From Burkholderiales bacterium (GTDB lineage: Bacteria > Pseudomonadota > Gammaproteobacteria > Burkholderiales > Casimicrobiaceae): 45,744 nucleotides of DNA. The notes below the pieces were generated by a model. The model ran no database searches, was not told where the DNA came from, and saw nothing but the letters and a program-made list of their open reading frames with translations. The translations under genes were made by a program, and so were the position numbers. Shown here piece after piece: positions 1 to 45,744 of this stretch (positions are counted from its first letter, which is position 1; each line of letters opens with the position of its first letter). The stretch is from positions 1 through 45,744 of the forward strand of contig JAICXH010000010.1 in the NCBI GenBank assembly GCA_025981645.1. Reading direction: 5' to 3'.

Positions 1-2
1 AC

Positions 3-164
3 GCATTCTGGGGGAGCGAGGCGCTCGAGGACGTGCACAAGGCGTTCGCCAACGGCACGCTGACCCTCGTCGTACTGCACGTCGCCGGCGTGCTCTACAG
101 CGGCCCGCGTCATCGCGAGAACCTGGTGCGCGCGATGCTCACCGGCCGCAAGCGCCCGGACTGA
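3..164 (+). CDS. Cytochrome b561 family protein, C-terminal fragment
   Basis: The window opens inside this gene, so only the last 53 codons are visible, ending in TGA. The visible part reads as a helix ([15 protein letters not shown]) followed by [15 protein letters not shown]. This is the usual last transmembrane helix and basic cytoplasmic tail of prokaryotic cytochrome b561-type diheme membrane proteins. The histidine in that helix sits where these proteins carry a heme ligand. Such proteins move electrons within the inner membrane, often together with soluble cytochromes c. The partner and full length cannot be seen. The family call rests on this short tail only. The next gene starts 59 bases downstream on the same strand. 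Confidence 0.7.
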
Positions 165-223
165 ACCCCGGCGGCTGCGCGCTGTCCTCCTCTAGCCTGC
201 AATCAACCCGGAAGAGCTCCTCG

Positions 224-961
224 ATGAAGATCGAAGAAGTCAGGAAGCGCGCTTTTGCAATGCCCCTCACCAACCCCGGCTATCCGCCTGGCCCCTACCG
301 GTTCGTCGATCGCGAGTTCTTCACGATCACCTATCGCACTGATCCCGACGCGTTGCGCGCCGTCGTTCCCGAGCCGCTCGAAATCGCCGAGCCCGTCGTC
401 AAGTACGAGTTCATCCGGATGCCCGACTCGACCGGCTTCGGCAACTACACCGAGTCCGGGCAGGTGATCCCGGTGCGCTTCAAGGGCCAGACCGGGGGCT
501 ACGTGCACGCGATGTACCTCGACGACGAGGCACCGATTGCCGGCGGCCGTGAGATCTGGGGTTTTCCGAAGAAGCTCGCTTCCCCGTCGCTCAGGATCGA
601 GAAGGACACGCTGGTCGGCAAGCTTGCCTACGGCAGCATCGACGTCGCGGTCGCGACGATGGGCTACAAGCACCGCACGCTCGATCCCGAGCCCATCAAG
701 GCAGCGGTCGAGGCGCCCGCGTTCCTGCTGAAGATCATGCCGGATGTCGACGGCAAGGCACGGGTGTGCGAGCTCGTGCGGTATTACTGCGAGGACGTAA
801 CGATCAAGGGGGCGTGGAGCGGTCCGGCCGCGCTCGAGCTCTTCCAGCACGCGCTCGCCCCGGTCGCGCAGCTTCCGGTGCTCGAGGTCGTCTCGGGCGC
901 GCACATCCTGACCGATCTCACGCTGGGGCTCGGAACGGTGGTTTACGACTATCTGCGCTGA
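224..961 (+). CDS. adc: Acetoacetate decarboxylase
   Basis: Acetoacetate decarboxylase (245 aa) converts acetoacetate to acetone and CO2 through a Schiff base on lysine. The length matches the family. The active-site motif [15 protein letters not shown] is present, with Lys116 in the place of the Schiff-base lysine (Lys115 of the Clostridium enzyme) and the neighbouring Lys117 that lowers its pKa. The acidic YTESG region and the N-terminal [15 protein letters not shown] block are also typical. The protein is soluble, with no signal peptide. It starts at ATG with GGAAGAG about eight bases upstream. Acetoacetyl intermediates link it loosely to the PHA genes further on, but no operon connection is visible. 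Related family members act on other keto acids, so the substrate is inferred. Confidence 0.9.
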
Positions 962-1036
962 GCGCGGCGCCGCCGGCGGCTCGCCACCTGCCAGCCGTTT
1001 CCGACCTACAATGGTCGCGAGGGCGGCTTGGCGGGG

Positions 1037-4000
1037 ATGGCAACGATTACCGGGGACGCGCGCAGTTCCTCGCACCCAGGACGACGCTGGCGGCGGCTGC
1101 GCACTGCGCTGATCGCGATCGCGGTGCTGATCGCGGTCGTCGCGCTGCTTGGCTTCGTCGTCGTCCCGCGCGTCGTCAAGTCGAAGATCGAGACGCTGGC
1201 AGCAGCCGATCTTGGCCGCCAGGCAACGGTCGGCGACGTTGCGTTCAATCCGTTTACGCTGCACCTGAGGCTGGCCGATTTCAGGCTTGCCGACCGCGAT
1301 CCGTCGCGCACGCTGTTCGCATTCGCCGGGCTCGACGTGCGGGCGTCGCTGGAGTCGCTGTGGAGGCTCGCACCGGTCATCGACGCAGTGACGCTGACCA
1401 AGCCGCAGCTCAACATCGTGCGCGGCGACGATGGCAAGCTCGACGTGCAGGACCTCATCGACCGGCCGGCGTCGGCATCGCCCCGAGCGACGCCTGAGTT
1501 CTCCGTCGACAACATCGAGATCACCGGCGGCACGGTCACCTTCGACGACCGCGTCCACCGCCATGTGATCAAGATCACGGATCTCGGTGTTGGCATACCG
1601 TTTCTGTCGAGTTTCCCGCACGACGCCAGGATCCGCGTGACGCCGCACCTCGAAGGCGTCGTTGACGGGTCGCGCTTCGCGCTGTCGGGTTCGGCGAACA
1701 CGCCGTTCGCCGATACCCACGAGGCTTCGCTCGCGCTCGACCTCGACGCGCTGAAGCTCGTCGATTACGTCGCGTACGTGGCACCGCCGCAGGGGCTGAA
1801 GCTCGTATCCGGGGCACTCACGACGCGCCTCAAGCTCGCGTTCGTCACCGGGCCATCGGGTCCACGCACCATCACGCTGTCGGGAACCGCGCGCATCGAT
1901 GATCTGTCGGTCGAACGGCACGACAGATCGGCACTGGTGAGCACGAAATCGTTGGAAGTCGACCTCACCAATGCCGATCTGCTGGCGCGTACTGTTGCGA
2001 TCGGAAAGATCCGCGTCGACGCGCCGCGCGCCGACCTCCGGCGCGGCGCCGCAGGTCGCCTCGAAATCGGAACATTCTTCGACCGCGGCGGCAGCCCAGG
2101 CCACGAATCGGCGCCGTGGACGGTCAGCGTTGCCGCTGCCGAGCTGCGCGACGGCGGCCTTACCTGGACCGACGCGTCGGCGTCTCCAATATTTCGGGCG
2201 GTCATCTCGAACGTTTCGCTCGACGCAGCGGGGCTCACCAACCGGGGGGCCGGCGGCAGCGTGAAGGCCTCGTTCGATTCCGATCTCGGCGCGCACGTCG
2301 ACGCGCAGACGACGCTCGACGTCCCGCACGAGGCCGCACACGGCGCGTTTGCGGTGTCGAAACTCAGATTGGCGGCACTCGCCCCGTACTATGCAAAGGC
2401 GTTCGAAGCCGATATACGCCGAGGCACGATCGACGCCGCCGGGTCATTCGACGTCGCGGCGGCAAAGTCCCCGCCTGAATTCACGCTGACGGAGGGGAAG
2501 GTCTCGCTCGACGACGTCGAGGTCGCGCTTCGCGGTGACCGCCATCCGATCGGGAAGGTCAAGCACCTGGAGGCGACGGGAATCGCGGCCGACGCTGCCC
2601 GGCGAAGCGTCGCGGTCGATCGGCTCGTGTGGACCGGCGGCACGCTAAGCGTAGTGCGCTCTGCCGACGGCACGCTCGATGTCGAGCGGATCGCCGGCCG
2701 TCGGCGCGCCTTGCCGAACGGCGGCGCAGCGACAACGCCGGCGCCCGCGGAAGGCGGCGCGCCGTGGACGGTGGTGCTGCGCCACGCTGAGCTCGCGCAG
2801 GTCGTCGCCGACGTCGACGACCGCGTGCCGAAAACTCCCGCGCATCTTCGCGTCGTGGCCGAGCGCATCGCTGTCGAGGATTTCGGTACCGCCAAGGGCA
2901 CGAAAAGCCGCATCGACGCGGCGCTGCGGGTCGGGAAGGCGGGGCGCGTGCGGGCCGCGGGACGCTTCACGGCCCTTCCGGTGGCGGCCAATCTTGCCGT
3001 CGACGCGCGCGGAATCGACCTCGTCGCCTTCGAGCCGTATGTCGAAGCCAGGACCAACATCGTCGTGACGCGAGGTGCAGCGAACGCGAAGGGGCGCCTG
3101 GCGTTCACCGTGCCGGCGAGCGGTTCGGCGCGGTTCACCTGGGCGGGGAATCTGGCAGTCACCGACTTCGATTCGCTCGACCGCCCGGAAAGCCAGGAGC
3201 TCCTGCGCTGGAAGTCGCTTGCGCTCTCCGGAGTCAACGTCGTCTCCGAGCCGCTTGCCGTCAATCTCGGCGCGATTGCGCTCGACGATTTCTACGCGCG
3301 CATCATCCTCAACGGAAACGCGACGCTCAACCTGCAGCAACTGCTGGTGCCGCAGGCTGCCACGCCTGAGCTTCCGGCGACGGCATCGACGGGCAAGGCG
3401 CTGCCGGTGTCGATCGCGAGCATCCGGGTCGCGAACGGCGAGGTCGAGTACTCGGACTTCTTCGTCAAGCCCAACTACGAAACGCACCTGACGGCAGTCA
3501 GCGGCGGCGTATCGGCGATCACCGCGAGCCTTGCGGGCGACGTCGCGCTCTCGGCGCGGGTCCAGGGCTCGGCACCTGCCGACATCCGCGGCACCATCGA
3601 TCCGTTCGGAGTCGACCTGCATCTCGACCTGACCGCGACGGCGAGCGACGTCGACCTGCCGCCACTGACGCCGTACTCGATCAAGTATGCCGGCTATGGC
3701 ATCGAAAAAGGCAAGCTGTCGATGCAGGTGCACTACAAGGTCGACGATCGCAAGCTCACCGCGTCGAACAAGCTGCGCCTCGACCAGCTCACCTTCGGCA
3801 AGCACGTCGACAGTCCGACCGCGACCAAGCTGCCAGTGCTCCTCGCCGTGTCGCTGCTCGAGGATCGCGACGGCGTCATCAATCTCGATCTGCCGATCGA
3901 GGGAACGCTCGACGACCCGCAGTTCTCGATCTGGCGCATCGTCGTGCAGGTGTTCGTGAATCTGATCACGAAGGCGGTCACGGCGCCGTTCGCGCTGCTC

Positions 4001-4594
4001 GGCTCGATCGCCGGCGGATCGCACGAGGAGCTTTCCTGGGTGGGCTTCGCGCCGGGGCACGCTGAACTCGCGGCGCCCGCCGTTGCAAAGCTCGAGACGC
4101 TCGCGAAGGCGCTCACCGATCGCCCGCGGCTGCGCGTCGACGTCACGGGACGGGCCATTCCCGACATCGATCGCGAGGCGCTCAAGCGCGTCCACCTCGA
4201 ACGTGCGATGCGCAACCGGAAGGTCAGGGACCTCGCCGCCGCAGGGAGCTCGGCACCGCCGGCCGCCGAGGTCACGATCAGCCCCGCCGAATTCCCGAAG
4301 TATCTCGCCGCGGTGTATCGCGACACGCGCCTCCCCGACAAGCCGAGGAACTTCCTCGGCTTCGCCAAGGACATCCCGCCCGAGCAGATGGAAGCGCTGC
4401 TGCTGGCGAGCTATCCGGCCGACGCCGCTGCGCTCACCACCCTCGCCAACGAGCGTGCCGAAGCGGTCAAGGCGTGGCTGACCGGTCCCGGCAAGGTCGC
4501 CGCAGCCAGAGTCTTCGTGGTTGCGCCGAAGCTCGGGGGCGCGGGCATCGCCGACAAGGGTGTGGCGACGCGCGTCGATTTCGCGCTAAGATGA
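1037..4594 (+). CDS. Very large DUF748 domain envelope protein
   Basis: A 1,185-residue protein anchored by one N-terminal helix (about residues 24-46, rich in Ala, Val, Ile and Leu) after a basic segment. The rest is a long periplasmic region of repetitive beta-strand character, with repeated patterns such as ITGGTVTFDDR and NGEVEYSDFFVKPNY. This is the DUF748/AsmA-like architecture associated with outer-membrane and envelope homeostasis, where related large proteins form lipid-conducting bridges. About the last 200 residues, from SWVGFAPGHAEL on, resemble an OmpA-like segment. No enzymatic motif is visible. ATG at 1037 is chosen; an in-frame TTG at 1028, four bases after GAGGG, is a real alternative. 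The molecular role is inferred from the family only. Confidence 0.85.
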   Translation: MATITGDARSSSHPGRRWRRLRTALIAIAVLIAVVALLGFVVVPRVVKSKIETLAAADLGRQATVGDVAFNPFTLHLRLADFRLADRDPSRTLFAFAGLDVRASLESLWRLAPVIDAVTLTKPQLNIVRGDDGKLDVQDLIDRPASASPRATPEFSVDNIEITGGTVTFDDRVHRHVIKITDLGVGIPFLSSFPHDARIRVTPHLEGVVDGSRFALSGSANTPFADTHEASLALDLDALKLVDYVAYVAPPQGLKLVSGALTTRLKLAFVTGPSGPRTITLSGTARIDDLSVERHDRSALVSTKSLEVDLTNADLLARTVAIGKIRVDAPRADLRRGAAGRLEIGTFFDRGGSPGHESAPWTVSVAAAELRDGGLTWTDASASPIFRAVISNVSLDAAGLTNRGAGGSVKASFDSDLGAHVDAQTTLDVPHEAAHGAFAVSKLRLAALAPYYAKAFEADIRRGTIDAAGSFDVAAAKSPPEFTLTEGKVSLDDVEVALRGDRHPIGKVKHLEATGIAADAARRSVAVDRLVWTGGTLSVVRSADGTLDVERIAGRRRALPNGGAATTPAPAEGGAPWTVVLRHAELAQVVADVDDRVPKTPAHLRVVAERIAVEDFGTAKGTKSRIDAALRVGKAGRVRAAGRFTALPVAANLAVDARGIDLVAFEPYVEARTNIVVTRGAANAKGRLAFTVPASGSARFTWAGNLAVTDFDSLDRPESQELLRWKSLALSGVNVVSEPLAVNLGAIALDDFYARIILNGNATLNLQQLLVPQAATPELPATASTGKALPVSIASIRVANGEVEYSDFFVKPNYETHLTAVSGGVSAITASLAGDVALSARVQGSAPADIRGTIDPFGVDLHLDLTATASDVDLPPLTPYSIKYAGYGIEKGKLSMQVHYKVDDRKLTASNKLRLDQLTFGKHVDSPTATKLPVLLAVSLLEDRDGVINLDLPIEGTLDDPQFSIWRIVVQVFVNLITKAVTAPFALLGSIAGGSHEELSWVGFAPGHAELAAPAVAKLETLAKALTDRPRLRVDVTGRAIPDIDREALKRVHLERAMRNRKVRDLAAAGSSAPPAAEVTISPAEFPKYLAAVYRDTRLPDKPRNFLGFAKDIPPEQMEALLLASYPADAAALTTLANERAEAVKAWLTGPGKVAAARVFVVAPKLGGAGIADKGVATRVDFALR

Positions 4595-4612
4595 GCCGCT
4601 CGGGGAGGCGCG

Positions 4613-4960
4613 ATGATCGAATTCGCGGTCCTGCTGGCGGCGATCGACGACGGCACGCTCGGTGCGTTCATCGTCGCGCTCGATCGTCTGCAGGGAACCC
4701 TGCCCGCGCTGCACGCGTGGCTCGAGCACGCGGCGCGATGGGAGTCCGATCGCCGCTCGGGCTTCAAGTATCCGCTGCAGCCGCCGATGGCGGCGATCCC
4801 GCCGGAGGAGTTGCAGGAAGCCGTCGCGGCGTCGACCGCGCTGGGCGTGGCGTTTCGCGGCGAGCGGAACGAGCCGACTCCAGCGATTGCCGACCTGTTC
4901 GACCGCCTGCGCGATACGCTCGCCGCCGAGGACCAGCGCCGCGCGGCGCTGGTGCACTGA
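4613..4960 (+). CDS. Small conserved-looking hypothetical protein
   Basis: A 115-residue soluble protein that I do not recognise. It starts with ATG seven bases after a good ribosome-binding site (GGGGAGG). It follows the DUF748 gene by 18 bases on the same strand, so the two are probably co-transcribed. The sequence is mostly alpha-helical, acidic towards the C-terminus (LFDRLRDTLAAEDQRR), with no cysteines, signal peptide or membrane helix. A central YPLQPPMAAIPPEEL stretch is proline-rich. It ends one base before the convergent efp gene stops. Strong RBS and coding-type codon use support a real gene. Function unknown; the neighbour suggests at most an envelope connection. Confidence 0.7.
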   Translation: MIEFAVLLAAIDDGTLGAFIVALDRLQGTLPALHAWLEHAARWESDRRSGFKYPLQPPMAAIPPEELQEAVAASTALGVAFRGERNEPTPAIADLFDRLRDTLAAEDQRRAALVH

Positions 4961-4961
4961 G

Positions 4962-5516
4962 TCAGACGCGGCGGCGGTATTCGCCGGTTCGCGTGTCGAT
5001 CTCGATGCGGTCGCCGGTATTGACGAAGAGCGGGACCTGCACCTCGAAACCGCTCGCGATCTTCGCCGGCTTAGTCACTTTGCCCGACGTGTCGCCCTTG
5101 ACCGCCGGCTCGGTGTAGGTGATTTCGCGCACGACCGAAGTCGGCAACTCGACCGCGATCGCCTTGCCGTCGTAGAACGTCAGCTCGCACGCGAGGCCGT
5201 CCTCGAGGTAGGGGAGCGCAGCGTCCATGTTCTCCTTCTCGACGTCGTACTGGTTGAACTCCTGATCCATGAAGACGTACATCGGATCGGCGAAGTACGA
5301 GTAGGAGACTTCCTTGCGGTCGAGCTGGATCACGTCGAACTTCTCGTCGGCGCGATAGACGGTCTCGGTGCCGCTTCCGGAGAGCAGGTTCCTGAGCTTC
5401 ATCTTGACCACGGACGCGTTGCGGCCCGATTTGCTGAACTCGGCCTTCTGCACGACCATCGGATTTGCGCCGATCATGATCACGTTGCCGGCGCGGACTT
5501 CCTGGGCGATCTTCAT
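4962..5516 (-). CDS. efp: Elongation factor P, arginine-32 type
   Basis: EF-P (184 aa) binds between the P and E sites of the ribosome and rescues stalling at polyproline stretches. Length and the three-domain plan are normal: KOW-like N-terminus, then two OB domains, ending [17 protein letters not shown]. The tip loop reads SKSGRNAS, putting Arg at position 32 where lysine-type EF-Ps have a modified lysine. Arg32 proteins are activated by rhamnosylation by EarP, and earP lies immediately upstream. It starts at ATG with AAGG upstream. A promoter of its own overlaps the earP stop codon (positions 5578-5607), so efp can be transcribed independently of the genes before it. Confidence 0.98.
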
Positions 5517-5529
5517 CGTCGGTTGCCTT

Positions 5530-5545
5530 GCCGGCCGTGGCCGGC
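5530..5545 (-). promoter_or_regulatory. Hairpin in the efp leader
   Basis: A perfect 6-bp inverted repeat (GCCGGC, four-base loop, GCCGGC) lies in the 5' untranslated region of efp, ending about 14 bases before the start codon and right next to the AAGG ribosome-binding site. It could modulate translation initiation or stabilise the leader. There is no U-tract, so it is not an intrinsic terminator for earP. The dyad is seen; any function is inference. Confidence 0.35.
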
Positions 5546-5577
5546 TCGAGAATAAATGCAGGTTTGGGGAACCCTAA

Positions 5578-5607
5578 ATTATAGCTGCGAACGCGCAAAC
5601 TCGACAA
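5578..5607 (-). promoter_or_regulatory. Predicted sigma-70 promoter of efp
   Basis: On the minus strand TTGTCG (5607-5602) is followed after 18 bases by a perfect TATAAT (5583-5578). The -10 box overlaps the TAA stop of earP. Predicted transcription start is near 5571, about 55 bases before the efp ATG. This would let efp be expressed strongly while earP stays at the lower level of the upstream operon. Confidence 0.6.
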
Positions 5608-6685
5608 GTCCGGTGGCGAGGTCGGGCGCGCGGGCGAGTGTCGCAGCCCACTCTCTCGCCCGGAGCGTTGCTGCCGCCAGCGAGGCTTCGAAGCCCGGCC
5701 AGGCGAGGACCGCCCCTTCGGGATCCTCGGCAACGAAGGTCCGCATCATTCGCCGCTGGGCGTCCTGCGCGCGATCCGCGGCGTCGGGCACGTAGCGCGC
5801 GAGGAACGCGTGGAGCTTGTCGAGGTCCGCACGATCCTCCTGCGGATAGGGCTGCCAGACGAAGGGCTTTGCTGCCCACTGCGCGCGGACGAACGAATCC
5901 TCGCCGCGGACGAAGTTCACGTCGGCCGCCCAAAGCAGGCTATCGAAGGCGTCCTGCGACATGAAGGGCCGCAATTCGAGCGTGAGGCAGCCCCGCGTCA
6001 GCCGGCGCGGCGCCGGCGGTGCAGCGTGGCCGAGCCAGGCGGCGAGCGCGTCGGACGCGATCCCTTCGGGAACGACGCAGCGCACGGGCCGATCGCCGCG
6101 CGACCACATGTCGAACAGCGCCGGCAATGCGCGATTCGGATAGCAGAAGAGCACGATCGCGAGGCCCGTCGCCGCCTCGCCGCGCAGCCGCTCGCGCTCG
6201 GCGTCGTCGCGCGCGTCCAAAAGGCCCGCTTCGCGGATCAGGCCGCCGGTCTTCGCAGTGAAGCCCGGAAACCAGAAGTAGCGCGTGAGCGGCCGCTGCG
6301 GATGACGCGAGGCCAGGATGTGGACGCCTTCGACCCAGGGTTCGGCCGAGAGGTACTCGAGGTTGACCCACAGCGGTGTCGGCTCGCATCGCTCCATTGC
6401 ATCGAGATACGCTGCAGGAAGGCCGCAGCCGAAGCCCTCGATGACCACGTCGGCGGGGTCTGACGCGATACCGGCGGCGTCGAGCGTGCGAAGCGTCACG
6501 CCCCGATGCTGCTGCAGCATGGCGCCGAAGTCGAGCCCGGGCTCGATTCTCGCGAGGGTCGCCAGCCGATCGATCCACAGCGTCACGTCGAGGCCGTGCT
6601 CGCGCGCGAGCTGGCGCGCGAGGCGCCAGCAGACACCGGCGTCGCCATAATTATCGACCACGCGGCAGAAGACGTCCCAGCGCAC
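5579..6685 (-). CDS. earP: EF-P arginine rhamnosyltransferase EarP
   Basis: EarP (368 aa) transfers rhamnose from dTDP-rhamnose to Arg32 of EF-P, the activating modification in betaproteobacteria and pseudomonads. The N-terminus RWDVFCRVVDNYGDAGVCW carries the catalytic aspartates (Asp11 and Asp15 here). The late motif ADVNFVRGEDSFVRAQW is the nucleotide-sugar pocket signature of the family. GTG at 6685 is chosen because it gives the family N-terminus and has GGAG six bases upstream. It follows the ABC permease gene by 11 bases and precedes efp by 62. The substrate protein EF-P does carry the required arginine, so enzyme and target agree. Confidence 0.96.
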   Translation of the reverse strand: MRWDVFCRVVDNYGDAGVCWRLARQLAREHGLDVTLWIDRLATLARIEPGLDFGAMLQQHRGVTLRTLDAAGIASDPADVVIEGFGCGLPAAYLDAMERCEPTPLWVNLEYLSAEPWVEGVHILASRHPQRPLTRYFWFPGFTAKTGGLIREAGLLDARDDAERERLRGEAATGLAIVLFCYPNRALPALFDMWSRGDRPVRCVVPEGIASDALAAWLGHAAPPAPRRLTRGCLTLELRPFMSQDAFDSLLWAADVNFVRGEDSFVRAQWAAKPFVWQPYPQEDRADLDKLHAFLARYVPDAADRAQDAQRRMMRTFVAEDPEGAVLAWPGFEASLAAATLRAREWAATLARAPDLATGLVEFARSQL

Positions 6686-6696
6686 GTGCGGCTCCG

Positions 6697-7500
6697 TCAG
6701 GGCTCGCGAGGCAGCTCGCTTTCGTGCCACCGCGCGAGCGCTGCGTGCGCCAGCACCGAGGTGACGGCGAAGAGCGCGACGCCGGCCGCCGCGATCAGGG
6801 CGAGCGCGGCGAACATCCGCGGGATGTCGAGCTGCATGCCGGCGAGGAGGATCTGGTAGGCGAGGCCGGCCGATGCGCCGCCGGTCCCGGCGACGAATTC
6901 GGCGACGACAGCGCCGATCAGCGCGAGCCCGCTCGCAATGCGCAGGCCGCCGAAGAAGTACGGCAGCGCGCCGGGCACGCGCAGGCGCCACAGCGTCTGC
7001 CAGCGCGATGCTCCGGCGATGCGGAAGAGGTCGGCGAGGCCCGGGTCGGCGCTGCGCAGTCCGAGCGTCGTGTTCGAGATCACCGGGAAGATCGCCACGA
7101 CCACCGCGCACAGCACGAGTGCAACCCACAGATCGTGGACCCAGATGATGATGAGCGGCGCGATCGACACGATCGGCGTGACCTGCAACAGGATCGCGTA
7201 CGGAAACAGACTCGTCTCGATCCAGCGGCTCTGTGCGAACAGCAGCGCGGCGCCAACGCCGGCTACGATGGCAACGGCGAGCGCGGCGAGCGCAACGCCG
7301 AGCGTCGAGGCGAGCGCATGGAAGAGCAGCACGCGGTCGGAGACGAGGGTGCGCGCGACGACGAGCGGCGACGGCACGAGGTACACGGGCACGCGGTAGA
7401 CGACGACCAGCGCCTGCCACAGCGCGAGCACGACGACGCCGACGCAGGCCGGCGCAATGATGCGCAGCCAACGCTCGCGACGGTCGGGTTGCATCGTCAT
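6697..7500 (-). CDS. ABC transporter permease, SsuC/TauC/ThiX type
   Basis: A 267-residue inner-membrane permease with about six predicted helices, of the BPD_transp_1 family used by nitrate, sulfonate, taurine and pyrimidine importers. The N-terminal block VPVYLVPSPLVVARTL and the later FPVISNTTLGLRSADPGL (coupling-helix/EAA region) are typical. Its ATG overlaps the TGA of the ATPase gene (ATGA), showing translational coupling and fixing the start. It works with the ATPase (7497-8282) and the binding protein (8279-9265). The earP gene follows after 11 bases. Substrate is not determined by the permease itself. Confidence 0.92.
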   Translation of the reverse strand: MTMQPDRRERWLRIIAPACVGVVVLALWQALVVVYRVPVYLVPSPLVVARTLVSDRVLLFHALASTLGVALAALAVAIVAGVGAALLFAQSRWIETSLFPYAILLQVTPIVSIAPLIIIWVHDLWVALVLCAVVVAIFPVISNTTLGLRSADPGLADLFRIAGASRWQTLWRLRVPGALPYFFGGLRIASGLALIGAVVAEFVAGTGGASAGLAYQILLAGMQLDIPRMFAALALIAAAGVALFAVTSVLAHAALARWHESELPREP

Positions 7501-8282
7501 CTGGCGATCGCGCGGTCGAGTTCGCTGCCGCCGGCTTCGGCGACGCGCAAGGACAGGCGCTGCGCGTGCGCGGCGAACGCGGGGGACAGGCGGAATGCGT
7601 CGGTTCGTGGACAGGGCTCGTCGATTTCCCAGGCGTCGACGATGCGACCGGGGCGCGCTGCCATCGCCGCGACGCGCGTCGACAGGAACACGGCCTCCTG
7701 GATGCTGTGCGTCACGAACACGACGGTGAGGCGCTGCGCCGACCACAGCGCGAGGAGCTCGCCATCCATGCGCTGGCGTGTGAACTCGTCGAGGGCGCCG
7801 AACGGCTCGTCCATCAGCAGCAGATCGGGCTCGGTGACCAGAGCCCGCGCGATCGAGACACGCATCTGCATGCCGCCGGAAAGCTCGCGCGGCAGGCTCC
7901 CCGCGAACGCGACAAGACCGACGCGGGCGAGCGCGTCGGCGACGCGTGCGTCGGCATGCGCGCGCGGCATTCGTGCAAGATCGAGTGGCAGGCGCACGTT
8001 GGCGCTGACGCGCGCCCACGGCATCAGCGTCGGTGCCTGGAACACGAAGCCGATCCGCGGGGGTCCGCCGCGAGCGATCACCCGTCCCTGCGTCGGTCGT
8101 GTGAGCCCGGCAATCAGCTTGAGCAGCGTCGACTTGCCGCAGCCCGACGGCCCGACCAGCGTCAGGAACTCGCCGCGCCGGATGTCGAGATCGATGCCGG
8201 TGAGCGCACCGATGCCGTTCGGCCAGGTTTTCGCGATGCCGGAGAGCTCGATGAGCGTCGATCCGGCGGCACTGCCCGTCAC
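7497..8282 (-). CDS. ABC transporter ATP-binding protein, SsuB/TauB type
   Basis: A 261-residue nucleotide-binding subunit that powers the adjacent importer. Walker A (GPSGCGKST), Q-loop (FVFQAPTLMPW), signature LSGGMQMRVSIARAL, Walker B with catalytic Glu (LLLMDEPFGALDE) and the H-loop (VFVTHSIQEA) are all intact. It starts at GTG 8282, which overlaps the TGA of the binding-protein gene (GTGA). Its own TGA overlaps the permease ATG. The DEPFGALDEFTR form is characteristic of ATPases for sulfonate, nitrate or pyrimidine-type importers. The three genes form one tightly coupled transport operon reading binding protein, ATPase, permease. Confidence 0.94.
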   Translation of the reverse strand: MTGSAAGSTLIELSGIAKTWPNGIGALTGIDLDIRRGEFLTLVGPSGCGKSTLLKLIAGLTRPTQGRVIARGGPPRIGFVFQAPTLMPWARVSANVRLPLDLARMPRAHADARVADALARVGLVAFAGSLPRELSGGMQMRVSIARALVTEPDLLLMDEPFGALDEFTRQRMDGELLALWSAQRLTVVFVTHSIQEAVFLSTRVAAMAARPGRIVDAWEIDEPCPRTDAFRLSPAFAAHAQRLSLRVAEAGGSELDRAIAR

Positions 8283-9265
8283 GGCACCACGCGCACGGTC
8301 CTGACGACGTCGAGCGTGTATGCGCGCCGGTAATCGACGCCGGCGCGCGTCAACCCCGACTCGCGCAGGAACGCGAACGTCGCCTGCCACCGCCGATCGG
8401 TCATCGTCAGCAGCCCGAGGCGGCGCGCGGCGCCTCCGGTGACGAGTTCGTGACTGCGGATCTCGCGCCAGCCGTACGCGAGGAGATCGTCGGACATCGC
8501 CGGGTTCGCCTTCCTGATCAGCGCGTTGCCGGGAGCGGGATCGGCGAGATAGCTCTTCCAGCCCTCCGCCGAGGCGCGTACGAAGCGCTCGAGCACGTCG
8601 GCGCGGCGTGCGAGCGACTTGCGGGTCACCGAGAGCGTCTCGGAGTACGGCGGATAGCCGTAATCGGCGAGCAGGAACACGACCGGCTTGATGCCACTCT
8701 TCTCGATCGAATATGGCTCGGAGGTCACGAATCCCTGCTGCGAGAGCGACGGCTCGGCGAGAAATGGCTGCACCGAGAACGCGTACGGGCGCTTCTGGCT
8801 GTCGGTGAATCCGTACGTGTGGCGCAGCCATGGCCAGAACGTCGTGTTGCTCGCGCTTCCAATCGCGATCGGCCGGCCCTTGAGTTCCTCGATCCGGTCG
8901 ACACCGGGGTGGGCGATCAGCACGGTCGGGTTTTTCTGGAACGTGGCGGCGATCGCGACCACCGGCACGTCGTGCTCGACCGCCGAAATCACCTGCAGCG
9001 CGTCCGACATCGCGATGTCGATCTCCCCGGCGGCGAGCAGCTGCAGACCGTTGATCTGCGGACCGCCCATCCTGATCGTCACGTCGAGCCCGTATTTGCG
9101 ATAGATCCCTTCGGCTTCGGCCTGATAGAAACCCCCGTGCTCGGCTTCGGCAAGCCAGTCGGTCGAGAACACGATGCGCTCGAGCGGCTGCGCGTACACG
9201 AGCCCCGCGGTGCACGCGGTGACGAGCAGCACGCGGGCAGCGATGCGCAGAATCGGTCGAAGCAT
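8279..9265 (-). CDS. NMT1/THI5-like ABC substrate-binding protein
   Basis: A 328-residue periplasmic binding protein with a Sec signal peptide (about residues 1-25, ending TAGLVYA). The mature N-terminus IVFSTDWLAEAEHGGFYQAE and the EIDIAMSDALQV segment are typical of the NMT1/THI5-like fold. That fold captures thiamin pyrimidine precursors such as formylaminopyrimidine, and also sulfonates or nitrate in relatives. AGGAG lies about nine bases before the ATG. No TPP riboswitch was found upstream, so a thiamin-pathway role has no regulatory support here. It is the first gene of the importer operon and is divergent from the alkA fusion gene. Substrate unknown. Confidence 0.88.
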   Translation of the reverse strand: MLRPILRIAARVLLVTACTAGLVYAQPLERIVFSTDWLAEAEHGGFYQAEAEGIYRKYGLDVTIRMGGPQINGLQLLAAGEIDIAMSDALQVISAVEHDVPVVAIAATFQKNPTVLIAHPGVDRIEELKGRPIAIGSASNTTFWPWLRHTYGFTDSQKRPYAFSVQPFLAEPSLSQQGFVTSEPYSIEKSGIKPVVFLLADYGYPPYSETLSVTRKSLARRADVLERFVRASAEGWKSYLADPAPGNALIRKANPAMSDDLLAYGWREIRSHELVTGGAARRLGLLTMTDRRWQATFAFLRESGLTRAGVDYRRAYTLDVVRTVRVVP

Positions 9266-9330
9266 GGTTGCTACTCCTGCTGGGAAAGCGTCCGCGATTG
9301 CAGCACGCGTCGGGGCGGCGCAACGGGCGA

Positions 9331-9428
9331 GGCGGATTATGCGACAGCAGGTGCGCGGCACCGGGCGGAAGCCGATCCGGCGTCCGAAAACGGCTAGTGT
9401 GATGGGAGCGACCGGAGCATAATCCGCC
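9331..9428. promoter_or_regulatory. Divergent promoter region with 12-bp inverted repeat
   Basis: The sequence GGCGGATTATGC (9331-9342) recurs exactly as its reverse complement GCATAATCCGCC (9417-9428). Each arm contains a CATAAT -10-like hexamer, one pointing to the importer operon (minus) and one to the alkA fusion (plus). The plus-strand hexamer ends only seven bases before the alkA ATG, so that message could be leaderless or nearly so. No good -35 box is visible for either. The repeat is seen; the promoter role is inference. Confidence 0.4.
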
Positions 9429-9429
9429 G

Positions 9430-10866
9430 ATGCCGCTCGATTCCGAAAGCTGTTACCGCGCGCTCGCCACGCACGACCGGCGCTTCGATGGCCGCTTCTT
9501 CGTCGGCGTGCGTACGACCGGGATCTACTGCCGGCCGGTGTGCGGCGTGCGCCTGCCACGGCGCGAGAATTGCCGCTTCTACATGAGTGCCGCGGCGGCC
9601 GAGGCCGACGGCTATCGGCCGTGCCTGCGCTGTCGCCCCGAGCTCGCGCCGGGCCTCGCGAGCGTGGACGCGTCCGCGCAATTCGCCAAGGCCGCCGTGC
9701 GGCTGATCGAGGAGGGCGCGCTCGAGCAGGGCGGCGTCGATGCGCTCGCCGCGCGGATTGGCATCACGAGCCGCCACCTGCGCCGGATCTTCGACGCCGA
9801 GTTTGGCGTCTCCCCGCTCGAATACGCGCAGACGCAGCGCTTGCTGCTTGCCAAGCGTCTGTTGACCGACACGTCGTTGCCGGTGCTCGACGTCGCGTTC
9901 GCCAGCGGCTTTCGCAGCCTGCGCCGCTTCAACGCGTTGTTTCGCACTCGCTACCGGATGGCGCCGTCGCGCCTGCGCCGGGCCGCCGCTCCGGGGGCGG
10001 CTCCCGGAGCGATGCGCTTCGAGCTCGGCTACCGGCCGCCGTTCGATTGGGATGCGCTGCTCGCGTTCCTGGCTGCGCGCGCGATTCCCGATGTCGAACG
10101 CGTCGAACGCGGCCGCTATGTCCGCACGCTCGCGATCGCCCACCGGGGCGGGCGTGCCGAGGGTTTCATCGCCCTCGCGCACGCGCCGCGGCGCTGCGCC
10201 GTGCGGCTCGACGTGTCGCCGACGCTCGCGAGCGTCGTCCCGGCCGTGATCGGGCGCGTCCGGCACGCATTCGATCTTGGCTGCGACCCTGCACCGATTG
10301 CCGCGAGGCTCGGCGATATCGCGCAGGCGAACCCCGGGCTGCGCGTTCCGGGCACGTGCGACGGCTTCGAGCTCGCCGTGCGCGCGGTCGTCGGCCAGCA
10401 GATCAGCGTCGCGGCGGCACGGACGCTGCTCGGCCGGATCGCCGTGGCATTCGGTCAGCCGCTAGCGGGGAGTCTGCCGCGCGGTATCGCGCGCGCGTTC
10501 CCGGCTGCCGAGGCGATCGCCGCGCGCCCGATCGCCGAGTTGCGCGCGATCGGCCTGCCGGGAGCGCGTGCGCAGACGCTCTCGGCGCTCGCTCAGCGCG
10601 TCGCGAGCGGTGCGATCGCGCTCGTTCCAGGCGCCGATGTCGAGCGCACGATGGCTGCACTCGAGACGATTCGCGGCATCGGGCGCTGGACGTCGAGTTA
10701 CATCGCGATGCGCGCGCTCGGCTGGCCGGATGCTTTCCTCGAGCACGATCTCGGCGTGCTGAAGGCGCTGGGCGAGACGAGTGCGGCCAATGCGCGTCGG
10801 CGCAGCGAAGCCTGGCGCCCATGGCGCGCCTATGCAGTCATTCACCTTTGGAGCAATCATGGCTGA
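9430..10866 (+). CDS. alkA: Ada-type sensor/AraC regulator fused to AlkA glycosylase
   Basis: A 478-residue fusion. Residues 1-75 form the Ada zinc-binding domain with four cysteines (34, 38, 65, 68); in Ada, the first takes methyl groups from DNA phosphotriesters and turns the protein into an activator. Residues about 85-185 are an AraC-type helix-turn-helix. The rest is AlkA: N-terminal domain, then the HhH glycosylase fold (GLPGARAQTLSALA, ETIRGIGRWTSSYIAMRALG) with catalytic Asp440 in FLEHDLGVLKAL. It excises 3-methyladenine and other alkylated bases and probably also senses alkylation damage and activates its own operon. It overlaps ogt by eight bases. The O6-methylguanine methyltransferase domain of classical Ada is absent and supplied by ogt. 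Confidence 0.93.
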   Translation: MPLDSESCYRALATHDRRFDGRFFVGVRTTGIYCRPVCGVRLPRRENCRFYMSAAAAEADGYRPCLRCRPELAPGLASVDASAQFAKAAVRLIEEGALEQGGVDALAARIGITSRHLRRIFDAEFGVSPLEYAQTQRLLLAKRLLTDTSLPVLDVAFASGFRSLRRFNALFRTRYRMAPSRLRRAAAPGAAPGAMRFELGYRPPFDWDALLAFLAARAIPDVERVERGRYVRTLAIAHRGGRAEGFIALAHAPRRCAVRLDVSPTLASVVPAVIGRVRHAFDLGCDPAPIAARLGDIAQANPGLRVPGTCDGFELAVRAVVGQQISVAAARTLLGRIAVAFGQPLAGSLPRGIARAFPAAEAIAARPIAELRAIGLPGARAQTLSALAQRVASGAIALVPGADVERTMAALETIRGIGRWTSSYIAMRALGWPDAFLEHDLGVLKALGETSAANARRRSEAWRPWRAYAVIHLWSNHG

Positions 10867-11407
10867 AACGAAGACGACATCGGCTGCGCGCGAGGCGCGC
10901 TCGATCTGCCGGACGGCAAGCCCGCTCGGAGAGATCCTGCTCGTCGCCAATGCGCGCGGCGACGCGCTCGCCGGTCTCTACCTCGACGGGCAGAAGTACC
11001 ACCCGGTGGTGCCGCCGCAATGGCGCGACGACCCGCGGCTGCCGATCCTGCGCGAGGCGGTGCGGCAGTTGCGTGAGTACTTCCGCGGAGCGCGAACGCG
11101 ATTCGACCTCCCCCTCGATCCAGCCGGTACGCCGTTCCAGCGCAGGGTGTGGCGCGAGATCGCCGCGGTGCCCTGCGGAGCGACGATCAGCTACACCGAG
11201 CTCGCGCGCCGCTGCGGGAAGCCCGCTGCGGTCCGCGCCGTGGGTGCTGCGACCGGCCGCAATCCGATGACGGTGATCGTGCCGTGCCATCGGATCGTCG
11301 GCAGCGACGGATCGCTGACCGGCTATGCCGGAGGGCTCGCGCGCAAGCGATTGCTCCTCGACCTCGAGACACGTGCCGTGGCCGGCACCGCGCGGCGCGT
11401 CGCGTAG
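10859..11407 (+). CDS. ogt: Methylated-DNA--protein-cysteine methyltransferase
   Basis: A 182-residue suicide enzyme that removes methyl groups from O6-methylguanine (and O4-methylthymine) onto its own Cys143, in the conserved motif VIVPCHRI. The helix-turn-helix DNA-binding segment (ISYTELARRCGKPAAVRAVG) and the Asn hinge (GRNPMT) precede it, and SLTGYAGGLARK follows. The length is that of a stand-alone Ogt. It starts with ATG at 10859 inside the last codons of the alkA fusion, with GGAG five bases upstream. The overlap implies coupled translation and joint induction of glycosylase and methyltransferase as one alkylation-repair unit. Confidence 0.96.
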   Translation: MAETKTTSAAREARSICRTASPLGEILLVANARGDALAGLYLDGQKYHPVVPPQWRDDPRLPILREAVRQLREYFRGARTRFDLPLDPAGTPFQRRVWREIAAVPCGATISYTELARRCGKPAAVRAVGAATGRNPMTVIVPCHRIVGSDGSLTGYAGGLARKRLLLDLETRAVAGTARRVA

Positions 11408-11478
11408 GCGCGCGCCGTACGCGCCCGCGCTTCGTGAGCGAGGTTGCCCGAGCCGGTGGCCTCGGACGATGCCGTCGA

Positions 11479-11847
11479 CTACGACGCCATCGGCGCCTTG
11501 CGGTGTCCGTCGCGACCCATCGCCACCGCGAGAATCGCGAACAGGATGACGAGCAACCCGACGATCACCGCATTCGTCTGCGCGGCGCGACTGGTGACTC
11601 CGATGATCCACGACGAGAGCACCATCCAGATGCCGAGGAGCAGGTTGATCACCTCTTCCCAGGCCTGCGGCATCGACACCGCAATCGCCGAGAACACGAC
11701 GATCGCGACGCCGAGGATCCACGCATTCCACGAGGCCGCCATCTGCGCGCCCTCGTAACCGACTACCCACGGTGAGATGAGTAGCCATATACCGATCAGC
11801 AGATTGATCCAGTCCTGCCAACGTTGATGTCTTGTGACGTCTTTCAT
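11479..11847 (-). CDS. SPW repeat membrane protein
   Basis: A 122-residue inner-membrane protein with about four transmembrane helices arranged as two repeats. Each repeat has an INLLIGIWLLISPWVVG-like unit (ISPWVVGY first, a degenerate LSSWIIG second), the hallmark of the SPW-repeat family. The function of the family is not established. A full AGGAGG ribosome-binding site lies about eight bases before the ATG, suggesting strong translation. It is convergent with ogt and divergent from the MCE operon. No operon partner is visible. Confidence 0.88.
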   Translation of the reverse strand: MKDVTRHQRWQDWINLLIGIWLLISPWVVGYEGAQMAASWNAWILGVAIVVFSAIAVSMPQAWEEVINLLLGIWMVLSSWIIGVTSRAAQTNAVIVGLLVILFAILAVAMGRDGHRKAPMAS

Positions 11848-12015
11848 TGAATGATCCTCCTGACGACGAAGCGGAAATTAGACCCCGGGACGTGACGGAG
11901 AATTCCCGGCATCGCGTGCTAAGCTTCGTCGCGCGCCTTCGCCGTCGGGGCCGGCGCCCGCCCCGCACACGATCGGCGCGGCGGCGACGAGGGGAGCTCT
12001 TTCAGAAGCGAAGCG

Positions 12016-13128
12016 ATGGCGACATTGGCCATCTCCGAGACTGCAGACGGCGGTCGGGTGCTCGCACTCGCGGGACGCCTCGACGCGTCGACGATTCGTC
12101 CGCTGTGGGATGAGGGCCGGCGCGCCGTCACCGCGGCGCGTGGCGCGCACGTGGTGCTCGACGCAGCAGAGGTCGACTACTGCGACGGCGCCGGGGTTGC
12201 GATGCTGGTCGGACTGATGCAGCAGGGTGACCCGGGTCGTGTCGAGGTCGCAAATCTCGATCCCGCTTTTGCTGCGCTGCTCGCCCAGTTCGACGTTGCG
12301 CGTCTTGCGCGCGATCTCGATCCCGCGCCGCCGCGCCGCCCGGCGGTGGACGAGGTCGGCGTCGTCGCGGCGACGTTCTGGGCGGACCTTCGCAGCCTGA
12401 TCGTCTTTACCGGGGAAACGACGGCTGCGCTCATCTGGGCGCTGCGCCACCCGGGGAAGGTGCGCTGGAAGGACGTCTGGATGATTTGCGAGCGCGTGGG
12501 CGCCGACGCGCTTCCGATCGTCGCGCTGATCTCCTTCCTGCTCGGGGTGATCCTTGCGTTCGAGTCCGCGGTGCCGATGCGCAGGTTCGGTGCAGAGCTC
12601 TTCGTCGCCGATCTGATCGGTATTTCGATGCTTCGCGAACTAGGCGCGCTGATGACGGCTATCCTGCTTGCCGGGCGCTCGGGTGCGGCCTTCGCGGCGG
12701 AGCTCGGCACGATGACGGTGAACCAGGAGGTCGACGCCCTCACCACGATGGGTCTCGACCCCGTGCGTTTCCTCGTGACACCGCGGGTCATCGCGGCGCT
12801 TTTGATGACACCGCTGCTCACGCTGTTCGCCGATCTCGTCGGCCTGCTCGGTGGCGCGGTGACGCTGCACACGTTCTCGATTCCTTTCGTCACCTACATC
12901 CGGCAGGTCAACGGCATCGTCGACTTCGGCGATTTCATGGCAGGATTCGTGAAGTCCTTCGTGTTCGCGATCCTGGTCGCCGGCATTGGCTGCCTGCGCG
13001 GCCTGCAGGCGCGCGCCGGGGCGTCCTCGGTCGGAGATTCGGCGACGAGCGCGGTCGTGTCGGGAATCATCCTGCTCGTCATCGTCGACGGCATCTTCGC
13101 GGTCGTCTATTACTTGCTCGGGATCTGA
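12016..13128 (+). CDS. mlaE: STAS-MlaE fusion, MCE-system ABC permease
   Basis: A 370-residue fusion. Residues 1-100 are a STAS domain (MlaB-like; ALAGRLDASTIRPLWDEG, then VDYCDGAGVAMLVGLM around the usual regulatory serine/aspartate position). Residues about 120-370 are an MlaE permease with five or so helices and the conserved LRELGALMTAILLAGRSGAAFAAELGTM block (its long middle stretch is quoted here only as landmarks). MlaE-type permeases move phospholipid or other lipids between the inner membrane and periplasmic carriers. MlaB is a separate protein in E. coli and here is covalently joined. First gene of a four-gene operon; the ATPase gene follows within a few bases. Confidence 0.94.
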   Translation: MATLAISETADGGRVLALAGRLDASTIRPLWDEGRRAVTAARGAHVVLDAAEVDYCDGAGVAMLVGLMQQGDPGRVEVANLDPAFAALLAQFDVARLARDLDPAPPRRPAVDEVGVVAATFWADLRSLIVFTGETTAALIWALRHPGKVRWKDVWMICERVGADALPIVALISFLLGVILAFESAVPMRRFGAELFVADLIGISMLRELGALMTAILLAGRSGAAFAAELGTMTVNQEVDALTTMGLDPVRFLVTPRVIAALLMTPLLTLFADLVGLLGGAVTLHTFSIPFVTYIRQVNGIVDFGDFMAGFVKSFVFAILVAGIGCLRGLQARAGASSVGDSATSAVVSGIILLVIVDGIFAVVYYLLGI

Positions 13129-13136
13129 TCGTGACG

Positions 13137-13907
13137 ATGTCCGCGCCAAGCGATCCGATCATCCGCGTGCATGACGTTACGGCGGGCTACGACGAGACGG
13201 CGATCCTCGATCACGTGAGCTTCGACGTGCGTCGCGGCGAGATCTTCGTGATCCTCGGCGGATCCGGCAGCGGCAAGAGCACACTGCTGAAGCACATGAT
13301 CGGCCTCGAGCCGCCCCTTGCCGGCAGCATCCTGATCGATGGCGACGACATCGTCACAGCGGAAGACGGCCTTCGGCAGTCGATCCTGCGCAGGTTCGGC
13401 GTCATGTATCAGTCGGGTGCGCTGTTCGGCTCGATGACGCTCGCCGAGAACGTACGCCTTCCGCTCGAGGAATTCACCGATCTCGATGACGACGAGATCG
13501 CGCTGATCGCGCGGATGAAGCTCGCGATGGTCGGCCTCGACGCGTTCACCGGCCATCTGCCGGCCGAGGTCTCGGGAGGCATGCAGAAGCGCGCGGCGAT
13601 CGCCCGCGCGCTTGCGCTCGACCCGAAGATCGTGTTCCTCGACGAGCCCTCGGCAGGGCTCGACCCGATCACCTCGGCCGGGCTCGACGCGTTGATCCTC
13701 AGACTGGCGCGCAACCTCGGCGCCACATTTGTCATCGTGAGCCACGAATTGCCGAGCATCTTCGCGATCGCCGATCGCGTGATCATGATCGACCGCGTGC
13801 GGCGCGGGATCGTCGCCGAGGGCGATCCGCGCAAGCTTCGCGACTCGAGTCCCGATCCGTGGGTGCGGCAGTTCTTCCGCCGCGAGCCCGAGGTGCTGCC
13901 TGCATGA
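13137..13907 (+). CDS. mlaF: MCE-system ABC ATPase, MlaF type
   Basis: A 256-residue ATPase that drives the lipid transport complex. Walker A (GGSGSGKST), Q-loop (MYQSGALFGSM), signature VSGGMQKRAAIARAL, Walker B (IVFLDEPSAGLDP) and the H-loop (VIVSHELPS) are intact. The MQKR and SAGLDP forms are those of MlaF rather than of importers. ATG at 13137 is chosen. An in-frame GTG at 13131, seven bases after a CGGGA, is an equally reasonable start and would lie two bases after the permease stop. Its TGA overlaps the ATG of the MCE gene (ATGA). It pairs with the STAS-MlaE fusion and the MCE substrate-binding protein. Confidence 0.95.
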   Translation: MSAPSDPIIRVHDVTAGYDETAILDHVSFDVRRGEIFVILGGSGSGKSTLLKHMIGLEPPLAGSILIDGDDIVTAEDGLRQSILRRFGVMYQSGALFGSMTLAENVRLPLEEFTDLDDDEIALIARMKLAMVGLDAFTGHLPAEVSGGMQKRAAIARALALDPKIVFLDEPSAGLDPITSAGLDALILRLARNLGATFVIVSHELPSIFAIADRVIMIDRVRRGIVAEGDPRKLRDSSPDPWVRQFFRREPEVLPA

Positions 13908-14989
13908 GTCGCGAAGCGAACTATTTCAAGCTCGGCCTGTTCGTCATCGGCGGCATCGTCGCCGCGATCGCGCTGCTGCTGATCGTCGGAACGGGCGCGT
14001 TCTTCCGCTCGCGCACGACAATCGAGACCTACTTCAACGAGTCGGTGCAGGGGCTCGACATCGGCTCGAAGATGAAGTATCGCGGGGTGACGATCGGGGC
14101 GGTGACCAAGATCAGCTTCACCTACGTGACCTACGAGCAGAACGAGCCGATGAGCCAGCGCAAGCGCTACGTATTGGTCGAGGCACAGATCGAGCCCGGG
14201 CTCGTCGGCGGCAAGGTGGCACGCGACATCGCGACCCCCGCCGCGACCGCCCTCGAAGTCGCGCGCGGGCTGCGCGTGCACCTCGCTCCGCAGGGGATCA
14301 CCGGCACGAACTACCTCGAGCTCGATTACGTCGAGAGTCCGCCGCCGGTGCTGCCGATCGACTGGACGCCGGAGAACATCTACATCCCGAGCACGCCGTC
14401 GACCGTCGAGACTTTCGTCGCCGCCGCCACCGAGATCGTCGATCGGCTGCATCGTCTCGACATCGAGGGCACGATCGCGAACCTCAACCGGTTGATGACC
14501 ACGGCGAACGAGCGCATCGCGGCGATCGACACCGGCGCCCTGTCCGCGCACGCCGACGCGACGCTGGGCAAGCTCGACCGCACCCTCGACGGCATCCAAA
14601 GCCGGAAGATCTCGGACGAAGCCGTCGGGCTCATCGGCGAGCTTCGCACGACCAACGGCGAACTCAAGACGCTGCTTGCGAGCGATGCACTGCAGAAGCT
14701 CCCCGAGAACACGACAGCGACGCTCGCCAGCGTGCGCGCGCTCGTCGACAATCCGAAGCTCGCCCAATCGATCGCCCATCTCGAGCGGACCCTCGCGCGC
14801 CTCGACCAGATTTTCGGCGGCGGCGATGCCGATCTCGGTGCGACGTTCCGCAATCTGCGCGCGATCACCGACAACCTGCGCGAGCTCACCGACGACGCCA
14901 AGCGCTACCCGTCGAATCTGCTGTTCGGCGCGCCACCTCCGCCGCTGCAGTTCGGTCCCGCTCCGCGCGCTCCGGGGACTCATCCATGA
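13904..14989 (+). CDS. MlaD-like MCE domain protein
   Basis: A 361-residue periplasmic protein held by one N-terminal helix (about residues 10-35: LGLFVIGGIVAAIALLLIVG). One MCE domain follows (about residues 40-130; YFNESVQGLDIGSKMKYRGV, then GLRVHLAPQGITGTNYLEL). The C-terminal half is a long helical region rich in coiled-coil heptads, ending in a proline-rich tail. MCE proteins form hexameric rings that capture or channel lipids. The long helical tail is closer to the PqiB/Mce1 style than to short E. coli MlaD (about 180 aa). The ATG overlaps the mlaF stop, and the TGA overlaps the next ATG. Confidence 0.92.
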   Translation: MSREANYFKLGLFVIGGIVAAIALLLIVGTGAFFRSRTTIETYFNESVQGLDIGSKMKYRGVTIGAVTKISFTYVTYEQNEPMSQRKRYVLVEAQIEPGLVGGKVARDIATPAATALEVARGLRVHLAPQGITGTNYLELDYVESPPPVLPIDWTPENIYIPSTPSTVETFVAAATEIVDRLHRLDIEGTIANLNRLMTTANERIAAIDTGALSAHADATLGKLDRTLDGIQSRKISDEAVGLIGELRTTNGELKTLLASDALQKLPENTTATLASVRALVDNPKLAQSIAHLERTLARLDQIFGGGDADLGATFRNLRAITDNLRELTDDAKRYPSNLLFGAPPPPLQFGPAPRAPGTHP

Positions 14990-15705
14990 CGATTCCGATC
15001 ACCCGACGCGATCCGGACCCGGCGAACGCCGGCCCTGCACAGGCAACTCGCGGCACAAGCGCGTCGCGTGTCGCGCGCGCGTCCGGAATGCTGCGCGCAA
15101 CTGCGGTCGCCGTCGCGCTCGCCATCGCCGTCGCGGCGTGCTCGCCGTTCTCGCGATCCGCGGCGGTGCGCGAGACGTACCTCCTGCAGCCGCCGCTTCC
15201 CGCCGCATCGGCTGCGACGCCGCGCGCGGGCAGCCTTGGCGTCGGCACGGTTCGCGTCGCCGCGCCCTACCGCGGGCGCGAGTTCGTGTTCCGCACCGGT
15301 GCGCTCAGGTTCGAATCGAACTATTACTTCCAGTTCCTGGTCGATCCCGCGGCGATGGTCACCGACGGAACGGTGCGAGCGCTCGAAGCCGCGCAGCCAT
15401 TCGCCGAGGTCGTGGGGCCGGGTTCGGGCCTCGACGCCGACTGGCGTCTCGACGGTTTCGTTTCGGCGCTCTACGCCGATGTGCGCGATCCTGCGCAGCC
15501 CGCCGCCGAGCTCGACGTGACCTGGTACCTCACGCCGGCCGAAGGCGGCGCGCGCACCCCGGTCTGGACGCGCGAATACCGGCAGCGGACGCCGATGCGC
15601 GACGCGACGCCGCAAGCCTACGTGGCGGCGCTCAACGCAGGTTTCGGGGCGATGGTGAGCGGGCTCGCCGGCGATCTCGCGCAGGCGAAGCTTCCCGCAC
15701 GCTGA
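14986..15705 (+). CDS. PqiC-like ABC transport auxiliary lipoprotein
   Basis: A 239-residue predicted lipoprotein of the ABC-type transport auxiliary family (PqiC/DUF330-like). The hydrophobic segment [13 protein letters not shown] forms a signal peptide with a lipobox and acylated Cys at about residue 47. The N-terminus is unusually long, so translation might instead start at the internal Met35 ([11 protein letters not shown]). The mature part ([20 protein letters not shown], later [14 protein letters not shown]) matches the family. It probably sits at the outer membrane and docks the MCE ring. ATGA overlap with the MCE gene. Its last 74 bases overlap the end of rimO on the opposite strand. 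Confidence 0.87.
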
Positions 15706-17077
15706 CCGGCCTTGCCTCGAGATCGTGCGCGTCGGAGCCGGTGACGACGACGCGTACGAACGAGCCCGGCTCGCACGCCGAGCCGTTGCGGACGCGAACG
15801 ACGCCGTCGATTTCCGGTGCATCGGCTGCCGAACGCGCGATCGCCATGCCGTCGTCGACGCGGTCGACGAGCACGTCCTCGATCCGCCCGACTTTGGCGG
15901 CGAGGCGCGAGGCGCTGATCTCCTCCTGGAGCGTCATCAGCCGCCCGCGGCGCTCCTCGCGCAGCGCATCCGGAACCGCATCCGGCAGTGCGTTCGCCGC
16001 CGCACCTTCGACCGGCGAGTAGGCGAAGCAGCCGACGCGATCGAGCGCCGCCTCGCGCAGGAACAGGAGCAGCTCGTCGAACTCTGCCTCGGTCTCGCCG
16101 GGAAAGCCCGCGATGAACGTGCTGCGCAGCACGATGCCCGGCCGCGACGCGCGCCACGCGCGGATGCGGTCCAACACCTTCTCTGGCGCGGCCGGCCGCT
16201 TCATCAGCCGCAGGATGCGCGGGCTCGCGTGCTGGAACGGGATGTCGAGGTAGGCGAGGAGGCCGCGATCGGTGGGCTTCTCGCACATCAGCGGAACGAT
16301 ATCGTCGACGTGCGGGTACGGATAGACGTAATGGAGCCGCACCCACGCATCGTGGGCGCGTGCGAGTGCGGCGAGCTCGCGTGCGAGCTCGGCTGCGCGC
16401 GTCTTCATCGGGCGGCCCTGCCAGAAGCCCGTGCGATAGCGCAGGTCGACGCCGTATGCGCTGGTGTCCTGCGACACGACGAGGAGCTCGCGCACGCCGG
16501 CACGGAACAGCCGCTCGGCTTCGCCGAGCACGTCGCCGAGTGCGCGCGACACGAGGTCGCCGCGCAGCGACGGGATGATGCAGAACGTGCAGCGGTGGTT
16601 GCAACCCTCGCTGACCTTGAGGTACGCGTAGTGCGCGGGTGTCAGCTTGACGCCGATGCCGGGTGCCCGCGGAACGAGGTCGACGAACGGGTCGTGAGGG
16701 ATCGGCAGGTGCGCGTGTACCGCGCGCATCACCTCCTCGGTCGCGTGCGGGCCGGTGACCGCGAGCACCTTCGGGTGCGCCGCGCGGACGAAGGCGCCAT
16801 CGTCGCGCGCGCCGAGGCCGCCAGTGACGATGACCTTCCCGTTCTCGGCGAGCGCCTCGCCGATCGTGCCGAGCGATTCGGCGACCGCGGCGTCGATGAA
16901 CCCGCAGGTATTGACGACGACGAGATCGGCCCCGGCGTACGAGGGCGACATTTCGTAGCCCTCGCTGCGAAGCTCGGTGAGGATGCGTTCGGAGTCGACG
17001 AGCGCCTTCGGACATCCGAGCGACACGAATCCGACCCGCGGCGCGGGGGCCGCGCGGCGCGACGTACGCACCGCCAT
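15632..17077 (-). CDS. rimO: Ribosomal protein S12 methylthiotransferase RimO
   Basis: RimO (481 aa) adds a methylthio group to an aspartate of ribosomal protein S12. It is a radical-SAM enzyme with two [4Fe-4S] clusters. The radical-SAM motif CNHRCTFC (Cys159, 163, 166), the [10 protein letters not shown] segment and a C-terminal TRAM domain are present. The N-terminal methylthiotransferase domain has Cys22 (SLGCPK) and Cys58 (NTCGFI). The third cluster cysteine, expected in VIVTGCLGA, reads VIVTGGLGA, so position 87 is Gly (codon GGC instead of TGC). The protein runs about 25 residues past the usual end with an Arg/Ser tail that overlaps the lipoprotein gene. Its ATG shares one base with the phaR stop (TGATG). 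Confidence 0.95.
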
Positions 17078-17643
17078 CAGCGCGAGCTGTCGTCCGGGGA
17101 CGCTGGAGGCGCGAAGCCGGGGAACGGGAATGCCGAGAAGATGCCGCGCGTCTGGTCATGCATGCGCTGCTGCATGTCCATGAACACGCGCGCGCTCTGC
17201 TCGAGATAGTTGCCGAGCATGCCCTGCATCGCAGGCGCCTGCATCTGCATGAACTGCTTCCACAGCTCCGGCGTCAGCATCATCTTGTCGCCGTAGACCT
17301 GCTTCGCCTGGTCCTGCAGCTTCTTCTGGATGGCGAGAAACGCCTGCACGTTCTGCTCGATGTACTGACCGATGATCGTCTGCTGGGCGCTGCCGTAGAA
17401 GCGGATCATCTGGATCAGCATCTCGGAGCTGAACATAGGCACTCCGCCGGATTCCGCTTCCAGGATGATCTGCAGAAGGATCGAGCGCGTCAGGTCTTCG
17501 TTGCTCTTCGCATCGACGACGCGGAATTCGATGCCATCCAGCACCATCTGCTTCACGTCGGCGACGGTGATGTAGCCGCTGTTCTCGGTGTCGTAGAGCC
17601 GGCGGTTCGGGTATTTCTTGATCGTGCGTACTTCGGAGGGCAT
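17077..17643 (-). CDS. phaR: PHA synthesis repressor PhaR
   Basis: PhaR (188 aa) is the DNA-binding regulator that represses phasin genes until PHA granules form and titrate it away. The N-terminal PHB_acc_N domain ([21 protein letters not shown]) binds DNA. Two PHB_acc repeats follow (around [14 protein letters not shown] and [15 protein letters not shown]), rich in Met and Gln, which contact granules. Length is normal. It is divergent from phaP, whose promoter lies between them and carries likely operator sequences. It is followed by rimO in a one-base overlap, an unexpected but clear co-transcription. Confidence 0.97.
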
Positions 17644-17727
17644 TGCGGGCTCCAGCGAGGTCGAGGGAGGATTTTAACCCTCTGATTTATAGGATGTTTG
17701 GAAAGTTCACCGGGACTTTGATGCGCT

Positions 17728-17785
17728 GCACAAAAAAGTGCTTGACTTACCGTTGCGTCGTCCCTACAATGGGTTTGTGCGGTGC
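17728..17785 (+). promoter_or_regulatory. phaP promoter and likely PhaR operator
   Basis: TTGACT (17742-17747) and TACAAT (17765-17770) are separated by exactly 17 bases, a strong sigma-70 promoter reading into phaP with a leader of about 135 bases. Immediately upstream of the -35 box lies the dyad GCAC-AAAAAA-GTGC (17728-17741). Just after the -10 box GTGC occurs twice more (17777-17780 and 17782-17785). In Ralstonia, PhaR binds around the phaP promoter, so these GTGC/GCAC elements are candidate operators. Promoter elements are seen; PhaR binding is inferred. Confidence 0.75.
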
Positions 17786-17913
17786 AGCAATCGACGGATT
17801 CCGAAGGCGGAACCGAAGAAGGCTCGAGCACCGATCGGGCGGGAAGCGGCGTTTCGACCGGGTCCTGCCACCAGGCAACGTCGGGGTGTTCCCGACCATT
17901 GAAAGGACTGATC

Positions 17914-18456
17914 ATGTACAACGCTGCCGAACAATTCTCCGCCCTCAACCAAGCTGGCGTCTCGAACGCGATCAAGCTCGCGTCGCTGTCGATCGAAAAC
18001 GCCGAGAAGCTGGTGCAACTCAACATCAATGCCGCCAAGACCGCGGTTGCACACGCTGTCGCAAGCGCGAAGGCGGCCGCTGCGGTGAAGGACGTGCAGG
18101 AACTGCTCGCGCTGCGCGCCAAGTTTGCCGAAGCCGGTGTCCAGAGCGCGACCGGTTACTCGCGCAACCTCTACGAGCTGTCGTCGGAAGCGCAAGCCGG
18201 CTTCTCGGCGTTCGCCGAGGAATCGTGGGCGTCGTACACCAAGGGCGTCGCGTCGTGGGTCGAGAACGCATCCAAGGCTGCCCCGGCAGGCTCCGACGTC
18301 GCGGTCAACGCGCTGAAGTCGACGTTCGCCGCTTCGACGGCCGCGTTCGACCAGTTCCAGAAGGCGACGCGCCAAGTCGTCGATCTCGCCGATGCCAACA
18401 TCCGCGCCGCGTCTGCCAACGCGACGAAAAACGGAAGCAAGGGCAAGCGCGCGTAA
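17914..18456 (+). CDS. phaP: Phasin (PHA granule-associated protein)
   Basis: A 180-residue phasin that coats polyhydroxyalkanoate granules and controls their size and number. The family pattern is clear: MYNAAEQFSALNQAGV, helical amphipathic core (IENAEKLVQLNINAAK, VQELLALRAKFAE), YSRNLYELSSEAQAGFSAF, and a basic, Ala/Lys-rich tail. No cysteines, soluble. ATG at 17914 follows AAGGA by about seven bases; an in-frame extension upstream lies in the leader and is not coding. Preceded by a strong promoter with likely PhaR sites. Followed by three hairpins and a Rho-independent terminator (18471-18583). Convergent with phaC. Confidence 0.95.
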   Translation: MYNAAEQFSALNQAGVSNAIKLASLSIENAEKLVQLNINAAKTAVAHAVASAKAAAAVKDVQELLALRAKFAEAGVQSATGYSRNLYELSSEAQAGFSAFAEESWASYTKGVASWVENASKAAPAGSDVAVNALKSTFAASTAAFDQFQKATRQVVDLADANIRAASANATKNGSKGKRA

Positions 18457-18470
18457 GCGCTACGCACCAT

Positions 18471-18583
18471 CGCGGTTCCGGCAGCGCCGGGGCCGCGTAA
18501 CAAGCTCCACTGTATCGATCTCCTCCTCCTGGTCGATACAGCCTCCAGACCCCACGGGCACCGCTCGCGGGGTCTTTCTTTTT
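18471..18583 (+). ncRNA. Candidate anti-Shine-Dalgarno small RNA in the phaP 3' region
   Basis: Three hairpins follow the phaP stop in a row. H1 (18471-18497) has a 12-bp stem, two pairs being G-U, with loop AGC. H2 (18510-18541) has nine Watson-Crick pairs (CTGTATCGA with TCGATACAG), then a U-G and a C-G pair, leaving the 10-base loop UCCUCCUCCU, fully complementary to AGGAGGAGGA. H3 (18548-18583) is an intrinsic terminator. Loops of this kind occur in alphaproteobacterial 'cuckoo' sRNAs such as the Rhodobacter CcsR RNAs, which carry CUCCUCC loops. No separate promoter is evident, so the RNA is probably released from phaP mRNA by processing. Structure is seen; sRNA identity is inference. Confidence 0.55.
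18548..18583 (+). terminator. Rho-independent terminator of phaP
   Basis: GACCCC (18548-18553) pairs with GGGGTC (18569-18574), with further inner CG and GC pairs around a short loop, and is followed directly by TCTTTCTTTTT-like pyrimidines (18575-18583). It ends the phaP transcript about 55 bases before the convergent phaC stop. Confidence 0.9.
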
Positions 18584-18639
18584 GCGTGCGCCGCGCGCGC
18601 CGCGCATCGCGTCCGCAGGGCTCGCCGTGCCACCCGCCG

Positions 18640-20490
18640 CTACTTGGCCGCAGCGAGCACGTACGTTCCGGGCGCCGGCCCGAGTGGCGGATACGCGGCA
18701 TTGCCCGCTGTCGACGGCGCCGCGCGCTTGCCGCCCTTGTGCTTCGCAAGCCATGCCTGCCAGTCGGGCCACCAGCTTCCGGGGTGACTGGTCGCGCGGG
18801 CGAGCCAAGCGTCGGCGTCGAGATCGGCCGTCGGCCGCGGACCCGTCCAGTAGTTGCGCTTGCCCGTCGCCGGCGGATTGACGACGCCGGCAATGTGGCC
18901 CGACGCGCCGAGCACAAAGCGCGGCTGCGTCCCGACGAGTCCGACGGTGCGCCACGCCGAGCGCCACGGCACGATGTGATCCTCGCGCGAAGCGTAGACG
19001 TACATCGGCATCGTCAGGCGGCGCAGGTCGATCGGCTGACCGAGCATCGTCAGCGCATCCGGTACGCGCAGTCGGTTGCCGATGTACATCTCGTTCAGGT
19101 AATACCAGTACATCGGTCCTGGCAGGTTGGCAGAATCGCCGTTCCAGTAGAGGAGGTCGAACGCCGGCGGCGTGCGTCCCTTCAGGTAGTTGTTGACGAC
19201 GTAGTTCCAGACGAGCTCATTCGGACGCAGGCTCGCGAACGCGCCGGCGAGCTCGCTGCCCGGCACGCGCTGGCCCGCACACAGGAGCGGCTTGCGCGCG
19301 TCGAGTGAGGCGGCCGAGATGTATACACCGATCTCGCCGGGGTCGGCGAAGTCGAGCATCGTGGTGAGGAAGGTCGCGCTCGTCACGCTGCGGTCGCCAC
19401 GCGCGGCGAGCACCGCGAGCGCACACGCGAGCAGCGTGCCGCCGACGCAGAAGCCCAGCGTGTTCACTTCCTTCGACGTCGAGATCGACTGCACCGCCGT
19501 GAGCGAGGCGAGTACGCCTTGTTCGAGGTAATCGTCCCAGGTGAGCGTCCCGAGTTCCTCGGGAATGTTGCGCCACGAGACGATGAACACCGTGTGCCCT
19601 TCGGCGACCGCGTGGCGGACGAACGAGTTGGCGGGCGTGAGATCGAGAATGTAGTACTTGTTGATGCAGGGCGGAATGACGAGCAGCGGGCACTTCGCGA
19701 CCTCGCGCGTCGTCGGCGAATACTGGATCAGCTCGATCAGCGGATTGCGCAGCACCACGGTTCCCGGCGTCACCGCGAGATTGCGGCCGATCGTGAACGC
19801 CGACTCGTCGCTCATCGTGATGCGACCCTTGGCGACGTCTTCGGCGAGGTTGTGCAGGCCCTGCACGAGGCTTGCGCCCTCGGTCGCGATTGCGCGGGCG
19901 ATCACGTCCGGGTTCGTCGCGGGAAAGTTCGACGGTGCCATCGCGTCGACGAACTGGCGCGTGGAGAACTCCAGCCGGCGCTTTTCCTCGGGAGGCAGTT
20001 GCGCGAGCGAAGAGAGTTCGGTCAGGTACTCGCCGTAGAGTTGCCACGCCTCGCGGACCCATGCGAACCACGGCTGCTCGCGCCACGCGGGCGAAGCGAA
20101 GCGGCGGTCTTCCGGCGCGGGACGCGGCGCATTGGAGGCGCGAGGCGCTCGATCGGCCGGGCGCGCCGCCGTGGCCGAAACACCCAAACCACTCGCGGCG
20201 CCTGCCCAGAGGCCGGCAAGGCGCGACGAGTAGCGCTCGTGCAGGCGCTTCAGCTCGTTGGCGTCGAACGGCGAGGGCTGCGCGGGCGCGACGCGCCGCT
20301 GCTCGCTCGAGGCGCGCGCGTGGCGTTCGTCACGATGTTCGCGCTGCGCAGCCGGCGCAGCGCCCACGGCGCCGGCCCACCACGCCGAGCACTCGGCGAA
20401 TGCGCGTTGCCAGTCGAGCGCGAGCTCGGTCCACGACTTGATCGACCACGGATCGGCGGATGCGGTGGATGCGGCGGGTTCGTGCTTCAT
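18640..20490 (-). CDS. phaC: Class I poly(3-hydroxyalkanoate) synthase
   Basis: PhaC (616 aa) polymerises (R)-3-hydroxyacyl-CoA into polyester at the granule surface. The lipase-like box GFCVGG places the catalytic nucleophile at Cys348. The general-base aspartate is in YASREDHIVPW and the histidine in GASGHIAGVVNPP. Other class I landmarks are KGRITMSDESAF, PPCINKYYILDL and WNYVVNNYL. Residues 40-130 form an Ala/Arg-rich variable N-terminal region. Its ATG overlaps the TGA of pgeF (ATGA), so it is the third gene of an rluD-pgeF-phaC run. No phaA or phaB follows; the gene is convergent with phaP. Confidence 0.97.
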   Translation of the reverse strand: MKHEPAASTASADPWSIKSWTELALDWQRAFAECSAWWAGAVGAAPAAQREHRDERHARASSEQRRVAPAQPSPFDANELKRLHERYSSRLAGLWAGAASGLGVSATAARPADRAPRASNAPRPAPEDRRFASPAWREQPWFAWVREAWQLYGEYLTELSSLAQLPPEEKRRLEFSTRQFVDAMAPSNFPATNPDVIARAIATEGASLVQGLHNLAEDVAKGRITMSDESAFTIGRNLAVTPGTVVLRNPLIELIQYSPTTREVAKCPLLVIPPCINKYYILDLTPANSFVRHAVAEGHTVFIVSWRNIPEELGTLTWDDYLEQGVLASLTAVQSISTSKEVNTLGFCVGGTLLACALAVLAARGDRSVTSATFLTTMLDFADPGEIGVYISAASLDARKPLLCAGQRVPGSELAGAFASLRPNELVWNYVVNNYLKGRTPPAFDLLYWNGDSANLPGPMYWYYLNEMYIGNRLRVPDALTMLGQPIDLRRLTMPMYVYASREDHIVPWRSAWRTVGLVGTQPRFVLGASGHIAGVVNPPATGKRNYWTGPRPTADLDADAWLARATSHPGSWWPDWQAWLAKHKGGKRAAPSTAGNAAYPPLGPAPGTYVLAAAK

Positions 20491-21338
20491 TCCGGCACCG
20501 CGCCGAGCGCGCCTCCGGCCGTCAAGTCACGAGCGATCCAGATCAGCGCCGCCATGCGGCCGTGCGAGCGCTCGCGGCGCCACGAATAGAATCGCGCCGA
20601 ATCGCGGTTCGTGCACATTCCCCCTCCGAAAACGTCACTGACGCCGGCGCGCGCGAGGCGCCGGCGGGCGAGGACCTCCAGATCGGCGTACCAGCGTGCG
20701 GAGCGCCCCGGCACGAACGCTGCCGCCGCACCGGCATCGCCTGCGGTGAACGCCTGCATCACCTCGGCCCCTACCTCGAACGCATCGCGGCCGATCGCCG
20801 GCCCCATCCACGCGAGCACGTCGCGCGGGTCGCAGTCGAGCGCTGCGACGGTATTCTCGAGCACGCCTGCAGCGAGCCCCCTCCATCCGGCGTGCGCAGC
20901 ACCGACGACGGTTCCCGCGCGGTCGCAGAAGAATACCGGGAGGCAGTCGGCGGCGCGGACCGCGAGCACGACCTCGGGCGCGCGCGTCACCGCGGCGTCG
21001 GCGCGAGGCGCGTGCGGCGAGGCCGTCGATGCCGTCGATGCAACGACATCGGGGTCCATGTGCACGACGTCGGCGCCGTGCACCTGCTCGAGCCAGCGTG
21101 GCTCGGCGGGAACGAAGCGCGCGAGCCGCGCGCGGTCGGCGCGCTCGGCGGACGCCACGGCCGGGTCTGGTGCAACGACGTGGCCGCCCGGGTCGAAGGT
21201 CGTGACGCGCCCTGCGTCGTCGCGCGAGTTCCGCGTCGTGACAAACGCCTCCACGGTGTCCGGTGCCGGCCAGTCGGGCACGATCCAGTCGAGTCGCGCC
21301 GTGGCGATCCGCACCGCTGCGCCCGTCGCGGTGGTCAT
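20487..21338 (-). CDS. pgeF: Purine nucleoside phosphorylase/peptidoglycan editing factor PgeF
   Basis: A 283-residue protein of the YfiH/LACC1 family (formerly polyphenol oxidase or DUF152). Members phosphorolyse and deaminate purine nucleosides; the E. coli protein also limits wrong amino acids in peptidoglycan. The metal-site residues are conserved: His87 in QVHGADVV, Cys132 in RAADCLPV and His149 in GAAHAGWRG. CTNRDSARFYSWRRE near the end is also typical. ATGA overlaps link it to both rluD upstream and phaC downstream. The rluD-pgeF pair is a common bacterial order. Confidence 0.93.
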   Translation of the reverse strand: MTTATGAAVRIATARLDWIVPDWPAPDTVEAFVTTRNSRDDAGRVTTFDPGGHVVAPDPAVASAERADRARLARFVPAEPRWLEQVHGADVVHMDPDVVASTASTASPHAPRADAAVTRAPEVVLAVRAADCLPVFFCDRAGTVVGAAHAGWRGLAAGVLENTVAALDCDPRDVLAWMGPAIGRDAFEVGAEVMQAFTAGDAGAAAAFVPGRSARWYADLEVLARRRLARAGVSDVFGGGMCTNRDSARFYSWRRERSHGRMAALIWIARDLTAGGALGAVPE

Positions 21339-22357
21339 CGCACTGGCGCCGGGTGCAGGGAAGCCACCGCGCCGCGGGCGCGCAGCGCATCGATCAACGT
21401 TGCGAAGTCGGCGGGGACGGGCGCGTCGAAACGCATCGGCGAAGCCGACACCGGATGGTCGAATTCGAGGCGGATCGCGTGGAGCGCCTGGCGGGCGAAC
21501 GTCGGGGCAATCGCGTGCCTGCGGTGGGAGCCGTAGGCGGGGTCGCCGATCAGCGGGTGTCCCGCGGCCGCGAGGTGTACGCGGATCTGGTGCGTCCTCC
21601 CGGTTTCGAGACGGCAGCGAACGAGCGTCGCGTCCCCGAAGCGCTCGACGACGTCGACGTGCGTGCGCGCCGGCCTGCCGCCTTCGATCACCGCCATCGT
21701 CGTGCGCCGCGTCGGATGGCGTCCGATCGGCGCGTCGATCACCGCCGCACGCGCGAGATCGCCGTGCACGACCGCGGCGTACGCGCGGTGAACGCTGCGC
21801 GCGGCGAGCTGACGCACGAGGTGCGCATGGGCACCGAGGCTGCGCGCGACGACCAGGAGACCGCTAGTATCCTTGTCGAGACGATGGACGATGCCCGCGC
21901 GGGGGATGGACGCCAGCGACGCGTCGTGAGCGAGGAGCGCGTTTTGCAGCGTGCCGTCGCGGTTGCCGCTGCCGGGGTGGACGACGAGCCCGGCCGGTTT
22001 GTCGACGACGATGATCGACTCGTCCTCGTAAACGATGGCAAGCGCGATCGGCTGCGCCTCCACGCTCCCCAGCGGGGGCTCTTCGACGATCGTGATCGTC
22101 AGCGTCTCGCCGCCCTGCACGCGCCGCTTCGCCACCCACGCTGCGCCATCGACGTCGACGCGGCCCGAGTCGATCCACGCCTTCAGGCGCGCGCGCGAGA
22201 GCTCGGGAACGAGGCGGGCGAGCGCCTGGTCGAGTCGCAGGCCCGCGTCGCCTGCCGGCACGACGCGACGGATCGCGCGCGTGTCGGATCGCGTTCCCGC
22301 GCCACCGGTGGTCTCAGGGTTGCGCGCGGTTGCTCGGCTATAATCGGCAGCGTTCAC
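21335..22357 (-). CDS. rluD: 23S rRNA pseudouridine synthase RluD
   Basis: RluD (340 aa) makes pseudouridines 1911, 1915 and 1917 in helix 69 of 23S rRNA. An S4 RNA-binding domain (about residues 38-95; RLDQALARLVPELSRARLKAW) precedes the RsuA/RluA catalytic domain, with Asp161 in the motif HRLDKDTSG. Motifs VVDKPAGLVVHPG and LETGRTHQIRVHL are intact. The GTG start at 22357 is only 14 bases from the divergent bamD start and has no obvious Shine-Dalgarno sequence. A GTG at residue 33 (22261) is a less likely alternative. The first 30 residues are family-variable. Confidence 0.93.
   Translation of the reverse strand: MNAADYSRATARNPETTGGAGTRSDTRAIRRVVPAGDAGLRLDQALARLVPELSRARLKAWIDSGRVDVDGAAWVAKRRVQGGETLTITIVEEPPLGSVEAQPIALAIVYEDESIIVVDKPAGLVVHPGSGNRDGTLQNALLAHDASLASIPRAGIVHRLDKDTSGLLVVARSLGAHAHLVRQLAARSVHRAYAAVVHGDLARAAVIDAPIGRHPTRRTTMAVIEGGRPARTHVDVVERFGDATLVRCRLETGRTHQIRVHLAAAGHPLIGDPAYGSHRRHAIAPTFARQALHAIRLEFDHPVSASPMRFDAPVPADFATLIDALRARGAVASLHPAPVR
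22339..22344 (+). promoter_or_regulatory. -10 box of the bamD promoter
   Basis: A perfect TATAAT lies 28 bases before the bamD ATG, inside the first codons of the divergent rluD gene. No convincing -35 hexamer is seen at 16-18 bases. The position puts the bamD transcription start near 22351. Confidence 0.55.
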
Positions 22358-22371
22358 GAGAGGTGCCGAAG

Positions 22372-23175
22372 ATGATGTCGCGCGCGCGAATCGGGCGGTG
22401 CGGAGTGCTGGTGGCGGTGATGGCGGTGATGCTGGCCGGCTGCAGCCTGCTGCCGGCCGTCAAGGACGAGACCGCCGGCTGGTCGGCCGAGAAGCTGTAT
22501 CAGAACGCGCACGAGGCGATGCAGGACGGCAATTATACGCGGGCGGTCAAGCTGTTCGACACGCTCGAGGCACGCTACCCCTACGGACGCTATGCGCAGC
22601 AGGGAATTCTCGAAAGCGCGTACTCGAGCTGGCGCGACAGCGAGCAGGCGACGGCATCGGCGGCCTGCGACCGCTTCATCCAGACCTATCCGAACAATCC
22701 GAACGTCGATTACGCCTATTACCTGAAAGGGCTGATCTACTTTCGCGAGGATCAGGGACTGTTCGGCTACATATACGAGCTCGATCTGTCCGAGCGCGAC
22801 CCGAAGCAGATGCGGCAGTCGTTCGACGCCTTCAAGGAACTGGTGCGCAAGTTTCCGAACAGCCGCTACGTCGAGGACGCGCAGGACCGGATGCGCTACC
22901 TCGCGAACGGTCTCGGCGCATACGAGGTCCACGTCGCGCGCTACTACTACGACCGCGGTGCCTACATCGCCGCCGTCAACCGGGCACAGGCATCGCTCGT
23001 CAACTACCCGCGCACGCCGTCGAACGCCGACGCGCTCGAGATCATGGTCGAGAGCTACCGGAAGCTCGGCATGCCGGGCCTCGCCGACGACTCGAAGCGC
23101 ATCCTCGTCAAGACCTTTCCCGACAGCCCCTACGTCGTCGGCGCAGCGTCGAAGCCGTGGTGGAAGTTCTGGTAA
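22372..23175 (+). CDS. bamD: Outer membrane assembly lipoprotein BamD
   Basis: BamD (267 aa) is the essential lipoprotein of the BAM complex that folds beta-barrel proteins into the outer membrane, docking onto BamA POTRA 5. A signal peptide ends in the lipobox MLAGCS (acylated Cys at about residue 23). Five TPR units follow; landmarks are AEKLYQNAHEAM, RYPYGRYAQQG, YYLKGLIYFREDQGLF and YYDRGAYIAAVNRA. ATG 22372 follows GAGAGG by eight bases; a second ATG is next to it. An upstream in-frame TTG at 22330 would lie upstream of the TATAAT box and is not used. Divergent from rluD, convergent with the helicase gene. Confidence 0.97.
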   Translation: MMSRARIGRCGVLVAVMAVMLAGCSLLPAVKDETAGWSAEKLYQNAHEAMQDGNYTRAVKLFDTLEARYPYGRYAQQGILESAYSSWRDSEQATASAACDRFIQTYPNNPNVDYAYYLKGLIYFREDQGLFGYIYELDLSERDPKQMRQSFDAFKELVRKFPNSRYVEDAQDRMRYLANGLGAYEVHVARYYYDRGAYIAAVNRAQASLVNYPRTPSNADALEIMVESYRKLGMPGLADDSKRILVKTFPDSPYVVGAASKPWWKFW

Positions 23176-23211
23176 CCGGCACGGCTCCGCGGATCGCACG
23201 CATCCGTTCGG

Positions 23212-25209
23212 TCACGCCGCCTTCGCGGCGTCGCTGAAGAACATCTCGACCTCGGCGAGCTCACGCGTGCGGCGCATTTGCGGCAGGCTCTGCCAGATGC
23301 GCCTGCCCCACGCGCGATCGACGAGCCGCGGATCGCAGAGCATGAGGACGCCGCGGTCGGTCTCGGCGCGGATCAAGCGCCCGGCTCCCTGCTTCAGGCT
23401 GATCGCCGCCTGCGGGAGCTGCCACTCGATGAACGGATTGCGTCCGGCCGCAGTGAGCTTCGCGAGGCGCGCCGCGAGCAACGGGTCGTCGGGCGGCGCG
23501 AACGGCAGCTTGTCGATGACGACGACCGACAGCGCGTCGCCCGCCACGTCGACGCCCTCCCAGAAGCTTGCGCTGCCGAGCAGCACCGCATTGTCGGTCG
23601 AGCGGAAGCGCGCGAGAAGCTCGGATTTCGACATGTCGCCCTGGACGAGGAGCACGAGTTCGAGGGCTTCGCGTGCGATCGCCTCGGCGAGGCGCTCGCG
23701 GGCCGCGCCGAGGGCCCGCAGCGTCGTGAACAGCATGAACGCGCGTCCGCGGCTCGACTTCAGCACCGGCAGCGCGAGGTCGACGACGGCGCAGGTGTGC
23801 TCGGGCGTGTTCGGCAGTGGCAGTCCGCGCGGGACGTAGAGAAGCGCCTGGTTCGCATAGTCGAACGGGCTCTCCCAGCTTCCCGTCGTGGCGTCGCCGA
23901 GGCCGAGCTGATTGGCGTAGTGCGAGAAGTCGCCCGCGACCGAGAGCGTGGCCGACGTGAGGATCCAGCTTTTCGCGCCGGCGTCGACCTGCCGGCGAAA
24001 CACGTCGGCGACCGACAGCGGCGATGCGTGAAGCTGGAAGCCCTGCACGCCGATGTCGACCCAACGGACCCATTGTTCTGCGTTCTCTCCTTCATCCCCG
24101 GCAGCATCGGCTTGCCAGCGGGCGAGCCGCTGCGCCGCCTCGCCGGCACGGCGTGCGATCGCAGCGAGATCCTCGCTGCGCTCCGCCTGCGCAGCAAGCT
24201 CGGTGTGCAGCCGATCGAGTGCCGCTGCGAGCACTCCCAGCGCCGCGCCGAAGTCCGGACGCGTCGCGACGGCCGCGCGCGTCGCCCGGCCCGGCGCGTC
24301 GCCGAGTGCCAAACGGAGGCGCCGCAACGCCGGCAGGAGGCCCGCCGCCGCATCGGGCAAGCCGGGAACGTCGCGGACCTCGGTGCGCGCGAGCAGTTCG
24401 GCATCGCGCGCGAGCTCGGTGAGCGCACCCGACGCGGTCTGCTCGCCGAAGAACATCGTCGCAGTTTCGGGGAGCTGATGCGCCTCGTCCAGGATCACCG
24501 TGTTGCATGCCGGCAACAGTTCGGCGAGCCCTTCGTCGCGCAGCGCCACGTCGGCGAAGAACAGGTGGTGGTTGACGACGACGACGTCGGCGTCGAGCGC
24601 TTCGTGGCGCGCCCTCATCACGAAACACTCGTCGAAGAACGCACACTTCGAGCCGAGGCAGTTGTCCCGCGTGGATGTGACGAGTGGCCAGATCGACGCC
24701 GTCTCCGGCACGCCGGCGAGCTCGGCGCGGTCGCCCCGGCTCGTCGCGCGGGCGAACTGCGCGATGCGGGCGAGGTGTCGCGCGTCCTCGCGCGCGTGCA
24801 GCAGCCCTTCGCGCTGCGTTCGTTCGAGGTGATGAAGGCAGACGTAGTTCGAGCGGCCCTTCAGAAGCGCGAGGGTCGCCGGCACGGCGAGCGCGTCGCG
24901 GACCAGCGGAAGGTCGCGCTCGAAGAGCTGATCCTGCAGCGTCTTGGTTCCGGTCGAGACGACCACCTTGCCGCCATAGAGCAGTGCCGGAACCAGGTAC
25001 GCGAACGTTTTGCCGGTGCCGGTGCCGGCCTCGGCGAGGAGCGGCTCGCCGCCAGCGATCGCCGCGGCAACCGCCTGGGCCATCGCGAGCTGCTGGGGAC
25101 GCGCACGGAAGCCGGGCAGCGCGCGTGCGAGTGCTCCGCCGGGCCCGAAGAGCGCGGCGAGTTCGGCGTTGCGGGAGCCTTCCGTCCCTTCCGGCGCGGA
25201 ACCGTTCAG
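23212..25209 (-). CDS. DinG/YoaA-family ATP-dependent DNA helicase
   Basis: A superfamily 2, XPD-like 5'-3' helicase (665 aa from the proposed start) with an iron-sulfur cluster. The Q-like motif GFRARPQQ, Walker A (EAGTGTGKT), four cluster cysteines (YVCLHH and NCLGSKCAFFDECF), DEAH box (VILDEAHQLP) and late motifs SFWEGVDVAGD and QGAGRLIR are intact. It resolves R-loops or other replication blocks in relatives. The start is unusual: no ATG, GTG or TTG exists between the end of the previous gene and Met43 (25083), which is inside motif Q. A CTG at 25209 overlaps the previous stop as CTGA with GAGG nine bases upstream, and is proposed as the start. Confidence 0.9.
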   Translation of the reverse strand: MNGSAPEGTEGSRNAELAALFGPGGALARALPGFRARPQQLAMAQAVAAAIAGGEPLLAEAGTGTGKTFAYLVPALLYGGKVVVSTGTKTLQDQLFERDLPLVRDALAVPATLALLKGRSNYVCLHHLERTQREGLLHAREDARHLARIAQFARATSRGDRAELAGVPETASIWPLVTSTRDNCLGSKCAFFDECFVMRARHEALDADVVVVNHHLFFADVALRDEGLAELLPACNTVILDEAHQLPETATMFFGEQTASGALTELARDAELLARTEVRDVPGLPDAAAGLLPALRRLRLALGDAPGRATRAAVATRPDFGAALGVLAAALDRLHTELAAQAERSEDLAAIARRAGEAAQRLARWQADAAGDEGENAEQWVRWVDIGVQGFQLHASPLSVADVFRRQVDAGAKSWILTSATLSVAGDFSHYANQLGLGDATTGSWESPFDYANQALLYVPRGLPLPNTPEHTCAVVDLALPVLKSSRGRAFMLFTTLRALGAARERLAEAIAREALELVLLVQGDMSKSELLARFRSTDNAVLLGSASFWEGVDVAGDALSVVVIDKLPFAPPDDPLLAARLAKLTAAGRNPFIEWQLPQAAISLKQGAGRLIRAETDRGVLMLCDPRLVDRAWGRRIWQSLPQMRRTRELAEVEMFFSDAAKAA

Positions 25210-25901
25210 TTCGCGCTCGCCTCGTGCTTCGGCGCCGCGGGGCGCCGTTCGGTCGCAGGCGGCGCGACGTGGTGCGTCGTGCGGCGCTTGCGCGCCGTGT
25301 GCTCGGGCGTAGGCGCGTGCATCGCGACCGCCATGTACGACGCCCGGATGCCGGTGATCCGGTCGTCGAATTCCTGATAGGGCTGCACGACACGCGACTT
25401 GTAGGCGGTGTCCGATTCGCCGTGCCGCCATTGCAGGTTGGCGAGCGCGGAAAGCCACGTCTGCTGCAGTGCCTTCAACGCTGCCTCGGCCTGACGCGAG
25501 ATCTTCGCCTGCTTAAGCGCCTCGACGAATGGCTTGCGGATGTTCTCCTTCTGCTTGTCGAGGCAGTACTCGGTTTTCGCCCCGTTCGTGCCCTCGGTCG
25601 ATTTCTGGTAGCCGAATTCGATGTTCTCGATCGCCTTCACGTCACGGCACATCGTGTAGAGATGCACGATCGCGTCGAGATAGCAGTCGAGGGCGGGTCT
25701 GCCGTCGGCGTGCGGGCAGACGTAGTTGTGGGCGGGGCCGGGATTGCCCCCGATGGTCTCGGCGCGCGCGAGCGGCGCCGCGAAAAGTACGGCCAGCGTT
25801 GCGAGCATCCCGGCGAACATTGCGAGACGCGCGGTGATGGAAGACCCTGGCGCGGCGCAGGTGCCCGCAGGGGCTGGGGGGTACGAAGCAGGTAAGCTCA
25901 T
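25206..25901 (-). CDS. Secreted protein of unknown function with four cysteines
   Basis: About 231 residues, not recognised. A hydrophobic stretch (MFAGMLATLAVLFAAPLARA) ends in a signal-peptidase-like ARA site, so the protein is probably periplasmic. The mature part has four cysteines in its first half (YVCPH, ALDCY, TMCRD, EYCLDK), which suggests two disulfides, then an amphipathic helical region and a basic His/Lys/Ala-rich tail. ATG 25901 is given; ATG 25820, directly at the hydrophobic stretch, is an alternative, and neither has a clear ribosome-binding site. Its TGA overlaps the proposed CTG start of the helicase gene. The pairing with the helicase gives no functional clue. Confidence 0.65.
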   Translation of the reverse strand: MSLPASYPPAPAGTCAAPGSSITARLAMFAGMLATLAVLFAAPLARAETIGGNPGPAHNYVCPHADGRPALDCYLDAIVHLYTMCRDVKAIENIEFGYQKSTEGTNGAKTEYCLDKQKENIRKPFVEALKQAKISRQAEAALKALQQTWLSALANLQWRHGESDTAYKSRVVQPYQEFDDRITGIRASYMAVAMHAPTPEHTARKRRTTHHVAPPATERRPAAPKHEASAN

Positions 25902-25996
25902 GATCGGACCGGCGCACTCGGACCCCCGAATCGTATCTAACCTCGGGGAGCGTCTCAAGGCGGATCGTGCGGGTGGCACACCCATTCCGCTCACGA

Positions 25997-26002
25997 TAGA
26001 AT
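25997..26002 (+). promoter_or_regulatory. Possible -10 box of the sulfite dehydrogenase operon
   Basis: TAGAAT lies 51 bases before the ATG of the molybdenum oxidoreductase gene. A weak -35 (TGGCAC at 25974-25979) is 17 bases upstream. The gap 25902-26053 between the divergent genes holds nothing else that I can recognise. Confidence 0.35.
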
Positions 26003-26053
26003 GGCCGCGTCGCGCCCGCAGAAGGCGCCCATTGCAGGATCCGGAGGGAATCG

Positions 26054-27331
26054 ATGACAGCTCATCTTGTTCGCAGCGTGGATCGGCGCAGGTTTCTGCA
26101 GATGGCCGGGGTGGCCGGCGCAACTGGGCTTCTTCCGCTCCCGGGTTCGATCCGCCGCGCCTTCGCCGCCGACGCGGCGCCTCTGGCATCGACCATCATC
26201 GCCGGCAAGAGCGACAAGATGATCGTCCACAACGCCAAGCTCGGCGTGATGGAGACTCCGCTCGACCTTCTTCGCGACCACCCGTTCACGCCGAAGGAGA
26301 TCCTCTACAACCGCCTTCACTTCCCGATCGATCTCAATGGCGGCTGGGTCGCGACGACCGCGCCCGCGAGCGCCGAGACGACGGGCGACTGGACCATCCT
26401 GGTATCGGGGCTCGTGCAGCGGCCGAAGACGATCAAGGTGACCGATCTCGAGAAAATGGACCAGGTGAAGCGCATCTCGGTCATGCAATGCGCGGGCAAC
26501 GGCCGCTCTTACTACTGGGCGAAAGGGAAGACTGCGGGCTCGGGCTGGAAGCACGGTGGCATGGGCAACCTCACGTGGGAAGGCGTGCCGTTGATGCCTC
26601 TTCTGAAGAGCCTCGAGCTCGGTCCCGACCCCAGCGTCACGTTTCTTTCAGCGAACGGCAAGGACGTGCCGCCGGTCGCCGGCGGCGCCGACCTCATCAA
26701 GAGCTATCACCTTTCGGCGCCGCAGCTCCAGAACGCGATCCTGGCCCTCAAGATGAACGGCGAGCCGATTCCGACCGTTCACGGCGGCCCGGTGCGGCTC
26801 ATCATCCCCGGTTACTACGGCAACATGAACGTCAAGTGGCTGACTGACCTGATGCTGATGGACCGCGAGAATCCGAGCGCGCTGATGCAGAAGACCTACC
26901 GGATGCCGTTCGAGCCGGTCGAGCCAGGCAAGTTCACGACGCAGGACATGACCCAGCAGAACACGGTGCCCACCTACGGCTTCGCGATCATGAGCGTCGT
27001 CTTCGCGCCGCTCGCAGGGCAGACGGTCAAGGCCGGCAACGTCGACCTCAAGGGCGTCGCGTGGAACGACGGCGTCGTGCCGATCACCGAGGTCCGCGTC
27101 TCGGTCGACCAGGGCCGCTCATGGATCTCCGCAGAGGTCGATTCGTCCGATGGCGCGACCGCGTGGCATCACTGGCAGGCGCGCGCCGCGCTCTCCGCCG
27201 GTGCGCACGAAGTCTGGGTGCGCGCGACCGACGCCTGGGGCCGATCGCAGCCGATGGACGGGCTCACGACCTGGAACCCCGGCGGCTGGAACTGGCACGG
27301 CGTCGACAAAGTCGCGTTCCAGGTTGCCTGA
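26054..27331 (+). CDS. SorA/SoxC-like molybdenum sulfite dehydrogenase
   Basis: A 425-residue periplasmic oxidoreductase of the sulfite oxidase family. A Tat signal peptide (RRRFLQMAG, cleaved after RAFAA) shows folded export with its molybdopterin cofactor. The molybdenum-binding cysteine is Cys146 in SVMQCAGNGRSYY, a context closer to SorA than to SoxC. RLIIPGYYGNMNVKWL and a C-terminal Mo-co dimerisation domain (ITEVRVSVDQGRSW) follow. It likely oxidises sulfite to sulfate and passes electrons to the cytochrome encoded next. GGAGGG lies five bases before the ATG. The substrate is inferred from the family and the cytochrome partner. Confidence 0.9.
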   Translation: MTAHLVRSVDRRRFLQMAGVAGATGLLPLPGSIRRAFAADAAPLASTIIAGKSDKMIVHNAKLGVMETPLDLLRDHPFTPKEILYNRLHFPIDLNGGWVATTAPASAETTGDWTILVSGLVQRPKTIKVTDLEKMDQVKRISVMQCAGNGRSYYWAKGKTAGSGWKHGGMGNLTWEGVPLMPLLKSLELGPDPSVTFLSANGKDVPPVAGGADLIKSYHLSAPQLQNAILALKMNGEPIPTVHGGPVRLIIPGYYGNMNVKWLTDLMLMDRENPSALMQKTYRMPFEPVEPGKFTTQDMTQQNTVPTYGFAIMSVVFAPLAGQTVKAGNVDLKGVAWNDGVVPITEVRVSVDQGRSWISAEVDSSDGATAWHHWQARAALSAGAHEVWVRATDAWGRSQPMDGLTTWNPGGWNWHGVDKVAFQVA

Positions 27332-27380
27332 CGGGCAGACGGGTGCCGTTCGTGCACGCGCGGCTTCGCCGCGCCGTGCA

Positions 27381-28115
27381 TTGAACCGCGCGATCGCGTT
27401 GCGGGACTGTGCGGCACGGGTCGCCCTCGCCGCCGCGCTCGCGTGGCCGGCCGTGGCACAGGCAGCCGGGATCACGCTTCCACCGGGTCCGGGTGCGAAC
27501 CTCGTCTACGCGCGCTGCCAGACCTGTCACGACCTGCAGTACGTCGTCGACGCGAAAGGACTCCTCCCAGCACAGTGGAAGTCGACGCTTGCCGGGATGA
27601 AGGACTACGGACTCACGATTTCGGCCGATGACGAGGCGGCGATCCTCGCTTACCTGACGACCTACCTTGGTCCCAACCCGCCGCCCGCCACCGCCTTGGC
27701 GCCCGCGGGTCCGGGCGCACAGGCGCCGGGTGCGGCGGCGAACGGCCGCCACGTGTTCGAGGAGAACTGCTCGGCCTGCCACGGCCCCGAAGGTGCCGGT
27801 CAGGCGGGGATCTATCCCGCCCTCGCGGGAAACGCGGATCTTGCGAAGGACGCCGGCCTGCCTGCGCGCGTGGTGCTGTTCGGCCTCGCCGGTCCGATCG
27901 AGGCCGGCGGCGCGAGCTATTCAGGGACGATGCCGTCGTTCGGGCATCTCGGCGACGCCGAGATCGCCGCAGTGGTCAACTACGTGCGTTCGGCCTGGGG
28001 CAACGCCGGAGGTGCGGGATCGATCGACGCGAAAGCGGTCGCCGCGCTCCGCGCCCATCCGCTGTCGTCGGCCGACGTGCACGCGTACCGCGCGGCGCTC
28101 GTCTCGGCCAACTGA
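27381..28115 (+). CDS. Diheme cytochrome c, SorB-like
   Basis: About 244 residues with a Sec signal peptide (AARVALAAALAWPAVAQA) and two heme sites, CQTCH (residues 46-50) and CSACH (130-134). The first domain, with HDLQYVVDAKGLLPAQWKST, resembles the monoheme SorB subunit of sulfite dehydrogenases. An Ala/Pro linker leads to a second class I cytochrome domain whose axial Met is probably in GTMPSFGHL. It is the likely electron acceptor of the upstream molybdoenzyme. No ATG is available; TTG 27381 is chosen, with in-frame TTGs at 27324 (overlapping the upstream gene) and 27399 possible. It ends three bases before the convergent SDR gene. Confidence 0.88.
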   Translation: MNRAIALRDCAARVALAAALAWPAVAQAAGITLPPGPGANLVYARCQTCHDLQYVVDAKGLLPAQWKSTLAGMKDYGLTISADDEAAILAYLTTYLGPNPPPATALAPAGPGAQAPGAAANGRHVFEENCSACHGPEGAGQAGIYPALAGNADLAKDAGLPARVVLFGLAGPIEAGGASYSGTMPSFGHLGDAEIAAVVNYVRSAWGNAGGAGSIDAKAVAALRAHPLSSADVHAYRAALVSAN

Positions 28116-28118
28116 TCG

Positions 28119-28859
28119 TTAAATCGTGCAGCCGCCCGAGACTTCGATGACGGCGCCGTTGATGTAGGACGCTTCGTCGGAGGCAAGCCAGGCGTAGGTG
28201 TTGGCGATTTCCTCGGGCTTGCCGAGACGGCCCATCGGCACCTTGTCCTCCATCAACTTGATCACCTTGTCGGGGATCGACGAGAGAATCGGCGTCTCGA
28301 TGAAGCCGGGGCAGATTGCGTTGGCACGGATGCCCTTGCGACCGAGTTCGCGTGCCCAGGTCTTGACCATGCCGATGACGCCGAACTTGGTCGCCGCGTA
28401 ATTGGTCTGGCCGAAGTTGCCGTAGAGGCCGACGATCGACGACGCGTTGAGGATCACGCCCGAGTTCTGCTCGAGCATGATCTCTACCACTGCCTTCGTG
28501 CAGTGGTAGACGCCTTTCAGGTTGACGTCGATGACGCGCTCGAACTGCTCGTCGGTCATCTTCTTGAACTGTGCGTCCTGGACGATGCCTGCATTGTTGA
28601 CCAGCGTATCGATGCGCCCCCACTTCGCCATCACCGCCGCAACCATCCTGGCGATGCTCTCCTTGTCGGTCACATCGACGGTGAAGCCTGCGGCCGCGCC
28701 GCCATCGTCCAGGATCGTGCGCACCGTATCCTCGATCGCCGCGGAGTTGATGTCGCACAAGGCCACCTTGGCTCCCTCGGCGGCGAACTTGAGGGCCGTC
28801 GCGCGACCGATCCCCTGACCCGCACCGGTGATGATCGAGACTTTATCCGCAAGACGCAT
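28119..28859 (-). CDS. Short-chain dehydrogenase/reductase, FabG/PhaB-like
   Basis: A 246-residue classical SDR. The Rossmann motif TGAGQGIG (residues 11-18), NNAG (88-91), catalytic Ser140/141 and Tyr154-x3-Lys158 (YAATK) are present, with the usual GAVIEVSGG C-terminus. Such enzymes reduce 3-oxoacyl-ACP or acetoacetyl-CoA (FabG, PhaB) or oxidise hydroxyacyl groups. The PHA genes elsewhere in the window make a 3-ketoacyl reductase plausible, but it is not linked to them. ATG 28859 follows GAAGGAAA. It has a long leader with a promoter whose spacer is a 14-bp palindrome. Confidence 0.88.
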   Translation of the reverse strand: MRLADKVSIITGAGQGIGRATALKFAAEGAKVALCDINSAAIEDTVRTILDDGGAAAGFTVDVTDKESIARMVAAVMAKWGRIDTLVNNAGIVQDAQFKKMTDEQFERVIDVNLKGVYHCTKAVVEIMLEQNSGVILNASSIVGLYGNFGQTNYAATKFGVIGMVKTWARELGRKGIRANAICPGFIETPILSSIPDKVIKLMEDKVPMGRLGKPEEIANTYAWLASDEASYINGAVIEVSGGCTI

Positions 28860-29148
28860 GGGTGGTTTCCTTCGGGCGGTGTGCCGGTCGGCTGGCGTTG
28901 GTTCAGCGAGGGGGAAGAGGACGGGAAGCGTGGCGCGGAGCGGCAAAAATGCGCATGTAATCTAGCGCAATATATTGCGTCGCACAAGGAATATGCCACT
29001 TCTGGCCGTCCGTTGTTGCATCGCCGCCACTCTTTAGACTTTCGTTGGTTAGCTATTGTTTTTAGGCGTATTACATAGTGAGCTTGATGTATTGCGGTGC
29101 AGAAATAGGCATGGAGGAGCGCCGCAAGAGATCGGATTGGCGGCACTT
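28860..29148. other. 289-bp intergenic region, visibly AT-richer than its surroundings
   Basis: Between the SDR gene and the end of recJ, both on the minus strand. The part from about 28950 to 29110 is clearly richer in A and T than the rest of the window and holds no open frame with coding character. It contains the SDR promoter and palindrome. Near recJ a small dyad (GCGGCA/TGCCGC, 29140-29157) overlaps the recJ stop. The remainder shows nothing I can name. Confidence 0.6.
28959..28987 (-). promoter_or_regulatory. SDR-gene promoter with 14-bp palindromic operator
   Basis: On the minus strand TTGTGC (28987-28982) and TAGATT (28964-28959) are spaced by exactly 17 bases. The spacer contains the perfect palindrome CGCAATATATTGCG (28966-28979). 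A repressor bound there would block RNA polymerase directly. The leader to the SDR ATG is about 93 bases. The elements are seen; regulation is inferred, and no regulator gene is adjacent. Confidence 0.55.
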
Positions 29149-30840
29149 TTATGCCGCATGGCAATCGAGAATCACGAGCTGGACACGGGCGGAACCGTTC
29201 CAGCGGTTGAGTTCCGGTCGATAGACGGCTCGGATCCGCGGCGGAAGCGGCAACGGCTGCCGGAAGGCGATCGCTTCGCAGCGCTCGCCGCCTCGGCCGA
29301 GCTCGAGCTTCGCGTGCCCGGCGCCAACGCTGCGCTGGGCAAGCACGTCGAACACGCCGTCGAATGCCGGCGGAGGAAACGAGCGCCCCCAGACGTCGTC
29401 GCGCAGCGCCACGCACAGCTCGGGCGTGATCTCGCCCGGGGCGAGCTCGCCATCGCTGTCGAGCTGGCGCTGCAAGCCTGACGACTCCAGGAGCTCGCGC
29501 GCGACGGTCTCGAACGCGGCCGCGAACGCTGCGAAGGCTTCGGGAACGATCGAAAGACCGGCCGCAAACGCGTGTCCGCCGAAGCGCAGCACGGTTCCCG
29601 GCGCGCGCTTCGCGACGAGGTCGATCGCGTCGCGCAGGTGGAAGCCATCGATCGAACGTCCGGAGCCGCGCAACTCGCCGTTCTGCCCCTGCGCGAAGAT
29701 CAGCGTCGGACGGTGGTAGCGGTCCTTTAGGCGTGACGCGACGATGCCGATCACCCCCTGATGCCACTGCGGCTGGTGCAGGCAGAGCGACCACGCATGG
29801 TCGGCGATCGGCCCCATCGCGGCGACGAGCGCCTCGGCGTCCTCCTGCATCGATGCCTCGACGTCGCGACGCTCGCGATTGAGACGGTCGAGCTCTGTGG
29901 CAAGTGCGCGCGCTTCGCCGGCGTCGTCGGCGAGGAGGCAGCGGATGCCGAGCGACATGTCGGCGAGGCGGCCCGCAGCATTGAGCCGCGGTCCCACCGC
30001 ATAGCCGAGGTCGCCAACGCAGGCGTCGCGAATGTCGCGCCCGGCTGCGTCGAAAACCGCCGCGACGCCTGCGCTCGCATTTCCCGCGCGCATCCGATCG
30101 AGCCCCTGCCGGACGAGGATGCGGTTCACGTGGTCGAGCGGCACCACGTCGGCGATGGTGCCGAGTGCGACCAGATCGAGCAGCGCGGCGAGACTGGGTC
30201 CGCCTCGCGCGGGCAGCGCGCCCGACGCGCGCAGCCGCGCACGCAGCGCGCACAGCACATAGAACATGACGCCGACGCCGGCGATGTTCTTCGACGCGAA
30301 CGTGCAGCCGGGCTGATTGGGGTTGACGATGATCGCCGGGATAGGCAGCGCCGCTCCGGGCAAGTGATGGTCGGTGACGAGCACGTCGATGCCGAGCGCG
30401 GCGGCCGCGGCAACGCCATCGAGGCTCGCGATGCCGTTGTCGACGGTGATCAGCAAAGCGGGGCGCTTCTGCGCTGCGACGGCGACGATCTCGGGCGTCA
30501 GTCCGTAGCCGAACTCGAAGCGATTCGGCACCAGGAAATCGACATCGGCGCCGAGCGCGCGCAGCCCGCGGACGCCGACCGCGCAGGCGGTCGCGCCGTC
30601 GGCATCGTAATCGGCGACGATCACGATGCGCTCGGCGCGTGCAATGGCACATGCAAGCCGCTCGGCCGCGCGATCGATACCGAGGAGGCCGGTGAAGTCG
30701 GGGAGCGCGCGAAGCGCGAGGTCGAGCAGCGCGGGCGAAACGATGCCCCGGGAGGCGTAGAGACGCGCGAGTACCGGCGGCACACCGGCGGACTCGAGTG
30801 TCGCCGCCGCAGCGCCCGGAGTGCGGCGGACGACGTTCAC
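29149..30840 (-). CDS. recJ: Single-stranded-DNA exonuclease RecJ
   Basis: RecJ (563 aa) degrades single-stranded DNA 5' to 3' in recombination and mismatch or base-excision repair. The DHH-family motifs are intact: DYDADGAT (I), DNGI (II), TDHHLPG (III), ALGTIADVVPL (IV), and the DHHA1 motif GGHAFAAG, followed by an OB-type domain. GTG 30840 is chosen since it overlaps the previous TGA as GTGA and starts the protein near RRTPGAAAATLESAG, as in homologs. An upstream ATG (30912) would run deep into the preceding gene. It forms an operon with the RpfE-type gene. Confidence 0.95.
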   Translation of the reverse strand: MNVVRRTPGAAAATLESAGVPPVLARLYASRGIVSPALLDLALRALPDFTGLLGIDRAAERLACAIARAERIVIVADYDADGATACAVGVRGLRALGADVDFLVPNRFEFGYGLTPEIVAVAAQKRPALLITVDNGIASLDGVAAAAALGIDVLVTDHHLPGAALPIPAIIVNPNQPGCTFASKNIAGVGVMFYVLCALRARLRASGALPARGGPSLAALLDLVALGTIADVVPLDHVNRILVRQGLDRMRAGNASAGVAAVFDAAGRDIRDACVGDLGYAVGPRLNAAGRLADMSLGIRCLLADDAGEARALATELDRLNRERRDVEASMQEDAEALVAAMGPIADHAWSLCLHQPQWHQGVIGIVASRLKDRYHRPTLIFAQGQNGELRGSGRSIDGFHLRDAIDLVAKRAPGTVLRFGGHAFAAGLSIVPEAFAAFAAAFETVARELLESSGLQRQLDSDGELAPGEITPELCVALRDDVWGRSFPPPAFDGVFDVLAQRSVGAGHAKLELGRGGERCEAIAFRQPLPLPPRIRAVYRPELNRWNGSARVQLVILDCHAA

Positions 30841-31811
30841 GGACGCATGAAGCGCGTCTCGCGCAAGTGCATGCCGAGGCGACGCAAGAGGCGGGGCGGA
30901 CGAGCCCGCCACGTTGCTGCATGGCCCGCTCCGTCGGCGATGACAACGAGCTCCTCGATCCGATGTTCGTCGAGGGCGGATAGCGCCGCGCCGAGGACAT
31001 CCCGGCAGAATGCCGCGAGGTCGTTATCGTTGCGCAAGGGGTTGGCGACGGTCACTGCAGTGTGGCGCCCGTCGTGCCGGTCGCACGCGACGGTCGCGAG
31101 CCCTCGCGCGAGGTCCCCGGCGCGGCCGGGGCACGCATCGACCGCGAGCGGACCGATCGCGTTCGTCCCGACCGCGAGCCGCCCACCGCCCCAGAGCCAG
31201 AGGTCGTCCGCCGAATCAGCGCCGCGCTCGCTGCGTGCGCGGTTGATCGGGTGATCGTGAAGCAGCATCTCGATCTCGCCGCGCATCCGCGCGAGCGGGC
31301 GCGCGCCTTCGCCGCGACTGAGCTCATTCAGCAGCCCGCGCCCGATCATCGCGTCGACGCAGACGGTTTCGCTGGCGACATCGTCCGTCGACAGCGCGAA
31401 CCAGCGGTCGGGACGCCTGGGCTCGAGGCGCAGCCCTTCGCGCCCGATCAATTCGCCGATGTCGGCGGCGAGTGCGCGTGCCTCGTCGGCATCGAGATCG
31501 TCGACACGGCCGCGGACGAGCACATCGGACGCGCCGACATCGACGTGCAGCAGGTCGGCGTGCATGACCCAGGCGCCGGCCGGATCGATTCCCGCACCGA
31601 GCGCCGTCAGCGGCGCAGGCGCGTCGCGCCATCCGACCGCCGTACTCGTCGCGGCGTCGATTCCCGCTGGATCCACCGATGGATCGGGGGACAGCGCGGC
31701 AAGACGCACGAGGGCGGCCGGTCGGGCGAGCACGGCATCGGGCAGCGTGAGCAGTCCCGGTGCGACCACCACGAGCGTCCGTTCGGCAACACGGGAGCGA
31801 GGATTGGACAC
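30837..31811 (-). CDS. RpfE-type protein (COG4255)
   Basis: A 324-residue soluble protein of the family annotated 'regulatory protein, RpfE type', first named in the Xanthomonas rpf cluster and widely found before recJ in betaproteobacteria. Recognisable blocks are RTLVVVAPGLLTLPD at the start, AWVMHADLLHVDVGASD in the middle, and the near-invariant LWLWGGG. Members resemble phosphoglycerate-mutase-like folds but have no proven activity. It starts at GTG 31811 without a clear ribosome-binding site. Its TGA overlaps the recJ GTG. Biological role unknown. Confidence 0.8.
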   Translation of the reverse strand: MSNPRSRVAERTLVVVAPGLLTLPDAVLARPAALVRLAALSPDPSVDPAGIDAATSTAVGWRDAPAPLTALGAGIDPAGAWVMHADLLHVDVGASDVLVRGRVDDLDADEARALAADIGELIGREGLRLEPRRPDRWFALSTDDVASETVCVDAMIGRGLLNELSRGEGARPLARMRGEIEMLLHDHPINRARSERGADSADDLWLWGGGRLAVGTNAIGPLAVDACPGRAGDLARGLATVACDRHDGRHTAVTVANPLRNDNDLAAFCRDVLGAALSALDEHRIEELVVIADGAGHAATWRARPPRLLRRLGMHLRETRFMRP

Positions 31812-31883
31812 GATGGAGCGCAATCCGTGAACCGGGCGGACGGCCGGTGCGTGGCGCCGTCCGCGCCGATGCGCGGGTAGCCT

Positions 31884-31900
31884 GCATTCTCGCAGAATGC
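31884..31900. promoter_or_regulatory. 17-bp inverted repeat upstream of lolC
   Basis: GCATTCT and AGAATGC are separated by three bases, a perfect seven-base dyad between the divergent RpfE-type gene and lolC. A possible -10 box (GATAAT, 31931-31936) for lolC lies 30 bases downstream. It could be an operator or a small hairpin. Only the symmetry is seen. Confidence 0.3.
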
Positions 31901-31958
31901 GGATGTACGGCAGGCGCGAAAGACGCATGCGATAATCGCCGCGCTTCGCCACCATCAC

Positions 31959-33206
31959 GTGTCGCCCTACGAACTGGCCGTCGGCCTCCGCTACACGCGC
32001 GCTCGCAAGGGCTCGGGCCGCAACACGTTCATCTCGTTCATCGCGCTGATCTCGATCGCGGGCATCGCGCTCGGTGTCGCCGCGCTGATTGTCGTGCTGT
32101 CCGTGATGAACGGCTTTCAGCAGGAGCTTCGCGATCGGATCCTGTCGGTGGCGGCACACGTCGAGATCCGCGGCTTCCCCGACCTCACCGACGCACCGGC
32201 CATCGCGGCGGCCGCCCGCCGCAATCCTCACGTCGTCGCGACGGCGCCCTACGTCACCGGCGAGGCGATGCTCTCCGACGGCGACGTGAATCGCGGTGCG
32301 CTGCTGCGCGGCGTCGATCCGGCACAGGAAGATCGCGTCGAGGACATCGCCACCCACATGCGGCGCGGGACGCTCGCATCGCTCACTCCCGGCAGCTTCA
32401 ATATCGTGCTCGGCGCGGAGCTCGCGCGCGCGCTCGGCGTCGAGGTCGGCGATAGCGTCGTCGCCATTACACCGCAGGGATCCGTCACTCCGGCGGGAAC
32501 GCTGCCGCGTGTCAAGACGTTCAAGGTGAGCGGGATCTTCGAGATCGGCATGTACGAATTCGACAGCGGCCTCGCGCTGATCAACATCGAGGACGCCGAA
32601 CGGCTCTACCGACAGCCGGGTGCGACGGGCGTGCGGCTGAAGCTCGACGACATGTTCCTCGCGCCCGAGGTTTCGCGCGCGCTGCAGGCGAGCCTGCCCG
32701 GCGATGTCGAGGTGCGCGACTGGACGCAGAACCACGCCAACTTCTTCCGTGCGGTGGCGATCGAGAAGCGCGTAATGTTCATCATCCTCACATTGATCGT
32801 TGCGGTCGCCGCCTTCAACATCGTGTCGGCACAGGTCATGGTCGTCACGGACAAGCGCCCCGACATCGCCATCCTGCGCACGCTCGGCGCGGCGCCGTCG
32901 TCGGTGATGGCGATCTTCGTCATCCAGGGCGCGCTGATCGGGCTCATCGGCACGCTGAGCGGCGTCATCGGCGGTGTCGCGCTCGCGCTCAACATCGAGA
33001 CGGTCGTGCCGTGGATCGAGCGCACGTTCCATATCCAGTTCCTCGACAAGAGCGTCTACTACATCAGTGACTTGCCGTCGCATCTCGAGCGCGGCGACGT
33101 GATCACGATCGCGGTGATCGCGCTGGTACTCGCGCTGATCGCGACCCTCTACCCGAGTTTTCGCGCGGCTCGCGTGAACCCTGCCGAAGCGCTGCGCTAT
33201 GAGTGA
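31959..33206 (+). CDS. lolC: Lipoprotein-releasing permease LolC/LolE family
   Basis: A 415-residue permease that lifts outer-membrane lipoproteins out of the inner membrane and hands them to LolA. Four transmembrane helices are clear: one after the N-terminal [20 protein letters not shown] block, and three in the last 150 residues (for example [19 protein letters not shown]). A large periplasmic MacB-like domain lies between, and the family ending [14 protein letters not shown] is present. GTG start at 31959. Only one LolC/E gene is followed by lolD, so the transporter is probably a LolC/E homodimer with two LolD. The stop overlaps lolD by eight bases. Confidence 0.95.
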
Positions 33207-33924
33207 AGGTTCCGCCGCCTCCGTGGCGGCGGGCGTGGCCGCGTCGGCGGCTCCATCCGCAATCGTCGCCTGTCATGGCCTGCGCAAGACCTACGCCAAT
33301 GGTCCGCTCGACGTGGCGGTGCTGCTGGGGGTCGATCTCGCTGTCGCTCCCGGCGAGCGCGTCGCGATCGTCGGTGCCTCGGGCTCGGGGAAGAGCACGC
33401 TGCTGCACTTGCTCGGGGGACTCGACGCACCGAGCGGCGGCAGGGTCACCGTCGACGGCTGCGCCTTCGCGTCGCTGTCCGAGGCGGCGCGAGGGCGGCT
33501 GCGCAATCGCGTACTCGGCTTCATCTACCAGTTTCATCATCTGCTGCCGGAATTCACCGCCCTCGAAAACGTCGCGATGCCGCTCGTGATCCGCAGGCTC
33601 GCGCGGGCCCAGGCGAACGAGCGCGCGCGGGCGATGCTGGAACGCGTCGGCCTCGCGCAGCGTGCTCGCCACCTGCCGGGAGAGCTTTCGGGTGGCGAGC
33701 GGCAGCGCGTTGCATTGGCGCGCGCGCTGGTCACCGAGCCGCGATGCGTGCTCGCCGACGAGCCTACGGGAAACCTCGACCGCGGGAACGCGGAAGCGGT
33801 GTTGGAGCTGATGCTTGAGTTGAATCGCGAGCACGGCACGGCGCTCGTGATCGTGACCCACGACGCCGATCTCGCCGCACGTACCGACCGCACGCTGCAT
33901 CTTCTCGATGGCGTGCTGCGCTGA
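33199..33924 (+). CDS. lolD: Lipoprotein-releasing ATPase LolD
   Basis: A 241-residue ATPase that powers lipoprotein release. Walker A (GASGSGKST), the LolD-specific [18 protein letters not shown] (Q-loop region), signature [15 protein letters not shown], Walker B ([12 protein letters not shown]) and the H-loop (VIVTHD) are intact. An Ala/Ser-rich extension of about 20 residues precedes the usual start. ATG 33199 lies inside the lolC end, so translation is coupled. Two tandem hairpins follow the stop directly. Confidence 0.96.
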
Positions 33925-33962
33925 TCGCGCCGCACTTCGGCGCGACGTCGCTCAATGCGACG
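33925..33962 (+). terminator. Two tandem hairpins after lolD
   Basis: TCGCGCCG-CACTT-CGGCGCGA (33925-33945) has an eight-base stem, and CGTCGC-TCAAT-GCGACG (33946-33962) a six-base stem starting on the very next base. Both follow the lolD stop with no U-tract, so they may be an unusual or Rho-assisted terminator or protect the 3' end of the mRNA. Confidence 0.45.
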
Positions 33963-34037
33963 CGGCTCGTTGCGCCACCCCCGACGGCCGTCGCGCGAAC
34001 TCGCCCCGCAACGCCCGCCGCCGCCGATCCTGCGTAC

Positions 34038-34688
34038 TCAGTACTCCACCGGCACCGGGTCGAGCGAGCGCCACAGATACCACGTCGCGACGCTGCGGTA
34101 GGGCTGCCACCGTTCGCCGAGTGCGCGGAGCGCGTCCTTCGAAGGTCGCTCGCCATCGAAGTAGTGCACTGCGACGGCCTTCTGCAGTCCGAGGTCGTCG
34201 ACCGGCAGAATGTTCGGGCGCAGCTCGTGGAACATCATGAACATCTCGGCGGTCCAGCGTCCAATTCCCTTCACCTCGACCAGCGCCTCGATCAGCGCCT
34301 CGTCGTCGAGCGCGGGCCAGGCTGCGGGGTCGAGCCGCGCGGTCGCGAAGTGGCGGGCGAGGTCGCGGATGTAGCTCGCCTTGCTCGCCGAGAGGCCGCA
34401 GCGGCGCAGCGAGTCGAGGCGCTTGCGCTGCACGCGCTGTGGATCGAGGTGGAGCGAGTCGACGCGCGTTGTGCTGCGCTCGGTACAAGCGCTGACGACG
34501 CGTTCCCACACCGACTGCGCGGCCTTGACGGAGATTTGCTGGCCGACGATCGATCGCGCGAGCGTCGTGAACGGATCGCCGCGACGTGTGAGATGGATCT
34601 CGGGAAACGCGGCGATCAGCCCGGCGAGCACGCGGTCGCGCGCCGCGAGGTGGCGGATCGCGTCGTCCCAGAATTTCGGCTTGGTCAT
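34038..34688 (-). CDS. DNA-3-methyladenine glycosylase II (AlkA-type)
   Basis: A 216-residue helix-hairpin-helix glycosylase that cuts alkylated purines from DNA. Landmarks are TLARSIVGQQISVKAAQSVW, the HhH motif LVEVKGIGRWTAEMFMMF and the catalytic Asp in LPVDDLGLQKAV. It lacks the N-terminal AlkA domain and any Ada part, being the short form common in betaproteobacteria. ATG 34688 is the natural start. It is the second AlkA-type glycosylase in the window (compare 9430-10866). Convergent with lolD, divergent from the ABC importer genes. Confidence 0.92.
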   Translation of the reverse strand: MTKPKFWDDAIRHLAARDRVLAGLIAAFPEIHLTRRGDPFTTLARSIVGQQISVKAAQSVWERVVSACTERSTTRVDSLHLDPQRVQRKRLDSLRRCGLSASKASYIRDLARHFATARLDPAAWPALDDEALIEALVEVKGIGRWTAEMFMMFHELRPNILPVDDLGLQKAVAVHYFDGERPSKDALRALGERWQPYRSVATWYLWRSLDPVPVEY

Positions 34689-34805
34689 CGCGAATGCATC
34701 GACCCGGCAGTTGGAGCGCGGAGCCGCGATCGTATCCCAACTGATGTGCGCTGGCGCCGCCTGCGCGCTTGCCCCACTCCCGACGCGTGCCCTATTCTGC
34801 CGCCC

Positions 34806-36623
34806 ATGCACCTGGCCGCGACGCGTCGAGGCTCCGGACGGAATGCGCGGTGGGCCATCGCGGTGGCGCTCGCTGCTGTCGCGGTGTCGTCGATTCCGGC
34901 ACTTCCCGCACGTGCCGCCGATCCCGCGAAGGTGCTGCACCTCATGTTCCCGGTCGCCGAAACCGGCTTCGATCCGGCGCGCGTTTCGGACAACTACTCG
35001 GCGACCGTCGACGAGGCAATCTTCGACCGCCTCTACACCTACGACTATCTCGCGCGGCCCGCGAAGATCGTGCCGATGACGGCCGAGTCGATGCCGGAGA
35101 TCTCCGATCACGGGCGCATCTACGTCATCCACCTGAAGCACGGCATCACCTTCACGCCCGATCCAGCGTTCGGCGGCAAGCCGCGCGAGCTCACCGCCGA
35201 GGACTACGTGTACACGTTCGAGCGCTTCGCCGACCCGGCGAACCATTCGCCGTGGGCCTTCCTCGTGCAGGATCGCTTCGTCGGGCTCGACGGCGAGATC
35301 GCCGCGGCGAGGAAGAGCGGGAAGTTCGACTACGACGCGAAGATCCCGGGCATCCGGGCGGTCGACCGCTACACGTTGCGCTTCGAGCTGAAGCGCCCCG
35401 ACTACCTGCTGCTCTACACGCTCGCGCACACGTCGTTCGGTGCGGTCGCGCGCGAGGTGGTCGAGAAGTATGGCAGCGACATCGAAGCGCATCCGGTCGG
35501 CACCGGACCGTACATGCTCGCGCAGTGGCGCCGTGCGGCGAAAATCGTGCTCGAGGCCAATCCGCACTACCGAAAGGAGGTCTGGAACTTCCAGCCGAGC
35601 GGCGAGGCGTGGGACACGGCGGTGATCGCGGCGATGAAGGGCAAGACGATCCCGCAGATCGGCAAGGTCGAGATCTCGATCATCGAGGAGAGCCAGTCGG
35701 CGTGGCTCGCCTTCCAGCGCGGCGAGCTCGACCTGCTCGCGGTGCCGGCGACGTTCCGCGCGCAGGCGCTCGATGCCGAAAGTCGCCTGCTTCCGCAGTG
35801 GACGGCGAAGGGTGTTGCGCTCTACCGGATGGTGCTGCCGTCGATCACCTACGTCGCGCTCGATTTCCGCGATTCGCTGCTCGGCGGCTTCTCGAAGGAG
35901 AAGATTGCTCTCCGGCGCGCGATCATCATGGGCTACGACATTCCCGACGACATCCGCGTGCTGCGCAAGGGCCAGGCCGTGCAGGCGCAGATGCCGATCC
36001 CGCAGGGTGTCGTCGGGTACGATCCTGCCTGGCGCAACGTCAACCAGTACGATCCCGAGCTCGCCAACGAGCTCCTCGACTATTTCGGCTATCGCAAGGG
36101 CTCCGACGGTTACCGGACGCTTCCCGACGGCAGGCCGCTGACGCTGCGGATGGCGACCGGCACGTCGGCGATCGATCGTGAAAGCGACGAGCTCTGGAAG
36201 AGGTCGATGGACGCGATCGGGCTGCGCATCGTGTTCGAGCAGGGCAAGTTTTCCGACCAGCTCAAGGCCGCCCGCGCGTGCCAGCTGATGATGTGGGGCC
36301 AGGCCTGGTCAGCCGACTATCCCGACGGCGACGATTTCATGCAGCTTCTGTATGGGCCGAATACCGGACAGAGCAACAACGCCTGCTACCAGTCGAAGTC
36401 GTTCGATGCGATGTACGAGAAGTCTCGCGAGCTGCCGCCCGACTCGGCCCAGCGCGAGCGCCTCTATCTCGACATGACGCGCCAGGCCGAGGTCGACGGC
36501 GCGTGGAGCCTCGAGGTCTCGCCGATCAGCAACGTGATGGTCCGGCCCTGGGTGCTGGGTTACAAGCGCCACCCGATCCTGAACGCGTCGTTCGTCTACA
36601 TGGACGTTCTGCCGAAGCACTGA
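34806..36623 (+). CDS. Peptide-type ABC substrate-binding protein, first copy
   Basis: A 605-residue family 5 extracellular solute-binding protein with a Sec signal peptide (cleaved near ALPARAA). Landmarks are LMFPVAETGFDPARVSDNY, the YVYTFERFADP domain and HPVGTGPYMLAQW. The family binds di-/oligopeptides, nickel-chelators or other large ligands. At 605 residues it is longer than DppA or OppA (about 530), like the YejA/large-peptide branch. ATG 34806 is only about 12 bases from a weak TATTCT -10 box, so a short leader is possible. A close paralog follows after 90 bases. Ligand unknown. Confidence 0.9.
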   Translation: MHLAATRRGSGRNARWAIAVALAAVAVSSIPALPARAADPAKVLHLMFPVAETGFDPARVSDNYSATVDEAIFDRLYTYDYLARPAKIVPMTAESMPEISDHGRIYVIHLKHGITFTPDPAFGGKPRELTAEDYVYTFERFADPANHSPWAFLVQDRFVGLDGEIAAARKSGKFDYDAKIPGIRAVDRYTLRFELKRPDYLLLYTLAHTSFGAVAREVVEKYGSDIEAHPVGTGPYMLAQWRRAAKIVLEANPHYRKEVWNFQPSGEAWDTAVIAAMKGKTIPQIGKVEISIIEESQSAWLAFQRGELDLLAVPATFRAQALDAESRLLPQWTAKGVALYRMVLPSITYVALDFRDSLLGGFSKEKIALRRAIIMGYDIPDDIRVLRKGQAVQAQMPIPQGVVGYDPAWRNVNQYDPELANELLDYFGYRKGSDGYRTLPDGRPLTLRMATGTSAIDRESDELWKRSMDAIGLRIVFEQGKFSDQLKAARACQLMMWGQAWSADYPDGDDFMQLLYGPNTGQSNNACYQSKSFDAMYEKSRELPPDSAQRERLYLDMTRQAEVDGAWSLEVSPISNVMVRPWVLGYKRHPILNASFVYMDVLPKH

Positions 36624-36713
36624 GACGCGGGGCGCGGCCCACCGGGCGGCTCAGCGACGCGCACCCGAGGTGGTACAGTACGGCCCGATTTTCGGACGAC
36701 GGAGGACGCCGGA

Positions 36714-38510
36714 GTGTCGATGCGCGGTGCGCGGGCGAAGTCGTGGGTGGGTGTCGCCGTCGCGGCGCTGGCGATCGTCGTTGCCGCCCCCGCGGTGAAG
36801 GCGGCAGATCCGTCGAAGGTCCTGCACATTGCGTTTCCGGTGGCCGAAACCGGCTTCGATCCGGCGAAGGTCTCCGATCTTTACTCCAGCACGGTGATCG
36901 AGGCGATTTTCGAGCGCCTCTATACGTACGACTACCTCGCGCGCCCGGTGAAGATCGTTCCGCTCACGGCGGACGGCATGCCCGAGATCTCCGACGGCGG
37001 ACGCACCTGGACCATTCACCTGAAGCACGGCATCTTCTTCGCCGCCGACCCGGCGTTCGGCGGCAAGCCGCGTGAACTGACCGCGCAGGACTATGTGTAC
37101 AGCTTCGAGCGCCACGCCGATCCGGCTAACCGCTCGCCGTGGGCGTTTCTCGTGCAGGATCGCTTCGAAGGCCTCGACGCGCTGGCCGAGTCCGCGGCGA
37201 AGCGCGGGAAATTCGATTACGACACGGCGATTCCCGGGATCGCCGCGGTCGACCGTTACACGCTGCGCTTCAGGCTGAAGCGCCCCGACTACCTGCTGCC
37301 GTACACGCTCGCGCACACGCCGTTCGGCGCCGTCGCGCGCGAGGTGATCGAGAAGTACGCGAGCGATACCAACGCGCATCCGGTCGGCACTGGGCCTTAC
37401 ATGCTCGGCGACTGGCGTCGCGGCGCGAAGATCACGCTCGTCGCCAACCCCGATTACCGCAAGGTCATCTGGGATTTCCACGCCGGCGATGACCCGTGGG
37501 ACCAGGCAGTCGTCACGCAGATGAAGGGCAAAACGATTCCGCAGATCGGCCGCGTCGAAATCTCGATCATCGAGGAGTCGCAATCGCGATGGCTCGCCTT
37601 CAACGGGCGCGAGCTCGATTACCTCGGCCTCCCGGCGACGTTCAAGGGGCAGGCGTTGGACGACGCCAACCGCCTGCTGCCAAAGCTCGCCGCGCGCGGT
37701 GTGAAGCTGGACCGCACCGTCGACCCCAGCATCAGCTACGCGTTCTTCAACTTCCGCGATCCGCTGGTCGGCGGCTTCTCGAAGGAAAAGATCGCACTTC
37801 GCCGCGCGATCGTCATGGGCTACAACTTGCCGCAGGAGATCGCCGTCGTCGAAAAAGGGCAGGCGGTGCAGGCGCAAATGCCCATTCCCGACGGCATCGT
37901 CGGCTTCGAGCCCGGCTACCGCAGCATCAACCAGTACGACCCCGAGCTTGCCAACGAGCTTCTCGACTACTTCGGATACCGCAGGGGCCCCGACGGATAT
38001 CGTTCGCTCCCCGACGGCAAGCCGCTTACGCTGCGCCTCTCGCTCGGCACGGCGGCCATCGACCGCGAGCGAAGCGAACTGTGGCAGAAATCGATGAACG
38101 CGATCGGCATTCGCATGGCGTTCGACCAGGGCAAGTTCGCCGATCACCTGAAGGCTGCCAAGGTCTGCCAGCTGATGATGTGGGATGCGGCGTGGATCGC
38201 CGACTACCCCGACGGAGACGACTTCCTGCAGCTCCTCTACGGTCCCAACACCGGCCAGAGCAACAACGGCTGCTATCAGTCGAAGGCCTACGATGCGCTG
38301 TACGAGAAGTCGCGCACGTTGCCGACCGATTCGGTCGAGCGGCAGCACCTGTTCCTCGATATGACGCGGCAGATGGAGGTCGACGGCGCGTGGGTGCTCG
38401 AGAGCTCGCCGGTGCGCAACGAGCTGATCCAGCCGTGGGTCATCGGCTACAAGAAGCATCCGATCCTGACCGCGGAATTCGTGTATCTTGACCTCGCCGC
38501 GCGGCAGTGA
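36714..38510 (+). CDS. Peptide-type ABC substrate-binding protein, second copy
   Basis: A 598-residue paralog of the preceding protein, alike through most of its length: both share ETGFDPA.VSD.YS, SWxxxHLKHGI-type and QLLYGPNTGQSNN blocks. Signal peptide cleaved near APAVKAA. GTG 36714 is chosen because GGAGG lies eight bases upstream; ATG 36720 is an alternative. The permease gene follows after 47 bases with a strong AAGGAGG site. Two binding proteins for one permease/ATPase set suggests two ligands, or two affinities, sharing the same pore. Differences lie mainly in the ligand-facing middle region. Confidence 0.9.
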   Translation: MSMRGARAKSWVGVAVAALAIVVAAPAVKAADPSKVLHIAFPVAETGFDPAKVSDLYSSTVIEAIFERLYTYDYLARPVKIVPLTADGMPEISDGGRTWTIHLKHGIFFAADPAFGGKPRELTAQDYVYSFERHADPANRSPWAFLVQDRFEGLDALAESAAKRGKFDYDTAIPGIAAVDRYTLRFRLKRPDYLLPYTLAHTPFGAVAREVIEKYASDTNAHPVGTGPYMLGDWRRGAKITLVANPDYRKVIWDFHAGDDPWDQAVVTQMKGKTIPQIGRVEISIIEESQSRWLAFNGRELDYLGLPATFKGQALDDANRLLPKLAARGVKLDRTVDPSISYAFFNFRDPLVGGFSKEKIALRRAIVMGYNLPQEIAVVEKGQAVQAQMPIPDGIVGFEPGYRSINQYDPELANELLDYFGYRRGPDGYRSLPDGKPLTLRLSLGTAAIDRERSELWQKSMNAIGIRMAFDQGKFADHLKAAKVCQLMMWDAAWIADYPDGDDFLQLLYGPNTGQSNNGCYQSKAYDALYEKSRTLPTDSVERQHLFLDMTRQMEVDGAWVLESSPVRNELIQPWVIGYKKHPILTAEFVYLDLAARQ

Positions 38511-38557
38511 GGCAACGCCAATGACGACGCGACGCACGTAGACGAAGGAGGGCGGCG

Positions 38558-39496
38558 ATGGGTGGCTATATCGTCCGGCGCTTGTGGCAGATGATCCCGA
38601 CGATGCTCGGGGTGGTGCTGCTGGTGTTCGTCCTGTTCAACTGGGTCGGCGGCGATCCCGCCTACGTGCTCGCCGGCAAGATCAGCAGCCAGGAGCAGAT
38701 CGACAACATCCGCCGGCAGCTCGGCATCGACCAGCCGTACTACGTTCAGCTCGGCATCTTCGTCAAGCAGATCGTCACCGCCAACTTCGGCTCGAGCTGG
38801 AGCACCAACGAGAAGGTCTCGCACATCCTGCTGACGCGCCTCGGGCCGTCGCTCACCGTGCTGGTGCCGCTCCTGATCCTCGGCACGCTGATCTCGATCG
38901 GACTGGCGCTCGCTGTCGCCTACGTGCGCGGCTCGCTCACCGATCGCCTGGTGATGATCGTGTGCACGGTCGGACTGTCGATCTCGATCCTCGTCTACAT
39001 CATCGTGTTCCAGTACGTGTTCGCCTACAAGCTCGGCTGGTTCCCCGTGCAGGGGTGGGGCGACAGCTTCTGGGAGAACCTCGTCGTCTACGCATCGCTG
39101 CCGATCCTCATCGCACTCGCCGTCAGCATCGCGCCCGACCTGCGCCTCTACCGGACGTTCGTGTTGGACGAGATCAACCAGGACTACGTGCGCACTGCGC
39201 GCGCGAAGGGCGTCTCCGAGAACCGCGTCATCTGGGTGCACGTGCTGCGCAATGCTTCGATTCCGATCATCACCTATCTGATGGCCGGCCTTCCGGGCCT
39301 GCTTCTCGGCTCGTTCCTGATCGAGCGCTTCTTCTCGATTCCGGGAATCGGCCGCGAAGTCCTCCTCGCAGTCGAGCGCTCCGACTTTCCGGTGATCAAG
39401 GCGATCACCGTCTACGTGGCGTTCGCCACGATCTTCACCAACCTGCTCGCGGACCTGACCTACAAGGCAGTCGACCCGCGCGTGCAGTTGAAGTAA
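38558..39496 (+). CDS. Peptide-type ABC permease, DppB/OppB family
   Basis: A 312-residue inner-membrane permease with six helices. The N-terminus MGGYIVRRLWQMIPTMLGV, GDPAYVLAGKISSQEQI and the EAA coupling loop (YVRTARAKGVSENRVIWVHVL) are family landmarks. AAGGAGG lies about seven bases before the ATG, the best ribosome-binding site of the operon. It pairs with the DppC-like permease, whose ATG begins nine bases after this stop. Confidence 0.95.
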   Translation: MGGYIVRRLWQMIPTMLGVVLLVFVLFNWVGGDPAYVLAGKISSQEQIDNIRRQLGIDQPYYVQLGIFVKQIVTANFGSSWSTNEKVSHILLTRLGPSLTVLVPLLILGTLISIGLALAVAYVRGSLTDRLVMIVCTVGLSISILVYIIVFQYVFAYKLGWFPVQGWGDSFWENLVVYASLPILIALAVSIAPDLRLYRTFVLDEINQDYVRTARAKGVSENRVIWVHVLRNASIPIITYLMAGLPGLLLGSFLIERFFSIPGIGREVLLAVERSDFPVIKAITVYVAFATIFTNLLADLTYKAVDPRVQLK

Positions 39497-39504
39497 CGCG
39501 ACCA

Positions 39505-40704
39505 ATGGCGACACCTTCGGTGACGCTCGGTGTTCCGGTTGCGCGGACGTCGCGCGAGGTCCCGCACACGGTGTCGCCCGGACTGTGGACACTCGCGTGG
39601 CGGCGGCTCAAGTCCGACAAGGTCGGGATGGTGTCGCTCGTCATCGTGATCCTCTATCTCGTGATGGTCGTTCTGTCGGCGCTCGGCCTGATCGCGAAGG
39701 ACTGGCAGAAGGAGGTCGGTGTCAACTACGCACCGCCGTCGTTCCTCGGTGCCGAGGCAGTCGTCGCGGCTCCCGGCACGACGCCGAACGCGCCGGCGGC
39801 CGGCGCCGCACCCTCGGCACCCGCGTACCAATCGACAATCGTCGACCCGATCGGCGACGTGATCGCGAAGCTTCGCGCCGGCAAAGTTCCCGCCGGCGGT
39901 CTGCCGCCCGAGACGACCGAGGAGCAGAGCGTCGATCCGCTGGCAAAGGTGATGGCCGAGATCCGCGCTGATCAGAAGCTGGCGAAGGCGGAGAAGCACG
40001 AGACGCGGCTCGCGACGTTGCCGTTCGGCGGCGACAAGTGGGGCCGCGACGTACTGAAGAAGACGATCAAGGGATCGGAGACGTCGATCTTCGTCGGCAT
40101 CGCCTCGGCGACCGTCGCGACGCTGATCGGCACGCTGCTGGGCGCGCTCGCCGGCTACTACGGGCGCTGGGTCGACGACTTCCTCAACTGGTTCTACAGC
40201 GTCTTCAGCTCGATGCCGGGGCTCCTGCTGATCTTCGCGGTGGCCGCGGTGCTGCAGCACAAGGGTGTCATGACGATCGTGCTGATCCTCGGACTCACCG
40301 GCTGGACCGGAGTGTTCCGGCTGATCCGTGCCGAATACCTGAAGCACAAGGCGCGCGAGTACGTACAGGCGGCGGACGCGATCGGCGCATCCAATTCGCG
40401 GCGGATGTTCATCCACATCTTTCCCAACGTGTCGCACGTCGCGCTGGTGCAGCTTTCGATCCTCGTCGTCGCGTTCATCAAAGCCGAAGTCATCCTCTCG
40501 TTCCTCGGCTTCGGCGTCCCCGTCGACGTCGTCTCGTGGGGCTCGATGCTGAACGAGGCGCAGAACGAGCTGATCCTCGGCAAGTGGTGGCAGCTCGTGG
40601 CGGCGGGAACGGCAATGGCGGTGCTGGTGACGGCATTCTCGATCTTCACCGACTCGCTGCGCGACGCGCTCGATCCGCGACTCAAGGGGAGGGCAGGCGC
40701 ATGA
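39505..40704 (+). CDS. Peptide-type ABC permease, DppC/OppC family, with periplasmic insertion
   Basis: A 399-residue second permease. TM1 (about residues 42-64) is followed by an unusual 110-residue segment before the conserved FGGDKWGRDVLKKTIKG motif, where family members normally have about 45. This insertion is Ala/Pro-rich (TTPNAPAAGAAPSAPAY) and then charged. The five other helices and the EAA loop (YVQAADAIGASNSRRMFIHI) are normal. Family length is about 300. ATG 39505 follows the previous stop by eight bases. Its TGA overlaps the ATG of the ATPase gene (ATGA). Confidence 0.93.
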   Translation: MATPSVTLGVPVARTSREVPHTVSPGLWTLAWRRLKSDKVGMVSLVIVILYLVMVVLSALGLIAKDWQKEVGVNYAPPSFLGAEAVVAAPGTTPNAPAAGAAPSAPAYQSTIVDPIGDVIAKLRAGKVPAGGLPPETTEEQSVDPLAKVMAEIRADQKLAKAEKHETRLATLPFGGDKWGRDVLKKTIKGSETSIFVGIASATVATLIGTLLGALAGYYGRWVDDFLNWFYSVFSSMPGLLLIFAVAAVLQHKGVMTIVLILGLTGWTGVFRLIRAEYLKHKAREYVQAADAIGASNSRRMFIHIFPNVSHVALVQLSILVVAFIKAEVILSFLGFGVPVDVVSWGSMLNEAQNELILGKWWQLVAAGTAMAVLVTAFSIFTDSLRDALDPRLKGRAGA

Positions 40705-42401
40705 GCGCGCTGGTACAGGTGAAGAACCTCCGCGTGTCGTTCCGGCTCGACCGAAGCAGCACGTTCGAAGCGGTGAAGGGAATCACGTTCGATATTCCCG
40801 AGGACAAGACGGTCGCGCTGGTCGGCGAGTCGGGCTCGGGCAAGTCGGTGACGTCGCTCGCGATGCTGGGCCTGCTGCCCCCCGAGAACTCGATCGTCGA
40901 TCCGGCGAGCGAGATCGTCTACGAGGGGAAGAACCTCGTCACGCTGCCGCGGCCCGAGCTGAGGCGCCTCCGCGGAGCCGCCATCTCGATGATCTTCCAG
41001 GAGCCGATGACCTCGCTGAACCCCGTGTTCAGTGTCGGCTGGCAGCTCGAGGAGGTCCTGCGGCTGCACATGGGCCTCTCCGGGCGCGCATCGCGAAAGC
41101 GCGCGATCGATCTGATGCACGAGGTCGGCATCCCCGAGCCCGAGCGGCGGATCGATTCCTATCCGTCGCAGCTCTCCGGCGGGCAGCAGCAGCGCGTGAT
41201 GATCGCGATGGCGATCGCCTGCGAGCCGAAGCTTCTGATCGCCGACGAGCCGACGACCGCGCTCGACGTCACGATTCAGAAGCAGATCCTCGACCTCATC
41301 GCCGAGCTTCAGCGTCGCCGGCGGATGTCGGTGCTGTTCATTACGCACGATCTCGCCGTCGTCGGCGAGATCGCCGACTACGTCGTCGTGATGAGGAACG
41401 GCGAGATCCGCGAGCAGGGCCCGGCGAAATCGATCTTCGAGGCGCCGAAGGACAGCTACACGAAGGCGCTCCTTCGCTGTCGCCCGCAGCTCGACCGCCG
41501 TCCCGCGCGGCTGCCGGTTATCGACGACTACATGGAGGGCAGCGGGCCGAAGCACATGGAGGAGCGCGTACGCGGCGTCCGCGCCGGCGACCCGATCGTC
41601 CTCGAAGTGAAGAACCTCGGCAAGAGCTTCGTCTCGCGCGAAGGACTCTTCGGGAAGCGCGAGTTCAAGGCGGTCAAGGACGTCTCGTTCCGCCTTCCCA
41701 AAGGCAAGACGCTGGGGCTGGTGGGCGAATCGGGCTCGGGGAAGACGACCGTCGGTCTCACGTTGATGCGCCTGCACGAAGCGACATCAGGCGAGGCGTT
41801 CTTCGAGGGCCGCGACCTCCTGTCGATGCCGGCGAGCGAGTTCATGCACTACAAGCGGCGCATCCAGATCATCTTCCAGAATCCGTACGCGTCGCTCAAT
41901 CCGCGTTTCACCGTCGGGCAGATCCTCGTCGAACCGATGCAGATTCACTCGATCGGCGCGAACTCGCAGGAGCGCACCGACATGGCCTTCGAGCTCCTTG
42001 CGAAGGTCGGACTTCCCGAGGTGTCGTTCTACAAATATCCGCACGAGTTCTCAGGCGGCCAGCGCCAGCGCATCGCCATCGCGCGCTGCCTGACGATGAA
42101 GCCCGACATCCTGATCTGCGACGAATCGGTGTCGGCGCTCGACGTGTCGGTACAGGCGCAGGTGCTGAACCTGCTGCAGGACCTGCAGGACGAGTTCGGC
42201 ATGTCGTACATCTTCATTTCGCACGATCTCGCCGTGGTGAAGTACATCGCCGATCAGGTGATGGTGATGAACGAAGGCGAGATCGTCGAGATCGCGAACT
42301 CCGACGACATCTACCGCGATCCGAAGATGCCTTACACGCAGCGGCTCCTGGCGTCGATCCCGAAGGGGTGGCACGGCGCGGCAACCGCTGCGAACGACTG
42401 A
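40701..42401 (+). CDS. Double ATPase of a peptide-type ABC importer (DppD-DppF fusion)
   Basis: A 566-residue protein with two complete ATPase domains in one chain, as in YejF or GsiA. Domain 1 (about 1-260): Walker A GESGSGKSV, FQEPMTSLNP, LSGGQQQRVMIAMAI, Walker B LIADEPTTALD. Domain 2 (about 295-560): GESGSGKTT, FQNPYASLNP, FSGGQRQRIAIARCL, LICDESVSALD. Both oligopeptide-type FQxPxxSLNP Q-loops are intact. The linker holds the usual basic, cysteine-containing end of DppD-type ATPases (LLRCRPQLDRR). ATGA overlap with the permease gene. Last gene of the importer operon. Confidence 0.95.
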   Translation: MSALVQVKNLRVSFRLDRSSTFEAVKGITFDIPEDKTVALVGESGSGKSVTSLAMLGLLPPENSIVDPASEIVYEGKNLVTLPRPELRRLRGAAISMIFQEPMTSLNPVFSVGWQLEEVLRLHMGLSGRASRKRAIDLMHEVGIPEPERRIDSYPSQLSGGQQQRVMIAMAIACEPKLLIADEPTTALDVTIQKQILDLIAELQRRRRMSVLFITHDLAVVGEIADYVVVMRNGEIREQGPAKSIFEAPKDSYTKALLRCRPQLDRRPARLPVIDDYMEGSGPKHMEERVRGVRAGDPIVLEVKNLGKSFVSREGLFGKREFKAVKDVSFRLPKGKTLGLVGESGSGKTTVGLTLMRLHEATSGEAFFEGRDLLSMPASEFMHYKRRIQIIFQNPYASLNPRFTVGQILVEPMQIHSIGANSQERTDMAFELLAKVGLPEVSFYKYPHEFSGGQRQRIAIARCLTMKPDILICDESVSALDVSVQAQVLNLLQDLQDEFGMSYIFISHDLAVVKYIADQVMVMNEGEIVEIANSDDIYRDPKMPYTQRLLASIPKGWHGAATAAND

Positions 42402-42448
42402 CCGTTCCGGCGCCAGGGCGCGCGCCGCGTGGGACTCGAGTGCGGACG

Positions 42449-44449
42449 TCACGCGGCCGGTGGATCGGAGCCGGTAAGCCGGTCGTGCGCGCTGTGCGCG
42501 GGCTCGAGCCAACGACGTGGCTTGCCCGACGCGGGCGCCGCGATATCTTCGTTGCTGGCTTCGCCCCGAGCGCTCTCGTCGGTCGCCGTGCCGAGGATCG
42601 CGTCGGCGCCGCCGGCCTCCTCCTGCGCGCCACCGAGGAACCCGCCGCTCTGGTGCGCCCACAGCCGCGCGTAGAGGCCGTCACGCGCGAGCAGTTCCGC
42701 GTGCGTGCCTTCCTCGACGATGCGGCCGCGATCGAGAACGATCAGCCGGTCCATCGCCGCGATCGTCGAGAGCCGGTGCGCGATCGCGACGACCGTCTTG
42801 CCCTCCATCAGCCGGTTCAAGCTCTGCTGGATGGCCGCCTCCACCTCGGAGTCGAGTGCCGACGTCGCCTCGTCGAGCAGCAGGATCGGTGCATTCTTCA
42901 GCATCACGCGCGCGATCGCGACCCGCTGCCGCTGGCCACCCGAGAGCTTGACTCCGCGCTCGCCGACGTGCGCGTCGTAGGCGTGGCGTCCGTGGGCGTC
43001 GGCGAGCCCGACGATGAACTCGTGCGCCTCGGCACGCTTCGCCGCGGCGACCATGTCGCCGTCGTCGGCGTCGGGGCGGCCGTAGAGGAGGTTGTCGCGC
43101 ACCGAACGGTGCAATAGCGACGTGTCCTGGGTCACCATTCCGATCTGCGCTCGCAGGCTCTCCTGCGTGCAGTGGGCGATGTCCTGGCCGTCGATCAGGA
43201 TCCGTCCGCGCTCGGTGTCGTAGAACCGCAGCAGCAGGTTGACGATCGTCGACTTGCCCGCGCCCGAGCGTCCGACGAGGCCGATCTTCTCACCCGGCCG
43301 GATCACCAGTGAAAGATCGTCGATGACGCCGCGCTTGGCGCCGTAGGCGAAGCTCACGTGCTCGAAGCGGATCTCGCCATTCGAGACGACGAGCGGCCTG
43401 GCGTCCGGGCGGTCGACGACGGTATGCACTCGTGCCAGCATGTTGATGCCATCCTGCACGGTGCCGATGTGCTCGAAGAGCGCGGCCATCTCCCACATCA
43501 CCCAGTGCGAGATGCCGTTCAAGCGAAGCGCCATCGCGGTCGCCGCGGCGACGGCGCCGACCTTCACCTCGCCCAGCGTCCACAGCCACAGCGTGACGCC
43601 CGCCGTGCAGATGATGAGCGCCATCGAGAGGATGTGGTTGACGATCTCGAAGCCGGTGACGAGGCGCATCTGGCGGTGCACGGTACCGAGGAACTCCTGC
43701 ATCGCCGACCTCGCGTAGCCCGCCTCACGGCGCGCGTGCGAGAAGAGCTTGACCGTTGCGATGTTGGTGTAGGCGTCGGTGATGCGACCGGTCATCAGCG
43801 AGCGAGCGTCGGCCTGCTCGCGCGCAACGCGTCCGAGGCGTGGCACGAAGAAGCGCAGCGCCACCACGTAGAGCACGACCCACACGACGAACGCGCCGAG
43901 AAGCCGCAGGTCGAATCCCCCGAGCACCGCGAGCAGCGTGACGAAGTAGATGACCACGAAGACGAGGAGCTCCGCGAGGATCAGCCACACGTCGCGTACG
44001 GCGAGCGCGGTCTGCATCACCTTGGTCGAGATGCGCCCGGCGAACTCGTCCTGGTAGAAGCCCATGCTCTGCGCGAGGAGCAGCCGGTGGAAGTTCCAGC
44101 GCAGCAGCATCGGGAAGTTGCCGGCGAGCGCCTGCTGTTTCAGCGTCGATTGCAGCGCGACGAGGAGCACGCTCGCGATGAGCACGCCCGCGAGCAGGAG
44201 CAGTGTCGGGCGCTGGGTCGCCCATAGCAGCGCCGGTTTCACTTCGGCGAGCCAGTCGACGATGTGACCCATCATGGCGAAGAGAAGCGCCTCGAACGCG
44301 CCGATGACCACCGTGCACAGCGTCATCAGCGCGACGTAGCGGCGAAGCCCCGCGGTGCACGCCCACAGGAATGCGAAGAAGCCACGCGGCGGGATCGGCG
44401 GCGGTGCGTCGGGGTAGGGCTCGACGAGTCGTTCGAACCGGGCGAACAT
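42449..44449 (-). CDS. ABC exporter, fused permease-ATPase (MsbA/ABCB type)
   Basis: A 666-residue half-transporter. Six transmembrane helices (about residues 25-325) carry the ABC_membrane domain. The ATPase domain has Walker A (GRSGAGKST), signature LSGGQRQRVAIARVM, Walker B (ILLLDEATSALD) and H-loop (VAIAHRLST). It probably works as a homodimer exporting a hydrophobic compound. The tail after LYARLWAHQSGGFLGG is low-complexity. ATG 44449 is preferred, giving the family start FARFERLVEPYPDAP; an upstream GTG (44494) adds 15 residues. Substrate unknown. Convergent with the importer operon. Confidence 0.92.
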   Translation of the reverse strand: MFARFERLVEPYPDAPPPIPPRGFFAFLWACTAGLRRYVALMTLCTVVIGAFEALLFAMMGHIVDWLAEVKPALLWATQRPTLLLLAGVLIASVLLVALQSTLKQQALAGNFPMLLRWNFHRLLLAQSMGFYQDEFAGRISTKVMQTALAVRDVWLILAELLVFVVIYFVTLLAVLGGFDLRLLGAFVVWVVLYVVALRFFVPRLGRVAREQADARSLMTGRITDAYTNIATVKLFSHARREAGYARSAMQEFLGTVHRQMRLVTGFEIVNHILSMALIICTAGVTLWLWTLGEVKVGAVAAATAMALRLNGISHWVMWEMAALFEHIGTVQDGINMLARVHTVVDRPDARPLVVSNGEIRFEHVSFAYGAKRGVIDDLSLVIRPGEKIGLVGRSGAGKSTIVNLLLRFYDTERGRILIDGQDIAHCTQESLRAQIGMVTQDTSLLHRSVRDNLLYGRPDADDGDMVAAAKRAEAHEFIVGLADAHGRHAYDAHVGERGVKLSGGQRQRVAIARVMLKNAPILLLDEATSALDSEVEAAIQQSLNRLMEGKTVVAIAHRLSTIAAMDRLIVLDRGRIVEEGTHAELLARDGLYARLWAHQSGGFLGGAQEEAGGADAILGTATDESARGEASNEDIAAPASGKPRRWLEPAHSAHDRLTGSDPPAA

Positions 44450-44533
44450 GGGAACGCGGAAACGATGCGGCTGCGGGAGCGTGAATGATCGCACGCCGCC
44501 GGCGCGGCGGGCGCCGAGCGCATTCCAGGTTTC

Positions 44534-44551
44534 GGCGCCCGCGCGGGCGCC
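44534..44551. repeat. 18-bp perfect palindrome (GC-rich)
   Basis: GGCGCCCGCGCGGGCGCC is its own reverse complement and can form a 7-bp hairpin with a 4-base loop. It lies in the 135-base gap between the DUF1641 gene and the exporter gene. A second GC-rich dyad (CCGCC/GGCGG) lies about 30 bases away. No U-tract, so termination would need Rho. The rest of the gap shows nothing. Confidence 0.4.
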
Positions 44552-44584
44552 TGCGCGAGCTCCGAGCCCGCAGCCTGACGCGCG

Positions 44585-45199
44585 CTATGTCGCGCCGAGT
44601 GCGCCCTGCCTGAGCTTCTTCCCGACGTCGAGCAGGAAACGCAGCGTGTCCTGCGATTCCGGGTCGCGCAGCAGGCGCCAGAGGCCGCCGAAGCCCCCCG
44701 TCGACGGCTGGGCAGCTCGGCTCGCCGCCGCCGCGTCGTCGACGGCCTGCAGCAACGTTTGCACCATGCCGAGCCGCTCGAGGAGCTGCGGGAGCGTCGC
44801 GGCGAGCCGCTCGAGCGCGCCGCTGGCGTTCAGCGATTCGAGCATCGTGATGACGCGGTCGGCGCCGCCGCGGCTTGCACGATCGAGCAGCAGCAGGCCG
44901 TTGCCGATCGTCTCGGCCATCCGTCCGACCATCTCGTCGGTCAGCGCGTCCTGCGCCGAGCTGTAGACGCGCGCGAGCTGCGCGATCCGCTCGAGGTCGC
45001 CGTTCTCGACGAGGCGCGCGAGCGCCGGAAGCGCGCGGCCGATGCCGGCGCGATTCGCCTGGTCGATCATCGTGATGGCGTCGCCCCAGGTCGCCGCGAG
45101 CCGCGCCACCATCTCGTCGGTCAGCGCGTCGTGCGCCGCGTTGACGATGCGCTCGACGTCGTTGCGCGCGGGGTCCATCTGTTCTGCCGGTGCGTTCAT
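44585..45199 (-). CDS. DUF1641 domain protein
   Basis: A 204-residue, helical, soluble protein with the DUF1641 domain in its C-terminal half (around GMVQTLLQAVDDAA and GLWRLLRDPESQDTLRFLLDVGKKL). The N-terminal half contains two related units (ALTDEMVARLAATWGDAI and ALTDEMVGRMAETIGNGL) about 60 residues apart, suggesting internal duplication. Family members are repeatedly found beside pyridine-nucleotide-disulfide-type flavoproteins, and here it follows an SQR-like gene by 13 bases, with GGAGG right after that stop. It probably serves as a partner or assembly factor. No catalytic motif seen. Confidence 0.85.
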   Translation of the reverse strand: MNAPAEQMDPARNDVERIVNAAHDALTDEMVARLAATWGDAITMIDQANRAGIGRALPALARLVENGDLERIAQLARVYSSAQDALTDEMVGRMAETIGNGLLLLDRASRGGADRVITMLESLNASGALERLAATLPQLLERLGMVQTLLQAVDDAAAASRAAQPSTGGFGGLWRLLRDPESQDTLRFLLDVGKKLRQGALGAT

Positions 45200-45212
45200 C
45201 GTCGGCCTCCGA

Positions 45213-45744
45213 TCACAGGAGCCCGCGCGCGGACACCCAGTAGAGCTTGTTGTAGGCCATCTTGAACCAGTGGATGGCCTTCGTCGGCGCCTTCGGGTCG
45301 GGCGGATTGAGGTAATCGAACATCGCGTAGGTCGCGCGATCCTTGCCGGCCTCGATGAAGCAGAACACCTTGCCGTCGTAATCGCGCACCGGGACGCCGA
45401 GTTTCACCATCGCGGCGATGTTCTCGCCGAGCGCCTCGGCCTGGAAGTGCGCGGTGGAGCCCGCCTTGCTGATCGGGAGATTCGTGGTGTCGCCGAGGAC
45501 GAAGACGTTCTTGCGTCCCTCCATGTTGAGCTGGTTGCGGTGCGTCGGAATGAAGCCTCCGGTGCCGAGCTTGTTCTTCTCGATCACCTCCATCCCGCGG
45601 TGCGCGGGAATCGAGATCAGCAGGTCGTAGGGCGTCTCGCTGCCTTCTTCGCTTTTCACGACGCCGGCCTTGCCGTCGACTTCCTTCATGTTGAATAGCG
45701 TCTCGCTGGTGATCCCGAGCCGCTCGAATTCGGGAAGCGCCCAC
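45213..45744 (-). CDS. Sulfide:quinone reductase-like FAD oxidoreductase, C-terminal part
   Basis: The window ends inside this gene; 177 C-terminal residues are visible. NVFVLGDTTNLPISKAGSTA is the second FAD-binding motif (GD...) of the disulfide-reductase superfamily. PYDLLISIPAHRGMEVIE precedes it, and the end (MAYNKLYWVSARGLL) is the membrane-associating, aromatic tail seen in sulfide:quinone reductases and type II NADH dehydrogenases. Together with the SorA-like enzyme it hints at oxidation of reduced sulfur compounds. Substrate cannot be decided without the N-terminal half. Followed by the DUF1641 gene. Confidence 0.8.
   Translation of the reverse strand, partial: WALPEFERLGITSETLFNMKEVDGKAGVVKSEEGSETPYDLLISIPAHRGMEVIEKNKLGTGGFIPTHRNQLNMEGRKNVFVLGDTTNLPISKAGSTAHFQAEALGENIAAMVKLGVPVRDYDGKVFCFIEAGKDRATYAMFDYLNPPDPKAPTKAIHWFKMAYNKLYWVSARGLL

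Follow-up and report, generated by a model that had tools for sequence, protein, structure and literature searches.

The window analysed here, a stretch of 45,744 nucleotides from the MAG of an uncultured member of the Casimicrobiaceae (Burkholderiales), carries a group of PHB genes in which the phasin gene phaP is followed by three hairpins and then by phaC (Table 1). The sequence-only reading had described the middle hairpin as an 11-pair stem with a 10-base loop, followed six bases later by a terminator, and this description is exact by coordinates. The stem arms CTGTATCGATC (18510-18520) and GGTCGATACAG (18531-18541) form 11 pairs, one of them U-G, and enclose the loop at 18521-18530 (TCCTCCTCCT in DNA, UCCUCCUCCU in RNA), while the terminator consists of a hairpin at 18547-18575 and the subsequent TTTCTTTTT, which extends to 18583. 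The 161-nt region folds with -89.6 kcal/mol (z = -6.2), a value equalled by none of 200 shuffles, and the anti-Shine-Dalgarno (anti-SD) loop of the window copy is approximately 100% unpaired in the partition function. The 3'UTR of phaP thus probably encodes an anti-SD small RNA (sRNA) of about 75-82 nt, spanning approximately 18502-18583, with the AAGCUCCA segment probably forming the 5' part of the mature molecule. It is the single copy in its own genome, scoring 73.4 bits with the family covariance model (R1) against 18.4 bits for the next match.

Table 1. Features of the phaP locus in the window.
Feature	Position	Strand	Observation
phaR	17077-17643	-	PF07879/PF05233
phaP promoter, sigma70-type, TTGACT-N17-TACAAT	17742-17770	+	10/12 consensus bases; no promoter-like site closer to the hairpin
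phaP, phasin, host mRNA of the putative sRNA	17914-18456	+	Pfam PF09361 Phasin_2, E 4.4e-22
First hairpin, GC-rich, particular to the window genome	18471-18497	+	Folded; no conservation in relatives
5' single-stranded segment AAGCUCCA (CUCC, second anti-SD-like site)	18502-18509	+	Unpaired in the partition function; (U)CUCC kept in most relatives
Anti-SD hairpin, 11-pair stem	18510-18541	+	Compensatory changes; CUCCUCC in all 23 sequences
Linker CCUCCA, third CU-rich site	18542-18547	+	Consensus of relatives CCUC
Rho-independent terminator, common to phaP mRNA and the putative sRNA	18547-18583	+	Sequence and fold; compensatory changes in relatives
phaC, convergent with phaP	18640-20490	-	PF07167

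Conservation of the hairpin downstream of phaP

Orthologues of phaP were found in 50 of the 60-61 relatives searched. Comparison was made across 29 phasin loci (L002-L030) of the same family, all from Casimicrobiaceae-type betaproteobacterial MAGs, with minus-strand matches reverse-complemented. The canonical element, CUGUAUC...CUCCUCC...GAUACAG followed by a terminator, is present in 23 of these loci, and three more (L009, L013 and L023) carry a re-paired version in which loop and stem are kept with other stem letters; in L009 and L013 nearly the entire stem has been replaced with pairing retained. The stem and UCCUCC loop are therefore kept downstream of phaP in related genomes; their absence there would have refuted the sequence-only reading. 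The element is absent from two of the 29 loci (L011 and L016), and in one (L021) the contig stops too early to show it.

In an alignment of the 23 canonical sequences CUCCUCC is invariant. All but the inner stem pairs are retained, and the inner ones alternate among A-U, U-A, G-C and G-U, with 94.8% of the cells of the 11-pair stem remaining paired. Cells changed on both sides number 20; shuffles gave 6.6 +/- 2.0, and none of the 500 reached 20. Such counts are inflated by the relatedness of the sequences, but displacing the stem partners by 1-3 columns reduces pairing to 22-41%. The terminator hairpin also shows compensatory changes in relatives, and the linkage to phaP is constant among them while the genes further downstream vary. 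A chance hairpin is ruled out by this conservation and by the compensatory changes in the stem.

The association with phasins also emerged from a scan of 84,980 species with an exact pattern, composed of the loop and the outer stem, that makes no reference to phasins. It returned 20 matches in 19 stretches, all in betaproteobacterial MAGs; 19 of the matches follow a phasin gene, recognized either with a phasin profile or because the match is identical to a previously examined locus, and the remaining one is a tandem duplicate. By record title, two of the matches are named Casimicrobiaceae, and two, oddly labelled Aromatoleum sp. and Bordetella parapertussis, coincide with family-f1 loci. In one relative (G002, locus L111) a tandem second hairpin and terminator, with a different inner stem, lies 180 nt downstream.

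Promoters and settings of the RNA

The sequence CTTGAA-N13-15-CCCCATNT is the consensus of promoters recognized by sigma32 (RpoH). Of 24 family copies, 19 have a match to at least 10 of its 13 positions in the 3'UTR stretch that separates phaP from the stem. The match ends 8-34 nt short of the stem, and the summed motif score of 251 exceeds that of dinucleotide shuffles (181.9 +/- 3.8); the presence of a sigma32-type promoter just upstream of these copies is a new finding of this analysis. In the whole genome of one relative (G024), the perfect motif occurs three times, at the sRNA, at an hsp20 gene (small heat-shock protein) and at one small ORF, whereas in the window's own genome its one occurrence lies upstream of grpE-dnaK; a reversed-pattern control yielded no occurrence in either genome. 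Since perfect copies are located at hsp20 and grpE-dnaK and none were found with the reversed pattern, the motif is, on sequence grounds, a heat-shock promoter in this lineage. The third occurrence in G024 (C34:224115-224143, L128) lies 5' of an uncharacterised small ORF. With such a promoter before the stem, the putative sRNA can be synthesized separately in most relatives, under heat or protein stress.

The window copy is organized differently. The best candidates for a sigma32 motif, with 6 of 13 positions in the 3'UTR and 8 of 13 in the end of the phaP coding region, were rejected. Only 53 nt of 3'UTR precede the stem, compared with 119-120 nt in the closest relatives, and the first hairpin occupies the place of the relatives' sigma32 promoter region, where their 3'UTR sequence differs. 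As the window copy lacks a promoter of its own, its transcript must come from the phaP mRNA, starting at the phaP promoter as predicted from sequence. The proposal that the sRNA is released from a granule-protein mRNA is therefore probably correct for the window and for the leader-type copies described below; most family copies, by contrast, carry a sigma32-type promoter of their own.

TGC/GCA palindromes that resemble PhaR operators (TGCGCTGCACAAAA and TTTGTGCGGTGCAGCA, window 17722-17789) lie on either side of the phaP promoter, and TGCTGCACYGCACAA is also present 5' of phaP in relatives. PhaR vacates such operators once PHB forms, so that release of the RNA would be tied to storage.

The covariance model of the family RNA also matches in other families of the order, and many of these matches represent a second form. 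In this form (G)UCUCCUCCUCC lies in the 5' leader and runs into a CCUUUAUC...GAUAAAGG stem, followed by a terminator. A model of this leader-type form (R2) was applied at E up to 1e-5. Within the order it matched 58 of 300 genomes, 14 of them having supplied training sequences, and outside the order it matched two of 232 genomes drawn from the class, both apparently unrelated. Eighteen of its 30 best loci, distributed over seven other families, start 3-46 nt after a phasin stop codon; the remainder of these 30 have no recognizable adjoining phasin. R2 also detects the family form (G024, 32.4 bits), so that the two forms cross-detect; part of this signal comes from the CU-rich loop and terminator, and their common descent is likely rather than proven. 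No promoter, the sigma32 motif included, was found for the phasin-linked leader-type copies. Three free-standing copies of family f42 with no adjoining phasin (L095, L102 and L103) carry strong sigma70 promoters, TTGACA-N17-TAAYMT, 69-81 nt upstream; in other genera of f42 the RNA is hosted by phaP. Judged from its sequence contexts, one and the same RNA thus occurs in three settings: processed from the phaP mRNA, driven by sigma32 within the phaP 3'UTR, and free-standing.

These observations also bear on whether the element might be merely the 3' end of the phaP mRNA, a terminator with a protective hairpin that stabilizes an abundant message and has no activity in trans. Phasin mRNAs are abundant and hairpins before terminators protect 3' ends, which, together with the missing promoter of the window copy, lends this explanation some weight. 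A loop of fixed sequence is not required for protection, but CUCCUCC stays unchanged as the stem sequence turns over; moreover, in most relatives a promoter separates phaP from the hairpin, and related copies are free-standing, including the three with sigma70 promoters. A role confined to the 3' end is thus considered unlikely, and a trans-acting anti-SD sRNA is the preferred interpretation.

Proposed action and predicted targets

In the mechanism proposed for the window copy, the sRNA would be cut from the 3' end of the phaP mRNA before the stem, probably by RNase E by analogy with S17 and CcsR, and would be bound by Hfq, a gene for which is present. The loop and the flanking CUCC sites would then pair with strong AGGAGG ribosome-binding sites (RBSs) and, during storage granule formation, prevent the translation of a group of mRNAs in which uptake transporters are likely to be enriched. 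The strong RBSs that the sequence-only reading had pointed out before three window genes were confirmed: AGGAGG before the gene for an SPW-domain protein at 11847(-), AAGGAGG before 38558 and GGAGGA before 36714. Pairing of the loop with these sites, the strongest in the window, is predicted at -12.7 kcal/mol for a peptide ABC transporter binding protein (36714, PF00496), -12.5 kcal/mol for a peptide ABC transporter permease (38558, PF00528) and -11.7 kcal/mol for the SPW protein; such energies alone are weak evidence for a target, since any strong Shine-Dalgarno site would be a partner for the loop and 1.5% of random window segments reach -12. Regulation of these genes by the sRNA is a prediction.

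The loop might instead act in cis, pairing with the Shine-Dalgarno site of phaP or of a neighbouring pha gene as a feedback on storage, in the manner suggested by alphaproteobacterial MmgR, which lowers the levels of the PhaP1 and PhaP2 proteins (PMC8401924). The predicted pairing with the start regions in the window is weak, at -4.1 (phaP), -5.6 (phaR) and -9.8 kcal/mol (phaC), and such an action is judged improbable. A function of the opposite strand, by which read-through from convergent phaC/phaB would show AGGAGGAGGA in the loop and bind CsrA-type proteins or decoy 16S rRNA, is less probable still: the loop is rich in GGA when read as its reverse complement, and the downstream gene is convergent both in the window, where it is phaC, and in many relatives, but the T-run, the sigma32 promoters and the stem G-U pairs fit the plus strand only, and it is the phaP link that persists between relatives as the downstream genes vary.

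Returning to the anti-SD sRNA, a broader scenario may be put forward tentatively. A phasin-embedded RNA with two inputs, release from the phaP mRNA at granule formation and sigma32-driven synthesis under protein stress, could make carbon storage and heat shock triggers of a broad repression of mRNAs with strong Shine-Dalgarno sites across much of the Burkholderiales, the same RNA having moved between free-standing and gene-hosted forms in evolution. If this is true, the mRNA for a coat protein of storage granules is at the same time the source of a broad translational regulator, and betaproteobacteria would have an RNA that connects carbon storage directly with protein synthesis, with the sigma32 promoter of most relatives adding a stress input. 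An RNA family that is both phaP-hosted and free-standing would also be a good case for the interconversion of sRNA genes and mRNA 3' ends. Literature searches, confined to open-access papers, turned up no description of an sRNA associated with a phasin gene in betaproteobacteria. The riboregulation of PHB in Cupriavidus necator was described as undeciphered in a 2021 review (PMC8401924), and a phasin-hosted anti-SD sRNA provides a concrete candidate type for it.

Relation to known anti-SD and storage-linked RNAs

At gathering score, no Rfam 15 family was matched in the window or in its relatives, and a relaxed search gave only sub-threshold matches, most of them implausible. With the RF02278 model (gathering score 50 bits), there was no window match at E up to 10, copies from relatives scored 17-28 bits, below the gathering score, and no match over threshold was obtained in 9 + 12 further loci. 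The MmgR model RF00519 (suhB/mmgR) gave 12.1 bits against a threshold of 41.

The closest likeness is nevertheless to RF02278 (Betaproteobacteria toxic small RNA, comprising Burkholderia ncS03/05/27/62) and to S17 of Bordetella pertussis, from the same bacterial order. These RNAs also consist of two hairpins, the second of which is the terminator, with CU-rich RBS-complementary sites in the 5' leader and first loop, and the window element shows this architecture, including the unpaired anti-SD CU-rich sites. It differs in its longer and distinct stem (CUGUAUC...GAUACAG), in its phaP host and, in relatives, in the sigma32 promoter. Another trait of RF02278 is that over-expression inhibits growth. 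S17 is released from a longer RNA through cleavage by RNase E and associates with Hfq (PMC11722255; double-hairpin RNAs, PMC5688073). It acts by RBS occlusion, and transporters are prominent among its targets (PMC11722255); ncS27 likewise acts by RBS occlusion, and the predicted targets of the Burkholderia double-hairpin RNAs include transporters (PMC5688073). The targets of S17 and ncS27 are largely related to transport and metabolism, and the best pairings predicted in the window similarly include transporter genes.

The window's own genome contains a second, separate anti-SD sRNA before rplM, of S17/RF02278 type (G000:C14:12190-12251, L047; 34 bits against an Rfam threshold of 50), which could extend RF02278. 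Relatives of this RNA occur in L041-L045 and L048-L050, before rplM in L042 and L045. In another genome of the order (G043) anti-SD sRNAs have expanded, with 13 matches to RF02278.

The sequence-only reading had seen in the element the architecture of the cuckoo type exemplified by CcsR. The anatomy of an anti-SD sRNA with its own terminator held, but the nearest kin proved to be RF02278/S17: the DUF1127 linkage of the cuckoo RNAs is absent, the host gene being a phasin (PF09361), and a tandem pair was seen in one relative. Like the putative phasin-linked sRNA, CcsR1-4 of Rhodobacter sphaeroides are anti-SD hairpin sRNAs situated where a protein-coding gene ends; they are transcribed from an RpoHI/RpoHII promoter and processed by RNase E (PMC10253847). 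An RpoH-type promoter, as known from cuckoo RNAs, is present in 19 of 24 family copies and absent from the window copy. sRNAs derived from 3'UTRs use the terminator of their host mRNA and arise from an internal promoter or through processing; for the phasin element, a terminator common with the host mRNA and, in relatives, the promoter anatomy are seen. On the other hand, CcsR is a four-RNA cluster with a DUF1127 gene in alphaproteobacteria, in contrast to the usually single copy with a phasin gene described here, and in relatives of the phasin element the sigma32 promoter sits between the gene and the sRNA.

By analogy, the phasin-hosted sRNA would work like the betaproteobacterial RF02278/S17 RNAs and the alphaproteobacterial CcsR and MmgR. 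The last of these, a 77-nt Hfq-dependent sRNA of Sinorhizobium meliloti, is connected with PHB storage and with the levels of phasin protein (PMC8401924). The two share this connection with PHB storage and phasins; MmgR is a separate gene that regulates phasins, whereas here the RNA lies within the phasin gene itself.
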